This document shows positions 1 to 64,000 of a stretch of DNA of 64,000 nt, in pieces. The first letter of the stretch is position 1, and each line of letters opens with the position of its first letter. The notes under the pieces were generated by a model that was given only the letters and a program-made list of their open reading frames with translations, had not been told where the DNA came from and searched no databases. Made by a program: the position numbers and the translations under genes. Source of the DNA: Clostridia bacterium (GTDB taxonomy: Bacteria > Bacillota > Clostridia > Peptostreptococcales > Acidaminobacteraceae); NCBI GenBank assembly GCA_018399635.1, contig JAGYOH010000006.1, positions 1 to 64,000 of the forward strand, in the 5' to 3' direction.

Positions 1-12
1 GGCGTATTTGTC

Positions 13-26
13 TATAGTATACTATA
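13..26. promoter_or_regulatory. 14-bp perfect palindrome upstream of response regulator
   Basis: TATAGTATACTATA reads the same on both strands and lies about 90 bp before the response regulator start. It could be a dimeric regulator's operator or simply part of an AT-rich promoter. The window edge removes the upstream context. Confidence 0.3.
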
Positions 27-115
27 AACGTCAGTTACCCTCCACCTAAAGGTAGTGGGTTTCTGTGCCACAAATATTTATGAAAAAAGCCTTGCATAAT
101 ACATAGCGAAGTAGA

Positions 116-820
116 GTGATTCTTTTGAAAAAACATATCCTTGTTGTTGATGATGATTCGGCCATCGGCAAGCTCATCAAGCCCGCCCTGGACAAAAACG
201 GCTATCTGACCACGATACTCACCTCGGGGGAAGAGGCTCTCTTGTTGATGGACCGGACCCCTATCGACGCCGCCATCCTTGACATTGTCCTGCCCGGCAT
301 CGACGGTCTCGAGGTCCTCAAGAGGATTCGCGAGCATCCACGCTACAAGGCCCTGCCTGTCATCATCCTTTCCTCTAAAGACAGTGAAATCGAAACAGTC
401 CTCGGCCTTGAAATGGGAGCGGACGACTATCTTTTCAAGCCCCTTCGCTACCATGAACTCCTGGCCAGGTTGAAAAAGTTGATTTCACGCAGTGCCTTCG
501 TCCCCCCTGACAGGGCCGGTCACCTGGCCCGTTTCGGAATGGCAATCGACCTGGAATCAAGGATTGTCACGGGAAAGAAGGGTGAAATCGCCTTGACCTA
601 TCTGGAATTCGAACTCCTCAGCCTGCTGGCAAATCACCCTGGCAGGGTTTTCACCCGGGACAACCTTCTCGACGCCATCTGGCATGAAGACCAGTTCAAT
701 GAAACCCGCACGGTGGATGTCCACATTCGTCGCCTGCGCAAAAAACTAGAGGAAAACGATATCCACCCCGGTATCATTCAAACTGTCCGGGGTGTCGGAT
801 ACCGCATGGCCTCTGTGTGA
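116..820 (+). CDS. OmpR/PhoB-family DNA-binding response regulator
   Basis: The protein has 234 residues, the usual length for an OmpR-family two-component regulator. A receiver domain (about residues 6-120) has the acidic pocket DDD at 12-14, the likely phosphoacceptor Asp56 in the string AAILDIVLPGIDG, and the conserved Lys108 in DYLFKPL. A C-terminal winged helix (about 135-232) contains the typical TYLEFELLSLLANHPGRVFTR and VDVHIRRLRKKLE segments. The GTG at 116 or the TTG at 125 could be the start; both have only a weak ribosome site. No histidine kinase gene lies next to it and a terminator follows, so it appears orphan within the window. Its target is unknown. Confidence 0.92.
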   Translation: MILLKKHILVVDDDSAIGKLIKPALDKNGYLTTILTSGEEALLLMDRTPIDAAILDIVLPGIDGLEVLKRIREHPRYKALPVIILSSKDSEIETVLGLEMGADDYLFKPLRYHELLARLKKLISRSAFVPPDRAGHLARFGMAIDLESRIVTGKKGEIALTYLEFELLSLLANHPGRVFTRDNLLDAIWHEDQFNETRTVDVHIRRLRKKLEENDIHPGIIQTVRGVGYRMASV

Positions 821-862
821 GGCATCAGAATCGTCAAAGTCCTGTCCTGAAAGCTGCCAGTC

Positions 863-887
863 CCGCCCTTTAGTGGCGGTTTTTTTT
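863..887 (+). terminator. Rho-independent terminator after response regulator
   Basis: Stem CCGCC (863-867) pairs with GGCGG (875-879) across a 7-base loop and is followed by eight T residues. It ends the plus-strand transcript of the response regulator. Confidence 0.8.
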
Positions 888-943
888 GCTCCGGGCCACC
901 GCCGCCTTCCTTTCCGTCAATGCCTCTGGCGACCACCGATGTC

Positions 944-1357
944 TTAGAACTTTCTGTCCAGAAACTTCTTGATGGTGAGTCTGTTCTGCTTTTCCTTGTA
1001 CTCGTAATGCATGTCATCCATCAGGCTTTTCACCATCAGGATGCCCAGGCCTCCGACCTCCCGCTCTTCCAGATCGAGATTCACATCGATGGCAGGCTGT
1101 TCGAAGGGATTGAAGGGTGCCCCTTCATCGATGAAGGTGATCGAAACATAGTCCACCCCGTCCTCAAAGGCGATTTCCAGTTCCCCTTCTCCGTCGTCAT
1201 AAGCGTAATTCATGACATTGACAATGATTTCCTCACAGGCGGTAACCACCTTGATGATCGATTTCCGCTCGAATTCTTTTTCTTCCAGTTGTTCTTCAAT
1301 AAAGGCGGCGCACATTTCATAGTTCTCGATTTTGGCCTTGACTCTTAATTTTTTCAA
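944..1357 (-). CDS. RsbW/SpoIIAB-like serine kinase (HATPase) anti-sigma-type regulator
   Basis: This 137-residue protein is a GHKL-fold ATPase of the anti-sigma serine kinase type. The N box is visible in EEIIVNVMNYAY, the G1 box in FIDEGAPFNP and the G2 box in GGLGILMVKSLMDD. Such proteins bind a sigma factor or other target and phosphorylate a STAS antagonist. The gene is last in the minus-strand block, directly downstream of a STAS gene and beyond the peptide exporter. No sigma factor gene is adjacent, so its target is not known. The sigma factor at 37.7 kb has its own RsbW, which makes a separate target possible. Confidence 0.88.
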   Translation of the reverse strand: MKKLRVKAKIENYEMCAAFIEEQLEEKEFERKSIIKVVTACEEIIVNVMNYAYDDGEGELEIAFEDGVDYVSITFIDEGAPFNPFEQPAIDVNLDLEEREVGGLGILMVKSLMDDMHYEYKEKQNRLTIKKFLDRKF

Positions 1358-1393
1358 GGGTTATTCACTCCTGCCTTGGCATGACTCCAAGTT

Positions 1394-1696
1394 TTACGAA
1401 ATAGTTAGAATCCCGGAAAAACCTGTAATGTCGAAAACCTCCTTGACGGATTCGTTGGCATTGACGATTTCGAGTGCCGTCCCGAGGGATTTGACTTTTT
1501 TCTGTGCGGTCAACAGCACCCTGAGTCCCGCACTGCTGATGTACTCCAACTCTCGAAAATCAAAAATCAGACTGAGGGCCTCGCCTTCGAACAGATGACC
1601 CAGCTCGGTGGCCAGCTGGCTGCTGGTCACCGTATCCAGTCTTCCTTCAAGCTCTAAACGAGCCAGATTCCCTTCCATGGTAGTGGTGATTTTCAT
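1394..1696 (-). CDS. STAS-domain anti-anti-sigma factor
   Basis: The protein is about 100 residues, a single STAS domain like SpoIIAA/RsbV. The segment YISSAGLRVLL carries the expected phosphorylatable serine (Ser54 or Ser55 from the chosen start). The start at 1696 was chosen because AAGGAGG lies 9 bases upstream; another ATG two codons earlier sits too close to that site. The gene lies between a double-glycine peptide gene and the RsbW-like ATPase. Together with the SpoIIE-type phosphatase at 9.0-10.9 kb it completes a partner-switching trio wrapped around the exporter genes. Confidence 0.9.
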   Translation of the reverse strand: MKITTTMEGNLARLELEGRLDTVTSSQLATELGHLFEGEALSLIFDFRELEYISSAGLRVLLTAQKKVKSLGTALEIVNANESVKEVFDITGFSGILTIS

Positions 1697-1716
1697 GGGC
1701 ATATTCCTCCTTGAAT

Positions 1717-1998
1717 TTACTTTCTTTCGTTCACGGACAGGTTGCAGACCATGTAGGTGCCTTCCCAGCTCTTGTACCGGCAGTAGCTGCAGCATTTCGT
1801 CCCCCTCATGCCGGGATCGACACCCTCCCTGATTTCAAACCCTTCGCAACTGTAAGACCCGGTCACGATGCGTTTTCCGCTGACAGGAGACTGAGTGCCT
1901 CCGGTCACGGTATCGAGATCGTGTTCCGAGAGGGTTGCCGAAGGCTCAGGCTGGTTGTTTTTTTGACTGTCCCCTTTGAACTTCTTTTGCTGGTCCAT
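1717..1998 (-). CDS. Double-glycine leader peptide, cysteine-rich (exporter substrate candidate)
   Basis: The 93-residue product has a short hydrophilic leader ending in LSEHDLDTVTGG (residues 23-34), the double-glycine motif cut by C39-type exporters. The 59-residue remainder holds five cysteines (51, 69, 70, 73, 85). The part C70-x2-C73-x-Y75 followed by Y82-x-V-C85 resembles the end of the product at 8337-8732. AAAGGAGG lies 11 bases before the ATG. The gene follows the second ABC transporter and precedes the STAS gene. The leader is much shorter than the Nif11-like leaders of the other candidates. The mature activity is unknown. Confidence 0.75.
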   Translation of the reverse strand: MDQQKKFKGDSQKNNQPEPSATLSEHDLDTVTGGTQSPVSGKRIVTGSYSCEGFEIREGVDPGMRGTKCCSYCRYKSWEGTYMVCNLSVNERK

Positions 1999-2014
1999 TT
2001 TCCCTGGTCCTCCT

Positions 2015-4192
2015 TTACAGGATTTGTCGCTTTGCCAGTTCGAAAAAGGCTCCCTTTCGAGCCATCAGTGTCTCAAAATCCCCTTCTTCCACGCATCTGC
2101 CCTTGTCCAACACGATGATCCTGTCACAGTGGCGAATCGTCGACAACCGGTGGGCGATGACAAGCCTGGTGCCTTTGAGAGATTCAAGACTCCCGGCGAC
2201 ATGCTTCTGGGTGACGTTGTCCAGGGCCGAAGTCGCCTCGTCGAAGAAAATGATCTTCGGTTTTGCCACCAGGGCGCGGGCGATGAGCAGTCGTTGACGC
2301 TGTCCTCCCGACACACCGCCACTCCCCTCACTGATCAGGGTGTGCATTCCCATGGGCATGGCCTCGATTTCCTGGTCCACCCCTGCGAGTCTGGCCGCCT
2401 CCCAGGCGTCATCCAGGGTCTTCCAGGGTGCCGTCACGATGATGTTGGAAAAAATATCCCCGGGAAACAGCCTGCCGTTCTGCAGGGACACGCCGATGTT
2501 CTGCCGGGTCGACTGGAGATCCAGGCTTTCCAGATCATGGCCGTCGTAGTAGATCGCCCCGGTTTCCGGTTTTTCAAAACCCAGCAACAGCCGCATGAGG
2601 GTGGACTTGCCGCTGCCGGTCTTGCCTACAATGGCCACGTACTCCCCCCTGCGGACCTTGAAACTCAATGCGTCGATGATGACAGGACCGTCGGGATCAT
2701 AGCGGAAGGTGACCTCGTTGACCTCGAAATTCCCGGATAGGGCGGTCACGATACGCTTGTTCTCCGACTGCTCAGGGAGAGTTGCCATGATCGGACGGGC
2801 CATTTCCAGGAGGGGCCGGATGCTTGCCACGCTGGATGCAATGCCTCCCAGGGCCATGGTGGCACTGCTCACCGCGCCATAGGCGATTGAGAAGGCGATA
2901 TAATCCGCCGCAGAGATGCCGGATCGACCCGCCAGGAAGTAGAGCAGCAGGGTCCCCGTCATGGTGATCAGGGTGGAAACCGCCATTTTATAGCGCCTGA
3001 CGGGGGGTGGCGAATACTGTCGTTTTCCCAGTTTCGCATACAGGGACGCCCATTTGGCAAAGGCCCTTTTCTCCGCCCCGGCGAGCTTGATCTTCTGGAC
3101 GCCGCTCAGCAGGGCGTAGACAAGCCCTGACAGCTCGGCCGACAGGTTCATCCGGATTCTCATGCTCTTCACTTCCATCAGGGTCGTCATCAAGGTGTAG
3201 GCCAGGGAGACGCCGATGACTGTCAATCCGGGCATCACGAGAACCGGCGCATAGTTGACCATCTGAAAAATATAGACGAAGGAAAACAGGGCCGTCAGTC
3301 CCGTGGTCAACACCCCGCCGGACAGCAGGGTGGCCAGGTTGTTGATGCTCATCACACGGCTGCTCAGTTCCCCTGCGGAATACTGCTTGAAAAAGGAGGT
3401 GGGCAGACTGAAAATCCTCATCATGATGGCGATCTGGACAAAATTCGCCTTGTCCTGAAACCTCGCCAGCAGCAGGCTCCGGGTCATGCCGAAAATAGTC
3501 GTTCCAATCCCCACCCCGACCATCAGGATGGCGATGGGGAGGATATTCCCCTGGATGCCCGATGGAATGATGCCGTCGAAAATCTGTTTGTTGATAAAGG
3601 GAGTGAAGAGGCCCAGCAGGGCAATGACCAGACTGACCGCCATGACAAAAAGGACGTCATTCAAACTGATGCTTTTCATCATATAGTGCCCTATATCGAT
3701 GAGTTTGAGGGCTCTGGCCGGCAGAGGCCGGTAAAAACTGAAGCCCTCCCGCTCGATCTGCCTGGCGGTTTCCTGGTTGATCTTGATGGTTTTCCCCGTG
3801 GTCGGATCCCTATACCCGTAGCCGGACAATTTTCCCGGCATGATGGCGACGGTGACCCCCTCTTTCGTGCTGGCCAGTATGGCCCCGTTGGCATCCTTCC
3901 ACCACTCACCCAGCAGTTCCACCCTCCGCCGCATGATGCCCGTCGGTCGAAGCATGTATTCGAACCGGGCATCCAGGTCCGTGATGTATTCCGGCACCGC
4001 CGCTGCCGTGGCCCCGTAATGGCCCAGAATCTCCTCGAGAGCGCTTTTGATCAGCTGTTCCTTCTCCCTCCGGGTCCCCCCGCGGGTGGCCATTCCCAAA
4101 ACTGATGCCAGGTCTGAAAAGGCCTCTTCAAACATCCTTTGGTCGTTCTGCCTTCGCGTATTCAATTGTTCATCAAATATGTTGAAATCCAT
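2015..4192 (-). CDS. NHLM-type peptide exporter, ABC permease/ATPase without peptidase
   Basis: The protein has 725 residues. The first 150 or so are soluble and lack the Cys/His/Asp of a C39 peptidase. Then come about six membrane segments (roughly 175-450) and an ATPase domain with Walker A GKTGSGKSTLMRLL, signature VSGGQRQRLLIARAL and Walker B IIFFDEATSALD. This matches the second ABC protein of the nitrile-hydratase-leader/Nif11 peptide export systems (NHLM ABC2). The gene starts about 50 bp after the peptidase-bearing ABC gene, so the two probably form a heterodimer or act together at the membrane. The ribosome site is weak. Confidence 0.88.
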   Translation of the reverse strand: MDFNIFDEQLNTRRQNDQRMFEEAFSDLASVLGMATRGGTRREKEQLIKSALEEILGHYGATAAAVPEYITDLDARFEYMLRPTGIMRRRVELLGEWWKDANGAILASTKEGVTVAIMPGKLSGYGYRDPTTGKTIKINQETARQIEREGFSFYRPLPARALKLIDIGHYMMKSISLNDVLFVMAVSLVIALLGLFTPFINKQIFDGIIPSGIQGNILPIAILMVGVGIGTTIFGMTRSLLLARFQDKANFVQIAIMMRIFSLPTSFFKQYSAGELSSRVMSINNLATLLSGGVLTTGLTALFSFVYIFQMVNYAPVLVMPGLTVIGVSLAYTLMTTLMEVKSMRIRMNLSAELSGLVYALLSGVQKIKLAGAEKRAFAKWASLYAKLGKRQYSPPPVRRYKMAVSTLITMTGTLLLYFLAGRSGISAADYIAFSIAYGAVSSATMALGGIASSVASIRPLLEMARPIMATLPEQSENKRIVTALSGNFEVNEVTFRYDPDGPVIIDALSFKVRRGEYVAIVGKTGSGKSTLMRLLLGFEKPETGAIYYDGHDLESLDLQSTRQNIGVSLQNGRLFPGDIFSNIIVTAPWKTLDDAWEAARLAGVDQEIEAMPMGMHTLISEGSGGVSGGQRQRLLIARALVAKPKIIFFDEATSALDNVTQKHVAGSLESLKGTRLVIAHRLSTIRHCDRIIVLDKGRCVEEGDFETLMARKGAFFELAKRQIL

Positions 4193-4241
4193 CGAAACAA
4201 CCCCGCCTTCGATTTTCTGTTGGTTCCCTGGTTTTCAGGGC

Positions 4242-6380
4242 TTATTCACTCGTGACAAGTTCGGTGTATTTCCCGCCCAGGGCGTACAACTGATCATGGG
4301 TCCCCCGCTCCACCACGACCCCCCGGTCCAGGACCAGGATTTCATCACAATCTCTGATCGTCGACAAGCGGTGGGCGATGACGATGCAGGTCGCACCGAT
4401 GTTTCGAATATTGTTCATGACCTCTTCCTCCGTCTTGGCGTCCAGAGCGCTGGTCGCCTCGTCAAGAATGATGATGGTGGGCTCCTGGGCCAGTACCCGG
4501 GCAATCTCGATCCGCTGCTGCTGACCTCCGGAAAAGTTCTTGCCCCCCTCTTGAAGAAGACTGTCATACCCTTGATTCCGGGTGATGATGGCTTCGTGGA
4601 TATCCGCATCCCGGGCGGCCATGATCACGGCGAAGTCCTCGATGGAGGCGTCCCACAGACGGATGTTGTTGGCCACGGTATCCTCGAAAAGGGTGATGTC
4701 CTGATCGACCATGGCCAGGGAATTCTTGAAGATGTAGTCGGAGTGTTCCTGTCGTTTTTTCCCGTCGAAACGCAATTCACCGCTCCAGGGGTCGTAGAGG
4801 CCGGCGATCAGTTTTGCCAGTGTTGATTTGCCGCTGCCGCTGCCGCCGACAAAGGCGACGGTCGAACCGGGCTTCAAGGAAACGGAGAAATCCCTGATCA
4901 GGGGTTCCGACAGGCGGTTGTAGCCGAAGGTCAGGTTCTTGATTTCAATTTCACCTGCCAGTTTTCCTGCGGAAAGATCCTCCACCTGTCCCTCAAGGGT
5001 ATCCGTCTGGTAATCCATGACGTCCTGAACCCGTTCCATGGAGGACCGCATGGTAATGAAACCCTGGCCGACGCCGATCAGTTGATTCACCGGTGACATG
5101 AAGGATCCCAGAAATCCCTGGAAGGCCAGAAGCATACCGATGGTGAAATCTCCCTCCATGATGAAATAGACACCGATCATGAGGATGGCGATGCTGGTCA
5201 CTTGTTGCAGAAATTGGGGAATCGTATTGTAGTAAAGGTCGAAAACGGTGTTTTTCACCCGGGCGTTGTGGTCCTTGACGAAGTAACCCGCCCAGCGCTC
5301 GAAGAATCCACGCTCCGCCCCCGCCGCCTTGATGGTTTCAATCATCATGATGCCGGACATGGTCACCCCGGCCAGTTTGCCGCCACTGGCCTGGAGGGAC
5401 CGGCTCAGATCCACCTGTTTTCTGGCTGAATAACGCATCACCGCCATGTTGAGAAGGGCCGCCCCCAGGCCGATCAGGGTCAGTATGACGCTGTACTGGA
5501 GCATGATGGTCAGATAGATAACCAGCAGCACCACGTTCATGAAGACCGGGGCCAGTTGGCGGATCAAGGTGCTGGCGATCTGTTCATTGGAGGAGAGACG
5601 GGACACGATATCCCCGGCATATCGCTGGGAGAAGAACTCCACGGGCAGCCTCAGAACGTGCCACATGAACTGGGAATTGGCCGTAATGGCGAATCTTCCT
5701 TCAATCCGAAGCCAATAGTGGGCCTCGATGACTCCCACCACGAACTGGAAAAGGATCAAGAGGAAAAAGGCCAGGACAAAGGGAAGGAGCCATTCCGGGT
5801 TCTTTCCCGACAGGATGTAATCCATGAACACCTTTGAAAACAGCGGACTCACCACGCCGATGAAGGCCACCAGAATCCCCGTGAACACCACGAAGGCGAA
5901 GGCCGACAGGGTCCCCTCCAGCCGTTTTCTGGCAAATTCCAGAACACTCGGCGGCTTTCCCTGGGGAACAAAATCCTTTCCCTTCTCGAACTGCAGGACG
6001 ATTCCCGTGAAGGAGCGGTCGAATTCCTCCATGGGCACCTCCACGGTGCCTCTGGCGGGATCATTGATCACCGCCTTGTCTTTCTTGTAGCCGTTGAAGA
6101 CGACAAAATGATTGAAGTTCCAGTGAATGATGGCAGGGAGTGGCATCTGGGAAAGCATCCGGGGCTCCATGCGGAATCCCATGGCCTTGAGTCCGTAGAC
6201 CCGGGCGGCCCGGACAATGCTCTTGGCACTCGAACCGTCCCGGGACACCCCCAGATCGGCACGGACCTTCTCCAGGGGAAGCCATTTCCCGTGATAGGCC
6301 AGGACCATGCACAGGGCAGCCGCCCCGCATTCCAGCGCTTCCATTTGAAGAACCACCGGCACCTTGGCGATTTTAGCCAT
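4242..6380 (-). CDS. NHLM-type peptide exporter with C39 leader peptidase
   Basis: This 712-residue protein joins three parts. An N-terminal C39 peptidase (about 1-135) shows catalytic Cys18 in ALECGAAAL, His91 in WNFNHFVVF and Asp107 in INDPARG. A six-helix permease region covers about 160-430. A C-terminal ATPase has Walker A GGSGSGKSTLAKL, signature FSGGQQQRIEIARVL and Walker B TIIILDEATSALD. The family cuts leaders after Gly-Gly and exports the rest. It lies between the short HlyD-like adaptor and the second ABC gene and should process the double-glycine peptides encoded on both sides of it. Confidence 0.93.
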   Translation of the reverse strand: MAKIAKVPVVLQMEALECGAAALCMVLAYHGKWLPLEKVRADLGVSRDGSSAKSIVRAARVYGLKAMGFRMEPRMLSQMPLPAIIHWNFNHFVVFNGYKKDKAVINDPARGTVEVPMEEFDRSFTGIVLQFEKGKDFVPQGKPPSVLEFARKRLEGTLSAFAFVVFTGILVAFIGVVSPLFSKVFMDYILSGKNPEWLLPFVLAFFLLILFQFVVGVIEAHYWLRIEGRFAITANSQFMWHVLRLPVEFFSQRYAGDIVSRLSSNEQIASTLIRQLAPVFMNVVLLVIYLTIMLQYSVILTLIGLGAALLNMAVMRYSARKQVDLSRSLQASGGKLAGVTMSGIMMIETIKAAGAERGFFERWAGYFVKDHNARVKNTVFDLYYNTIPQFLQQVTSIAILMIGVYFIMEGDFTIGMLLAFQGFLGSFMSPVNQLIGVGQGFITMRSSMERVQDVMDYQTDTLEGQVEDLSAGKLAGEIEIKNLTFGYNRLSEPLIRDFSVSLKPGSTVAFVGGSGSGKSTLAKLIAGLYDPWSGELRFDGKKRQEHSDYIFKNSLAMVDQDITLFEDTVANNIRLWDASIEDFAVIMAARDADIHEAIITRNQGYDSLLQEGGKNFSGGQQQRIEIARVLAQEPTIIILDEATSALDAKTEEEVMNNIRNIGATCIVIAHRLSTIRDCDEILVLDRGVVVERGTHDQLYALGGKYTELVTSE

Positions 6381-6397
6381 TCTCCCACCTGCCTGAC

Positions 6398-6976
6398 CTA
6401 TCGCAACAGCAATTCATAAGGCTTTCTCTCCTTCGTGATGACGGCAATATTGACATAAGCACCCTTGCTGATTTCAATTTCGCGGCCCAGAGGACTCGAC
6501 CACTTGAGTTCACCCTGGTCCATCTGGTAGCTGATCGTGATGGCTACGGGGTTGCCCTCGGGGATGAGGCTTTCCACCCACTGCAGGCTGCCGAAGGTGC
6601 CTAGAATCTCCTCCTCCATCACCGGGGTCTGGCCGATGGACCGGATGACCCCCAGGGCATAGCCGTATTCCTCCCGCGGGGCGTATTCCGGTGAAAGCTG
6701 GGCCGTCATGCCCTCCCGCATTCGCTTGGCGACCTCCATGGGGACATAGGCATAGATCATCTGCTCCGCCGTTGCCCCCTCATAGGCGATTCCCTTGATC
6801 TTGACGGTTTCAGGAATCGTACCGATGACGGCCCAGATTCCCACTGAAATGATCAGGGCGAAGAGGGCGATCAAGAGCAGCCAGATGCCGCCATTTGTCA
6901 CCTTGACATATTCATTCAACTGCTCCGGGGAAGAAATCTTCTCCAGGGAACTCTTTCTAAAGATGCTGTTTTCCAT
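6398..6976 (-). CDS. Short HlyD-like secretion adaptor of NHLM exporter
   Basis: The start at 6976 gives a 192-residue protein. It has GGAAGGTGGGG just upstream and a family-like N-terminus (SLEKISSPEQLNEYVKV) before one membrane helix at about 31-52. The rest is a small extracytoplasmic beta domain. Canonical HlyD adaptors are roughly twice as long because of a coiled-coil hairpin, and no such hairpin is visible. The short form fits a single-membrane cell where no outer channel must be reached. The start overlaps the end of the candidate gene at 6957-7259 by 20 bp. Confidence 0.8.
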   Translation of the reverse strand: MENSIFRKSSLEKISSPEQLNEYVKVTNGGIWLLLIALFALIISVGIWAVIGTIPETVKIKGIAYEGATAEQMIYAYVPMEVAKRMREGMTAQLSPEYAPREEYGYALGVIRSIGQTPVMEEEILGTFGSLQWVESLIPEGNPVAITISYQMDQGELKWSSPLGREIEISKGAYVNIAVITKERKPYELLLR

Positions 6977-7259
6977 TGGCCCCACCTTCCGTGATTGATT
7001 CGATTTGATTCCCGCAATGACAGGCCGGACCGATGAATCCGCCGGTGGCGAAGGACCGTTCAACCTGCGACAAGTCCACGACACCCAGGGAATCCTCACC
7101 GGAAGCATGAATGCGGACCACCCGTGAATCGGAAATCCGGCGGCTGGCAAAAATGCTTTCAACCCCCGTCTGTCGCTGCAGGTTCGAAAAGGTTCCCTGC
7201 ACCTTTTCAAAGTGGTCATTGCGCTGTCTTGTCTTCAAGAGTGCCTCACAGGCTTCCAC
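6957..7259 (-). CDS. Possible small protein with degenerate double-glycine motif
   Basis: This open frame of 100 codons starts with GTG and overlaps the adaptor start by 20 bp. Its composition looks more like a real protein than the competing frame, which is rich in Arg and Pro. Near the end it has LSQVERSFATGG (residues 63-74), which lines up with the double-glycine motifs of the neighbouring peptides, followed by a 26-residue tail containing Cys-His-Cys. The first 60 residues are not recognised. It lies in the same frame as the upstream peptide gene, just after that gene's TAG stop, and has only a poor ribosome site. It could be a precursor, a coupled gene or a gene remnant. Confidence 0.45.
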   Translation of the reverse strand: MEACEALLKTRQRNDHFEKVQGTFSNLQRQTGVESIFASRRISDSRVVRIHASGEDSLGVVDLSQVERSFATGGFIGPACHCGNQIESITEGGANGKQHL

Positions 7260-7280
7260 ATTGACGCCCCGGCTTCTTCC

Positions 7281-7637
7281 CTAGACCGGAAGGTTGGTGA
7301 AATAACCCGCTTTACAGTAGACGATGGGTCTTCGGTTGATCTTGTCATATCCTGTGCGCAATTCCGGGCACATGTTGATGCCGCAGTGCAGGATGCTGAA
7401 GGATTGCAGGCAGTCCGTCGGCGCGGCCCCCCCGGTCACTTGAACCAGCTCCTCCTCCGACAAAATTCCCGGAGGCTTTTCATCCACCTCTGATTTCCAC
7501 TCGGCTTCGGTAAATTCAAACCCCTCTTCCCTGGCCAGGGCCACAATGGCCGTGACGGTTTCAGCCTGAAGAAATTTCTCCCTCAAGGCTTCGTCGGCCT
7601 TCATTCCCATGACAAAGGTCACGATGTTTTCTGTCAT
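7281..7637 (-). CDS. Nif11-type leader peptide, cysteine-rich exporter substrate candidate
   Basis: From the ATG at 7637 (AAAGGAGTGAAGAAG upstream) the product has 118 residues. The first 70 form a Nif11-like leader (MTENIVTFVMGM, then AREEGFEFTEAEW) that ends in LSEEELVQVTGG. The 48-residue tail has four cysteines at 76, 85, 90 and 108. Nif11-type leaders are known from families of ribosomally made peptides exported by NHLM-type transporters. No modification enzyme is encoded nearby, so whether the tail is modified, disulfide-bonded or metal-binding cannot be told. Confidence 0.85.
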   Translation of the reverse strand: MTENIVTFVMGMKADEALREKFLQAETVTAIVALAREEGFEFTEAEWKSEVDEKPPGILSEEELVQVTGGAAPTDCLQSFSILHCGINMCPELRTGYDKINRRPIVYCKAGYFTNLPV

Positions 7638-7708
7638 CTTCTTCACTCCTTTAATCATTTCCAGCCGGACCCGACACTTGTCGAGCCGCTGCACACACCG
7701 GTCTCGTC

Positions 7709-7742
7709 GCTCCCCGGGTCCCTCAGGTCGTCACCGGGGAGC
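7709..7742 (-). promoter_or_regulatory. GC-rich hairpin between peptide genes
   Basis: GCTCCCCG (7709-7716) pairs with CGGGGAGC (7735-7742) in the roughly 195-bp gap before the Nif11-type gene. There is no T-run, so it is not a typical terminator. It could be an mRNA processing or stability element that sets unequal expression of the peptide genes. Confidence 0.35.
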
Positions 7743-7832
7743 CGGTGGTTTCACAAGACATGCCTTCGACCTATTTTGAAACCTCAATCTTCACCAGGCG
7801 GTCCTCCGCCAGCCACTCTTGACGACCCTCTC

Positions 7833-8219
7833 CTAAGGGAAGAAATGCTCGATTTCTCGTCGAATGCCGACGTTGCTGTGGCCCGTCGCGTTTCTGTGGG
7901 CCATGAGCAGCTCTCCGGCCTTCAACAAGCCTCCATCCGACTGCGTGAGCCTGACCGTTCTGCTCCACCCGCAATCCGTGCATTCACAAATATAACGCTC
8001 CTCGAAATTGTAACTCCCCTGGCCCCCCGCTATCTCCTCGAGGTCCTCCTCGGACAAGACTTCGGCTGATTCCTGAAGATCCTCCGGCTGCAGAACAAGC
8101 CCCGCCGCCTTGGCAACAGCGGATTTTTCATCGAGGCTCCCGGCCTGATTGAACTGCCTTAAAAAATCCTCATCCTCATTCATTTTCTTGATCAAGGCTT
8201 TCATTCTTTCCTTTGACAT
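7833..8219 (-). CDS. Nif11-type leader peptide with C2H2-like core
   Basis: The 128-residue product has a Nif11-like leader (1-66) ending LSEEDLEEIAGG. Its 62-residue core contains C78, C80-x2-C83, then H108-x5-H114, the spacing of a classic C2H2 zinc finger, followed by a basic, aromatic tail. GGAGGAATAATCA precedes the ATG. The gene is the second small gene after the phosphatase in the minus-strand block. A zinc-binding exported peptide is an inference from the spacing alone; disulfides among the cysteines are an alternative. Confidence 0.83.
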   Translation of the reverse strand: MSKERMKALIKKMNEDEDFLRQFNQAGSLDEKSAVAKAAGLVLQPEDLQESAEVLSEEDLEEIAGGQGSYNFEERYICECTDCGWSRTVRLTQSDGGLLKAGELLMAHRNATGHSNVGIRREIEHFFP

Positions 8220-8336
8220 TGATTATTCCTCCAGACAAGTCGGTCTATTGTTGGTGATTGCCTTCATTTTCCTGCTCCTGATTTACAGACTTCCCGCCGG
8301 CAGGATTCCCTTTCAACCCTCTTCTCCCATTCAGGC

Positions 8337-8732
8337 CTACTCCCAGATCATTTCACTGCCGATGTTCTGGCAGACCAGATCATAACCGTTGGGTCCCATG
8401 CTCTTCTTCACATAGGGACAATTCTTGCAATTGTCATCGACAACCCCGACCTGCCCCATGCCGAACCAAAGCACGAATTTCGTATGCCCGTTGGGACAAT
8501 TGCTGATGGGACTGTAGAATCCTCCTCCGGCGACCTGGTCCAGTTCATCATCCGACAAGGCCTCCCCCCCGGTGTTTTTGACCATGAGTCCCTTCACCCG
8601 GTCCTCCTCTTCAGCCGTCATGACGACACCCCTCACGGCCAGGTAGACCATGAAGGCTTCCATGGACCCCACTTCTCTGATCTTGGATTTGAACGCTTCT
8701 CCTTCTATTGCCATCAATTCTTCCAGTTTCAT
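8337..8732 (-). CDS. Double-glycine leader peptide with four-cysteine core
   Basis: The product has 131 residues. The leader (1-70) ends LSDDELDQVAGG and is helical and acidic as in Nif11/NHLP leaders, though less typical than its neighbours. The 61-residue core has Cys79 in a CPNGH motif, C102-x2-C105 and Cys121, a layout reminiscent of a small zinc ribbon. C102-x2-C105-x-Y107 and Y117-x2-V-C121 recur in the product at 1717-1998. AAGGGGGAATTGCG precedes the ATG. It is the first peptide gene after the phosphatase gene, separated by about 275 bp in which I see no further gene. Confidence 0.8.
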   Translation of the reverse strand: MKLEELMAIEGEAFKSKIREVGSMEAFMVYLAVRGVVMTAEEEDRVKGLMVKNTGGEALSDDELDQVAGGGFYSPISNCPNGHTKFVLWFGMGQVGVVDDNCKNCPYVKKSMGPNGYDLVCQNIGSEMIWE

Positions 8733-9007
8733 CGCAATTCCCCCTTTTTTTTATTGGCGATCCTCATGACGTCTTCCACCCGGAGATGCGTATTCAGTCT
8801 CGGCACCTGATTGAAATCCCCGGATCCAGCCCCGCCGCCAGATGCGCTTGAAGGGCCGGACCTGAATCAAGGGTCCTCTCAGTGATGCCTCTGCCTGGAG
8901 TCAGGTCAAGGGGATCGTGTGACAATTCTACGTGAGAAGGTGACAAAGGTGTGCCCCTTGCCGGATTCTTCAGTCGGTGACCAGGCCCTCCCACAGGGAC
9001 GACGGCC

Positions 9008-10861
9008 CTAGGCCTTGTTCTCGCGGAGCATCAAGGCCAGCATGGTGACATCGTCAGAAGCCGGCGTATCCAGGACAAAGCGGTCAATCTCTTGTCTCAT
9101 GCCCCCGATGATTCCCCGGACGTCGCTGTGTTTCAGGCGGTTGGCCGCCGCCACCATGCGGCTGTCTCCAAGAAGATCATTCTGAGCGTTGGTCGCCTCG
9201 GAAACACCGTCGGTATAGACGAACAACCGGTCATGGGGCTTCAAGACGGTTGTGAGAGAATCATACCGGTAGTCCTCCATGCCTCCCAGCACCAGATAGT
9301 GGTTCACTTTGAGGAAGTCGAAGTCACCGCCCTCCCTTGAGACAAGAGGAGGATTGTGACCCGCACTGATGTATTCCAGTTCACCGGTCCTCGTATCGAG
9401 AATGCCCATGAAAACCGTCACAAACATATTTTCTTCATTGTCGGAGCACAGCAGGTTGTTGGTCTGGTAAAAGATATCCGGCATTGAATTACCCTGAAGC
9501 ACCTGGTTTTTGAGAATGGTCCTGGTGATCACCATGAAGAGGGCGGCAGGGATTCCCTTTCCCGAAACATCGCCGATGCTGAAGCACAACCGATGATCGT
9601 CAATCAGAAAGAAATCATAGAAATCACCCCCGACCTCCTTGGCCGGCTCCATGGTGGCGTATAAATCCAGATTCGCCATGTTGGGATAGGGGGGGAACAA
9701 GCGGGGCAGCATGCTGGTCTGGATTTTGTTCGCCACCTCGAGTTCACTCTGGATCCGTTCTTTTTCCGCCGTCGTTTTTTTCAGGTTTTCTATGTAATCG
9801 ATGAGGTTGGTCTTCATCTTGCTGAAGTCATCCGCCAGTTCCTCGATCTCATCCCCCGTCCTGATATCGAGAGCATGCTGGAGATTCCCGCCGCTGACGA
9901 TCCTGACCCCCTCCTTCAGGGCGAGGATCGGCGTCGTGATGCGCTTTGAGATGATGAAGACCACCAGGAGGACGATTCCCATGATCCCGCTCATCAGCAA
10001 GACCACCTGCCGCATGAGATTCATGGCCGGACCCATCAGTTCATCTTCGTAGAGAGAGATGCCCAGGGTCCAGGAAGGGGTGCCCGGGATCGGGTTGAAG
10101 ACGGTAACCAACTTTTCTCCATCGGGATTTTCATAGGCCATCAGTCCCGGCTCCCCTTCGAGCATGCGTTCTCCGATTGCCTCAAGGCCCCGGTACCCCC
10201 ATTCATCGGATTCAAGGTAATTCATGGTCATGACCAATTGGTCCTCGGGATAGGCAATCAGCAGTCCGGTCTGGTCCACGATATAGCCAAAACCCTGCTC
10301 ACCGATTTCAATGGCCCTGGCAATCTCCGAGAGGGTCTTCAAGAGGACCGTTGCCGCCATGAGTCCCGTTTTCTGGCCGCGGTCGTCATAAACCGCCCTG
10401 GCCACCACGAGCATTCTGGCGCCGGTTGAATAGGAAATCACCGGCTCGCTGATATAATAGCTGTGTTCCCCGAGAATAATGGCCTTGTAGTAATCACGGT
10501 CCCTGATATCTCCCCGTTTTCCCTGGGTGGTGACATAATTGCCCTCAAGATCGGCATAGAACAGAATTTCGTAGTCCCTGTTGATGCGGTCCGCCTGGGC
10601 CATCAGGTCTGCTTCAATCTCCTCAAGATCCCCTCGGCGGACCAGGTCCCGCCGGGACATGATGGTGACTTCGTTGACATACCCCTCCACCAGTCTCGCG
10701 ATTTCCGCCGACCTGGCAACCAGCACCTCCTGGCTGAGATGCCTGGTCAACGGAATCACCGTGTCACCCACCTCCCTGTAAACCACCACCCCTGAAACAG
10801 TCAGCAGAATGAGCAGCGACAGCCCGAACCAAAGCAGCATTTTCCCTCTAATCGATTTCAT
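9008..10861 (-). CDS. Membrane sensor SpoIIE/RsbU-type PP2C phosphatase
   Basis: The start at 10861 follows GGAGGGAAGG and gives 617 residues. One membrane helix (about 7-28) precedes a large extracytoplasmic sensor of the dCache type. A second helix lies at roughly 285-305, followed by a HAMP domain, a short coiled coil and a C-terminal PP2C domain with DFYDFFLIDDHRLCFSIGDV, SAGHNPPLVS, FVYTDGVSEATN and DDVTMLALM. These phosphatases dephosphorylate STAS proteins and so release a partner-switch target. It is the first gene of the block running to the STAS and RsbW-like genes, so it is the likely input that tells the export system about an outside signal. Confidence 0.92.
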   Translation of the reverse strand: MKSIRGKMLLWFGLSLLILLTVSGVVVYREVGDTVIPLTRHLSQEVLVARSAEIARLVEGYVNEVTIMSRRDLVRRGDLEEIEADLMAQADRINRDYEILFYADLEGNYVTTQGKRGDIRDRDYYKAIILGEHSYYISEPVISYSTGARMLVVARAVYDDRGQKTGLMAATVLLKTLSEIARAIEIGEQGFGYIVDQTGLLIAYPEDQLVMTMNYLESDEWGYRGLEAIGERMLEGEPGLMAYENPDGEKLVTVFNPIPGTPSWTLGISLYEDELMGPAMNLMRQVVLLMSGIMGIVLLVVFIISKRITTPILALKEGVRIVSGGNLQHALDIRTGDEIEELADDFSKMKTNLIDYIENLKKTTAEKERIQSELEVANKIQTSMLPRLFPPYPNMANLDLYATMEPAKEVGGDFYDFFLIDDHRLCFSIGDVSGKGIPAALFMVITRTILKNQVLQGNSMPDIFYQTNNLLCSDNEENMFVTVFMGILDTRTGELEYISAGHNPPLVSREGGDFDFLKVNHYLVLGGMEDYRYDSLTTVLKPHDRLFVYTDGVSEATNAQNDLLGDSRMVAAANRLKHSDVRGIIGGMRQEIDRFVLDTPASDDVTMLALMLRENKA

Positions 10862-11012
10862 TGGCCTTCCCTCCATAAACCCTGTTTTGCCCTGTGAACC
10901 AAGACAAAGAACCCCCGGCTTCTTCTGCGCGGCATCTCCTTGATCCTCATGCCGGATTTTCAACCCGCCTATGGCCGGCACACTCCTGCCTTGGCCAGAT
11001 CATACCCCTCCA

Positions 11013-11041
11013 ATGTTACAATTCTTCGGGACTATGTTACA
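11013..11041 (-). promoter_or_regulatory. Direct repeats upstream of phosphatase/export block
   Basis: ATGTTACA (plus-strand sense) occurs at 11013-11020 and again at 11034-11041, exactly 21 bp apart, about two helical turns. A TATGAT-like -10 lies about 10 bp further toward the phosphatase gene. The arrangement suggests a tandem binding site for an activator such as a response regulator. Confidence 0.45.
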
Positions 11042-11113
11042 GCCGGGTAACGGAGAAATCGTGACCACCGCAAACCGTCGGTGGGGCATCAAGCCACAGG
11101 GCCGTCATGGACG

Positions 11114-11145
11114 ACAAAAGTCCCCGCAAAGTATTGCGGGGACTT
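11114..11145 (-). terminator. Terminator of tRNA-Arg
   Basis: A 12-bp stem (11118-11129 with 11134-11145) around a 4-base loop, followed on the minus strand by four T residues, lies just downstream of the tRNA 3' end. Confidence 0.85.
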
Positions 11146-11150
11146 GATTT

Positions 11151-11227
11151 TGGCGCACCCGGCGGGAGTCGAACCCACGACCTACCGCTTAGGAGGCGGT
11201 TGCTCTATCCTTCTGAGCTACGGGTGC
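11151..11227 (-). tRNA. tRNA-Arg (anticodon CCT)
   Basis: The minus strand gives a complete cloverleaf of 74 nt plus an encoded CCA. The acceptor stem is GCACCCG/CGGGTGC. The anticodon stem ACCGC/GCGGT encloses the loop CTCCTAA, so the anticodon is CCT and reads AGG. The T arm is GTGGGTTCGACTCCCGC. It stands alone between the antiporter operon and its terminator. Confidence 0.95.
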
Positions 11228-11282
11228 AGAATTCATCGGTGGGGACCGATGGCGCCCCGCCTTCTGAAAAGGCGGGAGCGGT

Positions 11283-12836
11283 TCAAATGAAAACCACGAG
11301 ACTTAAAACGAAAAACACCAGCAGGACGATCCCGTTGTCAAAGGAAAGGGAGAAATGACGCATCTTCTTCATCAAGGCCTTCTCATGGATGCCGAAGGCA
11401 AAGAACCAGGTGATGCCGAGCAACACCTCGAAGGAGGTCTTTACCAGGTTCATGGGCTTGAAATAGTACCACAGATCCCTGGTCATGCTCTGATAATCGG
11501 GGAAGAGGGTCCCCAGGAAAAAGATGGCGAGGGACAGGAAGCCCATGGCCACGTACTTGCTGGTCTTGACATCGACCTTGACGGGCTGGTGGGAACCCAG
11601 AATCTGGAGAATCTTGAACATGGATCCCGCCGTCAGACTGTTGACCAGGACCAGGGGGAGCAACTGCCACAAGGGCAGATTCATTCCCATGGCGCTCTTG
11701 GCGATATAGCCGCTGGTGAAGGGAATTCCCGCCAGGGCAAAGGTGCCGATGATCAGAAAAACAGACAGCAACGAGTCATTTTCCCATAAGCCTCTGATTT
11801 TGTCAACCCGGCGTTCCTTGTATTGGTTGATGACAATGCCGGAGCCGAGAAAGAGCAGACTTTTGATCAGGGAATGGCTGACCAGATAAAGTAGCGCCAT
11901 ATCTATATTAATCGAAAACGCGATCATAATCAACCCAATCTGGCTGACCGTGTGAAAAGAAAGAATCTGCTTGATGTCCTTCTGGGAAAAGGCGAATACC
12001 ACTCCCATGAGGGCGGTGAAGATGCCCAGAAGGTAAAAGAGCCCGGAAAAGTCAAAAATCTTGAAGACCGAGGTGAGCTTCATCAGACCGATGATGCCGG
12101 TCTTGACCAGCAATCCCGACAAGAGGGCGGAGATTGACGTGATGGCGGCGCTGTGGGCCTTGGGCAGCCAGTCGTATACCGGAAAGACGGCTGACTTGAC
12201 CCCGAAGGCGCTCACCATGAGAATCACCCCGATTCTCACGGTATCGTCCATGCCGGTTGCCGTCACCAGCTCGGCCATCAGACTCAGATTCAAGGTCCCG
12301 AATCTGAGGTAGAGGATGATGACCCCGATCAGGTAGATCATCATGCCCACGGTATTGAAGAGCAGATAGTAGATTCCCGCCTTGAGGGAATGGGCGTCCT
12401 TCTTGTAGATGATCAGGATCGTGGAGATGATGGTGATCAGTTCCAGCATGACGAAAATATTGAAAATATCATCACTGAGGACAAAGCCGTTGAAGGTCCC
12501 CTGAAGCAGGAGCACAAAGAACAGGAACTTGAAATCGTGGTCCTTGCTTTGATAGATGAAGATCAGAATCACCGTGAAGAGGAAGGTCGCCAGGATGATG
12601 AAGGTCGCACTCAGTGCATCGAATTTCAGGCCGATGCCGATAAATGGCTCCCAGCCACCGATGACCTCGTAGAGCACGATCCCCTTCTTTACCGCTCCCA
12701 GGAGCTGCAGGGTGATGACCATGACCACGGCTTCGGCCAGGTAGATCCAGCGGTACAGTTTCACTGAATTCACCAGATAGATGAAGACCCCCAGGACAAT
12801 GGGAAGAAATATCAGGGTGTAGAGCAGCTTTTCCAT
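11283..12836 (-). CDS. mnhD: Cation/proton antiporter subunit D (MnhD/MrpD/MbhH-like)
   Basis: The 517-residue protein is a NuoN/MrpD-family proton-translocating subunit with about 14 membrane helices. The conserved region VYDWLPKAHSAAITSISALLSG and a Lys/Glu-rich membrane core are clear. It is the last gene of the eight-gene operon and abuts the preceding subunit C gene with no gap. It is the only large antiporter-type subunit here; a full-length MrpA is absent, as in Mbh-type modules. It would move ions across the cytoplasmic membrane for Na+/pH balance. Confidence 0.92.
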   Translation of the reverse strand: MEKLLYTLIFLPIVLGVFIYLVNSVKLYRWIYLAEAVVMVITLQLLGAVKKGIVLYEVIGGWEPFIGIGLKFDALSATFIILATFLFTVILIFIYQSKDHDFKFLFFVLLLQGTFNGFVLSDDIFNIFVMLELITIISTILIIYKKDAHSLKAGIYYLLFNTVGMMIYLIGVIILYLRFGTLNLSLMAELVTATGMDDTVRIGVILMVSAFGVKSAVFPVYDWLPKAHSAAITSISALLSGLLVKTGIIGLMKLTSVFKIFDFSGLFYLLGIFTALMGVVFAFSQKDIKQILSFHTVSQIGLIMIAFSINIDMALLYLVSHSLIKSLLFLGSGIVINQYKERRVDKIRGLWENDSLLSVFLIIGTFALAGIPFTSGYIAKSAMGMNLPLWQLLPLVLVNSLTAGSMFKILQILGSHQPVKVDVKTSKYVAMGFLSLAIFFLGTLFPDYQSMTRDLWYYFKPMNLVKTSFEVLLGITWFFAFGIHEKALMKKMRHFSLSFDNGIVLLVFFVLSLVVFI

Positions 12837-13169
12837 CTAATCCATCCTTTTTTTGATCAGATCCCAGTCCAGGGTCCCGAAATGATGAAATATCTTGATC
12901 GAAAACATGAGGGCCAGGGCGGTGACCGAAGCCCCGATGACGATCGCGGTGATCATCAGGGCCTGGGGCATGGGGTCGGTCATCCTTTCGATGGTACCCG
13001 GCATGATGGGCGGAATCGTGTCCGCCTTGTAACTGAAGGAAATGAACAACAGAATGATATTCGCCTGGAGCAGGTTGAGGAACATGATGCTTTTGATCAG
13101 ATTCTTGCTGGTGCCCAGGCCCAGAAAAGCAATCAGTATGGCCATGATGACCATGTAGATGACGATCAC
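12837..13169 (-). CDS. mnhC: Antiporter subunit C (MnhC/MrpC, NuoK-like)
   Basis: The 110-residue protein has three membrane helices and belongs to the NuoK/MrpC family (NLIKSIMFLNLLQANIILLFISF). It overlaps the start of its upstream neighbour by 4 bp and ends directly before mnhD, so the genes are translationally coupled. It is a structural membrane subunit of the Mrp/Mbh-type antiporter. Confidence 0.9.
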   Translation of the reverse strand: MIVIYMVIMAILIAFLGLGTSKNLIKSIMFLNLLQANIILLFISFSYKADTIPPIMPGTIERMTDPMPQALMITAIVIGASVTALALMFSIKIFHHFGTLDWDLIKKRMD

Positions 13170-13570
13170 AGCTCTCCCTCCTCGACAAAGGATGAAATGA
13201 TGGAAATGACCCCCAGGGTCACCTTGAAACCGATGATGAAGTTGAGCAGTACCAGGAAGAAGCGGGGATCGATCCAGGGATTTCCCACTAGAAAGTTGGT
13301 GAAGAATCTCTGGTGGATCAGAAGGCTGAAACTGCCGATGAGGAGCAGGAGCAGATAGAGGAGCTTTTCAAAACGGGCCAGGAGGACCAGGTTGAAGGGG
13401 TCCTTGCTGCTGAGCAGGTATCGGATGAAGAAAGAAGTGGCCAAGAGGACCCCTCCCTGAAAACCGCCGCCTGGGGAAAGATCCCCGTTGAGAATCAGGT
13501 AGGTCCCGAACATGAGCAGAAAGGGGTATATCATAGTACTGACGACGCTTAGAATTTTGGATCTTTCCAT
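13166..13570 (-). CDS. mnhB: Antiporter subunit B (MnhB/MrpB)
   Basis: This 134-residue protein with four membrane helices matches the MnhB family, including the conserved GDLSPGGGFQGGVLLATSFF. It overlaps the MbhE-like gene by about 20 bp and mnhC by 4 bp. It is a membrane subunit of the antiporter complex. Confidence 0.92.
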   Translation of the reverse strand: MERSKILSVVSTMIYPFLLMFGTYLILNGDLSPGGGFQGGVLLATSFFIRYLLSSKDPFNLVLLARFEKLLYLLLLLIGSFSLLIHQRFFTNFLVGNPWIDPRFFLVLLNFIIGFKVTLGVISIISSFVEEGEL

Positions 13571-13911
13571 GGCTGATCCTCCTGGTCATCCGTCGAATCA
13601 AAAATCTTCAGGGTTCTCAAGGATATGGGGTCAAGCATTTCGACATCCTTTCTCACCATGAAAATGATTCCCGTAGCGACGGCGAAGAGTACTGTGGCTT
13701 CGAAAAAGGAATCGTAGAGCCGGTAATCCAGATAGATGGCCGTTACAAAATTGGCTGAATGGGCCTGGCCGTAGAAGGCTTCAAGATGCAGCCGGTAAGC
13801 ATCCCCGAGTCCGCCATCGGAAAGCCCCTTGAAGACCCTCCCGAGGGTCGCCCCGAAAAAACCCAGCAACAGCAGGGTTATGACCGTTTTAATCTTCATG
13901 AACATTTTCAC
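13549..13911 (-). CDS. MbhE-like antiporter subunit (MrpA C-terminal equivalent)
   Basis: The 120-residue protein has two membrane helices, with YDSFFEATVLFAVATGIIFMVR near the end. This corresponds to the distal C-terminal part of MrpA, which Mbh-type modules encode as a separate gene. It overlaps both neighbours. It supports reading this operon as the Mbh-style split form. Confidence 0.82.
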   Translation of the reverse strand: MKMFMKIKTVITLLLLGFFGATLGRVFKGLSDGGLGDAYRLHLEAFYGQAHSANFVTAIYLDYRLYDSFFEATVLFAVATGIIFMVRKDVEMLDPISLRTLKIFDSTDDQEDQPWKDPKF

Positions 13912-14428
13912 CAGTCCTCATGAATTCCAGTCTGAGTGGATCCTTGCCTTCCTTCAAGCGGGCCATCAGGCGGTCGTTGACGGAGGAGGACTCCTTTGAA
14001 ATCAGGCGGTAGGATTCCCGCGGCCGGCTGATCACCATGTCGATATTGGAGCCCCGGAAAACCTCCTTGAGACTGAACTCGTTCTCCAGGCCGGCATACA
14101 TCAGTCTGAGCCGGAGTTTTTCCTCCTTGCAGAAGAGGCGGATCTCCTCGATGATTTCACGGGAATAATCATCCATCACCTCATCCACCACCAGGAAGTC
14201 CTTTTGCTTGGTGATGGCGATGATATAGACAAAGGGAATCAGAGCACAGCCCACGGCGATTTCAGCCAGGGCGATGTCCGGCGCATTGAACATCAGATAC
14301 AAGAGAGAAACGATCACGGAAGAAATCGTCAGGTAGAGAACGCCGATATAAAGATTCTTTTGAAAGATCAACGCCAGCATCAAGACCATCTGCAGACCGA
14401 GGAGGGTCACAATGATCACGGTTTCCAT
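13889..14428 (-). CDS. MbhD-like antiporter subunit (DUF4040) with C-terminal extension
   Basis: The first 75 or so residues contain three membrane helices with the DUF4040/MbhD signature (LYLMFNAPDIALAEIAVGCAL), equivalent to part of MrpA. About 105 further residues, soluble and highly charged, follow (starting near DEVMDDYSREIIEEIRLF) and are longer than expected for MbhD. That extension contains LRLMYAGLENEFSLKEVF and is not recognised. The gene overlaps mnhG by 13 bp and the MbhE-like gene by 23 bp. Confidence 0.82.
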   Translation of the reverse strand: METVIIVTLLGLQMVLMLALIFQKNLYIGVLYLTISSVIVSLLYLMFNAPDIALAEIAVGCALIPFVYIIAITKQKDFLVVDEVMDDYSREIIEEIRLFCKEEKLRLRLMYAGLENEFSLKEVFRGSNIDMVISRPRESYRLISKESSSVNDRLMARLKEGKDPLRLEFMRTGENVHED

Positions 14429-14694
14429 GGCTCATCCTCCTTGTGTCTTTTCTTGGCGATCAAGTGAGTGGTCACCGGGTTGGTGATGAACATGAAAAGC
14501 AGAATCATGAGATACCGGGAGGTGAAGTAAATGTCCCGCATATAGAGGGCGAGGCCGGTCAGGATCAGAAGAAGGGCCGCAGAATCGATCTTGCTTGAAG
14601 TGATCAACCGGCCATAGAAGCTTTTGAACTTGAAAATTCCGATGATCCCGAAAATGATGAATAGCCAGGACAGCATCAGGAGTAAGGAGGTCAT
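14416..14694 (-). CDS. mnhG: Antiporter subunit G (MnhG/MrpG)
   Basis: The 92-residue protein has three membrane helices and family features FGIIGIFKFKSFYGRL and TNPVTTHLIAK. It overlaps mnhF by one base and its downstream neighbour by 13 bp. It is a small membrane subunit of the Mrp/Mbh-type antiporter. Confidence 0.88.
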   Translation of the reverse strand: MTSLLLMLSWLFIIFGIIGIFKFKSFYGRLITSSKIDSAALLLILTGLALYMRDIYFTSRYLMILLFMFITNPVTTHLIAKKRHKEDEPWKP

Positions 14695-14948
14695 CAGGCA
14701 TCATTCCTTCCAATATAGACGATGAGAATCGCCGTGGCGATAAAACCGACCAGACTTGAAGCCAGTACGATATCCAATATGAAGGTGCTCTCCTCATAGG
14801 CGGCATAGACCGCCAGGAGGAGGACCACCTTGATGGTCAGCAAATTGAGACTGAGCAGCTTGTCATGGATATTCCTGATCAGGACCAGCCTGAAAACAAA
14901 AATGACGATGGCCACCAGCAGCAATCCCATGGTGATTTTCAAAATCAT
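14694..14948 (-). CDS. mnhF: Antiporter subunit F (MnhF/MrpF)
   Basis: The 84-residue protein has three membrane helices with the MrpF-like central LTIKVVLLLAVYAAYEE and DIVLASSLVGFIATA. The ATG overlaps the end of mnhE by 4 bp. It is a small membrane subunit of the antiporter. Confidence 0.87.
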   Translation of the reverse strand: MILKITMGLLLVAIVIFVFRLVLIRNIHDKLLSLNLLTIKVVLLLAVYAAYEESTFILDIVLASSLVGFIATAILIVYIGRNDA

Positions 14949-15424
14949 ATGGCTTTTCTCCCCCTGAAGATCCGGGAAAAGATTCTTTCCAGACTGTTTT
15001 TTACAGCGAGGACCTCCTCCCCTTCAGAGAGCATGGTCACCACGGTAATCCTGTGATCCGAAAGATCCACCGTAACGGTTCCCGGCGTCAAGGTGATGAA
15101 GTTCGCCGCCATTACGATTTCGAATTCACTCAGACCCTGCAATCCGATCTCGATGAAGGCGATCCTGTCCTCGTGACTTTTCAGAATCCTGCCGATATGC
15201 TTGACGGATGAAAGAAGAATTTCAACCACCAGAAAGAGGCTGTAACGGACCAGGACCCTGATGCGGGGGAGGACGATCTTGTTTTCCTTCTGAAGCCGAT
15301 AGGAAAACAGGGCAATGACGCCACTGAAGATCACCCCGTAAACCAGAACATCAAATTCCAGGGAAACCGTCAACAGCACCCAGAATATCATCAGCGAAAT
15401 GTAGAGTTTGAAAAATTCCGACAT
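14945..15424 (-). CDS. mnhE: Antiporter subunit E (MnhE/MrpE)
   Basis: The 159-residue MrpE-family protein has two or three N-terminal membrane helices and the conserved segment ANFITLTPGTVTVDL. AGGAGGGATGGC precedes the ATG and overlaps the stop of the lipid-kinase-like gene, so the two are probably co-transcribed. It opens the E-F-G-MbhD-MbhE-B-C-D series. Confidence 0.9.
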   Translation of the reverse strand: MSEFFKLYISLMIFWVLLTVSLEFDVLVYGVIFSGVIALFSYRLQKENKIVLPRIRVLVRYSLFLVVEILLSSVKHIGRILKSHEDRIAFIEIGLQGLSEFEIVMAANFITLTPGTVTVDLSDHRITVVTMLSEGEEVLAVKNSLERIFSRIFRGRKAI

Positions 15425-15434
15425 GCCATCCCTC

Positions 15435-16307
15435 CTAACCGTATATGGCGATTCTTTCCTCGGCCACCTGGATTTCCAGGGGGGTCACACCCCTGAGATT
15501 CCCGTCGATATCCAAGGGAATGCTGTCCTCGGAACTCACCTTGAAACGGGTCCCCCTGAAGGATTCCACTTCCTTGACACCCAGGTGGGTTCCCTTGAAG
15601 ACCTTCCAGAAGGTCACGATGAATTTGAGCTTGTTCATCTCATTGACTATGACCATCTCAAACACACCGTCATCCACCTTCGATTCCGGAGACACCTTCA
15701 TGGCGCCGCCGAAGTACTGCCCGTTTCCGATGGCGACCAGCATGACTTTTCGGTCAAAAGTCCTGCCATCCACGGTAATGGTCACCGCCCGGCTCCGATA
15801 CTGCAAGAGGGTGTAGAAGGTGCTCAGGGTATACCCCGCCGACCCCTTGAGAAATTTCTTGATCTTGGACATGTTCTGAAGAATGTAACTGTCGATTCCA
15901 AATCCCGCCATATTGAGAAAAATCCCCTGGTTCACCCTGCCCAGATTGGCCATGATCACCCTTCCGGCGACGATTTTTTCGATGGCCTTCTCAATGCTGT
16001 AATCCTTGTCAAGACACCGGATGAAGTCGTTGCCGGTGCCGGTCGGGACAATCCCCAGCTTGAGGGGTTTTCCGACGATCCCGTTGACGATTTCCCCCAG
16101 GGTCCCGTCACCACCCAGTGAAATCACCTCATTGAAACGGCGGGTGTCGATACCTCCGGCAATCTTCTCCACCTCCCCGGCATGGCCGGATATCACCGTT
16201 TCATGCTGAATCCCATGCCCATCCAAGGCCTCTGCCAGCCGGTCTCTCACTGCGAGGGAAGTTCCCTTGCCGGCAACCGGATTCACGATAATCAAAGCTC
16301 TTCTCAA
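15435..16307 (-). CDS. Diacylglycerol/lipid kinase family protein (DagK/YegS-like)
   Basis: The 290-residue protein has the DAGK catalytic fold: nucleotide-binding NPVAGKG near the N-terminus, the hallmark SLGGDGTLGEIVNG and GIVPTGTGNDFIRCL. The C-terminal half is the beta-sandwich lipid-binding domain. It starts at a TTG preceded by GGAGAG. The usual role is phosphorylating diacylglycerol, which recycles lipid from membrane or lipoteichoic acid synthesis. It is separated from mnhE by 10 bp and so probably heads the antiporter operon; a functional link is not evident. Confidence 0.88.
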   Translation of the reverse strand: MRRALIIVNPVAGKGTSLAVRDRLAEALDGHGIQHETVISGHAGEVEKIAGGIDTRRFNEVISLGGDGTLGEIVNGIVGKPLKLGIVPTGTGNDFIRCLDKDYSIEKAIEKIVAGRVIMANLGRVNQGIFLNMAGFGIDSYILQNMSKIKKFLKGSAGYTLSTFYTLLQYRSRAVTITVDGRTFDRKVMLVAIGNGQYFGGAMKVSPESKVDDGVFEMVIVNEMNKLKFIVTFWKVFKGTHLGVKEVESFRGTRFKVSSEDSIPLDIDGNLRGVTPLEIQVAEERIAIYG

Positions 16308-16465
16308 ATTATTCTCTCCTGTCTGAAATCACGATTCATTCAAAATACCACCAGTGGCCCGGTCCAATGATTTTTTTGCTTTTGAAAATACTACACTATT
16401 TTTCAAATATTTGGAAGAGTTTTTCAATTCCCAGCAAATTGTGTGGTTTTAAACCGGACCAGCCG

Positions 16466-16474
16466 TGCTATAAT
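16466..16474 (+). promoter_or_regulatory. Extended -10 promoter element for lipoate genes
   Basis: TGCTATAAT (TG-N-TATAAT) lies 26 bp before the lipoate ligase start. No good -35 is seen at the right distance, as expected for extended -10 promoters. Confidence 0.6.
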
Positions 16475-16499
16475 GATTAAAAAATCCAAGGAGTCCGCC

Positions 16500-17486
16500 A
16501 TGAAAATTGTAATGAACGAATGCACCGATCTAGCCTTCAATCTTGCTGCCGAGGAATACATGGTCAGGAATTTCCAGGATGAAATCTTCATGCTGTGGCG
16601 AGCCGGTCCCTCGGTCCTCCTGGGTAAGAATCAGAACGCCTATTCAGAAATGAACATGGATTTCATCAAGGAAAAAAATATCCAGGTGGTCAGAAGAATG
16701 TCCGGAGGCGGCGCCGTCTACAATGACCTGGGCAATACGAATTTCTGCTTCATTATGAATGACCACACCAAGGTATTGTCAGATTTTTCCAGATTCACCA
16801 CCCCCATCATCGAGGTCTTGAAAAGCCTGGGTGTCGATGCCGCCTTTACTGGAAGGAATGACATGACCATCCAAGGAAAGAAATTCAGCGGCAATGCCCA
16901 GTATCGCATCAAGAGAAGAATCCTGCACCACGGCACCCTCCTGTTTTCAAGTGATCTTGTTGATTTGAGCCAGTCTTTGAATCCTAGCCCCGTAAAGTTC
17001 TCCGACAAAGCGGTGAAATCCGTCAAGTCCCGGGTCACCAACATCAAGGACCATCTGACCGATCCCGCCCTGGACATCAACACTTTCAGGGAAATCATCA
17101 ACCGGCATATCATGACACGCTACCCTGATGCCTCCAATTATACCTTCACAGACCGGGATATTGAAGCCATCGAAGCTCTGATGCAGGAGAAATATCTGAC
17201 CTGGGAGTGGAATTTCGGAACATCACCCAGCTTCAATTTCATGAAACAGCAGAAATTTCCCGGGGGAATCGTCGAGGTCTATGCGGACATCAAGGACGCC
17301 AGAATCGTGAATATCGAATTTCGCGGCGATTTTTTCGGCAATCTTGAGGTATCCGACCTGGAAAAACGCCTGGTCGGCAAGGCCTATGACCAAAACACCC
17401 TGGAATTGATCCTGCAAGACCTGGATATTGACGAATATTTCAAAAATATCAGTGCTGAAGAAATTCTACAAGTCATTTTCGAATAG
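16500..17486 (+). CDS. lplA: Lipoate-protein ligase
   Basis: The ATG at 16500 follows AAGGAG and gives 328 residues. The LplA/LipB fold is shown by RRMSGGGAVYNDLGNTNF, the catalytic lysine region KKFSGNAQYR and the C-terminal accessory domain WEWNFGTSPSFNF. The enzyme activates lipoate (or octanoate) with ATP and attaches it to lipoyl domains. The stop lies 12 bp before lipA, so the two genes form an operon for lipoylation. No LipB is seen in the window. Confidence 0.93.
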   Translation: MKIVMNECTDLAFNLAAEEYMVRNFQDEIFMLWRAGPSVLLGKNQNAYSEMNMDFIKEKNIQVVRRMSGGGAVYNDLGNTNFCFIMNDHTKVLSDFSRFTTPIIEVLKSLGVDAAFTGRNDMTIQGKKFSGNAQYRIKRRILHHGTLLFSSDLVDLSQSLNPSPVKFSDKAVKSVKSRVTNIKDHLTDPALDINTFREIINRHIMTRYPDASNYTFTDRDIEAIEALMQEKYLTWEWNFGTSPSFNFMKQQKFPGGIVEVYADIKDARIVNIEFRGDFFGNLEVSDLEKRLVGKAYDQNTLELILQDLDIDEYFKNISAEEILQVIFE

Positions 17487-17498
17487 GAGCTGCCAATC

Positions 17499-18368
17499 AT
17501 GAGAAAACCCACTTGGATGAGAGTCAAGATCAATGACACGGCAAAATTCAATCGCGTCAACCGCATTTTGGAAACCACGGGCCTCAACACCGTCTGTGTG
17601 GAAGCCAATTGTCCCAACCGGCTGGACTGCTTCAGTCGAAAAACAGCCACCTTCATGATCCTGGGAAGGACCTGTACCCGAAACTGCAGATTCTGCAACG
17701 TCACCCCGGGATACCCGGACCAGGTTGATCCCGATGAGCCCGTCAAGGTGGCAAGGGCCATCAATACCCTCGGCCTGAAGCATGCGGTGGTCACCTCGGT
17801 GACCAGGGACGACCTTTCAGACGGTGGTGCCGGGCACTTCGCCAGGGTGGTGGAGGCCGTCAGAGCCCTGAATCCCCAAACCACCATCGAGGTGCTGATC
17901 CCCGATTTTCAAGGAAACTCTTCAGCCCTTCAAACCCTTGTGGCGGCGAAACCGGACATCATCAATCACAATGTCGAAACCGTCCCCAGGCTGTACAGCG
18001 CCGTTCGTCCCCAGGCCGACTACCGGCAGAGCCTGGAAGTCCTGAAACAGGTCAAGGCTCTGGACCCCGACATTTTGACAAAATCAGGCATCATGCTCGG
18101 TCTCGGCGAAACCCTGGCGGAGGTCACAAGGGTCCTGGATGACCTCCTGGCCCACCACTGTGAGATATTGACCATCGGCCAGTACCTGCAGCCTTCAGAA
18201 ACCCACTATGAAATGGCGGCCTACGTCGAGCCGGCGGTTTTCGAGGAGTTGAAGGCCCTCAGTGAAGACAAGGGATTCCTGTACGTCGCTTCAGCCCCCA
18301 TGGTGAGAAGCTCCTACAATGCCCAGGAAGCCCTGGAACTCTCAAAATCAAAAGGAAACCTTCGTTGA
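17499..18368 (+). CDS. lipA: Lipoyl synthase (radical SAM)
   Basis: The 289-residue protein has both iron-sulfur cluster motifs of LipA: the auxiliary cluster CVEANCPNRLDC and the radical SAM motif CTRNCRFC. The C-terminal region carries the RSSYNAQE segment whose serine binds the auxiliary cluster in the family. It inserts two sulfur atoms into protein-bound octanoyl groups. It follows lplA, so octanoate attached by LplA could be its substrate. Confidence 0.95.
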   Translation: MRKPTWMRVKINDTAKFNRVNRILETTGLNTVCVEANCPNRLDCFSRKTATFMILGRTCTRNCRFCNVTPGYPDQVDPDEPVKVARAINTLGLKHAVVTSVTRDDLSDGGAGHFARVVEAVRALNPQTTIEVLIPDFQGNSSALQTLVAAKPDIINHNVETVPRLYSAVRPQADYRQSLEVLKQVKALDPDILTKSGIMLGLGETLAEVTRVLDDLLAHHCEILTIGQYLQPSETHYEMAAYVEPAVFEELKALSEDKGFLYVASAPMVRSSYNAQEALELSKSKGNLR

Positions 18369-18382
18369 TCGGAGGTTTTTTT
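18356..18382 (+). terminator. Terminator after lipA
   Basis: AAACCTTCG (18356-18364) pairs with CGGAGGTTT (18370-18378), followed by more T residues. The stem overlaps the lipA stop codon. Confidence 0.75.
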
Positions 18383-19199
18383 ATATTTCGAAGGCCTTGT
18401 CGATTCTCGCCACCTCGCCGCCGATGAATGTCCTGCCACGAATGATTCTGAATCGGAGCAGACCCTGCATGGAGTCTTTCCCCTGATGAATGACCCCGCT
18501 TTCCCCGATTCTTCCCTCTTTTTCCCTGAGATAGGTGATGACACTGTTGTTGGAGGTGCCCGTCGCCGACTCCTCATCGATTCCGTAGAGGGGGGCGAAA
18601 TTCCTGGCATGCACGACCCCCGCCGCTCCCAGGGTGAAAACATGGCACCCCACCACCCCCAGCTTCCGGCTCATTCCAACCAGGCTGTCTCTATCAACTT
18701 CGATCTGATCCAGAATCTCCTTCGATCTGACAGGACAAATGACATCACTGATCCCGCTGCTGTAGATCCTCGGGGTCATGCCGTCCAAGGTAAGGTCCTC
18801 CCAGGGGCGTCCCAGGGCCTGGGATAAACCCTCATCGGCTGCAAGCTCCTTCACAAGACGGGCCTGCCCGAGATGAATGTAGAAAAGCCCCTCTTCATAG
18901 ACCGCTTCGACTTCTCCTCCCTTTGTCATGACCCTGTCGGGGACCAACCCCCAACGGTCCCTGATAAAGTGAAGCCCTGCCAGGGTCCCATGGCCGCAAA
19001 GCGCCACTTCCTCGACAGGGGTGAAGTAGGTCAGGATGAACCGACCCTGGTCTTTTTTGATGAAAATGGTTTCAGAGAGGTTGGCCCGGGCAGCGATCTG
19101 TTGCTTTCTGGCATCGCTGAAATCCCGGTCCTCCATCACCAGGGCACCATTGCCGCCCCCCTGGTCCGGACTGAAGACTTCATAGTATTGATAATCCAT
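18381..19199 (-). CDS. PhzF-family isomerase/epimerase-like protein
   Basis: The chosen start at 19199 gives 272 residues; a longer frame reaches 19256. The family pattern is clear: YYEVFSPDQGGGNGALVM at the N-terminus, LSETIFI with the catalytic glutamate, LCGHGTLAG, and SATGTSNNSVITYL near the C-terminus. PhzF-like proteins are two-domain isomerases with mostly unknown substrates. The gene lies directly after parB on the same strand and a parS site occupies its leader. The short start has only a weak ribosome site; the longer one would read through parS. Confidence 0.85.
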   Translation of the reverse strand: MDYQYYEVFSPDQGGGNGALVMEDRDFSDARKQQIAARANLSETIFIKKDQGRFILTYFTPVEEVALCGHGTLAGLHFIRDRWGLVPDRVMTKGGEVEAVYEEGLFYIHLGQARLVKELAADEGLSQALGRPWEDLTLDGMTPRIYSSGISDVICPVRSKEILDQIEVDRDSLVGMSRKLGVVGCHVFTLGAAGVVHARNFAPLYGIDEESATGTSNNSVITYLREKEGRIGESGVIHQGKDSMQGLLRFRIIRGRTFIGGEVARIDKAFEI

Positions 19200-19203
19200 C
19201 CTG

Positions 19204-19219
19204 TGTTCCACGTGGAACC
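19204..19219. promoter_or_regulatory. parS centromere site
   Basis: TGTTCCACGTGGAACC contains a perfect 14-bp palindrome and matches the bacterial parS consensus TGTTNCACGTGNAACA at all but the last base. It lies 48 bp downstream of the parB stop and just before the phzF-like start. ParB should load here for origin segregation. I found no second copy this good in the window. Confidence 0.88.
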
Positions 19220-19266
19220 CTCCCCTCAACCAGTCCTTCAAACCCTTTGTTTTCAACGTTCTTTCA

Positions 19267-20106
19267 CTATTTTAACAGCATTTTGATGATTCTTTCAAGG
19301 TCTTTTTCATCATAAAAGTCGATTTGGATATTGCCCTTCTTGTTCTTGAGTTTGATCCGCACCTTGGTGCCGAGCTGGTCCTGGATCATCTCCTCGAGCT
19401 TTTTGACCTCATGGTCGATCTTGCGGGGGGTTCTTTCCCCGGCCCGGGGCTTTCTGGCCAGCCCCTCAAGGGTTCTCACCGACCACCCCTCCCCGGCCGC
19501 CTTCAAGGCGATTTCCAGCCGCTTTTCTTCAGGGAAGGACAAGAGTGCCTTGCCATGTCCCGAGGTCAGGCTGCCGGTCTTGATCATGTCAAGGATTTCC
19601 TCGTCAAGATCAAGGATTCGGATCATGTTGGTGATATAGGGGCGTGATTTCCCCACAGATTTGGACAAGTCATTCTGAGTCAGCTGGTAATTGTTCATCA
19701 GCAGCCGGTAGGCCATGGCCTCCTCCACCGGATTGAGATTGTCTCTTTGGACGTTTTCGATGATGGAGACCTCCGCCCGCTTCAAATCATCATAGGTCCT
19801 GACGATGCAGGGAATCTGCTTCAGACCGGCCTTCCTGGCAGACCGCCACCGCCGTTCGCCGGCAATGATCTGATAGCCCTTGGATTCCCTGGTCACGATG
19901 ATGGGCTGGATGACTCCGTTGACTTCAATGGAATCCTTCAGGGCCTCCAGCTTGTCCTCGTCGAAGGCCTTCCTTGGCTGGTTCCTGTTGGGAAAAATAT
20001 CATCGATGTTGAGATGAAGAATCTGATCGGATTCCAGAATTCTTTCTGAAACGTCTTCCTCGGGAATCAAAGCTCCCAGTCCCTTGCCCAGGGCTCTTTT
20101 TTTCAT
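19267..20106 (-). CDS. parB: Chromosome partition protein ParB/Spo0J
   Basis: The 279-residue CTP-dependent clamp protein has the ParB nuclease-like fold with NQPRKAFDEDKLEALKDSI and the CTP-binding GERRWRSARKAG. A helix-turn-helix follows (LTQNDLSKSVGKSRPYITNMIRIL), then a C-terminal dimer domain. Its ATG overlaps the end of parA by 4 bp. It binds parS (one site at 19204-19219) and, with ParA, segregates the origin region. Confidence 0.95.
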   Translation of the reverse strand: MKKRALGKGLGALIPEEDVSERILESDQILHLNIDDIFPNRNQPRKAFDEDKLEALKDSIEVNGVIQPIIVTRESKGYQIIAGERRWRSARKAGLKQIPCIVRTYDDLKRAEVSIIENVQRDNLNPVEEAMAYRLLMNNYQLTQNDLSKSVGKSRPYITNMIRILDLDEEILDMIKTGSLTSGHGKALLSFPEEKRLEIALKAAGEGWSVRTLEGLARKPRAGERTPRKIDHEVKKLEEMIQDQLGTKVRIKLKNKKGNIQIDFYDEKDLERIIKMLLK

Positions 20107-20879
20107 TGTATTTCATCTCCTTCGGCCCAAAGAAATTCCTCTGCGAGCTCTTTATAGGCAATGGCCCCCTTGGATCCCGGGTCATAATCAAAAATCGACA
20201 GGCCATAACTGGGTGCTTCGGCCAGACGGACGTTCCGGGGTATGATGGTATTGTAGACCTTGGCCTTGAAAAAATTCCTGACTTCTTCAGCCACTTGGAT
20301 CGACAGGTTGTTTCTGGCATCGTACATATTGAGGATGATGCCCTGGATCTCAAGATTCCGATTCAGACTCTTTTTCACCAGCCGATAAGTATTCATCAGC
20401 TGGGAGACACCCTCGAGGGCATAGAATTCGCACTGGATCGGGATGACGACACTGTCAGCCGCCACAAGGGCATTGAGAGTCAAAAGACCGAGGGAGGGGG
20501 GGCAGTCGATGAAGATATAGTCGTACCGCTCCTTGACCTCCTCCGTGATGCGCTTGAGCAAATGCTCCCGGTGGTCCAATCCGGTCATTTCTATCTCAGC
20601 CCCCGCCAAGGAAATCGTGGAGGGCAGAATATCCAGACCCGGTATCTTTGTTGGAATAATGCATCCCTCGACATCTTCTTCCTCAAGAAGGGCCTCATAA
20701 AGGCTGCTGTCGATATTATGTTTGTCGATGCCGATGCCACTGGTGGAATTCCCCTGGGGATCGTTGTCGATCATCAAGACTCTTTTACCCAAGGCGGCGA
20801 TGGCTACGCTCAGATTGATCTGGGTCGTCGTCTTTCCCACCCCACCCTTTTGATTGAAAACCGAGATTACTTTACCCAA
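20103..20879 (-). CDS. parA: Chromosome partition ATPase ParA/Soj
   Basis: The deviant Walker A motif NQKGGVGKTTT stands at the N-terminus, as is normal for Soj (about 258 residues). I prefer the TTG at 20879 (protein starting GKVISVF), because AAAGGAG lies 11 bases upstream. The ATG codons at 20918 and 20909 coincide with the likely -10 element TATAAT. Further motifs are LMIDNDPQGN and DYIFIDCPPSLGLL. It forms the origin segregation system with the overlapping parB gene. Confidence 0.94.
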   Translation of the reverse strand: MGKVISVFNQKGGVGKTTTQINLSVAIAALGKRVLMIDNDPQGNSTSGIGIDKHNIDSSLYEALLEEEDVEGCIIPTKIPGLDILPSTISLAGAEIEMTGLDHREHLLKRITEEVKERYDYIFIDCPPSLGLLTLNALVAADSVVIPIQCEFYALEGVSQLMNTYRLVKKSLNRNLEIQGIILNMYDARNNLSIQVAEEVRNFFKAKVYNTIIPRNVRLAEAPSYGLSIFDYDPGSKGAIAYKELAEEFLWAEGDEIQ

Positions 20880-20907
20880 AACCAAATCAACTCCTTTTAA
20901 TACTTTC

Positions 20908-20913
20908 ATTATA
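20908..20913 (-). promoter_or_regulatory. -10 element of parAB promoter
   Basis: On the minus strand TATAAT lies about 30 bp before the preferred TTG start of parA and after the noc terminator, so parAB can be transcribed separately from noc. Confidence 0.5.
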
Positions 20914-21019
20914 TCCAAATTTCCCCCGCTTCGCAGAGTTTTTATCGCGATTGGTCATTTTTATCAGCGGTTGCCTGGATTTCCCTGGCTTCAAATCTCA
21001 AAATTTCAAAGGGTCCCAT

Positions 21020-21041
21020 AAAAAAAAGCCCGGCATGGGCT
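21020..21041 (-). terminator. Terminator after noc
   Basis: AGCCC (21027-21031) pairs with GGGCT (21037-21041); on the minus strand it is followed by a run of eight T residues. It overlaps the noc stop codon. Confidence 0.75.
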
Positions 21042-21808
21042 CATTTGATGATTTTGATCACGATGGTGTACTCTTCATCATCCTCGGTCAAGTCATAATA
21101 GGCCTTGACCCCATGGCCTCGAATCTCCTCGTAGGCCTTTTTGATGGTGTTGATGATGATTTTGTAGTTGTTGAAAACCCCCTTGACCTTTTTCCTTTTT
21201 TTTCCAATTGCATCCAGGCGCATGGCCACGATCTTCTCGGTATCCTTGACATTGAGGCCCTCTTTGCCGATGGTTCGAATCACTTCGAGTTTGGCCTCCT
21301 CGTCCTTCAAATCCAGCAAGGCCCGGGCATGACGCTCCGTGAGTCCGGTCTGCTGCACCGCTTCAATCACCCGGGGTGAATGAGTCAGTATCCGCAACTT
21401 GTTGGCAATGGTGCTCTGAGACTTGCCCATGAGCTTTGAAATCTGTCCCTGGGTCAGATGATGAGACTGCATCAGTTTTCGATAGCTGGTGGCCTCATCG
21501 ATGAAATTCAAGTCTTCACGCTGGATGTTCTCGATCAGGGCCAGGGCTGCACTCCCGATGTCATTCACTTCATAGACGATGACCGGAATCTCTTCCAGTC
21601 CGATGAGTCTGGCCGCTCGAAGCCGCCGCTCACCGGCAATCAACTCATACCCCTCTCCGGCTTGTTTGACCACCAGGGGCTGAATCAGACCCACCTCCTG
21701 AATGGAATCGGCCAATTCCCTGATCTTTACCTCATCAAAAGACATTCTGGGCTGATGGGGGTTGGGTTTGATGTCCTGGGTCTTAACGAAACGGGATTCA
21801 CGTGTCAT
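21041..21808 (-). CDS. noc: Nucleoid occlusion protein Noc (ParB paralogue)
   Basis: The 255-residue ParB-like protein has NPHQPRMSFDEVKIRELADSI, GERRLRAARLIG and the helix-turn-helix LTQGQISKLMGKSQSTIANKL. Its place between rsmG and parA, and the presence of a second ParB two genes on, match Noc of Bacillus and related Firmicutes. Noc binds its own sites and keeps division septa away from the nucleoid. The N-terminus is shorter than in B. subtilis, with few residues before the ParB domain, so membrane binding is not shown by the sequence. Confidence 0.88.
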   Translation of the reverse strand: MTRESRFVKTQDIKPNPHQPRMSFDEVKIRELADSIQEVGLIQPLVVKQAGEGYELIAGERRLRAARLIGLEEIPVIVYEVNDIGSAALALIENIQREDLNFIDEATSYRKLMQSHHLTQGQISKLMGKSQSTIANKLRILTHSPRVIEAVQQTGLTERHARALLDLKDEEAKLEVIRTIGKEGLNVKDTEKIVAMRLDAIGKKRKKVKGVFNNYKIIINTIKKAYEEIRGHGVKAYYDLTEDDEEYTIVIKIIK

Positions 21809-21816
21809 TCAATCAC

Positions 21817-22530
21817 CTACAATGGATTTTTTGAAGCCTTGCCCGGCTTCCTGGGATATCTGAAGGGAGTCTGCATCACCTTGTGGACCTGGATCAGGGC
21901 TCTGAATTCGTGGTTGAGGGGCAGTTCGAATTCAAAGGTACCGGCAATTTCTCCGCCCAGGAGCTCGAGGGCGTTGTGGGAATTTTCAAGTTCCTTGACA
22001 TACTGACTTCCCTTGTAGGCAACGAAATCCCCCCCTTTCTTGACGAAGGGCAGGGCGTATTCCAACAATACCGGCAGTTCTGCCACAGCCCTTGAAATCA
22101 CTAAATCGTAGCGCTCCCGATGGTCATCCAGCTTGGCCAGATCCTCGGCGCGTCCGTGGATCAGGGTCACGTTTTTCAAACCCAGTTCCCCCACCACCCT
22201 CTCCAGAAAGGCGATGCGCTTGGCCAGTGAATCCACCAGCGTGAAATCGGAATTCTTGAAATAAAGGGCCAGGGGAATGCCTGGAAAACCCGCCCCCGTT
22301 CCAAGATCGAGAATTTTCTTTTTATTGAGATTCAAGTCAGTCTTGATGATCAAGTAACTGTCGATAAAGTGCTTGAGATACATTTCTTCTTCATCGGTTA
22401 TGGCCGTCAGATTGATTTTGTCATTCCAGTCCAGGATCATTTCTCGAAAGCGAAAGAGAGGTCCAGAAACCTGGTCCTCCATCATGTCCATCCCCTCAAG
22501 AAGTTCTCGTAAAAGATCCTGTTTAAACAT
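21817..22530 (-). CDS. rsmG: 16S rRNA (guanine527-N7) methyltransferase
   Basis: The ATG at 22530 overlaps the mnmG stop (ATGTTTAA) and gives 237 residues. The methyltransferase fold shows [16 protein letters not shown] as the SAM-binding loop, then [24 protein letters not shown]. It modifies G527 of 16S rRNA. It follows mnmG in the conserved mnmE-mnmG-rsmG-noc order. Confidence 0.95.
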
Positions 22531-24400
22531 TCTCAACCCTTCTTTTCCTTTGCTCAAGATAGACCATGAGCACCGAAATGTCCGCCGGACTCACACCGGA
22601 TATCCTTGAAGCCTGGCCGATGCTGAGGGGCTTGATGCTGTCGAGCTTCTGGCGGGCCTCGATCCGCAGGCCTTCAATCCGCTGATAATCGACTTCCTCA
22701 GGAATCCGTCTGTTCTCCAGACCCTTGAACTTGTTGATCTGGGCCAGCTGTTTTGTGATGTAGCCGGTATACTTCACCGTCACCTCACATTGCTTGATCA
22801 CATTCTGGTCGAGGGCGGGCCGGGTCACATCTATCTTTGACAGTATATCATAATTCAATTCCGGTCGCTTCAACAAATCCTTAAGGGTCACAGAATTATT
22901 CACAATGGCGGAATTGCCGGCCTCAAGAAAGGAATTGATTTCCTGGGGTTTGAAGCGGACCGCTTCGATTCTCCTCAGTTCCTCTTCAATGGCCTGTTCT
23001 TTTTTCAAAAGCAGGTCCATCCGCTCCTGCCCCGCCAGGCCCAGAGCGTATCCCTTGCGGGTCAGGCGCATGTCGGCATTGTCCTGCCTGAGCACCAGCC
23101 GGTACTCGGCCCTCGAGGTCATCATGCGGTAGGGCTCGTTGGTCCCCTTCGTCACCAGATCATCGATGAGGACGCCGATGTAGGCCTCCGACCGGTCAAG
23201 AATCAGAGGTTCCTGCTGCCTCAAATACTGCACGGCATTGACGCCGGCTACAAGACCCTGGGCGGCGGCCTCTTCATAGCCGCTGCTGCCGTTGGACTGT
23301 CCCGCAGAAAAGAGTCCTGCAATGTCCTTGAACTCCAGGGAGAGCTTGAGCTGGGTCGGATCGATACAGTCGTATTCGATGGCGTAGGCGGGTCGCATCA
23401 TCTCCACCCTCTCCAGACCCGGGATCGACCGCATGAAATCCACCTGGACATCCTCGGGCAGGCTGGTGGACATCCCCTGGACGTACATTTCATCGGTGTA
23501 CCTGCCCTCTGGTTCGATAAAGAGCTGATGACGGTCCTTGTCGCTGAAACGGGTGATCTTATCCTCGATGGAGGGACAGTATCTGGGCCCGACCCCCTCG
23601 ATGTTGCCGCTGAACATGGCCGAAAGGTGGATGCTGTCGTTGATGATTTCATGGGTCCTGGGATTGGTGTAGCTCAGCCAGCAGGGTTCCTGCTCGATAT
23701 TGATGGCGGGGGTCAGGAAGGAAAAGGGCTCGATCTTGTCATCCCCGAGTTGAATGATCATTTTGTCAAAATCCAGGCTCCGCTTGTTGACCCGGGCCGG
23801 GGTCCCGGTCTTGAACCGTCGGATCGAGACGCCGTGGTCAAGGAGACTCTGCGTCAGCTTGTCGGCGGGTGCCAGGCCGTTGGGTCCGCTGCTGAAGACC
23901 GCATCCCCGATGAAGACCTTGCCGCCCAGATAGGTCCCTGAAGCCAGAATCACCGCCCCGGCTTCAAAGCTGTTGCCCGTGGCGATTTTCACCCCCTTGA
24001 CCCTGCCATCCTCCACCAGGATCTCCGTGACCTCCGCCTGTCTGAGATGGAGGTTCTCGGTGTGCTCGATCACCCTTTTCATTTCCGTGTGATACAGTTG
24101 TTTGTCGGCCTGGGCTCTCAAGGAATGCACCGCAGGACCCTTGCCCAGGTTGAGCATTTTACACTGGATCATGGCCCGGTCCGTGTTCAGTCCCATTTCA
24201 CCGCCCAAGGCATCGATTTCCCTCACCAGGTGTCCCTTGCCGGTACCGCCGATGGACGGATTGCAGGGCATCATGGCCACGGAATCGAGGTTGATACTGA
24301 AAAGGATGGTTTTCGCCCCTAGTCTGGCCGCTGCCAGTCCTGCCTCCACGCCAGCGTGTCCGGCGCCGATGACAGCTACATCATACACATTGTTTGTCAT
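22523..24400 (-). CDS. mnmG: tRNA wobble uridine modification protein MnmG (GidA)
   Basis: The protein is about 625 residues. The FAD-binding motif [19 protein letters not shown] opens the protein, followed by [23 protein letters not shown] and, further on, [17 protein letters not shown]. The start could also be the GTG at 24409. With MnmE it makes the carboxymethylaminomethyl group on U34 of certain tRNAs. mnmE lies directly upstream and rsmG overlaps the end. Confidence 0.96.
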
Positions 24401-24408
24401 GATCATCA

Positions 24409-25785
24409 CTACTTTCCTAAACAGAAATTACTGAATATTTTCGCAATCACATCGTCCTCGATGGTATCACCGGAGATTTCTCCAAGGGCTTCATAGATAT
24501 TCTTGATGTCCACCTCGATAAAATCATAGGGCATCCCCTGCCCGGTACTTGAAAGCGCCTCCCGGGTATGGGCCAGAGCCCTGTGGACAGCCCCGATATG
24601 ACGCACATTGGAAATCAGAGGGTTCTCCCCCTGGCCTTTGAAGTCGGCCCCGTAAACCATGGCGACGATTTTTTCCTCCAGGGCATCCAGTCCGTGCTCC
24701 CGGGTGATGGAAATCCTGATCAGACGGTCCTCGGCCACAAACTCTAGAATTCGCTTTTCATCGATGATCTGAGGCAGATCGGTCTTGTTGATCAGAACCA
24801 AGGCGTTTCTCTCCCTGACCAGCTCCAGCATCCGCTCCTCATCCAGTGTCAGGTCCTCGGCACCACTCAGGACCAGAATGATCAGATCCGCCCGGTTGAA
24901 GTATGCCTTGGTCCGCTCTACACCGATTTTTTCAATGATGTCCTCGGTTTCCCTGATGCCTGCCGTATCGACAATTTTCAGCGGAATCCCCCGGATATTC
25001 AAATGCTCCTCGATGATGTCCCTGGTGGTGCCGGGAATGTCCGTCACGATGGCCCGGGATTCCCTGAGCAGGGCGTTCATCAAGGAGGACTTGCCGACAT
25101 TGGGCTTGCCCACGATCACGGTATGCAGACCCTCTCTGAGGACTTTGCCGGTTTCGGCGCTCTTCAACATCCCGTCAAGCTCTGCCTGGATATCCTCCAG
25201 CACCGACTTGATTTCCTGATAAGTCATCTCGACGATGTCCTCTTCCGGATAATCGATGCCGACTTCTATACTGGCCATGATCTGGGTGATGCGGTCTCTG
25301 AGACCCACCACCTTCTTGGAAAGCTGACCCTCCAGCTGATCGTAGGCGACCTTGAATCCCGCAGGGGTTTTCGCACTGATCAGGTCCATGACCGCCTCAG
25401 CCTGGGCCAGATCGAGTCTGCCGCTTAAAAACGCCCGCTTGGTGAATTCCCCGGGCTCGGCCATCCTCGCTCCCTCCCTCAGTAAAAGGGTCAGAATACG
25501 ATTGATGGGAACGATGCCGCCGTGGCAGTTGATCTCCACGATATCCTCCCGGGTATAGGTTGCAGGACCCTTCATATAAAGGGTCAATACCTCGTCAATG
25601 ACCTCCTCCCCCTCCACCACATGACCGTAGACCATGGTCCTGGGAGGATGATCCTTGAAAGGTCGTCCGGATTTGGGTTGAAATACTTTGTCGGCCAGTG
25701 CCACCGCCTTCTCGCCGGAAAGTCGGATGATTCCGATTGCCGACTCTCCCAAAGGGGTTCCGATGGCCACGATGGTATCATACAT
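24409..25785 (-). CDS. mnmE: tRNA modification GTPase MnmE (TrmE)
   Basis: The 458-residue protein has the N-terminal tetrahydrofolate-binding domain ([24 protein letters not shown]), a helical domain, the GTPase with [19 protein letters not shown] and NKTD, and a C-terminal FCLGK holding the conserved cysteine. It is the partner of MnmG in wobble-uridine modification. A terminator separates it from the upstream khpB gene. Confidence 0.96.
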
Positions 25786-25802
25786 TGTTCATCACCCTCA
25801 AT

Positions 25803-25831
25803 ACGTAAAAACCCAGTATAGACTGGGTTTT
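25803..25831 (-). terminator. Terminator between khpB and mnmE
   Basis: AAAACCCAGT (25807-25816) pairs with ACTGGGTTTT (25822-25831) around a 5-base loop; the minus-strand transcript continues with T residues. It may end or attenuate the ribosomal-protein/yidC transcript. Confidence 0.75.
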
Positions 25832-25834
25832 CAA

Positions 25835-26455
25835 CTATCTTTTGAAGAATATTATGACACGTCGGTTGGGATCGGCCCCATCGCTTTTTGTCGCCACGTG
25901 GGGATTTCCCTGCAATGTGGAGTGTATGATTCGTCTTTCATAGGGATTCATAGGCTCCAATATGATGTCTTTCCTCAGTCTTTTAGCCTTCTCAGCCATT
26001 CTTTGTGCCAATCGTTCCAATGTTTTGATGCGTTTGTTGCGGTAATCCTCGGTATCAAGCACGACTCTGAGATAGTCTTCCCGGCCCCGATTGACCACGA
26101 TGCTCACAAGATACTGGAGCGAGTCCAGAGTCTGTCCTCTTTTCCCGATCAGGATCGCCATATTCTCCCCGGCGACATCCATGTTGAGCACCCCGTCATC
26201 GATACCGGCCTCTACAGTGGCCTTCATCCCCATTTTTTCAAGAAGACCTTCGAGAAATTCCTTTGCCAGCAGATGGGCGTTTTCCTTGACCGTGATTTTG
26301 ACCTTGGCTTCCTTGGTGCCGAAGATTCCCAGAATGCCCTTTGAATCCTCTTCAAGGACCTCTATTTCAATCTCTTCCAGCTTTTTATCCAGTTCAATCA
26401 TAGCCAGCTCAACGACTTCATTGACATTTTTTCCCGTTCTGATATAGGTATCCAT
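25835..26455 (-). CDS. khpB: RNA-binding protein KhpB (Jag/EloR)
   Basis: The 206-residue protein has the N-terminal Jag domain (about 1-55), a KH domain with the GKRGQTLDSLQYLV loop and a C-terminal R3H domain (LEPMNPYERRIIHSTLQ). It binds RNA with KhpA and affects cell elongation in several Firmicutes. It follows yidC by 3 bp in the conserved order. Confidence 0.93.
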   Translation of the reverse strand: MDTYIRTGKNVNEVVELAMIELDKKLEEIEIEVLEEDSKGILGIFGTKEAKVKITVKENAHLLAKEFLEGLLEKMGMKATVEAGIDDGVLNMDVAGENMAILIGKRGQTLDSLQYLVSIVVNRGREDYLRVVLDTEDYRNKRIKTLERLAQRMAEKAKRLRKDIILEPMNPYERRIIHSTLQGNPHVATKSDGADPNRRVIIFFKR

Positions 26456-26458
26456 AAT

Positions 26459-27160
26459 CTAATCCTTTTTATAGTGATTATTGATCACATATTGTTGACC
26501 CATCTGGAAAATATTGCTGACCGTCCAGTAAATCAACAGTCCTGCCGCGAAGGTTTTACCAAACCAGAGAATCATGATGGGCATGGTGATGGCCATGGTC
26601 TTTGTGGTAGAATTCTGAGCGGCTCCCGTGTTCATGGTTTTCATCTGGATATAGGTTGTGGCCGATGAGACGATCGGGAGAATCCCCGGTAGACCCGTGA
26701 TCATCTCGGGACCCCCAGGCCAGATATTGGAAATCAGGTCAGGCTGCGACAAATCCTTCAACCATAAAAAACCTTTACCCAGGATTTCGGCGGCCATTTC
26801 CGGTGAACCTCCGAAAACATAGATCGTCGGCTCTCTTAAAACCGTGAAAAGTCCGATGAGAATGGGCAATTGAATCAATAGAGGCAGACAACCGCTCAAA
26901 GGATTGATCTTGTAATCCTTGTACAACTCCATGGTCTTGATATTGAGGGTTTCCTTGTCATTTTTATACTTTTTCTGCAATTCCTTGATTTTAGGTTGCA
27001 CTTCATTCATTTTTTTAGTGGATTGTATCTGGGAAATCGATAGTGGGAACAAGACGATTTTGATCAGCAGGGTCAAAATGATGATGGCTATCGCATAGCT
27101 GTTCGTGAAATTGAAGATAAAACCCAGGATACTCCCCAAGGGCGTCGCGATAAAACTCAA
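26459..27160 (-). CDS. yidC: Membrane protein insertase YidC/Oxa1/SpoIIIJ
   Basis: The 233-residue protein has five membrane helices typical of Gram-positive YidC and the conserved core ELYKDYKINPLSGCLPLLIQLPI. The N-terminus lacks a lipoprotein cysteine, unlike Bacillus SpoIIIJ, as is common in Clostridia. It inserts membrane proteins alone or with Sec. It lies between yidD and khpB. Confidence 0.94.
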   Translation of the reverse strand: MSFIATPLGSILGFIFNFTNSYAIAIIILTLLIKIVLFPLSISQIQSTKKMNEVQPKIKELQKKYKNDKETLNIKTMELYKDYKINPLSGCLPLLIQLPILIGLFTVLREPTIYVFGGSPEMAAEILGKGFLWLKDLSQPDLISNIWPGGPEMITGLPGILPIVSSATTYIQMKTMNTGAAQNSTTKTMAITMPIMILWFGKTFAAGLLIYWTVSNIFQMGQQYVINNHYKKD

Positions 27161-27179
27161 ATGGCACTCCTCCTAAGAT

Positions 27180-27389
27180 TTATTCTAAAGGGTCATATCC
27201 TCCCGGATGAAAGGGATGACACTTCAATACTCGCTTGACGCTCAAATAACTTCCCTTTGCCGCACCGTATTTCTCAAGCGCCTGAAGTGAGTATTCAGAA
27301 CACGTCGGATAAAATCGACAAGTCGGCGGCTTGATGGGTGAAATGTACTTTCTGTAGAATCTGAGCAGTCCTATCAACATTGCCTTCAT
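27180..27389 (-). CDS. yidD: Membrane protein insertion efficiency factor YidD
   Basis: The 69-residue protein has the family pattern [20 protein letters not shown] and HPGGYDPL, with conserved cysteines. It overlaps rnpA by 4 bp and lies 19 bp before yidC. The family is thought to help YidC-dependent insertion. Confidence 0.93.
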
Positions 27390-27727
27390 GGCTTCACCTG
27401 CTTGATTTGATAGCCCTTGAGCAGCTCTTCCATGTTTTTTCCGATCTGGTGAAAATCCGCCCTGTTGGCTGCTACTCGTGCTACTATAACCATATCATAT
27501 CCCGGCAGGATTTGCTCTTCAAATTTTCTTAAATTTTCCTTGATCAGTCGTCTGACCCGGGAACGAGTGACACTGTTGCCCACTTTTTTACTGACCGTCA
27601 CCCCGTAATGGTTGACAGCCGTATTGTTCTTTAAAAAATAAATCACCAGATATCGACCTACCACTGAACGACCCTTTTTATAAACTCTTTTAAATTCGTA
27701 ATGCTTTTTAAGAGATTCAGTTTTCAT
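27386..27727 (-). CDS. rnpA: Ribonuclease P protein component
   Basis: The 113-residue basic protein has the RnpA signature [18 protein letters not shown]. It binds the RNase P RNA for tRNA 5' processing. It follows rpmH with a short hairpin between them and overlaps yidD. Confidence 0.94.
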
Positions 27728-27744
27728 AGATCCTCCGAAGGTTA

Positions 27745-27772
27745 TAAAAAAAGACCACTTTTACGCGGTCTT
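27745..27772 (-). terminator. Terminator/attenuator between rpmH and rnpA
   Basis: AAGACCAC (27751-27758) pairs with GCGGTCTT (27765-27772), with one weak pair, and the minus-strand transcript continues into seven T residues. It overlaps the rpmH stop and probably makes rpmH expression exceed that of rnpA. Confidence 0.7.
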
Positions 27773-27905
27773 AAGCACTAAGCTTCTTTCTGCCTTTACT
27801 TCTTCTGGCTTTCAAAATTCTTCTACCGGATGTCGTTCTATTTCTTTTTCTAAAACCGTGTTCTTTGCTTCTTTGTCTTTTCTTCGGTTGATAAGTTCTT
27901 TTCAT
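27771..27905 (-). CDS. rpmH: 50S ribosomal protein L34
   Basis: The 44-residue protein starts at the ATG at 27905 after AAGGAGGTGTTTCTA. It shows [20 protein letters not shown] at the start and KGRKKLSA at the end, as expected for bL34. Transcription runs away from dnaA, the usual divergent arrangement at the origin. Confidence 0.97.
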
Positions 27906-27971
27906 TAGAAACACCTCCTTAAAATCTTTGCCGGTTATATAAAAACAGCGTATTATTCCCTCGTAACTCAC

Positions 27972-28383
27972 AAAAAGTCCGCTTAATTATTATATCCATC
28001 AGGCCTGTCATTGTCAATGAAATTATCGTTTTTTTCCTGGACCGGCTGTGGATAATTTCTTTCATTGCCATTGTTTTTTGTGTATAATGTTGTTACTATG
28101 AAAGTCGGCTGTTGATAAGTGGAAACCTCTACAAATTTGTTCACATTCCCATTAATTGTGGGTAAGTTTGTGGATAACCCCGTCCTTATCCACAAACTTC
28201 CAGTTTTTGCAGGGTTTGATCCCTGAGGATACGATTTATCAACAGGCTTGTAAACTGTTAGTCAAGTCATTGTTTATCAAGGTTATCAACAGTCCTCGGC
28301 GAAATATTGTTGATCATTGGTCGACAGAGCTGCCGCGCTTGTCTGTGTATGATTCTGTTAATCACTATTAGGGAGGCTTTTTC
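27972..28383. other. oriC, DnaA-box cluster upstream of dnaA
   Basis: This gene-free stretch between rpmH and dnaA holds perfect DnaA boxes (TTATCCACA or complement) at 28047-28055, 28169-28177 and 28186-28194. One-mismatch boxes lie at 28130-28138, 28157-28165, 28236-28244 and 28283-28291. It would be the incA/B part of a two-part origin and probably also holds the autoregulated dnaA promoter. Short open frames here have no coding features. Confidence 0.9.
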
Positions 28384-29721
28384 ATGTCGGCAAAAGAAAT
28401 CTGGGACAAGACCCTCAGCATCATCTCCAAGGAAATCACTCCAGTGAGCTTCAACACCTGGATCAAGAATCTGGAGCCCATCACCATCGATGAAGATATT
28501 TTTATTTTAAAGACTCCCAATACCTTCAACAAGGATATTCTTGAGACCCGCTATTACGATCTGATCATGAACTCCCTTCATCAATCCTCACTTGAGAAGT
28601 TTACGGTAAAATTCGTCACCGACCAATACAATGAGAACCCCTCCCAAAAGCCCAAAAAAAGCAGGGAAAGAAACAGTTACAGTGATTTTCAATCCTTTCC
28701 TCTTATGAATCCCAAATACATTTTCGAGGAGTTCGTCATCGGCAACAGCAACCGTTTTGCCCATGCCGCCTCCCTGGCCGTGGCGGAATCTCCAGCCAAG
28801 GCCTACAATCCCCTCTTCATCTACGGAGGAGTCGGTCTTGGAAAAACCCATCTCATGCACGCCATCGGCCATTATATTCTTGAGCATAATCCCGATTCCA
28901 AGATACTCTATGTTTCCTCGGAAAATTTCACCAACGATCTCATCAACTCCATCAAGGATGACAAGAACTCTGAGTTCAGAAACAAGTACCGCAATCTCGA
29001 TGTTCTTTTAGTGGATGACATCCAGTTCATTGCGGGAAAGGAAAGAACCCAGGAAGAATTCTTCCATACCTTCAATGCCCTGCATCAGTCCAACAAACAG
29101 ATCATCATTTCCAGTGACCGGCCTCCCAAGGAGATCAAGACCCTGGAGGACCGGCTGGTTTCCAGATTTGAGTGGGGGCTGCTGGCCGACATCCAGGCAC
29201 CTGACTTCGAGACCCGGATCGCCATTCTGAGAAAGAAGGCCGAACTTGAAGAGGTTCCCATTCCCAGTGAAGTTTATGATTTCATCGCCAGAAAAATCAA
29301 ATCCAATATCCGGGAGCTTGAAGGCGCCCTGACCCGGGTGATCGCCTTTTCCTCCCTGACCAACCAGACCATCAGTGTTCAATTGGCGGAGGAGGCCTTG
29401 AAGGAGATCATCAGCAACAACGGTCCCCTCAGGATCACCCCTTCCCTGATCAAGGATATTGTCGCCAATACCTATAATGTTACCATTGAGGATCTGACTT
29501 CTCCCAAAAGAATGAGAATCATTTCCCACCCAAGACAGATTGCCATGTATCTCTGCCGTGAACTGACCAATCTGTCTCTTCCAAAAATAGGCCAGGAATT
29601 CGGAGGCAGGGACCATACCACCGTCATGCATGCCTGTGACAAAATTATTCAGGACATTAAACACAACAAGGACCTCGCCAATGAAATCAACAACATCATC
29701 AATAAAATGAAAATGGATTAA
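28384..29721 (+). CDS. dnaA: Chromosomal replication initiator DnaA
   Basis: The 445-residue protein has domain I (about 1-80), a short linker, AAA+ domain III with [15 protein letters not shown] and [11 protein letters not shown], and DNA-binding domain IV with [23 protein letters not shown] precedes the ATG. It binds the DnaA boxes on both sides of its gene and opens the origin. Confidence 0.98.
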
Positions 29722-29883
29722 TCCACAGTTATTTTGGGGAAGGTTTCCGGATAGTTGATCATGTGGATTACAAGGGTATTTTGTCCCTGGTCATCAACAG
29801 GCTTATACAAAAAAATTTGAGACGGTTCTTGGTCGTCGGAGCCTTATCCACATATTCACAGGGCCTATTACTACTACTATCTA
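29719..29883. other. oriC unwinding region between dnaA and dnaN (DnaA boxes and DnaA-trios)
   Basis: One-mismatch DnaA boxes lie at 29719-29727 and, reversed, at 29762-29770. A perfect box TTATCCACA at 29844-29852 is followed directly by a degenerate one (29852-29860), a GC patch (GGGCC, 29861-29865) and TATTACTACTACTATCTA (29866-29883). That order and the three-base repeat match the B. subtilis DnaA-trio element, so this is the likely site of initial strand opening. Confidence 0.85.
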
Positions 29884-29920
29884 TAATCATTGACAAATAG
29901 GATTTTATGGAGGGATTCAA

Positions 29921-31021
29921 GTGAAATTTTCATGCTATCAAAATGATTTGATTGAAGGCATCATAACGGTACAAAAAGCGGTTTCTTCCAAAACCAATAT
30001 GGATATCTTGAAGGGCATTCTTTTAGAAACCAAAAACAACAAGATTCTGCTCACTGGCAATGACCTCAATCTGGCCATCTCCATTGAGATTGAAGCCCAG
30101 GTCGTCGAGGAGGGTGCCGCGGTGCTGGATTCAAGGCTGCTGGGGGACATTGTCAGAAAACTACCTGATGCCGCCATAGATTTCACCATGAATGACAGAC
30201 AGATGGACATCCGGTGTCTTCATTCCAATTTCAAATTGATGTCCTTCGATCCAGATGAATTTCCCCAGCTGCCCTTGATTGAGAATCCGGAGGAAATGAA
30301 ACTCAACAAGGAAGTCTTTAAAAATATGATCAGACAGACCCTTTTTTCTGTTTCTACCGATGAGACGAGACCGATTCTAACGGGTGCTCTTCTTGAAATC
30401 AGTGAAGATAGAATCAGCATGGTGGCCATCGACGGTTACCGTCTGGCCATGAAATCCATTGATCATGAGGGAAAGGCTTCTTCAAAAACCGTGATACCGG
30501 GGAAAACCCTCAGTGAACTTTTGAAAATTCTCAGCGCCACTGGTGGTGAAGAGATGAATATCAGCATTACCGACAAATACATCGCCTTTGAAATCAATCA
30601 CATCAAGATCATTTCCAAGATTCTCGAAGGAGAATTCATCAAATATGAGCAGATCATCCCCTCTGATTTCAAGACCCAGTTGAAAATCAATACGGTTGAA
30701 TTATTACAGGCTATCGAGAGAGCTTCTTTAATGACCAGAGAGTCCAAATCAGGGACGGTGAAGATTTCCTTCGACAGTGAATACGTAGAGGTTTCCTCTA
30801 TCAGCGAAATCGGCAGCGTCAGTGACAAGGTCAGGGTCAAAACCGAGGGTGATATTTTTGAAATTGGTTTCAATCCCCGGTATCTGACGGAGGCCTTGAG
30901 GGTCATCGATGCGGAAGAAGTCCTGATTAAAATGTCATCAAGTCTGAGCCCCTGCATCATCAAGCCTTCAGACAATGATCAATACACCTACCTGGTATTG
31001 CCGGTCAGAATGTCGAATTAG
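29921..31021 (+). CDS. dnaN: DNA polymerase III beta subunit (sliding clamp)
   Basis: The 366-residue protein starts with GTG after GGAGGGATTCAA. Three clamp domains are present, ending in the typical YTYLVLPVRMSN. It tethers polymerase to DNA. It lies in the conserved dnaA-dnaN-yaaA-recF-gyrB-gyrA order. Confidence 0.97.
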   Translation: MKFSCYQNDLIEGIITVQKAVSSKTNMDILKGILLETKNNKILLTGNDLNLAISIEIEAQVVEEGAAVLDSRLLGDIVRKLPDAAIDFTMNDRQMDIRCLHSNFKLMSFDPDEFPQLPLIENPEEMKLNKEVFKNMIRQTLFSVSTDETRPILTGALLEISEDRISMVAIDGYRLAMKSIDHEGKASSKTVIPGKTLSELLKILSATGGEEMNISITDKYIAFEINHIKIISKILEGEFIKYEQIIPSDFKTQLKINTVELLQAIERASLMTRESKSGTVKISFDSEYVEVSSISEIGSVSDKVRVKTEGDIFEIGFNPRYLTEALRVIDAEEVLIKMSSSLSPCIIKPSDNDQYTYLVLPVRMSN

Positions 31022-31025
31022 GCAG

Positions 31026-31051
31026 AATCCTCTTGAAAGAGAGGATTTTTT
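31026..31051 (+). terminator. Terminator/attenuator between dnaN and yaaA
   Basis: AATCCTCT (31026-31033) pairs with AGAGGATT (31040-31047) and is followed by T residues. The ribosome site of yaaA begins in its tail, so it may reduce rather than stop transcription into yaaA-recF-gyrBA. Confidence 0.7.
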
Positions 31052-31061
31052 GGAGGAGAAA

Positions 31062-31292
31062 ATGAAAGAGATAGGCATCAAGGAAGAATTCATCAAATTG
31101 GATCAGTTTTTGAAATTCGTTGATATCGCTTCCAGCGGCGGCCATTCGAAATTTCTGATCAAGTCAGGCTTTGTCAAAGTCAACGGTCATCATGTGGACC
31201 AGAGGGGAAAGAAACTCAGACCCGGTGATATCGTGAAGGTCGAAATCAAAGAGGACCATTTTTTCAAGACCTTCAAGATCGTGGAGGATTAA
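31062..31292 (+). CDS. yaaA: S4-domain RNA-binding protein YaaA (RlbA-like)
   Basis: The ATG at 31062 follows GGAGGAGAAA and gives 76 residues. A single S4 RNA-binding domain is clear (IKLDQFLKFVDIASSGGHSK, then VKVNGHHVDQRGKKLRPGD). The short gene between dnaN and recF is conserved in Firmicutes; its precise role is not settled. Confidence 0.92.
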   Translation: MKEIGIKEEFIKLDQFLKFVDIASSGGHSKFLIKSGFVKVNGHHVDQRGKKLRPGDIVKVEIKEDHFFKTFKIVED

Positions 31293-31306
31293 TGGAGTGA
31301 AGTTGA

Positions 31307-34335
<3,029 letters not shown>

Positions 34336-34344
34336 GTGGAAAAA

Positions 34345-36816
34345 ATGACGGATAATAGCGAAAGAATCATAGAAATCAATATCAACGATGAAATGAAAAA
34401 ATCCTATATCGACTATGCCATGAGCGTGATTGTTTCCAGAGCGCTGCCGGACGTAAGGGACGGTCTGAAACCGGTTCACAGAAGAATTCTGTATTCCATG
34501 AAGGAGCAGAACTTCACTCATGAAAAGGCCCACAGAAAATCCGCCCGTATCGTCGGCGACGTCCTGGGTAAATATCATCCTCACGGGGATCAGTCGGTTT
34601 ACAATGCCATGGTGAGGATGGCTCAGGATTTCTCCATCCGTTATGAACTCATCGACGGTCATGGGAACTTCGGCTCCATTGACGGCGACAGCGCGGCGGC
34701 GATGCGGTACACGGAAGCCAGAATGACGCGACTGGCCTCGGAATTGTTGAGGGATATCGACAAGGAAACGGTTCCCTTTGTTCCAAATTTCGATGACAGC
34801 TTGAAGGAACCCTCCGTACTTCCGAGTCGATTTCCCAATCTTCTCGTCAACGGCTCCAATGGGATCGCGGTGGGCATGGCCACCAGCATTCCCCCCCACA
34901 ACCTCAGAGAAATCATCGACGCCCTGGTTTTCATGATTGATCATGAAGAGGCCGATACAGAGGATTTGTTGGAGATTGTGACAGGACCCGATTTTCCGAC
35001 AGGTGCTGAACTGATCGGGATTGAAGGGGTAAGAGCCGCCTATCGCACCGGTCGGGGTAAAGCGGTGGTCAGATCCAAGGCGACCATCGAGGAACTGAAA
35101 AACGGCAAGCACCAGATCATCGTGACGGAGATTCCCTACCAGGTGAACAAGTCCAAAATGCTTGAGGATATCGCCAACCTGGTCAAAAATAAAAAAATCG
35201 ACGGCATCACTGATTTGAGGGACGAAAGCTCAAGAGAGGGTATCCGGATCGTGATCGAGCTCAGGCGGGATGTCAATCCCAATGTGATGCTCAACAAATT
35301 GTATAAAAACACGCAGCTTCAGTCCACTTTCTCCATGATCAGTATCGCCCTGGTGAATCGTGAACCCAAGGTACTGACCCTCTATGAACTGCTGGATTAT
35401 TACATCAGGCACCAGAAGGAAATTGAAACCAAAAAGACGATTTACGAACTGAACAAGGCCAAGGACAGGGCCCATGTCCTGGAGGGCTACCGCATTGCCT
35501 TGGATCATATCGATGAAATCATCAAAGTCATCAAAGCCTCCAATGACACGGCCATCGCCCAGACGAGATTGATGGCGGATTTCAAGCTTTCGGAGATACA
35601 ATCCAAGTCCATCCTTGAAATGCGTTTGCAACGGTTGACAGGTCTTGAAAGAGAAAAGATTGAAACCGAGTACAAAGGGGTTCTTGAAAGAATCGAGTGG
35701 TTTCATGAGGTGCTTTCCAGTGAGAAAATTCTGATGAAGATCATTAAAGATGACTTGCTTGAAATCAAGAATCGCTATGGGGATCAACGAAGAACTGAAA
35801 TCTCCCTCAGTGAGGAGGATTTTGAAATAGAAGACCTCATCGAGGAAAAAGAGGTCACCATCACCATGACCCAGCGGGGCTACATCAAGAGAGTCCCGCA
35901 GGACACCTATCAGGCACAGAATCGGGGCGGTCGGGGAAAAACCGGTCTTTCCACCCGGGACGAGGATATTGTGGTGAATATCTTCAATACCTCCACCCAT
36001 TCAGATATTCTGTATTTCACCAATCTCGGCCGGGTCTACAAGAAAAAGGCCTATAAAATCCCTGAAAGCACCAGAACCGCCAGGGGCCTGGCCATTGTGA
36101 ATCTCCTCGAGCTCAACCCCGGTGAATACGTGACCGCTGTAAAACCGGTGAAGGTTTTCGATGACAGATTCATTGTTCTGGTGACAAAGATGGGGATCAT
36201 CAAAAGAATGACCCTGAAAACCCTCGATACGTCAAGAAAATCCGGAATCTATGCCATCAATTTCAGAAATCCGGAGGATGAGCTGATTGCCGTGAGAATC
36301 ACTTCGGGAGAAAACGAGCTCCTGATTGCCAGCAAGAAAGGCAAGGCCATCCGTTTCAAGGAGGAGCAGGTCCGGTTGATGGGACGCACCGCCTACGGGG
36401 TGGTGGGCATCAACCTTGAGGATGAAGATGCAGTGATTGCCATGGTTCTCATCAAAGAGGACGAGAGTCTTCTGGCGGTCACGGAAAAGGGCTATGGGAA
36501 ACGCACCTGTGTAGAAGAATACCGGTCACAGATTCGGGGAGGCAAGGGGATTCTCACCTATAATATCAGTGAAAAAACCGGAAACATCGTGGATGTCTTG
36601 TCCACCAGGGAAAGGGATGAGATTCTGATCATCAATTCCGACGGCATCGTGATTCGCCTGAGGACGGATGAAATTTCTCTGATCGGGAGAAACACCTCGG
36701 GGGTCATTCTGATGAGGACCACTGAGGAATCCAGGGTGGTTTCCATTGCCAAGACCTTGACTTCATTGGAGAATGAATCGATTATCGAGCCACTGCAAGA
36801 CAACCCGGGCCTTTAA
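34345..36816 (+). CDS. gyrA: DNA gyrase subunit A
   Basis: From the ATG at 34345 (AGGTGG upstream; a GTG at 34336 is the alternative) the protein has 823 residues. The breakage domain shows [24 protein letters not shown] and catalytic tyrosine in [12 protein letters not shown]. The C-terminal beta-pinwheel starts with the GyrA box [10 protein letters not shown], which separates it from ParC. It is the last gene of the origin operon. Confidence 0.97.
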
Positions 36817-36833
36817 GAGGCTCCGGGTTGTCT
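36798..36833 (+). terminator. Terminator after gyrA
   Basis: AGACAACCCGG (36798-36808) pairs with CCGGGTTGTCT (36823-36833). The gyrA stop codon lies in the loop. The T-run is weak, so termination may be partial. Confidence 0.6.
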
Positions 36834-36920
36834 GTCTTGTCGGTGCAAGGACATTTTGAGCGCGTATCGACACAATCTGTGTTAGAATGTTATTACTAAA
36901 GTACTGAAGGAGGATCTCCA

Positions 36921-37259
36921 ATGAGTTTGAGTATTGATGTCAAATACAATGAAAAAAAAGAAAATTGGGAAGTCGATCTGGTAGGAGACCTGGATATCAA
37001 CTCTTCCGTGACCCTGAAGGATCGACTCAATGAAATCCTGGATCAGAGAGAAGCCGATATCGCATTCAAGATCAGAGATCTTGCCTATATTGATTCCACC
37101 GGCCTGGGGGTAATGATCAGCCTTCTCAACCGGCTGGACAAGAACGAGAAGGCCATGGTGATCATGGACCCTCAAGAAAATGTGCTCAAAATCTTCAAAA
37201 TCACTGGCTTGGACAAAGTCATTAAAATCAGCAAAGAAGGTGAATCTATTGAAGGATAA
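36921..37259 (+). CDS. rsbV: Anti-anti-sigma factor RsbV/SpoIIAA-like
   Basis: The 112-residue STAS protein has LAYIDSTGLGVMISLL with the conserved phosphorylatable serine. A strong AAGGAGGATCTCC precedes the ATG. It overlaps the kinase gene by 11 bp and is followed by a sigma factor, so it should release that sigma factor when dephosphorylated. Its own phosphatase is not adjacent; the only PP2C phosphatase in the window lies in the export block at 9-11 kb. Confidence 0.9.
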   Translation: MSLSIDVKYNEKKENWEVDLVGDLDINSSVTLKDRLNEILDQREADIAFKIRDLAYIDSTGLGVMISLLNRLDKNEKAMVIMDPQENVLKIFKITGLDKVIKISKEGESIEG

Positions 37260-37647
37260 GATCACCATGACTATCCCAAATGCCGCCGAGTACGTTGCCA
37301 TTGCAAGGCTAACGGCGACGGTTATTGCCAATACCCAGGGTTTTGATATCGAAGAGATCGAGGATATCAAGGTGGCCATCGGTGAGGCCTGCAACAATGC
37401 CGTGATGCACGGAAAGAACAGCTCCAACATCACCCTGGATTTTCACCTGGATGAGGGAAGATTCCTGGTTGAAATCACAGATGAAGGCGACGGCTTCAAG
37501 TTCGAGGAGTATTCAGAACCGGTACTTGAGGCATATGAGGGCAGAGGTCTGGGGCTCTTTATCATCAAGACCCTGATGGATGATATGATTGTTGAAAGTG
37601 GTATGGGAAATGGCACCAGGATCACCTTGATAAAGAACAAGGAATAG
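37249..37647 (+). CDS. rsbW: Anti-sigma serine kinase RsbW-like
   Basis: The preferred start is the TTG at 37249 (AAGGTG upstream), giving 132 residues with a family N-terminus KDKITMTIPNAAEYVAIARL. N box EACNNAVMHG, G1 box EITDEGDGF and G2 box GRGLGLFIIKTLMDD are clear. It should bind and hold the sigma factor encoded next and phosphorylate RsbV. Confidence 0.9.
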   Translation: MKDKITMTIPNAAEYVAIARLTATVIANTQGFDIEEIEDIKVAIGEACNNAVMHGKNSSNITLDFHLDEGRFLVEITDEGDGFKFEEYSEPVLEAYEGRGLGLFIIKTLMDDMIVESGMGNGTRITLIKNKE

Positions 37648-37664
37648 AATAACGGGGGCTGACC

Positions 37665-38435
37665 ATGACTAATGGCATCGACTATAAAGAGATGGGATCG
37701 AAGGATTTGTTCATTCTGTATGAGGCAGACAAATCCAGAGAAATCAGAAATGAGATTTTCAAACGATACCAGTACATTGCTGAAATCCTCTCAAAAAAAT
37801 TTGTAAATAAAGGGATAGACTATGAAGATATTTTTCAGGTGGCTTCTCTTGGTTTGATTTATGCGATTGAACGCTATGACCTTTCTAGAGGTTTTGAATT
37901 CTCCAGTTTTGCAACGCCGACCATCATCGGTGAAATCAAGAAATATTTCCGGGACAAGGGCTGGTCCGTCCGCGTGCCTCGGAGAATTCAGGAAATGTCA
38001 AAAAAAATCAATATGGCCAAAAACAAGCTGCAGCAGGATTTGCAGCGGGTGCCTCAAATCAGCGATATCGCCAGGTATCTTTCTGTGACTGAGGAAGAGG
38101 TGATTGAAGCCATGGAAGCATCCCAGGTCTACACGCCCAAATCCCTGGACATCACCTACGATACCAATACCGATGACAAGGACATCCAGCTCATCGATAT
38201 CATCGGCGACAATGACAAGTATTTTGACGTGATTGAAAACAAGGACTTCATCAACCGATGCATGGAGAAACTGTCTCCGGTAGAGGTCAGAATCATCCAT
38301 GAAAGGTTCTTTGACAACAAGACCCAGGTCAGTGTGGCGGACGAACTGGGGGTCTCCCAGATGACGGTTTCCCGGATGGAGAAAAAAATCATCAAAAAGT
38401 TCAAAAAAGAATATGATAAAATCAGTGAAATTTAA
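37665..38435 (+). CDS. sigB: Sigma-70 family factor of the SigB/SigF type
   Basis: The 256-residue protein has region 2 (FVNKGIDYEDIFQVASLGLI, then FSSFATPTIIGEIKKYFRDK), region 3 (VPRRIQEMSKKINMAKNKL) and region 4 (SVADELGVSQMTVSRMEKKI). This is the general-stress/sporulation class of sigma factor controlled by RsbV/RsbW. The operon order V-W-sigma is standard. The name sigB is used in the family sense; a sporulation SigF is less likely given the kinase N-terminus but not excluded. Confidence 0.88.
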   Translation: MTNGIDYKEMGSKDLFILYEADKSREIRNEIFKRYQYIAEILSKKFVNKGIDYEDIFQVASLGLIYAIERYDLSRGFEFSSFATPTIIGEIKKYFRDKGWSVRVPRRIQEMSKKINMAKNKLQQDLQRVPQISDIARYLSVTEEEVIEAMEASQVYTPKSLDITYDTNTDDKDIQLIDIIGDNDKYFDVIENKDFINRCMEKLSPVEVRIIHERFFDNKTQVSVADELGVSQMTVSRMEKKIIKKFKKEYDKISEI

Positions 38436-38457
38436 AAATCACCCCGAAGGGTGATTT
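38436..38457. terminator. Bidirectional terminator between sigma operon and trpS
   Basis: AAATCACCC (38436-38444) pairs with GGGTGATTT (38449-38457) around CGAA, with T-runs on both strands. It serves the two converging transcripts. Confidence 0.85.
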
Positions 38458-38459
38458 TT

Positions 38460-39446
38460 TTAAAACTGGACGAATCCCATTTTATCCTTCACGCGTTTGA
38501 GGACTTCTGATGAGATTTCATTGGCATGGGCCGCACCGGCCATGAGGATATTCTTGAGCTCATCCGAATTTCTGAGTTCACTGTACCGCGCCTTGATGGG
38601 TTTGAGGTATTCGATGATGACTTCGACGAGATCCTTCTTGAGAGTGCCGTAACCTTGTCCTGCGTAGCGTCTCTCCAGGTCTTCCACGGCGATGTCACCA
38701 AAGACCGAGTACAGGGTCAGGAGGTTGCTGACACCGGGCTTGTTCTCCCAGTCAAGTCGGATTTCGGCATCCGAATCCGTCGTGGCCCGCATGATGCTCT
38801 TTTTGATCTGGGCTTCGGAGTCCAGGAGGCCGATCTTGCTGAAGGGGTTGGCGTTGCTCTTACTCATTTTTGATGCCGGATCATCCAAGGACATGATTCT
38901 CGCCCCCACCTTGGGGTAAAAACCCTCAGGCACGACAAAGGTTTCTCCGAACTTGTTGTTGAACCGGATGGCGATATCCCGGGTGAGTTCGATATGCTGC
39001 TGCTGGTCGTTGCCTACAGGGACATAGTGGGTGTCGTAGGCCAGTATGTCCGCCGCCATCAAAACCGGATAGGTGTAGAGACCGTTGGTGACGGAGACGA
39101 TTTTCTCTGACTTGTCCTTGAACTGGGTCATCCGGTTCAATTCCCCCATATAGGAATTGCACTGGAGCAGCCAGGCGAGCTCCGTATGGGCCGGGACATG
39201 GGATTGAAGAAAGAGGGTCGATTTATTTGGATCCAATCCAATGGCGATGAACAGGGCGGCCAATTCCAGGGAATGCTCATAGAGGGATTGGGGTTCCTGA
39301 GGTACCGTGACAGAATGCAGATCCACGATACAGTAAAAGCAATCATTTTCTGGATTATCCTGTAGTTTGACAAAATTCTTCATGGCGGAGTAATTTCCCA
39401 GATGGATCATGCCTGAGGGCTGGACTCCAGAAAAAACACGTTTCAT
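38460..39446 (-). CDS. trpS: Tryptophanyl-tRNA synthetase
   Basis: The ATG at 39446 follows GGAGG and gives 328 residues. The HIGH-like motif is in SGVQPSGMIHLGNY and the KMSKS motif is KMSKSNANP. It charges tRNA-Trp. It is transcribed alone, divergently from the helicase gene. No T-box or trp attenuator is seen in the short upstream region. Confidence 0.96.
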   Translation of the reverse strand: MKRVFSGVQPSGMIHLGNYSAMKNFVKLQDNPENDCFYCIVDLHSVTVPQEPQSLYEHSLELAALFIAIGLDPNKSTLFLQSHVPAHTELAWLLQCNSYMGELNRMTQFKDKSEKIVSVTNGLYTYPVLMAADILAYDTHYVPVGNDQQQHIELTRDIAIRFNNKFGETFVVPEGFYPKVGARIMSLDDPASKMSKSNANPFSKIGLLDSEAQIKKSIMRATTDSDAEIRLDWENKPGVSNLLTLYSVFGDIAVEDLERRYAGQGYGTLKKDLVEVIIEYLKPIKARYSELRNSDELKNILMAGAAHANEISSEVLKRVKDKMGFVQF

Positions 39447-39515
39447 AGTTAGTACCTCCATCGATTTTTATACATTATATTATAGCATCATTTCAATTTC
39501 AACGGGCGATTCTTG

Positions 39516-39544
39516 TTGACATTTGTGGTTTTATGTTGTTAACT
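39516..39544 (+). promoter_or_regulatory. Promoter of DEAD-box helicase gene
   Basis: TTGACA (39516-39521) and TTAACT (39539-39544) are 17 bp apart, a good SigA-type spacing, 26 bp before the helicase ATG. Confidence 0.55.
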
Positions 39545-39570
39545 AGAAATGTTATGGAAAAGGAGAATAT

Positions 39571-41142
39571 ATGAATAAAACAATGAAATTCAACGAATTA
39601 GGATTATCACAGCGTCTTTTGAAGGTAATTGATGAAAAGGGTTTTGAAGAGGCGACACCGATACAAACCCAAATGATTCCTCTGCTTTTAGAGAAAAATG
39701 CCGATGTTATTGCAAAGGCGCAAACCGGGACAGGAAAAACGGCGGCCTTTGGAATACCTCTAATGGATAAAATCAAATTTGATACCAAGGCACCCAAGGT
39801 ATTGGTACTGACTCCGACAAGAGAGCTTTCAATCCAGGTTTCAGAGGAATTGAATTCCCTGAGACCGGAAAAATCCATGCGGATCATGCCCATTTACGGG
39901 GGATCCTCCATGGACCGTCAGCTCAAGGCCATCCGCAACGGACTCAACATGGTGGTGGGAACTCCGGGTCGGGTCATGGACCATATGAGACGCAATAAAA
40001 AGCTGTTTGATGAGATTGAATACCTGGTCCTTGACGAAGCGGATGAGATGCTGAGCATGGGATTTATCGAGGATATTGAATTCGTCATCGCCAACAGCAA
40101 TCCGGAGAAAAACATTCTTCTCATGTCCGCCACAATGCCCAGGGAGATCGTGGACTTGTCGCGAAGATTCCTCAAGGATGCCGAAAAGATCGATATCAAA
40201 TCCAAGCAAATGACCACGGAGCTCACCCGCCAGATTTATTTCGAGGTTAAAAACGCCGACAAACTGGAGGCGATGTGCCGGATCATCGATATCGAGAAAG
40301 ACTTCTACGCCATCATCTTCTGCCGGACCAAAAAGGATACCGATGAACTCAGCAACCAGCTGGTGAACCGGGGCTACGATGCAGAAGCGCTTCACGGGGA
40401 TATTTCTCAGGTTCAACGGGAAAGAATCTTCAATAAATTCAAAAACAAGAACATCAATATCCTCGTCGCCACGGATGTGGCTGCAAGGGGTATCGATGTA
40501 TCGGGATTGACCCACGTGATCAACTATTCGATTCCCCAGGACCCTGAAAGCTATGTCCATCGCATCGGCCGTACGGGAAGAGCGGGCCTCGAAGGCACGG
40601 CCATCACCTTTGTGACACCACAGGAATACAAGAAACTTCACTTCATCACTCAGAAGACCAAGACAGCCATCGTCAAGGGAAAGGTTCCCCAGGTGGACGA
40701 TATCATCGGGACCAAGCTCGACCACATCCTCAATACCATCGATGTGTCGGTGGGGAACTACAAAGAGGATATCTACTACGAAACGGCGAAAAGCCTCCAG
40801 GAGAAATATGACCCCACAGAGGTTCTGGCCACGGTTCTCAAACTCAACTACAATGAGGAACTTGATCCCAAACAATACAAGCAGATCAGTGAAATCGTCC
40901 TCAACAAGTCAGGTAAATCGAGACTCTTCATCGCCAAGGGCAAGAAGGATAATTTTGACACCAATCAACTGGTGAAATACATTGTCAAGGAATCCGGAAT
41001 CAAAGCCAGCAAGATCAAGGATGTACAGGTTCTCGACAAATTTTCCTTCATCACCGTGGACTTCAAGGAGGCGGAAATCATTATCCACGCCTTCAAGAAC
41101 AAGAAAATCGGCCGGAGAAAAATCATCGAAATCGCCAAATAA
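39571..41142 (+). CDS. DEAD-box RNA helicase, DbpA-like
   Basis: The 523-residue protein has the Q motif (GFEEATPIQTQMIP), Walker A AKAQTGTGKTAAF, DEAD, SAT and HRIGRTGRAG. The C-terminal 75 residues (RLFIAKGKKDNF, then SFITVDFKEAEIIIHAFK) match the DbpA RNA-binding domain that guides the family to 23S rRNA hairpin 92. A ribosome-assembly role is therefore likely; CshA/YxiN-type naming would also fit. Confidence 0.9.
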   Translation: MNKTMKFNELGLSQRLLKVIDEKGFEEATPIQTQMIPLLLEKNADVIAKAQTGTGKTAAFGIPLMDKIKFDTKAPKVLVLTPTRELSIQVSEELNSLRPEKSMRIMPIYGGSSMDRQLKAIRNGLNMVVGTPGRVMDHMRRNKKLFDEIEYLVLDEADEMLSMGFIEDIEFVIANSNPEKNILLMSATMPREIVDLSRRFLKDAEKIDIKSKQMTTELTRQIYFEVKNADKLEAMCRIIDIEKDFYAIIFCRTKKDTDELSNQLVNRGYDAEALHGDISQVQRERIFNKFKNKNINILVATDVAARGIDVSGLTHVINYSIPQDPESYVHRIGRTGRAGLEGTAITFVTPQEYKKLHFITQKTKTAIVKGKVPQVDDIIGTKLDHILNTIDVSVGNYKEDIYYETAKSLQEKYDPTEVLATVLKLNYNEELDPKQYKQISEIVLNKSGKSRLFIAKGKKDNFDTNQLVKYIVKESGIKASKIKDVQVLDKFSFITVDFKEAEIIIHAFKNKKIGRRKIIEIAK

Positions 41143-41147
41143 TAATC

Positions 41148-41188
41148 AACGCTCAGTCGGAATTCAACCTCCTGACTGAGCGTTCTTT
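41148..41188 (+). terminator. Terminator after helicase gene
   Basis: AACGCTCAGTC (41148-41158) pairs with GACTGAGCGTT (41174-41184), followed by CTTTTC. It lies just before the end of the convergent small gene. Confidence 0.7.
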
Positions 41189-41195
41189 TCATGGT

Positions 41196-41381
41196 CTACC
41201 TGGCAGAGTAGTAGCATCTCTTCGGTGATTCGATTTTTTCTTCCTTCTTCAACTGTTTGATGATTTTATCGACGTCCGCTTTGTCCAGCTGGGCTTTTTC
41301 AGCGATTTCACCGGCCTTCAAGGGTTCCTGTGAGGACTCGAGAACCTGCAATACAAGGTTTAGATTGTCCAAATGTGTCAC
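41196..41381 (-). CDS. Small winged-helix DNA-binding protein
   Basis: The 61-residue protein looks like one winged helix-turn-helix: NLVLQVLESSQEPLKAGEIA, EKAQLDKADVDKIIKQLKKE, then a short wing. Similar minimal proteins occur in Clostridia as presumed transcription regulators. A ribosome site (AGGAGGTGAC) precedes the ATG. The target is unknown. It is convergent with the helicase and divergent from sdpR. Confidence 0.7.
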   Translation of the reverse strand: MTHLDNLNLVLQVLESSQEPLKAGEIAEKAQLDKADVDKIIKQLKKEEKIESPKRCYYSAR

Positions 41382-41453
41382 CTCCTGTAATCAGTACAAT
41401 AATGTAATTACTTGATTCAATTATATCGGAACAAAAAAATTTGTCAATCGATA

Positions 41454-41504
41454 TTGCAATTTGAAATAATTTGATTATAATATATTTAGACAGTTGTCTA
41501 AATA
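41454..41504 (+). promoter_or_regulatory. sdpRI promoter and operator
   Basis: TTGCAA (41454-41459) and TATAAT (41476-41481) are 16 bp apart. Immediately downstream is a 22-bp inverted repeat, 10-bp arms around GT at 41483-41504 (TTTAGACA-GT-TGTCTAAA core). The site covers the transcription start, ideal for repression by the ArsR-type regulator encoded next. Confidence 0.8.
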
Positions 41505-41520
41505 AAGGCAGGTGAACTCC

Positions 41521-41796
41521 TTGAACGCAATATTCAAAGCTTTGTCGGATCCGACTCGCCGAAAAATTCTTGAACTCCTCATCGAAGGGGATATGAATGC
41601 CGGGGATATCGCGGATAACTTTCCAATCACCAAGGCGTCGATATCCCACCATCTCAACATCTTGAAGGATGCCGATCTGATCATGAGTGAAAGGGAGGGT
41701 CAGACCATCATCTATTCCCTCAACACGACGGTTTTCCAGGAAACCCTCAAATGGGTCTACGATTTCTTTGACAAAGGAAGTGAAGGACATGAATAA
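41521..41796 (+). CDS. sdpR: ArsR-family autorepressor, SdpR-like
   Basis: From the TTG at 41521 the protein has 91 residues, with the typical opening NAIFKALSDPTRRKILELL and a helix-turn-helix GDIADNFPITKASISHHLNIL. No metal-binding cysteines are seen. It overlaps the SdpI-like gene by 8 bp, the arrangement of sdpR-sdpI in Bacillus, where SdpR represses its own operon. A GTG three codons upstream is an alternative start. No SdpC-type toxin gene is present nearby. Confidence 0.88.
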   Translation: MNAIFKALSDPTRRKILELLIEGDMNAGDIADNFPITKASISHHLNILKDADLIMSEREGQTIIYSLNTTVFQETLKWVYDFFDKGSEGHE

Positions 41797-42421
41797 AAGC
41801 AAATGGCTGCTGTACCTCAGTATAGTCTCCTTTGTGGGCACCCTGGTCATCTATCCGCGGTTACCGGACATGATTCCCACCCACTGGGGCATCGACGGGG
41901 AGGTGGACCGCTACAACGGACGCTATATGGCCCTGCTCATGGCGGCCCTGCCCATAGGACTCTACTACATGATGACGATCATCCCCAGTATCGACCCCAG
42001 AAGGGACAATTATTTCAAGCATACCAAGGCCTATGGCATGATCAAACAAGGCACCATCATTTTTATCATCCTCCTGGTCTGGATCACCAACCTCTATTCC
42101 CTGGGATGGGAAACCGATATTTCAAAAATCGTCATCATCGGTGTCGGTGTCCTCTTCATGATCATCGGCAATTACTTGACCCAGATCAAGCACAACTACT
42201 TTGTGGGGATCAGAACCCCCTGGACCCTCGCTAATGAAACCGTGTGGAAAAAGACCCATCGGGTGGGGGGGATGCTTTTTGTCATCTTCGGAATTCTGAT
42301 GGTGGCCAGCAGTTTTCTATCCCACATCATCAGTGCCGCAGTTGTTGGAATATCAGTATTTGTCATTGTGATCGGCCTATTCGGATATTCATACTTAATA
42401 TTCAGAAAAATTGAACAATGA
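41789..42421 (+). CDS. sdpI: SdpI-family membrane protein (immunity/signal protein)
   Basis: The start at 41789 overlaps the sdpR stop. The 210-residue protein has about six membrane helices, the DUF1648 part PRLPDMIPTHWGIDGEVDRY and the SdpI segment YFVGIRTPWTLANETVWKKTHRVGG. In Bacillus SdpI protects against the SdpC toxin and sequesters SdpR. Widespread SdpI homologues without SdpC suggest a broader cell-envelope role. Confidence 0.88.
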   Translation: MNKSKWLLYLSIVSFVGTLVIYPRLPDMIPTHWGIDGEVDRYNGRYMALLMAALPIGLYYMMTIIPSIDPRRDNYFKHTKAYGMIKQGTIIFIILLVWITNLYSLGWETDISKIVIIGVGVLFMIIGNYLTQIKHNYFVGIRTPWTLANETVWKKTHRVGGMLFVIFGILMVASSFLSHIISAAVVGISVFVIVIGLFGYSYLIFRKIEQ

Positions 42422-42502
42422 GAAGAATTGAATCAATTGACAATGAATATCGGGTACTATATCATTGAGGGAGAACCACAAGAATATTTGGAGGATGATG
42501 GC

Positions 42503-43168
42503 GTGGATTTATTAGACCAGAAGAAGGAAAACAAGTCCCTCACCACCCTGATTTTTGAAAAGATTCGAGAAGATATCCTCAATGGTGTGTATAACAACGA
42601 TGAAAAAATTGTTGAAGCCAAGGTTGCAGAGGAACTGGGCGTCTCCAGGACACCGGTCAGAGAAGCTCTCAAGCAACTTGAACTAGACGGACTGGTGGAA
42701 AACATCCCGAACCGGGGGGTTGTCGTGCGCGGTATCACACCCCAGGACGTGGATGATATCTACAGCATGAGAATCGCCGTGGAAGGCATCGTGGCCAGAT
42801 GGTCGGTGCTGAGAATCAGTGACGAAGCCCTGGCGCAATTGAAGGAAATCTATGAGTTGATGGAATTCTACACGGTGAAAAACGACATTGACAAGATTTT
42901 TGAACTCAATACAAAGTTTCATGAAACCATTTACACCGCCGCCAGCAGCCGTTATCTGGAGCATGTCCTGAAGGACTTCCAGCAATTCATCAAATCCACC
43001 AGGAAAAAATCGCTTTCCATGGCGGGAAGAGCCGAGGAAGCCCTCAAGGAGCACAAGAGAATTCTGGATGCTTTTTACGAAAAGGACGTCGACAAGGCTG
43101 TGGAGGCATTGAGCTACCATATCGGACAGTCACAAAAGAATGCAGGAAAAGCAGTAAAAGGGCTATGA
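42503..43168 (+). CDS. GntR-family regulator, FadR/VanR-type
   Basis: The GTG at 42503 has TTGGAGG eight bases upstream and gives 221 residues. The winged helix is LTTLIFEKIREDILNGVY, then KVAEELGVSRTPVREALKQLELDGLV. The C-terminal helical FCD domain has a likely metal site (His in NTKFHETIY, His in SYHIGQSQ). It precedes nadABC but a terminator separates them. The effector is unknown. Confidence 0.88.
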   Translation: MDLLDQKKENKSLTTLIFEKIREDILNGVYNNDEKIVEAKVAEELGVSRTPVREALKQLELDGLVENIPNRGVVVRGITPQDVDDIYSMRIAVEGIVARWSVLRISDEALAQLKEIYELMEFYTVKNDIDKIFELNTKFHETIYTAASSRYLEHVLKDFQQFIKSTRKKSLSMAGRAEEALKEHKRILDAFYEKDVDKAVEALSYHIGQSQKNAGKAVKGL

Positions 43169-43183
43169 ATAAGCCCTTTTTTT
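43157..43183 (+). terminator. Terminator after gntR-type gene
   Basis: AAAGGGCT (43157-43164) pairs with AGCCCTTT (43172-43179), with a T-run. It overlaps the stop codon and precedes the nadA promoter. Confidence 0.8.
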
Positions 43184-43191
43184 AATGGAAG

Positions 43192-43200
43192 TGCTATAAT
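43192..43200 (+). promoter_or_regulatory. Extended -10 element of nadABC
   Basis: TGCTATAAT lies 36 bp before nadA, right after the preceding terminator. I see no clear NiaR-type inverted repeat at the site. Confidence 0.55.
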
Positions 43201-43235
43201 TTGAGTGAATGAAAAATATCAAAAAGGAGTAGATC

Positions 43236-44147
43236 ATGGAAAGAAGTCAAATGATTGAAGAAATACTTCGCTTGAAAAGGGAAAAAGGAGCCTTGATTCT
43301 GGCCCATAATTATCAGATTGGCGATATTCAGGACATTGCGGATTTCGTGGGGGACTCCCTGCAGCTTGCAAAAAAAGCGACTGAAATCGATGAGGATCTG
43401 CTGATTTTTTGCGGGGTGAGATTCATGGCTGAGAGCGCGAAATTGCTCAATCCTCATAAAAAAGTCATTCTACCCAGACTTGATGCGGGTTGTCCCATGG
43501 CGGACATGGTCACCTCAGAAGGTATCGAGGCCTACAAAAATGATCATCCCGGAGCCTGGGTCGTCACCTACGTGAATTCTTCAGCGGCGGTGAAAAGCGT
43601 CAGTGATATCTGCTGCACCTCTTCCAATGCGGTGGAGATCGTGAAGGGGGTCGCTTCTGAAGAAATACTCTTTGCCCCTGACCGGAACCTGGGCAGCTTT
43701 GTCCAGGAGCAAGTGTCGGAAAAACAAATAAGCCGATGGGACGGCTTCTGCCCGGTTCATGACAGGGTCACCGGGATGGAGACACGAAGGATGAAGGAAA
43801 AATTCCCCGGGGTCGAGCTTCTAGTGCACCCTGAGTGCAGGAGTGAGGTCTTCCATCAGGCCGACTATGTGGGCAGCACCTCGCAGATTCTGGAATTCGT
43901 GAGAAAAAGTCCGGGGGAAAGATTCATTATCGGTACCGAGGAGGGGATTCTTCATACTTTGAAGAAAGAGAATCCCCACAAGGAGTTTATTCTCTTGTCG
44001 GAGAAACTGGTCTGCAAGGACATGAAAAAAATCGGTCTGGCGGACCTTTTAGAGGCTCTGCAAACTGAAGGTCCTGAAATCAATCTGGATCAAAGGGTGG
44101 CCAAGGGCGGTGTCAGGGCCCTCGAAAGGATGTTGGGAGATCAATGA
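43236..44147 (+). CDS. nadA: Quinolinate synthase A
   Basis: The 303-residue protein has LILAHNYQIGDIQDIADFVGDS and the Fe-S cysteines in the family context (ADICCTSSNAVEI-like segment, CPVHDRVTG, HPECRSEV). It condenses iminoaspartate with dihydroxyacetone phosphate to quinolinate. It overlaps nadB by 4 bp. Confidence 0.95.
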   Translation: MERSQMIEEILRLKREKGALILAHNYQIGDIQDIADFVGDSLQLAKKATEIDEDLLIFCGVRFMAESAKLLNPHKKVILPRLDAGCPMADMVTSEGIEAYKNDHPGAWVVTYVNSSAAVKSVSDICCTSSNAVEIVKGVASEEILFAPDRNLGSFVQEQVSEKQISRWDGFCPVHDRVTGMETRRMKEKFPGVELLVHPECRSEVFHQADYVGSTSQILEFVRKSPGERFIIGTEEGILHTLKKENPHKEFILLSEKLVCKDMKKIGLADLLEALQTEGPEINLDQRVAKGGVRALERMLGDQ

Positions 44148-45658
44148 GATACTGTGTGAATTTTGATACACGGAATCTGCAGCCTGTCGAAACGGATGTC
44201 CTGGTGGTGGGTTCTGGGATATCCGGACTCTTTGCGGCCTTGAACCTGAAGAACAGTCTCAAGGTCACCCTGATTTCCAAGGAAGGGATGACCACCAACA
44301 ACTCCTATCTGGCCCAGGGGGGGATTGCCATCGCCTTTGACGAGGAGGATATCGCCAGGCATATCGAGGATACCTTGAAAGCCGGAAGTTATTACAACGA
44401 TCCGACTGCCGTGAAGGTTCTGGTGGAAGAGGGTCGAAGGAACGTCGAGAGACTCATGAATTACGGTGTGACCTTCGATCAGGTCAATGGCCGAATCGAC
44501 TTGACCCGTGAAGGTGGCCATTCAACCAATCGCATCATTCACAAAAAAGACTATACCGGCAAGGCCATCATCGACCAGTTGATCCAGACAGTGACTCAAA
44601 GAAGCAATATCGATATTTATGAAAACGCCTTTTTGGTGGATGTGCTGACCAGGGAGGACAAGATCCAGGGGGCCCTGGTGATTTTTGATCAGGAGCTTCG
44701 CTGGGTGGTGACCAATCATATTGTCCTGGCCACCGGGGGAATCGGCAGGATTTTTTCCAGATCCACCAATTCAAGCATCAGTACGGGGGACGGCATCGCC
44801 GTCGCCCATCGGGCGGGGGCCAGGGTGGAGGACATGGAATTCATCCAGTTTCATCCCACTCCTCTGAAGGGGGAAGGGGAGACCTTTCTGATATCGGAGG
44901 CCGTCAGGGGAGAGGGAGGCCGGCTCAGGAATGCCGCGGGAGAGACCTTCATGGACAAGTACCACCCCCTGGGGGATCTGGCGCCGCGGGATGTGGTTTC
45001 CAGAAGCATCCTGATGGAACAGGAGTCCCAGGGCAATGATGACATTTTCATTGACGTGACCCACTTTGAAAAAGGCGTCTTTTCGAAACGATTTCCCAGC
45101 ATCTATCAGGCCTGCCTGAAGGTGGGGATCGACCCGGAAAAGAATCTCATTCCCGTCAGTCCCTCGGAGCACTATCTGATGGGGGGGATCGTCACGGATC
45201 TTTGTGCAAAGACCAGCATCAAAGGACTGTACAGCTGTGGAGAGTCGGCCCGGACCGGTGTCCAGGGGGCCAATCGCCTGGCCTCGAACTCCTTGTCAGA
45301 GGGCATTGTATTCGGCTACAGGGTGGCCAGGTTCATCAATCAAAGCACGGAATTCACGACAAGCCGGGACCACCATGGCTATCACCGGCTCAAGGAACTG
45401 GACCGGGACTTCAAAGGGGACATCGCGGGGCTCAAGGGGCTGATGGACCAGTCGGCCAATATTCTCAGATCGAGGGAAAGACTTAAAAGCGCCAAGGAAG
45501 CGATCCGGCAGTACGATGAAACATATCTGGGTTTACACAGTCTGGACAGGTCCTTTCTGGAATTCAAAAATATGATCGAGGTTTCCCGTCTGATCGTCAC
45601 CATGGCGTTGGAGAGAAAAGAATCCCTCGGCAGTCACTATATCGAGGAGGAACAATGA
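44144..45658 (+). CDS. nadB: L-aspartate oxidase
   Basis: The 504-residue flavoprotein has the FAD motif VLVVGSGISGLFAALNL, NSYLAQGGIAIAF, and RLASNSLSEGIVFGYRVA. It oxidises L-aspartate to iminoaspartate for NadA. It is coupled to nadA and nadC by 4-bp overlaps. Confidence 0.94.
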   Translation: MRYCVNFDTRNLQPVETDVLVVGSGISGLFAALNLKNSLKVTLISKEGMTTNNSYLAQGGIAIAFDEEDIARHIEDTLKAGSYYNDPTAVKVLVEEGRRNVERLMNYGVTFDQVNGRIDLTREGGHSTNRIIHKKDYTGKAIIDQLIQTVTQRSNIDIYENAFLVDVLTREDKIQGALVIFDQELRWVVTNHIVLATGGIGRIFSRSTNSSISTGDGIAVAHRAGARVEDMEFIQFHPTPLKGEGETFLISEAVRGEGGRLRNAAGETFMDKYHPLGDLAPRDVVSRSILMEQESQGNDDIFIDVTHFEKGVFSKRFPSIYQACLKVGIDPEKNLIPVSPSEHYLMGGIVTDLCAKTSIKGLYSCGESARTGVQGANRLASNSLSEGIVFGYRVARFINQSTEFTTSRDHHGYHRLKELDRDFKGDIAGLKGLMDQSANILRSRERLKSAKEAIRQYDETYLGLHSLDRSFLEFKNMIEVSRLIVTMALERKESLGSHYIEEEQ

Positions 45659-46485
45659 ATCAAATCATGATTGATGAAATCATCACCAACGGCTTGAAGG
45701 AGGATATCAGTACCATGGATCTGGCGACGGACCTGCTGATACCCAAGGACCAGCGCTCAAAGGCCTTTCTGCTGGCAAAAGAAGAGGGAATCATCGCCGG
45801 CATCTCCGTCTTCCAGAGGGTTTTCGAAAAGCTGGATTCAGAAATTGTCTTCACGTTTTTTGTCGAGGATGGCGATACAATAAGCAAGGGCCAGAGGATT
45901 CTGGAAATCTACGGATCCACCTCGGCGATTCTAAAGGGCGAAAGACTGGCTCTCAACCTGCTCCAGCGGATGTCGGGAATCGCCACGACGGCCGGGTTGT
46001 ACGCCCGACAGGTGAAGTCGTATCCCGTCAAGGTGGTGGATACCCGAAAGACGACCCCGAATCTCCGGATACTGGAAAAGTATGCGGTAAGGGTAGGGGG
46101 ATGCTACAACCACCGGTTCAATCTCAGTGACGGGATGATGATCAAGGACAACCATATCCAGGCTCTGGGCTCGATTACCAAAGCGGTGGAAAGGGGGAGG
46201 GAAGGCCTTCCCCATACGGTGAAAATCGAAGTGGAGGTCAAGAATCTGACGGAATTCAAAGAAGCCCTGGCCACCAGCGCCGAGATCATCATGCTTGACA
46301 ACATGCCGATTTCGGAAATCGAGGAGGCGGTTCGCATCAATGGGGACTTGAAAATACTCGAAGCCTCGGGGGGCATCCACCTGGACAATATCGAAGCCTA
46401 TGCCAGGACAGGCGTCCATATCATTTCCACGGGGGCCTTGACCCACTCAAGCAGGGCCCTCGACATCAGTCTCCTTATCCAATAA
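45655..46485 (+). CDS. nadC: Nicotinate-nucleotide pyrophosphorylase (carboxylating)
   Basis: The 276-residue protein has LNLLQRMSGIATTAGLYA, VDTRKTTPNLRILEKYAVR and GGCYNHRFNLSDGMMIKDNH, the quinolinate/PRPP active site. It turns quinolinate into nicotinate mononucleotide, completing the NAD branch encoded by nadABC. Confidence 0.96.
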   Translation: MNQIMIDEIITNGLKEDISTMDLATDLLIPKDQRSKAFLLAKEEGIIAGISVFQRVFEKLDSEIVFTFFVEDGDTISKGQRILEIYGSTSAILKGERLALNLLQRMSGIATTAGLYARQVKSYPVKVVDTRKTTPNLRILEKYAVRVGGCYNHRFNLSDGMMIKDNHIQALGSITKAVERGREGLPHTVKIEVEVKNLTEFKEALATSAEIIMLDNMPISEIEEAVRINGDLKILEASGGIHLDNIEAYARTGVHIISTGALTHSSRALDISLLIQ

Positions 46486-46487
46486 AA

Positions 46488-46505
46488 AAAGACCCGAAGG
46501 TCTTT
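46488..46505. terminator. Bidirectional terminator after nadC
   Basis: AAAGACC (46488-46494) pairs with GGTCTTT (46499-46505) around CGAA, with flanking A and T runs. It serves nadC and the converging small gene. Confidence 0.8.
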
Positions 46506-46686
46506 ATTTATAATTGTAAAATTTGAGGGTGTCATCCAGTAGTTCATCAATGGCTTGGTCGATGGCGCTGGAAACGAGTCGGCTGCTGTCCTGGTAACGG
46601 ATGTCATTGGAGCGTTTGGATAGGATTTCAATCAATGCATAGGGATTGTCAACGACTTGATTCAGTCTTTCTAAGGGATACTTCAA
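46504..46686 (-). CDS. Small protein resembling RNA polymerase omega
   Basis: The 60-residue product begins at TTG after AGAGGTGG and a TATAAT at 46707-46712. Its first half (MKYPLERLNQVVDNPYALIE, then LSKRSNDI) follows the omega subunit pattern MxYP...VD..Y.L...KR. The second half lacks the usual conserved end. It stands alone, not beside gmk as rpoZ usually does. It may be omega, a diverged copy, or an unrelated small protein. Confidence 0.5.
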   Translation of the reverse strand: MKYPLERLNQVVDNPYALIEILSKRSNDIRYQDSSRLVSSAIDQAIDELLDDTLKFYNYK

Positions 46687-46733
46687 TTCAAACCACCTCT
46701 CCCTCCATTATACTCTTTTTGAGACAGTCTTTG

Positions 46734-46742
46734 TGTTATAAT
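46734..46742 (+). promoter_or_regulatory. Extended -10 element before murI
   Basis: TGTTATAAT lies 30 bp before the murI ATG. A divergent -10 for the small minus-strand gene is at 46707-46712. Confidence 0.5.
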
Positions 46743-46772
46743 AAGAAAAAACTATCAATTTGAGGAATGATC

Positions 46773-47546
46773 ATGAAAAAATCAATTGGAGTATTTGATT
46801 CCGGCATGGGAGGAGTCACTCTGCTGGCCGAGCTCCTCAGGGCCCTGCCCAGGGAGCATTTCATTTATCTCGGAGACTCTCTCAATGCACCCTACGGCGA
46901 AAAAACCCCGGAGGAAGTGACGGCTTTGACGGAAAAGGCCGTGGAGGCCCTCCTGGAAAAGGGGGTCAAGATGGTGGTGATCGCCTGCAATACCGCCACC
47001 AGTGCGGCAGCCAGAAGGGTCAGGGAGAAGTATGATATTCCCATCATCGGCATGGAACCCGCCATCAAGCCGGCCCTTCTAAGCAACAAGGGGGGGCAGA
47101 TTGCCGTGATGGCCACTGAAATGACCTTGAAACTGGACAAATTCAATTTTTTGATCGAGCGTTTCAAGGGCAAGGGGAAGATTCTCAAGATACCGGCACC
47201 AAAGCTGGTCAAACTGGTGGAGGAGGGCATCACCGAAGGCCCCCTCGTTCAGGACTATTTGAAGACCTTGTTCATGGCGTATGATTTGGAAAAAATCGAA
47301 TCCGTGGTCCTGGGTTGCACCCACTTTCTTTATTGTGAACCGTCGATTCAAAGCTTTTTCAATCATGGGGTGAAAATTTTCGATGGTCACCAGGGGACCG
47401 TCAATCATGTCATCGATTTGCTGGAGGCGTATGATCTCCTTGAAGCCCGGGGACCGGGGGGCTATGAAATTATCAATTCGAAATCTGAAGCCATGAAGAA
47501 GCAGTCCCGGATTCTACTGGACCACTATCTGGCAATGAAGAGGTGA
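46773..47546 (+). CDS. murI: Glutamate racemase
   Basis: The ATG at 46773 follows GAGG and gives 257 residues. The family motifs are FDSGMGGVTLL (Asp9-Ser10), catalytic Cys72 in ACNTATSAA and the second cysteine in GCTHFLY. It makes D-glutamate for peptidoglycan. A small helix-turn-helix gene follows 6 bp later. Confidence 0.95.
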   Translation: MKKSIGVFDSGMGGVTLLAELLRALPREHFIYLGDSLNAPYGEKTPEEVTALTEKAVEALLEKGVKMVVIACNTATSAAARRVREKYDIPIIGMEPAIKPALLSNKGGQIAVMATEMTLKLDKFNFLIERFKGKGKILKIPAPKLVKLVEEGITEGPLVQDYLKTLFMAYDLEKIESVVLGCTHFLYCEPSIQSFFNHGVKIFDGHQGTVNHVIDLLEAYDLLEARGPGGYEIINSKSEAMKKQSRILLDHYLAMKR

Positions 47547-47552
47547 AGGGCA

Positions 47553-47798
47553 TTGAAACTGGAAGAAAAGCGGATCAAGGAGGCCATTGAGGCTGCCGAT
47601 ATCAGTGAAAGACACAAGGAAATCATTCTGATGCGCTACGGCATCGGCCTGGATCAACCCGTCCCGGTCAAGGATATCGGCAAGAAGTACAAGCTCAAGG
47701 GAAAGAAACTTGTAGAAGAAATCACAAAAGTTGAGCGATTGGCTTTTAATATATTGAAAAATCAGGATTTATATGATATCATGATTCAAAATTCATAG
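47553..47798 (+). CDS. Small protein resembling a sigma region-4 helix-turn-helix
   Basis: The 81-residue product starts with TTG after GAGGTG. It has ISERHKEIILMRYGIGLDQP, then VKDIGKKYKLKGKKLVEEI, like region 4 of sigma-70 factors, but no region 2. It is probably a small DNA-binding regulator co-transcribed with murI. The target is unknown. Confidence 0.65.
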   Translation: MKLEEKRIKEAIEAADISERHKEIILMRYGIGLDQPVPVKDIGKKYKLKGKKLVEEITKVERLAFNILKNQDLYDIMIQNS

Positions 47799-48017
47799 TC
47801 ACTGAGAAGGGAATCAGTAAAGGGTCCATGTTCTTTTAGAGAGGCGATGGTTGGTGAGAATCGTCGGACATGTCCTTGAATCTAGCCTGGAGTGATACGG
47901 CGGTTACCGATTTAACCATTGAGCGGGTTTGAAAAAACCAATTAGGGTGGCAACGCGGGTGCTTCTCGTCCCTTACTTTTTAGTAAGGGATGAGGGGCGT
48001 TTTTTATTTCAACGGAG
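47799..48017 (+). promoter_or_regulatory. T-box riboswitch for seryl-tRNA synthetase
   Basis: The leader holds the T-box sequence AGGGTGGCAACGCGGG (47944-47959) and a terminator stem (47965-47976 with 47983-47994) with a T-run to about 48007. Stem I is framed by TCACT near 47799 and AGTGA near 47892, with AGTA and GAA loop-E elements. The triplet after GAA at 47881-47883 is TCT, a serine codon and the likely specifier. Uncharged tRNA-Ser should promote readthrough. Confidence 0.92.
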
Positions 48018-48026
48018 GTGTATGAA

Positions 48027-49301
48027 ATGTTAGAGATGAAAAGATTGAGGAATGATTTTGAAGAGACGAAAAGACTGGTCATGATGAGGGGCAAGGGAGA
48101 TTTCGACATTGACCAGGTCCTGGTCCTGGATCAAAAGAGACGAGATCTCTTGCAACAGGTCGAGCAGATGAAAAACCAGCAGAATGTCCAATCCAAGGAA
48201 ATCCCGAAATTCAAGAAAGAAGGACGGGATGCGGGACCTCTCATGGAGGAACTCAAACAACTGTCGGAAAAGATCAAGGCCATTGATGAAGAGGTCAAGG
48301 AAGTCGACCTGGCCCTGAGAGACCTTCTGCTGGCGATTCCCAATGCGCCGAATCCACAGACCCCTGTGGGTGATACGGATGCGGACAACAAGGAGGTCAA
48401 AAAATGGTCGGAACCCACGACCTTCGATTTTGAGCCCCTGCCACACTGGGATCTGGGCGTGAATCTGGATATCCTTGATTTTGAGCGGGCTACGAAGATT
48501 GCCGGTGCCCGTTTCACGGTGTTGAAGGGCCTGGGGGCGAAGATGGAAAGAGCCCTGATCAACTTCATGCTCGACCTTCATACCAATGAGCACGGCTACT
48601 TTGAAATACTGCCCCCCTTCATGGTGAACCGGGATGCCATGATCGGGACGGGTCAGCTGCCGAAATTTGAAGACGACATGTTCCATGTGCCGGCAAAGGA
48701 CTTCTTCCTGGTGCCCACCGCCGAGGTGCCTTTGACGAATCTTTACATGAATGAAATCATCGACGGCGACCAGCTTCCCATCTATCATACCGCCTACACC
48801 CCTTGTTTCAGAAAGGAAGCGGGCAGTGCCGGGAGGGATACCCGGGGTCTGATCCGTCAGCATCAGTTCAACAAGGTCGAGCTGGTGAAGTTCGTCAAGC
48901 CGGAGGATTCCTATGATGAACTGGAAAGTCTTCTTGAAAATGCCGAAGAAGTCCTCAAAAGATTGAAGATTCCTTACCGGGTGGTCCAATTGTGCTCCGG
49001 AGACCTGACGGCCAGCAGTGCCAAAACCTATGATATCGAGGTGTGGATGCCCAGTTATGACCGCTACCTTGAAATCAGCTCCTGTTCCAACTTTGAAGGC
49101 TATCAGGCCAGACGTGCCAATATCCGCTACCGGGATACCGAGACCAAGAAGGTGGAGAATCTCCATACCCTCAACGGTTCAGGTCTCGCCGTGGGCAGGA
49201 CCCTTGCGGCCATCATAGAAAACTACCAGACCAGGGAGGGGACCATCCTGGTGCCTGAGGCCCTGGTGCCCTACATGGGTGGCATCAAGGAAATCAAGTA
49301 G
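48027..49301 (+). CDS. serS: Seryl-tRNA synthetase
   Basis: The ATG at 48027 has GGAGG eight bases upstream, giving 424 residues. An N-terminal coiled-coil arm (about 25-105) is followed by a class II core with [21 protein letters not shown] and [13 protein letters not shown]. It is controlled by the T-box leader just upstream. Confidence 0.97.
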
Positions 49302-49310
49302 GAGAAGATG

Positions 49311-51005
49311 ATGGAATTCAGCGAAATTGAATATCAAAGACCGGATGTAGAAAAATTGAAAGAAGAGATTTCCCGGGGAATAGAGGCCATGAAAGAGGCG
49401 ACGGGTGCGGAGGAGCAGAATCAGTGGATTACCCGGATCAACCGCCTCAGAAGAAGCTATGACACCATGGAGAACCTTTGCTACATCCGTCATACCATTG
49501 ATACCAAGGACGGGTTTTACGATGAAGAACAGGAGTTTTTCGACCGGACAGGCCCGGAGATGACGGGAATCGTCCAACGTTTTTATCAGGTGATTTTCGA
49601 CTCTGAATACCTTGATGCACTCAAAAACTACAGGCCAAGGCAGTTCTTCGACCTTGCCGGGACCAGGCTCAATCTCTTCAAGGAGGAGATTGTGGAGGAA
49701 ATGCAAAGAGAGAATCAGCTGGTCAGTGCTTACGACAAGGTCATCGCATCGGCTGATATCGACTTTGATGGAAAAAAATTGTCCCTGGCCCAGCTCGGGC
49801 CCTACCTGACCCACCAGGACCGTGAGACCAGAAAAGCCTCCCATGAAGCCTTCAGTGGTTTCATGGCTTCAAGGGAGGCTGAACTCGACGGCATCTTCGA
49901 TGAACTGGTTCAATTGAGACACCGGATGGCCCTCAAGCTGGGCTACCGGAATTTTGTGGGCCTGGGCTACGACAGACTGGGCAGGACCGATTACTCTTCT
50001 GTGGAGGTGGCGGAATTCCGGGAGGCGGTTTATCGGGAAATCACTCCCCTGAGCAATACCTTGATGAAGAGGCAGCAAGAAAGGATCGGGGTGGACCGCC
50101 TGCTGTATTACGATCTTAATTTTGCCTTCGAATCAGGCAATCCGAAACCTCATGGGGAGGCCGACGAGATTGTGGAAAGCGCTTTTGAGATGTATAATGA
50201 ATTGTCCCGGGAAACAAGGGATTTTTTCAAGCGCATGAAGGAGGGCCGCTTCATGGACCTCACGGCGAAAAAATCCAAGGCTGCCGGCGGTTACTGTACC
50301 TTCCTCAAGGATATCGGGATGCCCTTCATATTTTCCAATTTCAACGGGACCCATTCAGATGTTTCCGTACTCACCCATGAATTCGGTCATGCCTTTCAGG
50401 TGTATTCCGGTAGAAATATCGAGGAATTGGAGTTGATCTGGCCGACCTATGAGGCGGCGGAAATCTTCTCCATGGGAATGGAATTCACGACCTGGCCCTG
50501 GATGGAAAAATTTTTCGGTGACGATGAGGAAAGATTCAGGTTCCTGCAACTTCAAAACGCCTTGACCTTCATCCCCTATGGCGCTGCAGTGGATGAATTC
50601 CAGCATCAAATCTACGAAAATCCTCAGATGTCCCCTTCTCAGAGAAAGCAGATCTGGCGGGGGATTGAAAAGAAATACATGCCCTATATTGACTACGGCT
50701 CCAACGAGTACCTTGAAGGCGGGAGCTTCTGGCATAAACAGGGCCATATCTTCCAGGTGCCCTTCTATTACATTGATTACGCCCTGGCTCAAATCTCGGC
50801 CTTTGAGCTGCTTCATAAATACCAAAAGGATCCCGGGGCTGCCTGGCAGGATTATATGAACATGTGTCATGTTTCCGGGAGCAGGTCCTATACCGGGATA
50901 CTCAAAGAGGGAGGGCTTTCAAATCCCTTTGTGAGTGACCATATCAGGAGCATCATCAAGGACATCGAAAGCACCATGAGTGGATTTGATACGAGGAAGT
51001 TCTAA
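49311..51005 (+). CDS. M3-family oligoendopeptidase (PepF-like)
   Basis: The protein has 564 residues from the ATG at 49311 after AGGAGAAG. The zinc metallopeptidase motif [11 protein letters not shown] and the downstream glutamate in [14 protein letters not shown] are present. It is cytoplasmic, with no signal peptide. M3 enzymes cut short peptides. It lies between serS and glnS with only small gaps, so it may share the T-box-controlled transcript. Confidence 0.92.
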
Positions 51006-51027
51006 TAACAAAGAGAGGTGCAAATCT

Positions 51028-52677
51028 ATGGAGGATCATAAAGGACCATCCAATTTCATTAAAAAAATCATTGTCGACGACATCGAACAGGGAAAACACC
51101 AGACCATCGTCACCAGGTTTCCCCCGGAACCCAACGGTTATCTGCATATCGGTCATGCCAAGGCCATCGTGATCAATTTCGATCTTGCCGATGAATTTGA
51201 CGGCAGAACCAATCTTCGCTTCGATGACACCAATCCGGAGAAGGAGGATGAGGAATACGTCGAATCCATAAAGACTGACATCCTGTGGCTGGGCTATCAG
51301 TGGGACCGGCTTTTCTACGCCTCGGACTACTTCGAGGAGATGTATCAAAGAGCCATGAAACTGGTGGAGAAGGGTCTTGCCTATGTGGATGATTCCGATG
51401 CCCAGACCATTTCCATGGAGAGAGGTACCTTGACCGGGCCCGGGGTGGAAAGTGCTTACAGAGCCAGGAGCATCGAGGAAAACAAGAGACTTTTTGAAGG
51501 GATGCGTGCCGGAGAATTCGAGGACGGGGCCCGGGTGCTCAGAGCCAGAATCGACATGAACAGTCCCAATATGAACCTGCGGGATCCGGTGATCTACCGC
51601 ATCGCCCACAGGACCCATCATCAGACCGGGGACCAGTGGTGCATCTATCCCATGTACGATTTCGCCCATCCCCTTGAAGATGCCATCGAAGGCATCACTC
51701 ATTCCTTGTGTTCCCTTGAATTTGAGGATCATCGGCCCCTCTACGACTGGTTCGTCAAGCACTGTGAGATGGAGGCGGTTCCGAGACAGATCGAATTCGC
51801 CCGGCTTGAGATGACCAACACCGTCATGAGCAAGCGGAAGCTCAAGCTCTTGGTGGATGAAGGCATCGTGGACGGCTGGGATGATCCGAGGCTGCCCACT
51901 ATTTCGGGTCTGAGAAGAAGAGGTTTCACCCCCGATGCCATCAAGAACTTCGCCCGGGCCATCGGTGTGTCCAAGAGCAACAGTCTCATCGACTATCAGA
52001 TGCTGGAGCACTTTGTTCGTGAGGATCTGAAGCTCAAGGCCCCCCGAACCATGGCGGTGATCAATCCCCTGAAGGTGACCATCACCAACTATCCCGAGGG
52101 TGGGATTGAATGGCTTGAAGCCGAGAACAATCCTGAAAACGATGCCCTTGGTTCACGAAAAATCCCCTTCTCCAGGGTGATTTACATCGAAAAAGAGGAT
52201 TTCGCCCTTGAGCCGCCCCACAAATGGAAGCGTCTGGCACCGGGACTTGAGGTGCGGCTTCGAAACGCCTATTTCATCAAATGTGTGGATACCCTGCTGG
52301 ATGACCAAGGGGAGGTGGCGGAGCTGCTGTGCACCTATGATCCCGTGACCAAAAGCGGGAGTGGTTTCAATGACAGAAAACCCAACGGGACAATCCATTG
52401 GGTGGAATCGTCTCAAGGGACTCCGGCTCAGTTCAGAATGTACGAACCCATCATCCTGGATGAGGACGAAGAGAACACCGACAAGGATTTTCTTGAGAGA
52501 ATCAACGAGAACTCCCTGGTCATCGCCAAGGGTTATGTGGAAGCCGGCATCAAGGACGCTCCTCCCCTCGCCCATTTTCAATTCATCCGAAACGGCTTCT
52601 TTTCAAAGGATTCCAAGGAAACAGGAGGTCTCGTCTTCAACCGGACGGTTTCCCTGAAGAGTTCCTTCAAGCTTTAA
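51028..52677 (+). CDS. glnS: Glutaminyl-tRNA synthetase
   Basis: The ATG at 51028 follows GAGAGG and gives 549 residues. The HIGH motif is [11 protein letters not shown] and the KMSKS-like motif is VMSKRKL. FRFDDTNP-type ([16 protein letters not shown]) and the C-terminal anticodon domain place it in the GlnRS branch rather than GluRS. GlnRS is uncommon in Firmicutes, most of which use GatCAB; some Clostridia have both. Confidence 0.94.
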
Positions 52678-52682
52678 TAGAA

Positions 52683-52712
52683 AAAGCGGTGTTTCTTTTG
52701 AAACACCGCTTT
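52683..52712. terminator. Bidirectional terminator after glnS
   Basis: A 13-bp stem AAAGCGGTGTTTC (52683-52695) with GAAACACCGCTTT (52700-52712) around TTTT. The T-run is better on the minus strand, serving the converging aminotransferase gene. Confidence 0.82.
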
Positions 52713-52719
52713 CGCCTGT

Positions 52720-53898
52720 CTAGAAGGAATTGATATAGTCCTTGAGGGCCTGGATGCCGGCCTCTATGGTGGCCATGTCGGTGGCATAGGACATTCTCAT
52801 GAAGTCGTCATTGCCGAAGGCGATCCCGGGGACGTAGGCCACCCGGTGTTTTTCCAACAGATCGTCGCAGACACGAAGGGAAAGACTTTCCTCCTGAGGA
52901 AATCTATCCCGGAATGAACTGATGTCGATGAAAAAGTAGAAGGCTCCCTGGGGTTCGATGACAGAAACCTCCGGAATTTCACTGAAGAGTTCCAGGAGGC
53001 GGTCTCTTCTTTGCCAGTAGGTTTTCAGCATGGAGGCGGTTTCCTCCTCGGTGCTTTCCAGAGCGGCCAGGGCCGCCCACTGGGAAATCGTGCTGGGATG
53101 GGAAACAAGATGACCCTGGATGCTGGTCATGGCCTTGGCCAGTTCAAGATTGGTGGCGGTATAGCCGATTCGCCAGCCGGTCATTGAAGCCGATTTGGAA
53201 AGACCGTTGACAGTGATGGTGTTTTCATAGGCTTCCTTGGAAATCGATGCGATGGATACGAATTCATGCCCGAAATTGATCTTCTCATAGATTTCGTCCG
53301 CCAGGATGTAGATGCCCTTTTCCACAGCCACAGCCACGAGGGCTTCGAGTTCCTTTCTCGTGTACATGGCACCGGTGGGGTTGGAGGGATTGGTGATGAA
53401 GATGATTTTGGTCCTGGGCGTGATGGCGGCTGAAAATTCCTCGGGTGTGATTTTGAAATGATTCTCCTTTTTCGTTTCAACGGGGACGGGCACCCCGCCC
53501 ACGAGTTTGACCATTTCGGGATAGCTGACCCAGTAGGGAATGGGGATGATGACTTCGTCCTGGGGATTGAGGATGGCCATCAGGGTATTGGTGATGGAGT
53601 GCTTGGCCCCCGAAGATACCACGATCTGGTCGGCTGAATAGTCGAGTTGATTGTCGGCCTTGAGCTTGTCGGCAATGGCCTGCCTGAGTTCAAGGACCCC
53701 CGCCGGATTATCGTACTTGGTTTTATTTTCATGGATCGCCTTGATGGCGGCTTCCTTGACATTTTCAGGGGTGGGAAAATCAGGTTCGCCGACTCCGAGG
53801 TTGATCACCTCGATGCCTTCCCGCTTCAGGGCCTTCACCTTGGTGGTGATGCCGACGGTATAGGACGGGGTTATTTTGGAAATTCTTTCACAAAGCAT
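52720..53898 (-). CDS. Class I aminotransferase (aspartate aminotransferase-like)
   Basis: The ATG at 53898 follows GAGGAGG and gives 392 residues. The fold-type I pattern is clear: LGVGEPDFPTPENVKEAA, YWVSYPEMVKL, NPSNPTGAMYTR and the PLP lysine in NGLSKSASMTGWRIGY. Close relatives are aspartate or aromatic aminotransferases; the exact substrate cannot be fixed here. Confidence 0.92.
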   Translation of the reverse strand: MLCERISKITPSYTVGITTKVKALKREGIEVINLGVGEPDFPTPENVKEAAIKAIHENKTKYDNPAGVLELRQAIADKLKADNQLDYSADQIVVSSGAKHSITNTLMAILNPQDEVIIPIPYWVSYPEMVKLVGGVPVPVETKKENHFKITPEEFSAAITPRTKIIFITNPSNPTGAMYTRKELEALVAVAVEKGIYILADEIYEKINFGHEFVSIASISKEAYENTITVNGLSKSASMTGWRIGYTATNLELAKAMTSIQGHLVSHPSTISQWAALAALESTEEETASMLKTYWQRRDRLLELFSEIPEVSVIEPQGAFYFFIDISSFRDRFPQEESLSLRVCDDLLEKHRVAYVPGIAFGNDDFMRMSYATDMATIEAGIQALKDYINSF

Positions 53899-53981
53899 AA
53901 GATTCCTCCTCGATATAGGGTTATCAATCATTTTATGATAGAATAATTACACTAGAAATTATAACAGATAAGAGGCTGAAA

Positions 53982-54485
53982 ATGGGGAAAACTTCAAGAA
54001 AAAAATTTGATTCAAGCGGTGTAAGCTATATGAAAGTGGGCCTGGCCCTGGTGCTGATCGTGGTCGTCATGGACTACAGCATTGCCCTCCTGCAGGATTA
54101 CAATCCCTATCTGGCGAGCTGGGTGGGGTTGGGTATCGTGGCCCTGGGGATGCTCTACCTGTACCATACGATTTTCTATGCCATGGCCCAGTACGTCTAC
54201 AAAATCATCTACAGTGACCTGATCATTGAACGGGTGATCAGCAAGACCAACCATACCACCTACAGTGTCGATTTCAAATGCATCAGAAAGTTCGTGCCCT
54301 ACATGGACATGAAAGAGGGTATCAAGATCAAAAGAAGGAATCACTTTGTCAAGAACAGGAACAAGAATGAATGGTATTTTTTGGAGTTCACAAAGGATGA
54401 TGAGACAATCAGGCTGGTGATCGAACCCGGCCGGGATATGGCCAAAACCATCAAGGAAAGGTTGACGGATCATGAGAATTCATGA
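53982..54485 (+). CDS. Membrane protein of unknown function
   Basis: The 167-residue protein has two membrane helices (about 17-38 and 46-70) and a soluble, basic C-terminal part (KEGIKIKRRNHFVKNRNKNEW). Its start follows AGAGGCTGAAA. It overlaps the start of the decarboxylase by 14 bp, so the two are coupled. I do not recognise a family. Confidence 0.75.
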   Translation: MGKTSRKKFDSSGVSYMKVGLALVLIVVVMDYSIALLQDYNPYLASWVGLGIVALGMLYLYHTIFYAMAQYVYKIIYSDLIIERVISKTNHTTYSVDFKCIRKFVPYMDMKEGIKIKRRNHFVKNRNKNEWYFLEFTKDDETIRLVIEPGRDMAKTIKERLTDHENS

Positions 54486-55878
54486 AGGCCTTGAAAGAAT
54501 AGCCCATGAAAATCTGATCTCCTTCCACATGCCGGGCCACAAGAAGGGCAGACTGGTTCCCGATTCCCTCAAGGAAATCTATCGCCACGACATCACCGAG
54601 ATTCCGGGAGCGGACAATCTTCATGAAGCCACTGGCATCATCAGAGCCTCCCAGGAGGCGCTGAGGGATTATTACGGCAGCTTGAAGGCCTATTTTTTGG
54701 TGAATGGTTCCACCAGCGGCCTCTATGCCGCGATCATGGCCACGGCCAGGCCTTCAGAAACCCTCATCGTCTCAAGAGAAAGCCATCGCAGCATCTACAG
54801 TGCTCTGATGCTGGGCGGCATCAATGCCCGGTATCTCTATCCTGAAATCGATCCGGTCGCAGGAGCTTGTCAGGAGGTCACCCTGGAAAAAGTCAGGGAG
54901 GCCTTTGAAAGGTATCCCGAAGCCAAGGGACTGGTGCTGACAAGTCCGACCTTTCTTGGCATTCTGAGCCCTGTCAAGGAAATCGCCGCCTATCTCCATG
55001 GACTGGACAAGGTCCTGATCGTTGATGAGGCCCACGGTGCCCATCTCAAGATGATGGGTCAAAATCATCAAAGCAGTATTTTTGCTGGTGCGGATCTGGT
55101 CATCCATTCCCTTCACAAGACCCTGCCGGTATTGACCCAGGGTTCGGCCCTCCATTTGAATTCTGACCGGATTGATCGGGAACGCCTTGAAGAACTTCTC
55201 AACATCCACCAGACCTCTTCGCCTTCCTATGTCCTCATGGATTCCATGGACGAGGGACTCAGAATCATGGAGGAGGAGGGTCAGACCCTGGGCAGGGCCT
55301 TGATGGGTCACATCAGGAAATTCGAGGCCGGACTTCAGGGACACCCCTGCTTGAAATTGATGACCCACCCCTGGCGGGACCTGACACGGCTGGTCCTGAT
55401 CAATGGTGAAAAGGCCACCATCGATTTCAACCGCCTGGAGAGTGTTTTGAGAAAAGAGTATGGAATTCAGGCGGAGTATTCCTATGACAAGGGTCTTGTG
55501 CTGATTACCACGATTGCAAATACTCAAGGTGATTTCGACGGCCTCATGAAGGCGCTTTGGGAGATTGATTTCAGTCAACTGCTAAATACCGGGGAGTATG
55601 GTACAATAAAGTATATCAGACCCGAGAAGAACCTCAGCCTTCGCGAGGCTTTTTACCGGGACAAACAGTGGATTCCCCTTTCAAAGGCCCGGGGATATAC
55701 TTCCGCACGCATGATCATACCCTATCCGCCTGGAATTCCCTTGATTGCACCGGGGGAGGTTTTTTCTTCAGATATCATTGAAAGAATCCATGAGATGGCA
55801 GGGTTCAACTACAATATTCTAGGAATCAAAGAAGAGGACCATCACCACTGGGTGGCGGTGGTCAAGGAGGAAAACTGA
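54472..55878 (+). CDS. Orn/Lys/Arg decarboxylase family protein
   Basis: The 468-residue PLP enzyme has FHMPGHKKGRL at the N-terminus, VDEAHGAHL and the PLP lysine in SLHKTLPVLTQGSALH. It resembles the short Gram-positive branch (YaaO/SpeA-like), which in Bacillus lies near holB and ricT as here. The substrate (arginine, lysine or ornithine) cannot be told from sequence alone. Confidence 0.9.
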   Translation: MRIHEGLERIAHENLISFHMPGHKKGRLVPDSLKEIYRHDITEIPGADNLHEATGIIRASQEALRDYYGSLKAYFLVNGSTSGLYAAIMATARPSETLIVSRESHRSIYSALMLGGINARYLYPEIDPVAGACQEVTLEKVREAFERYPEAKGLVLTSPTFLGILSPVKEIAAYLHGLDKVLIVDEAHGAHLKMMGQNHQSSIFAGADLVIHSLHKTLPVLTQGSALHLNSDRIDRERLEELLNIHQTSSPSYVLMDSMDEGLRIMEEEGQTLGRALMGHIRKFEAGLQGHPCLKLMTHPWRDLTRLVLINGEKATIDFNRLESVLRKEYGIQAEYSYDKGLVLITTIANTQGDFDGLMKALWEIDFSQLLNTGEYGTIKYIRPEKNLSLREAFYRDKQWIPLSKARGYTSARMIIPYPPGIPLIAPGEVFSSDIIERIHEMAGFNYNILGIKEEDHHHWVAVVKEEN

Positions 55879-55879
55879 T

Positions 55880-56434
55880 TTGGCAAAAGAGATTTTCGAG
55901 TGGCTCAAGTCCATTGCATTCGCTTTGGTCATTGTCCTGATATTCAATGTGTTTTTCGGCATTACAACAGTCTACAACACCTCCATGGTGCCCACCCTTG
56001 TGGAGGGGAACATGGTGTTCATCAGCAAAATCGCCGGCATCTCCCATGGGGATATCATCACCTTTGAGACGGACATCACCTTATCCCAGACCGATTTGAA
56101 TACCCTGAGTCCCATCAAAAGACTCTTCGTCAGCGAAGAAACCCATAAAAATCTGATCAAGCGGGTGGTGGGGATGCCCGGGGACAAGGTGGATATCACC
56201 GAGGGCAGGGTCTACGTGAATGATGTCCTCATCCTTGAGGATTATATCAATTCCAATACCAACGGGGAAACCCACATCACGGTGGTTCCCGAGGACCAGT
56301 TTTTTGTAATGGGTGACAACCGCCTGGTCAGTCTGGATTCCCGCAGTGAGATTATCGGCCTTGTGGAGAAGGACCGGATCATCGGTGTGGCGGTTTTCAG
56401 ATTCTGGCCGATTTTTGACATGACTCTTCTATAG
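55880..56434 (+). CDS. lepB: Type I signal peptidase
   Basis: The 184-residue protein starts at TTG after AGGAGGAAAACTGAT. One N-terminal membrane helix (about 9-30) precedes the catalytic Ser in NTSMVPTL and the Lys in LIKRVVGMPGDKV, followed by FVMGDNRLVSLDSR. It cuts secretory signal peptides outside the membrane. It follows the decarboxylase with no gap. Confidence 0.93.
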   Translation: MAKEIFEWLKSIAFALVIVLIFNVFFGITTVYNTSMVPTLVEGNMVFISKIAGISHGDIITFETDITLSQTDLNTLSPIKRLFVSEETHKNLIKRVVGMPGDKVDITEGRVYVNDVLILEDYINSNTNGETHITVVPEDQFFVMGDNRLVSLDSRSEIIGLVEKDRIIGVAVFRFWPIFDMTLL

Positions 56435-56446
56435 GGGGGAAATGAA

Positions 56447-56770
56447 ATGAAAATGATTCTAGCCATCGTCCACGATGAAGATTCCCACAATCTCATCAAG
56501 GAACTCTCTGAAAAGGATTTTGGCGTGACAAAGCTTTCTTCCACCGGGGGTTTTTTGAAAATGGGTAACACGACCCTCTTGATCGGTGTGGCGGCCAGGC
56601 AGGTGCAGGAGGTTCTGGCAATCATTGAAGAGACCTGCAAGACCCATCGGGAAATGGTATCACCCACGCCCATCATGGGGGATACCGGTTACGTTCCGAT
56701 TCCCATGGAGGTCAAGGTGGGAGGGGCTACGGTGTTTGTTCTCGATGTGGCGGAGCACTATAAATACTGA
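56447..56770 (+). CDS. darA: Cyclic-di-AMP receptor DarA/PstA-like
   Basis: The 107-residue PII-like protein has KLSSTGGFLKMGNTTLLIG and the C-terminal GGATVFVLDVAEHYKY, as in DarA (DUF970). The family binds cyclic-di-AMP; the output is unknown. It ends 1 base into holB, in the conserved tmk-darA-holB-ricT neighbourhood. Confidence 0.92.
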   Translation: MKMILAIVHDEDSHNLIKELSEKDFGVTKLSSTGGFLKMGNTTLLIGVAARQVQEVLAIIEETCKTHREMVSPTPIMGDTGYVPIPMEVKVGGATVFVLDVAEHYKY

Positions 56771-57780
56771 TGCCTGAGGAAATTTTCGAGGGCATCCTGG
56801 GACACGGGGATCAAAAACTGGAGATTCTGAAACAGATGAAGGAAGGGAAAATATCCCATGCCTACATCTTTGAAGGGATACAGGGTATCGGCAAGAGTCT
56901 GCTTGCAAGGGCCTTCGCCCGGGGTATTCTCTGTGACGCATCGGTGTTTTCCTGCGGTGAATGCAGGTCCTGTCGGTGGTTTCAGGCGGGGACCCACCCG
57001 GACTATTTTGAAGTGGTGGAAGAAAAGTCCATCAAGGTCAAGAATATCCTGGAGCTTTCTGAATTCTTGAGAACAAAGCCCCTGCTCAGCCGCCACAAGG
57101 TGGTCTTTATCAAGGATGCCCATACCATGACCGAAGGGGCCCAGAACAAGCTGCTCAAGGTGTTTGAAAATCCCCCGGCTTATGTGGTGATCATATTGAG
57201 TGTGGACAATGTGGACCTTGTCCTGGACACGGTGCTTTCCAGGGGTTATCGGATCCACTTCAAAGAGCTTGATGAAGGGGCTATTGACACCTTCCTCAAG
57301 GCCAACTACCCCTTGAGTCAAGAGGAACGGCGTTATTTTGTGAAATTTTCCCAGGGTTCCATGCTCAAGGCCAGGGAAATCGCACAATCAACGGATTCAG
57401 GGACCATGATCGGCTATCCCGAGCAGATTTTCAACCATGTCATCAACAAGGAGACCTACCAGCTGCTCAAGCTGGCCCGTGGGGTGTCGTCAATCCCCGA
57501 TTTGATTGAATATTTGTTGACTTGGATAAGAGATATCAGTATATTAAAGGAAAGTCCAGGTACCGGGGTCTTCAATGAGAGCCGTCTGGCGGTTCTGAGA
57601 ACGCAGTCCCTGCAGCTGGACACCCCTTTGTTGATGGGATTTGCTGAAATTCTGGAAAAGGGAAAAAGAATGATTGCCAGCAATATCAATCCAGTAGTCA
57701 GTTTTAACTACTGTTTATTGAAGATACAGGAGGAATATGATGAGTACAGTAGTCGGAGTGAGATTCAAAAAGGCCGGTAA
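56770..57780 (+). CDS. holB: DNA polymerase III delta-prime subunit
   Basis: The 336-residue AAA+ clamp-loader protein has EGIQGIGKSLLARAFA as its P-loop and a four-cysteine zinc module within CDASVFSCGECRSCRWF. It is part of the clamp loader. It overlaps darA and ricT. Confidence 0.9.
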   Translation: MPEEIFEGILGHGDQKLEILKQMKEGKISHAYIFEGIQGIGKSLLARAFARGILCDASVFSCGECRSCRWFQAGTHPDYFEVVEEKSIKVKNILELSEFLRTKPLLSRHKVVFIKDAHTMTEGAQNKLLKVFENPPAYVVIILSVDNVDLVLDTVLSRGYRIHFKELDEGAIDTFLKANYPLSQEERRYFVKFSQGSMLKAREIAQSTDSGTMIGYPEQIFNHVINKETYQLLKLARGVSSIPDLIEYLLTWIRDISILKESPGTGVFNESRLAVLRTQSLQLDTPLLMGFAEILEKGKRMIASNINPVVSFNYCLLKIQEEYDEYSSRSEIQKGR

Positions 57781-58561
57781 AATCTATTATTTCGATCCCA
57801 AGGGTCTGGACATCAAGCAGGATGATGCCGTGATCGTGGAGACCTCCCGGGGTCTCGAGTACGGCAAGGCCGTCATCCCCAAAAGAGAGATCGACGATAC
57901 CGAAATCATCCAGCCTCTAAAAAAAGTGATTCGAAAGAGTACGCCGGATGACGACTTGAAAAATACGGAGAACCAGTACAAGCAGCGGGATGCCTTCGGC
58001 ATCTGCCAGGAAAAAATAAAGAAGCATCGACTCGAGATGAAATTGATCGATGTGGAATACACCTTCGACAACAACAAAATCATTTTTTACTTTACGGCGG
58101 ATGGCAGAATCGATTTCAGAGAATTGGTCAAGGATCTTGCCGGAATTTTCAGAACCCGGATTGAACTCAGACAAATCGGAGTCAGGGATGAAGCCAAGAT
58201 TGTCAACGGCATCGGACAATGCGGTCTGCCCCTTTGCTGTGCCAACTGGCTGGGGGATTTTCAACCGGTTTCCATCAAAATGGCCAAGGACCAGAACCTT
58301 TCCCTGAGTCCGACAAAGATTTCCGGAATCTGCGGTCGCTTGATGTGCTGCCTCAAGTACGAGCATGAAACCTATGTCGAATTGAAGAAGGGACTCCCGG
58401 ACAAGGGCAAGTTCATCAACACCAAGAAAGGCAAGGGCAAGGTGATTGACGTGGACATCTTCTCCCAGAGGGTGCAGGTCTTGTATTTCTCGGACAAGGA
58501 AAATGAGGAAAACGAGGTTCAATGGTACTCCAAGGAGGAACTGAAAAAAATCAGAAAATGA
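57740..58561 (+). CDS. ricT: RicT (YaaT) PSP1-domain protein
   Basis: The start at 57740 follows GGAGGAATATG, giving 273 residues. The PSP1 domain has DPKGLDIKQDDAVIVETSRG and the cysteines CGLPLCC and CGRLMCC, which bind Fe-S in the RicAFT complex. That complex works with RNase Y on mRNA processing in Bacillus. It overlaps holB by 41 bp. Confidence 0.93.
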   Translation: MSTVVGVRFKKAGKIYYFDPKGLDIKQDDAVIVETSRGLEYGKAVIPKREIDDTEIIQPLKKVIRKSTPDDDLKNTENQYKQRDAFGICQEKIKKHRLEMKLIDVEYTFDNNKIIFYFTADGRIDFRELVKDLAGIFRTRIELRQIGVRDEAKIVNGIGQCGLPLCCANWLGDFQPVSIKMAKDQNLSLSPTKISGICGRLMCCLKYEHETYVELKKGLPDKGKFINTKKGKGKVIDVDIFSQRVQVLYFSDKENEENEVQWYSKEELKKIRK

Positions 58562-58588
58562 AGCTTCTCATTGCAGAAGCTTTTTTTT
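58561..58588 (+). terminator. Terminator/attenuator between ricT and trmN6-like gene
   Basis: AAGCTTCT (58561-58568) pairs with AGAAGCTT (58575-58582) and is followed by T residues. The next ribosome site starts right at the T-run, so the downstream genes depend on readthrough or another promoter. Confidence 0.75.
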
Positions 58589-58598
58589 GGAGGCGGAC

Positions 58599-59369
58599 AT
58601 GGTAGAAATTTTTGAAAATGAGACCATCGACGATCTGCAACGAAAGGGACTGAGAATCATTCAGCATCAGGACTATTTCAAGTTTGGCATCGATGCTGTT
58701 CTTCTGAGTCATTTTGCAAAAGTCAAAAAGGGCGGAGTCGTCGTGGATTTTGGAACGGGTACCGGCATATTACCCCTTCTCCTCAGTGCCAAAACCCAGG
58801 CCGGCCGGATTATCGGGATAGAAATCGACCCGGTCATGGCGGATATGGCCTCCCGCAGCGTCAGCTTGAACGCCCTTGAGGACAGAATCACCATCGAAGC
58901 CCTTGATATCAAGGAGGCGGGCCTGAGATTCGGGAAGAATACCGTGGATACCGTCGTCTGCAATCCGCCCTATTTCAAAGTCAGGGAAGGGCTGCAGAAT
59001 CCCAATGCCAACAAGGCTCTGGCCCGACATGAGGTCAGGATCACCCTGGAGGAAATCGTGCGGCAGGCTTCCCTGGTCTTGAAACCGGGAGGCAATCTCT
59101 ACATGATTCATAGACCCGGTCGTTTGAAGGAGATGATCCTTCACTTCAATGCCCATGGCATTGAACCCAAGGAGATTCAAATGATCAGTCCCAGGCGGCA
59201 CAAGGCCCCCAACCTATTCTTGATCCGGGGCAACAAGGGAGGCTCCGAGGAACTGAGATTTCTTCCTGAACTGGTGGTCTATCACGAGGAGGGGAAGTTC
59301 TCCAAGGAAATATGCGACATTTACTCTGAGGTGAAAATGGACGTTTTCAATAGTGAGGAGACCTTATGA
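58599..59369 (+). CDS. tRNA1(Val) adenine-N6 methyltransferase-like (TrmN6/YabB)
   Basis: From the ATG at 58599 (GGAGGCGGAC) the protein has 256 residues. It has HQDYFKFGIDAVLLSHF, the SAM loop VVDFGTGTGILPLLL and the N-methyltransferase motif NPPYF. It follows ricT and precedes rsmI with a 4-bp overlap, as in Bacillus yabB-yabC. Confidence 0.88.
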   Translation: MVEIFENETIDDLQRKGLRIIQHQDYFKFGIDAVLLSHFAKVKKGGVVVDFGTGTGILPLLLSAKTQAGRIIGIEIDPVMADMASRSVSLNALEDRITIEALDIKEAGLRFGKNTVDTVVCNPPYFKVREGLQNPNANKALARHEVRITLEEIVRQASLVLKPGGNLYMIHRPGRLKEMILHFNAHGIEPKEIQMISPRRHKAPNLFLIRGNKGGSEELRFLPELVVYHEEGKFSKEICDIYSEVKMDVFNSEETL

Positions 59370-60193
59370 CGGGAAAATTGATACTGATCCCCACTCCCAT
59401 AGGCAATCTGGAGGATATCACCCTGAGGGCGCTGAAGGTATTGGAGGAGGTTGATGTCATAGCAGCGGAGGACACCAGGCACAGCCTCAGGCTGCTCAAT
59501 CACTTCGGCATCAAGAAGCCCATGATCAGCTACCACCGGCATAACCGCCACAGTGCCGGTGAAAAAATCATTGAGATGATTCTTCAAGGAAAAAGCATCG
59601 GTCTCATTACCGACGCCGGCATGCCCGGCATCTCGGATCCGGGTTCTGAAATCCTTTCGCTTTGTCTTGGTGAGGGGATTTGCGTGGAAGCCCTGCCGGG
59701 GCCGTCGGCTTTTCTGCTGGGTCTGGTTCTGTCCGGCTTTGATACCGGGGAGTTTCATTTCATCGGGTTCTTGGAACGAAAAAAAAGGCCGAGGGACGCT
59801 CAGCTTTTACGGATCAAGGACTATCCCTTTACCACAGTCCTCTACGAAGCTCCCCACAGGATCGTCAAGCTGCTTGAAGAGCTTCACCACCACCTCGGTG
59901 ACCGGGAAGTGGTGCTGGCCAGAGAACTGACTAAAAAATTCGAGGAAATCATTCGAGGCCCCCTCCCCACAGTGATGGCGGCCTTTGAGTCAAAGCCACC
60001 CAAGGGTGAGTTCGTGGTTGTGATCTCCGGTGCCGTGGAGGAAGTCCCTGAGGCCTCTCAAGCGGCTATCAAAGAGATGCTTGAAGCCGTGATGGCGGAG
60101 GGCTTTTCCAAGAAAGAGGCCATTGAGCGCGTGGCCACCCGATACAAGCTTCCCAAAAAGGAAGTCTACAGAGAGGCCCTGAAAATCAAATAA
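59366..60193 (+). CDS. rsmI: 16S rRNA 2'-O-ribose C1402 methyltransferase
   Basis: The 275-residue protein has LILIPTPIGNLEDITLRAL, AAEDTRHSLRLLNHF, ITDAGMPGISDPG and LPGPSAFL, all standard for RsmI. It modifies C1402 of 16S rRNA. It ends the plus-strand cluster and faces the abrB-type gene. Confidence 0.95.
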   Translation: MTGKLILIPTPIGNLEDITLRALKVLEEVDVIAAEDTRHSLRLLNHFGIKKPMISYHRHNRHSAGEKIIEMILQGKSIGLITDAGMPGISDPGSEILSLCLGEGICVEALPGPSAFLLGLVLSGFDTGEFHFIGFLERKKRPRDAQLLRIKDYPFTTVLYEAPHRIVKLLEELHHHLGDREVVLARELTKKFEEIIRGPLPTVMAAFESKPPKGEFVVVISGAVEEVPEASQAAIKEMLEAVMAEGFSKKEAIERVATRYKLPKKEVYREALKIK

Positions 60194-60195
60194 AA

Positions 60196-60221
60196 AACCC
60201 TGTGAAGGGTCTCACAGGGTT
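60196..60221. terminator. Terminator between rsmI and abrB
   Basis: AACCCTGTGA (60196-60205) pairs with TCACAGGGTT (60212-60221). The T-run is on the minus strand, mainly serving the abrB-type transcript. Confidence 0.78.
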
Positions 60222-60227
60222 CATCGG

Positions 60228-60473
60228 TTATTTCATGGCTATGATCTCAGCGAGACACTCCGGGCAGATGTTTTTTCCCTTGATGTTTTTGACACCCTTT
60301 GCCTGACCGCAGAATATGCATGCTGGTTCATATTTCTTTAAGATGATCATGTCTGCATCGACATAAATTTCTAGTGCATCCTTCTCCCCAATAGAAAGAT
60401 TCCGTCTAAGTTCGATGGGCAGTACCACCCGACCCAGCTCATCGACTTTTCGTACGATACCGGTTGATTTCAT
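60228..60473 (-). CDS. abrB: AbrB/SpoVT-type transition-state regulator
   Basis: The 81-residue protein has the swapped-hairpin AbrB domain (TGIVRKVDELGRVVLPIELR) and a C-terminal CIFCGQAKG...CPEC zinc-ribbon-like tail common in clostridial AbrB. AAAGGAGGTCCAC precedes the ATG. It regulates growth-phase genes in relatives. It lies next to rsmI, as in Bacillus. Confidence 0.92.
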   Translation of the reverse strand: MKSTGIVRKVDELGRVVLPIELRRNLSIGEKDALEIYVDADMIILKKYEPACIFCGQAKGVKNIKGKNICPECLAEIIAMK

Positions 60474-60574
60474 GTGGACCTCCTTTGATAGATTAACAAC
60501 AATTCTTACTAAAATAATACCAAAAAAATGTTTAGATGTCTATTAAAAATTGGAAATAGCTACTTGAGATGTAA

Positions 60575-60604
60575 AAACTACCCTGTCATGAGACCGGGTA
60601 GTTT
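60575..60604 (-). terminator. Terminator after small coiled-coil membrane gene
   Basis: AAACTACCC (60575-60583) pairs with GGGTAGTTT (60596-60604); the minus strand continues with T residues. Confidence 0.78.
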
Positions 60605-60649
60605 GTCAATGCACAAATCAGGTGAAAATCGACCAGACCCAGAGGAGAA

Positions 60650-61027
60650 TCATTCGTCGCTCTTTTCAACAGCAACCCCCCTGTGGGGCTTTTCTTTTTT
60701 CTCTTCCTTGGAAAATTTTTCCCTGAGATTTTTGACATTGGTCAACTTTTCAGTAATGCCGGCCAGGTTGTCGACGGTCCCATTGAAGGCGGCGATATCC
60801 TTAGCCAGGTTTTTAGAAATGCTGTCGAAATTCTTGGTGATGCCCGGCGCGGTCTTCAGAATCTCATCGACGTGACTCCGGTTGTCCTCCAGGACCTTGT
60901 TGATATCCCTGAGGGACATGAAGATTCTCCGGAGAATGAAGATGATATAGATGAGTATGATGATCAAGGCGGCCCAGATGGCGAATTTCCCTAAGTCACT
61001 CAGGGTCAGTACGATTTGTGTGTTCAT
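60650..61027 (-). CDS. Small membrane protein with coiled coil (DUF948-like)
   Basis: The ATG at 61027 follows GGAG and gives 125 residues. One membrane helix (about 12-33) is followed by a charged coiled coil (RDINKVLEDNRSHVDEILKT onwards) and a lysine-rich tail. The layout resembles DUF948/YtxG-type envelope-associated proteins. The function is unknown. Confidence 0.72.
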   Translation of the reverse strand: MNTQIVLTLSDLGKFAIWAALIIILIYIIFILRRIFMSLRDINKVLEDNRSHVDEILKTAPGITKNFDSISKNLAKDIAAFNGTVDNLAGITEKLTNVKNLREKFSKEEKKEKPHRGVAVEKSDE

Positions 61028-61086
61028 TTTGATCACTCCAATTCTATACCTACAGTATAAAACATTTTTGCTTTTTCAACAAACGG

Positions 61087-62487
61087 CTATTTTTTCTTTT
61101 TGGGTGACATGTGGATCGCCATTTCACTGATTCCGCTGATGGCTTCTGCAAAGGCCTCTGAGAGCGTCGGGTGGGCGTGGATGGTATGTGCCACACTGTG
61201 GACGTCGAGGTCGTTGTTGATGGCCAAAGCCGCTTCATGGATCAAATCAGAGGCGTGGGGCCCCATGATGTGGACGCCGAGGATCTTGTTGGTCTCTTCG
61301 TGGGCAATGACCTTTACAAAGCCGTCGGTGTTTCCCAGAGCCAGGGATTTGCCGTTGGCGGCAAAGAGAAACTTGCTGCTTTTGAAGGGAATCTCCTTTT
61401 CAAGGGCCATTTCTTCAGTCATCCCCACATAGGCGATTTCAGGTTCGATGAAGACGCAGTCCGGGACGACATCGTAATTGGTGGAGGGACTGTGGCCCAG
61501 GATGGTTTCAACGGCATCCAGGGCCTCGTGGGCGGCGACATGGGCCAGCATCAGTCCGCCGATGGCGTCGCCTACGGCATAAATCCCGGGGATATTGGTT
61601 TCGAAGTTCTGATTCACGGTGATGCCTTTGGACGAATAAGCCACGCCGGCCTGGTCAAGACCCAGGGTGTCGAAGTAGGGCCTTCTGCCCGTCGCCATCA
61701 GCAGGTATTCTGCTTGGATGGTGGAGGAAATATCCTTTTTCTTGTCATGAAGGGTGATGGCAAGCAGGCCGTCCCCTTCAGCCACGGACTGGACTCTGGA
61801 ATCCTTAAGGATTTTGAGCCCCTGTCGTTTGAGGATGGGTGCAAGTCGTTTCTGGATTTCCGTATCGATCCGCTTGAGGAGGGTGGAGGAAATCACGGTG
61901 ACCTCCGTACCCAGGGCGTTGAAGATTGAGGCGAATTCAATGCCGATGACCCCGCTGCCGGCAATCGCAAGACTTTTGGGGAGTTCCCTCAGTTCAAGAA
62001 GTTCATCGCTGGTGATGACATGCTTCAGGCTGATACCGGGAATATCGGGGCGTGTCGGCACCGAGCCCGTGGCGATGAGGATGCGGTCGGACTCGAGCTG
62101 CAGCTCTCCCTCCGGTGTGGTGACCTTCAAGCGGTTGGAGGAGAGGAAGGTGGCTTCCCCCGCGATCACTTCAACCTGGTTATCCCTCAGAAGTTGTTCC
62201 ACTCCCTTGACCAGTTGGGAGACCACCTGGTCCTTCCTGGCCATGATTTTTGCAAAATCAATGGTGTAATGATCCACACTGATGCCGAAATCATCGATAT
62301 GGCTGAGGGTGCTGAGGATTTCCGCATTTCTCAGCAGGGCCTTGGTTGGGATACAACCCCTGTTCAAACAGGTGCCTCCGATTTCAGCCTTTTCAATCAG
62401 GGTCACCTTGGCACCGAGTTGTGCGCCCCGTATAGCGCCGACATAACCTGCGGTACCGCCGCCGATGATTATCAATTCCTTTTTCAT
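61087..62487 (-). CDS. lpdA: Dihydrolipoyl dehydrogenase
   Basis: The 466-residue flavoprotein has the FAD motif IIGGGTAGYVGAIRGAQLG, the redox disulfide GGTCLNRGCIPTKALL, the NAD motif AIAGSGVIGIEFASIFNALG and the C-terminal HAHPTLSEAFAEA with the active-site histidine. It reoxidises lipoyl domains of glycine cleavage or 2-oxoacid dehydrogenases; none of those genes lies in the window. It fits with lplA and lipA at 16.5-18.4 kb. Confidence 0.93.
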   Translation of the reverse strand: MKKELIIIGGGTAGYVGAIRGAQLGAKVTLIEKAEIGGTCLNRGCIPTKALLRNAEILSTLSHIDDFGISVDHYTIDFAKIMARKDQVVSQLVKGVEQLLRDNQVEVIAGEATFLSSNRLKVTTPEGELQLESDRILIATGSVPTRPDIPGISLKHVITSDELLELRELPKSLAIAGSGVIGIEFASIFNALGTEVTVISSTLLKRIDTEIQKRLAPILKRQGLKILKDSRVQSVAEGDGLLAITLHDKKKDISSTIQAEYLLMATGRRPYFDTLGLDQAGVAYSSKGITVNQNFETNIPGIYAVGDAIGGLMLAHVAAHEALDAVETILGHSPSTNYDVVPDCVFIEPEIAYVGMTEEMALEKEIPFKSSKFLFAANGKSLALGNTDGFVKVIAHEETNKILGVHIMGPHASDLIHEAALAINNDLDVHSVAHTIHAHPTLSEAFAEAISGISEMAIHMSPKKKK

Positions 62488-62634
62488 AATACGACAAACC
62501 TCCTTGAAGGGCGATTGCTACAAGAGAAATCAAAAGAAGATTTCTTAGAAGGACAAGCTTGTAACGGCTATCTTTAGTAACTATTTTACTAAGTTTTCGG
62601 CATAAATGAAAGAAATTTACTCCTTTGGGACAAG

Positions 62635-62665
62635 AAAAAACCTGTATTGCTCCTACAGGTTTTTT
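62635..62665 (-). terminator. Terminator after stalk-protein gene
   Basis: AAAAAACCTGTA (62635-62646) pairs with TACAGGTTTTTT (62654-62665), giving T-runs in both directions; it lies just past the stop of the minus-strand stalk-protein gene. Confidence 0.8.
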
Positions 62666-62698
62666 GATGGATGCCAGTGGGTTGACCGGGAAAGCGGT

Positions 62699-63670
62699 TC
62701 AATTCATGAGTTCACCGTTGTCTATGGTGATCTGCCCCTCGAAGACATAGGCGTTGTTCACGGCAAGAACTTTTTTAAAAAAGCCGATGGGGACGAAGGT
62801 GCGATCTTCCACGATCACGGGTGCGGCACCCAGGACATGGTCTTGGCCCTCGGAGTCCCGGTAGAGGTCTTTCCCGATGGGAACCCTGATTTCCCTGTCC
62901 AGGGTGACGATTCTATTTTCGCCGTCCCAGGCCACCTCAAAGCCCAGAGCTTCAGAAATGGCCCGCAGGGGCAGCATCACTTGACCTTGATCATCAAAAA
63001 AGGCGGGCGGTGCGTCGATGAATTGGTCCTCGACGACGATGGGCATTTCATCCACCTTGAGGGTGAACATCGTATTCGCATTTTCCTCCAGGACGACGAC
63101 TTCCAGGGGGGTGGTCTGGGCCGGTATGCTTCGGGTGGAGAAGGTATAGGTGACGATCAGATGGTGAGAAGCGATGTCTCCTTCATAGGGTCTGCCGTAT
63201 CGATCAGTGGCCGGCAGGTCCTCAGAAGGATTCAATTTGAGAAGGTCGTCTGAACTGGTCAGTTCTTCGTTGAAATAGTCCACCTTGACCTGGCGCGTGT
63301 CCTCCTTGACGACGATGACCTCCGCAGGATATCGGGGTGGATAGATCAGGGTGACAGGGACGTCGGACTTCAAGAATCCTTCGATCTCAGAGCCCACTTC
63401 AAGGAACTCTTCACCGACAAAATAGGTCATATCGGTCAGAGTGAAATAAAATATTCCGGAGTCTTCATGATTGACTTGCAGGCTGGTGATTTGCCCCCCC
63501 TCCTCCTCGATACTGACAACCTTTCCTGAAAAAGAGACGTAGACAGCCGGATTGCTCTCCGGATTTGCCGGGGGTGTTGTGAGGGCCTGGGATTGAATCA
63601 GGCTCAGAGGGGCACTGAGAATCATAATGCCCAGCATCAGAAGCCGTGTGATTTTTTTGCTGTTTTTCAT
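62699..63670 (-). CDS. Secreted copper-amine-oxidase-N-like stalk protein
   Basis: The ATG at 63670 follows CAGGAGG and gives 323 residues. A signal peptide (MKNSKKITRLLMLGIMILSA, cut near SQA) starts the protein. The C-terminal third matches the copper amine oxidase N-terminal (stalk) domain: VMLPLRAISEALGFEVAWDG and RTFVPIGFFKKVL. Such domains are common in surface proteins of Clostridia and do not imply copper oxidase activity. The middle region is not recognised. Confidence 0.82.
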   Translation of the reverse strand: MKNSKKITRLLMLGIMILSAPLSLIQSQALTTPPANPESNPAVYVSFSGKVVSIEEEGGQITSLQVNHEDSGIFYFTLTDMTYFVGEEFLEVGSEIEGFLKSDVPVTLIYPPRYPAEVIVVKEDTRQVKVDYFNEELTSSDDLLKLNPSEDLPATDRYGRPYEGDIASHHLIVTYTFSTRSIPAQTTPLEVVVLEENANTMFTLKVDEMPIVVEDQFIDAPPAFFDDQGQVMLPLRAISEALGFEVAWDGENRIVTLDREIRVPIGKDLYRDSEGQDHVLGAAPVIVEDRTFVPIGFFKKVLAVNNAYVFEGQITIDNGELMN

Positions 63671-63761
63671 CAATATTACCTCCTGTAGGCTGTTCTTTCT
63701 AGAGGTTAGACGACAGGGGATTTGATTTAGTTCAAGGATGAATGTCCCGACTTGGGGAAAT

Positions 63762-63804
63762 AAAAAAAACATTGCCGCAAAGGAACTCCTACTAAGCGGC
63801 AATG
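63762..63804 (-). terminator. Terminator of the gene entering from the right edge
   Basis: CATTGCCGC (63770-63778) pairs with GCGGCAATG (63796-63804); the minus-strand transcript continues into eight T residues (63762-63769). Confidence 0.78.
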
Positions 63805-63896
63805 CCTATTCTCCTTGAAAATGGGTGGTTTTTCTGCTGGAGGTTGACACCTAATGAATAATTGTTTTGAAATGCGGTCAAAAAGCCATCAAGCTA

Positions 63897-64000
63897 CTAT
63901 TTGAGATTCTCCTTAGACGACAACAGGGTCGGAGAAAGGGTTTTTTTGGCTTCGAAAATGAGAATAATCGCCAAGATGAAGAGGGCGACGGGGAAGAAGA
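63897..64000 (-). CDS. 3' end of a membrane protein gene (partial)
   Basis: The last 33 codons before a TAG at 63897-63899 read FFPVALFILAIILIFEAKKT and onwards, a membrane helix followed by a short basic tail. The rest lies outside the window and the family cannot be named. A terminator follows at 63762-63804. Confidence 0.6.
   Translation of the reverse strand, partial: FFPVALFILAIILIFEAKKTLSPTLLSSKENLK

What the first reader, a model, noticed from the sequence alone, without database searches (positions are those of the whole stretch)
7281..8732. Several different cysteine-rich peptides for one exporter, with no modification enzyme
Three adjacent genes and one distant one (1717-1998) share LSxxxLxxxxGG leaders but have different cores of 48-62 residues with four or five cysteines. 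I see no LanM, YcaO or radical SAM peptide-modifying gene in the block. The products may act unmodified, with disulfides, or be modified by an enzyme encoded elsewhere. Either way this would be an unusual peptide family.
Basis: partly seen in the sequence, partly recalled or inferred. Interest (0 to 1): 0.72.

Follow-up and report, generated by a model that had tools for sequence, protein, structure and literature searches.

The report
Exported cysteine-rich peptides without modifying enzyme
A clostridial anaerobe makes four different small cysteine-rich peptides next to one bacteriocin-type exporter and has no recognisable enzyme to modify them; related bacteria repeat the arrangement, which suggests these are conserved, folded mini-proteins released unmodified rather than a typical modified peptide antibiotic.

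Summary
Four double-glycine precursors flank one NHLM-type exporter on the minus strand. Two (pep2, pep3) pass the Nif11-leader cut-off, pep1 is a sub-threshold match, and pep4 (1717-1998) has a short leader without Nif11. Pep4 is not distant: it lies 16 bases after the second ABC gene. Cores are 48-62 residues with 4, 3, 4 and 5 cysteines. No LanC/LanM, YcaO or PqqD/RRE was found in the 95.6%-complete genome. The only recognised peptide-modifying radical SAM enzyme is the SCIFF maturase, beside its own SCIFF peptide. A same-genus genome keeps the whole block; the cores are under purifying selection (dN/dS 0.12-0.31) and keep every cysteine. Pep3- and pep4-type cores recur beside the same exporter in other Clostridia without a nearby maturase, whereas a glycine-rich core type has a radical SAM neighbour. 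C-x2-C enrichment, random cysteine parity and no detected DsbA make metal-site mini-domains somewhat likelier than disulfides (not shown). Partner-switching genes flank the exporter here and in 23 of 39 related loci, against 0 of 20 controls. Verdict: a new variant of N11P/NHLM export systems; absence of a maturase was already noted for some N11Ps in 2010.

The parts
9008..10861 (-). dCache-HAMP-SpoIIE (PP2C) phosphatase, 617 aa, first gene of the block; ends about 275 bp before pep1
   Evidence: PF07228 154 bits, PF02743, PF00672; best NCBIfam relative SiaA, far below cut-off; start by Shine-Dalgarno and sister conservation
8337..8732 (-). pep1: double-glycine precursor, 131 aa; core GFYSPISNCPNGHTK...CKNCPYV...VCQN, 61 aa, 4 Cys
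   Evidence: TIGR03798 17.1 bits, sub-threshold; sister orthologue, core dN/dS 0.17
7833..8219 (-). pep2: Nif11-leader precursor, 128 aa; core with CxCxxC and HxxxxxH, 62 aa, 3 Cys
   Evidence: TIGR03798 46.6 bits, PF07862; core dN/dS 0.14
7281..7637 (-). pep3: Nif11-leader precursor, 118 aa; core C-x8-C-x4-CP-x17-C, 48 aa, 4 Cys (core family A)
   Evidence: TIGR03798 48.9 bits, PF07862; homologues in sister and Petroclostridium; core dN/dS 0.31
6398..6976 (-). short HlyD-like NHLM membrane-fusion protein, 192 aa
   Evidence: TIGR03794 109.9 bits, below cut-off 156.2; start by sister conservation
4242..6380 (-). NHLM ABC1: C39 peptidase/permease/ATPase
   Evidence: TIGR03796 942 bits over cut-off; PF03412
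2015..4192 (-). NHLM ABC2: permease/ATPase without peptidase
   Evidence: TIGR03797 726.6 bits over cut-off
1717..1998 (-). pep4: short-leader (34 aa) double-glycine precursor, 93 aa; core YSC...KCCSYCRY...MVCN, 59 aa, 5 Cys (core family B); no Nif11 domain
   Evidence: no Nif11 match; homologues L063, L069, L070 and L128; core dN/dS 0.12
1394..1702 (-). STAS anti-sigma-factor antagonist (RsbV/SpoIIAA type), 102 aa
   Evidence: TIGR00377 71.7 bits, PF01740; SSAG motif visible
944..1357 (-). RsbW-like HATPase_c_2 kinase, 137 aa
   Evidence: PF13581 73 bits; 96% identical to sister, dN/dS 0.03
116..820 (+). OmpR/PhoB-type response regulator, convergent with the block; a similar one lies near the end of the sister and Petroclostridium clusters

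Best explanation
A double-glycine peptide export system. The C39 domain of ABC1 cuts each precursor after Gly-Gly, and the NHLM exporter (ABC1, ABC2, short HlyD) releases four different conserved cysteine-rich mini-proteins. No dedicated RiPP maturase acts on them; the cores fold through their cysteines, more probably by binding a metal such as zinc than by obligatory disulfides. A partner-switching module (dCache-SpoIIE phosphatase, STAS protein, RsbW-like kinase) encoded in the same block probably controls production or export in response to an extracellular signal. Shown here: gene content, conservation, purifying selection on the cores, presence of the C39, ABC and phosphatase families, absence of the searched maturases. 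Inferred: cleavage, export, lack of modification, metal binding, regulation, and an extracellular (antagonistic or signalling) role.
For: ABC1 and ABC2 over family cut-offs. All four leaders carry L(-12), E/D(-8), L(-7), V/I(-4), G(-2), G(-1); a C39 domain of this kind needs only about the last 13 leader residues and tolerates many cores (PMC6363468), so pep4 fits although it lacks Nif11. No LANC_like, YcaO or PqqD in the genome; the radical SAM set is almost all named housekeeping enzymes plus the SCIFF maturase beside its own peptide. Cores conserved and under purifying selection, with lower dN than the leaders in three of four. Core families A and B recur next to the same exporter without a recognised maturase within the held flank; 10 carrier genomes lack LANC_like; the sister, L042 and L063 genomes show only one SCIFF-type maturase. 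C-x2-C 48 observed vs 20.2 (sd 4.2) shuffled, parity 23 even/25 odd; DSBA family not found. Partner-switching genes in 23 of 39 long exporter loci, 14 with two or more kinds, vs 0 of 20 control stretches at the same cut-offs.
Against: The genome is a 36-contig assembly and the window starts at a contig end, so a maturase could lie in a gap. Own cores match no zinc-ribbon family; relatives' cores match such families only below cut-off. Structure models have pLDDT about 71 and no significant fold match. Cysteine-spacing counts come from related sequences and are not independent. The control stretches come from one genome. No sigma factor or other output of the partner switch was found in the window.
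Confidence: 0.55

Rival explanations
1. Disulfide-bonded class II-type bacteriocins: the cores are exported reduced and form intramolecular disulfides outside, acting as antimicrobials.
For: Double-glycine leaders of the bacteriocin type; pep1 and pep3 have four cysteines; no maturase found.
Against: No DSBA-family protein found in the genome; pep2 has 3 and pep4 has 5 cysteines; parity over 48 exporter-linked cores is 23 even/25 odd and C-x2-C is enriched. No immunity gene recognised.
Confidence: 0.22
2. RiPP precursors modified in trans by the SCIFF radical SAM maturase or an unrecognised enzyme encoded elsewhere or in an assembly gap.
For: The SCIFF maturase is in the genome (TIGR03974 over cut-off) and is distantly related to the nif11-peptide maturase family; one B12-type radical SAM (L027) and one other (L023) have no assigned role; Nif11 leaders are often read by modifying enzymes.
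Against: The SCIFF maturase has its own peptide beside it and pep4 has no Nif11 leader; cores are conserved, not hypervariable as in prochlorosin-type systems; families A and B recur without neighbouring maturase, while the Gly-rich core type in L056, L088, L097, L106 does have a radical SAM neighbour.
Confidence: 0.18
3. The peptides are intracellular regulators of the partner switch and are not exported.
For: pep4 lies between ABC2 and the STAS gene with 16- and 14-base gaps.
Against: C39 recognition motif in all four and direct linkage of such precursors to the exporter in many genomes.
Confidence: 0.05

Closest known systems
N11P (Nif11-derived peptide) precursors with the NHLM three-gene exporter (Haft et al. 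2010, PMC2887384)
   Same: Nif11 leader ending in double glycine; TIGR03796/TIGR03797/TIGR03794-type exporter adjacent; several paralogous precursors. The paper notes that some N11Ps occur in species without TOMM or lanthionine enzymes.
   Different: Cores are 48-62 residues (23 is the average suffix for the family in that paper's table), conserved between species and shared with other genera; pep4 lacks the Nif11 part; a partner-switching module is built into the block.
Lah cluster of Lachnospiraceae C6A11 (PMC6363468)
   Same: One C39/PCAT exporter with many Nif11-leader precursors of diverse core; same recognition residues.
   Different: That is a lanthipeptide operon; no LANC_like enzyme was found here.
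Radical SAM Cys-rich peptide clusters of Clostridia (seen here as L056, L088, L097, L106)
   Same: Same exporter and similar leaders; cysteine-rich cores.
   Different: Gly-rich CxC cores with a radical SAM/SPASM neighbour.
SCIFF peptide and maturase
   Same: Cysteine-rich clostridial peptide; its maturase is in this genome.
   Different: Separate contig, own precursor; linkage to a double-glycine exporter not tested.
Partner-switching regulators (RsbU/RsbV/RsbW, SpoIIE/SpoIIAA/SpoIIAB, SiaABC)
   Same: SpoIIE-type phosphatase with sensor, STAS protein and HATPase kinase.
   Different: Encoded around a peptide exporter; no sigma factor or output protein recognised in the window.

Membership tests
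N11P precursor (TIGR03798) | Nif11-like leader over the curated cut-off of 32.3 bits (pep2, pep3) | tested here: met
   pep2 46.6, pep3 48.9 bits
N11P precursor (TIGR03798) | Nif11-like leader over the curated cut-off of 32.3 bits (pep1, pep4) | tested here: not met
   pep1 17.1 bits, pep4 no match
N11P precursor (TIGR03798) | double-glycine cleavage motif with L-12, E/D-8, L-7 | tested here: met
   all four sequences; motif from PMC6363468
NHLM exporter | ABC1 with C39 peptidase, TIGR03796 | tested here: met
   942 bits, cut-off 853; PF03412
NHLM exporter | ABC2, TIGR03797 | tested here: met
   726.6 bits, cut-off 709.4
NHLM exporter | HlyD-like subunit, TIGR03794 | tested here: not met
   109.9 bits against cut-off 156.2; a short 192-aa version in the right place
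Lanthipeptide | LanM/LanC-type cyclase | tested here: not met
   no LANC_like match in genome, control rings in one genome; LanB search had no working control and is inconclusive
TOMM / azole RiPP | YcaO cyclodehydratase | tested here: not met
   no YcaO match, controls ring in 5 genomes
Radical SAM RiPP (sactipeptide, ranthipeptide) | dedicated radical SAM/SPASM maturase in the cluster | tested here: not met
   none in block; genome holds the SCIFF maturase with its own peptide and a tungsten-cofactor maturase-like protein
Class II unmodified bacteriocin | antimicrobial activity of the unmodified, leader-free peptide | not testable with these tools
   needs culture or expression work
Partner-switching module | SpoIIE phosphatase, STAS antagonist and HATPase kinase | tested here: met
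   PF07228, PF01740, PF13581 over cut-off
Partner-switching module | sigma factor or other output partner | tested here: inconclusive
   none recognised in the block; window begins at a contig end
Zinc-ribbon / zinc-finger protein | match to a known zinc-binding family | tested here: inconclusive
   own cores: no match over cut-off; relatives' cores match zinc ribbons only below cut-off

The most novel reading that the evidence does not exclude
A widespread clostridial export class in which bacteriocin-type transporters release unmodified zinc-finger-like mini-proteins, under control of a sensor-driven partner switch, as extracellular effectors or signals; no such class is described in the papers searched.
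Probability: 0.27. Interest if true: 0.75.

Novelty: new variant of a known kind. Interest (0 to 1): 0.5.

Why it matters
If the cores are released unmodified, Nif11/NHLM systems are not only RiPP factories but also a general export route for small folded cysteine-rich proteins, and genome miners who require a modifying enzyme miss them. The recurrent partner-switching module suggests regulated, signal-driven release that can be tested directly.

Tried and rejected
A tempting 100-aa ORF (7259-6957) between pep3 and HlyD was rejected: the sister has no matching open frame there and the conserved start of HlyD lies inside it. Homology of all four cores to each other: profile comparison of family A with B, and of pep1 with A or B, gave no support, so only cysteine spacing is shared. 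PDB sequence search and Foldseek with two AlphaFold models gave nothing significant; family A's many hits to the RPB9 zinc ribbon have E of about 3-6 and are not evidence. Core searches over 391 genomes of the class found family A only in the own genome and Petroclostridium at good scores, and family B in the own genome with weak hits elsewhere, one of which (L124/L128) is a true exporter-linked peptide. Promoter and terminator scans did not resolve operon boundaries. Rfam found only a tRNA. The LanB search is uninformative because no control rang. Paper searches for zinc ribbon, anti-sigma or Clostridia combined with these exporters returned nothing on point.

Full report
WHAT IS THERE. The block lies on the minus strand. 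Reading 5' to 3': a dCache-HAMP-SpoIIE phosphatase (10861-9008), pep1 (8732-8337), pep2 (8219-7833), pep3 (7637-7281), a short HlyD (6976-6398), ABC1 with a C39 peptidase (6380-4242), ABC2 (4192-2015), pep4 (1998-1717), a STAS protein (1702-1394) and an RsbW-like kinase (1357-944). A convergent OmpR-type response regulator sits at 116-820. The window is contig C33 from its first base, so anything further downstream is missing; in the sister genome a long sensor-kinase-like frame (protein-kinase-like N-terminus by eye, not tested) follows in the opposite direction.

ARE THE PEPTIDES REAL. pep2 and pep3 pass the TIGR03798 cut-off, pep1 scores 17.1 bits and pep4 has no Nif11 match. Orthologues are 78-82% identical. 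Core dN/dS is 0.17, 0.14, 0.31 and 0.12 for pep1 to pep4, and every cysteine is kept. In pep1, pep2 and pep4 the core has a lower dN than the leader. That is the opposite of the hypervariable cores of prochlorosin-type systems (established knowledge) and suggests that the core sequence itself is the functional, probably folded, product.

CORRECTIONS TO THE FINDING. pep4 is part of the block, not distant. Cysteine counts are 4, 3, 4 and 5. The listed starts of pep3 and HlyD are too far upstream.

NO MODIFYING ENZYME. The genome (2.36 Mb, 95.6% complete) has no LANC_like, YcaO or PqqD/RRE match, each with working controls. Its 19 radical SAM proteins were all examined: MiaB, RimO, MtaB, RlmN, HemW, HemZ, MoaA, LipA, lysine aminomutase, YtqA, AmmeMemoRadiSam, YjjW-type, TIGR03279- and TIGR03960-type, an ELP3-like protein, a tungsten-cofactor maturase-like protein (slightly under cut-off), one B12-type and one other without assigned role, and the SCIFF maturase. 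The SCIFF maturase is on another contig with a SCIFF peptide next to it. The LanB search had no working control.

RELATIVES. A scan with ABC2 found 80 exporter loci, nearly all labelled Clostridia. Cores like pep3 (family A: C-x8-C-x4..8-C-P/D-H...C) occur four times in Petroclostridium sp. X23 (L038; phmmer E 6e-7 to 3e-10 with pep3) and, in a longer form grouped by eye and alignment, in L041, L042 and L056. Cores like pep4 (family B: GRxVT..YSC...CxxC-K/R-Y..YE.G..xCN) occur several times in a row in L063 and L069 and in L070 and L078. In L128 (genome G422) a short-leader family-B peptide lies shortly after ABC2, as here. No maturase was recognised beside the family A and B peptides in the held flanks of L038, L063 and L069 (by inspection of the frames, not by a full family scan), nor LANC_like in ten carrier genomes. 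By contrast a third, Gly-rich CxC core type (L056, L088, L097, L106) has a radical SAM/SPASM neighbour, and those genomes hold SCIFF-unlike peptide-type radical SAM proteins. Some A/B carriers (L038, L041, L069, L070) also hold one further SCIFF-related radical SAM elsewhere in the genome, so absence in trans is not proven for them; the own, sister, L042 and L063 genomes show only one.

HOW IT PROBABLY WORKS. All leaders have L-12, E/D-8, L-7, V/I-4 and GG, the residues that a characterised C39 domain reads; about 13 leader residues suffice (PMC6363468). Export of all four by the one exporter is therefore the simplest reading, and pep4 needs no Nif11 part for it. What holds the cores together is open. 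C-x2-C spacing is enriched among 48 exporter-linked cores (48 vs 20.2, sd 4.2) while several other short spacings are depleted; odd and even cysteine numbers are equally common; some relatives' cores resemble zinc ribbons below cut-off; no DSBA was found. These favour metal sites over obligatory disulfides, but none is decisive and the models are weak.

REGULATION. Phosphatase, STAS and kinase genes occur within the held flanks in 23 of 39 long exporter loci (14 with two or more kinds) and in none of 20 stretches of 20 kb from Petroclostridium at the same cut-offs (one SpoIIE hit of 133 bits fell under the 150-bit cut-off). The control is from one genome and the exporter loci are not independent, so this shows an association, not its strength. 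ECF sigma factors occur near some of the relatives' clusters (L038, L041), not in this window's block.

NOVELTY. N11P precursors next to NHLM transporters, and N11Ps in species without known maturases, were reported in 2010. New here, as far as the papers searched show, are the conserved, cross-genus core families A and B, purifying selection on the cores, the short-leader pep4 type, and the partner-switching association. I rate it a new variant of a known kind.

Noticed in passing
L014 10506-15024 and L015 8764-10819 (same-family genomes G029, G021): Nif11-leader peptides with small hydrophobic, cysteine-poor cores lie next to NHLM exporters and large genes that look like radical SAM-type partners; a different, possibly modified, peptide type in the same bacterial family. 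Not family-tested.
   Followed up: no
L013/L034 (LQBE01000041.1): A record titled 'delta proteobacterium ML8_F1' is the same genus as this genome and groups with Clostridia by its exporter and gene content; the record name looks mislabelled.
   Followed up: partly
window 11107-11358 (+): Apparent ORF 'GGSRTHDLPLRRRLLYPSELRV...' is antisense to a tRNA-Arg gene (11151-11227, minus strand) and is a spurious frame.
   Followed up: yes
L063 12575-15226 and L069 12284-15622: Six to seven consecutive double-glycine precursors with cysteine-rich cores directly after ABC2; two in L063 look zinc-ribbon-like. A good place to study this peptide class.
   Followed up: partly
L038 14384-15757 (-): An IS4-family transposase sits inside the Petroclostridium array of family A peptides.
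   Followed up: no
L013 16619-20000 (+): Very long open frame divergent from the response regulator, starting with a protein-kinase-like segment; the corresponding region of this genome lies beyond the contig end.
   Followed up: no
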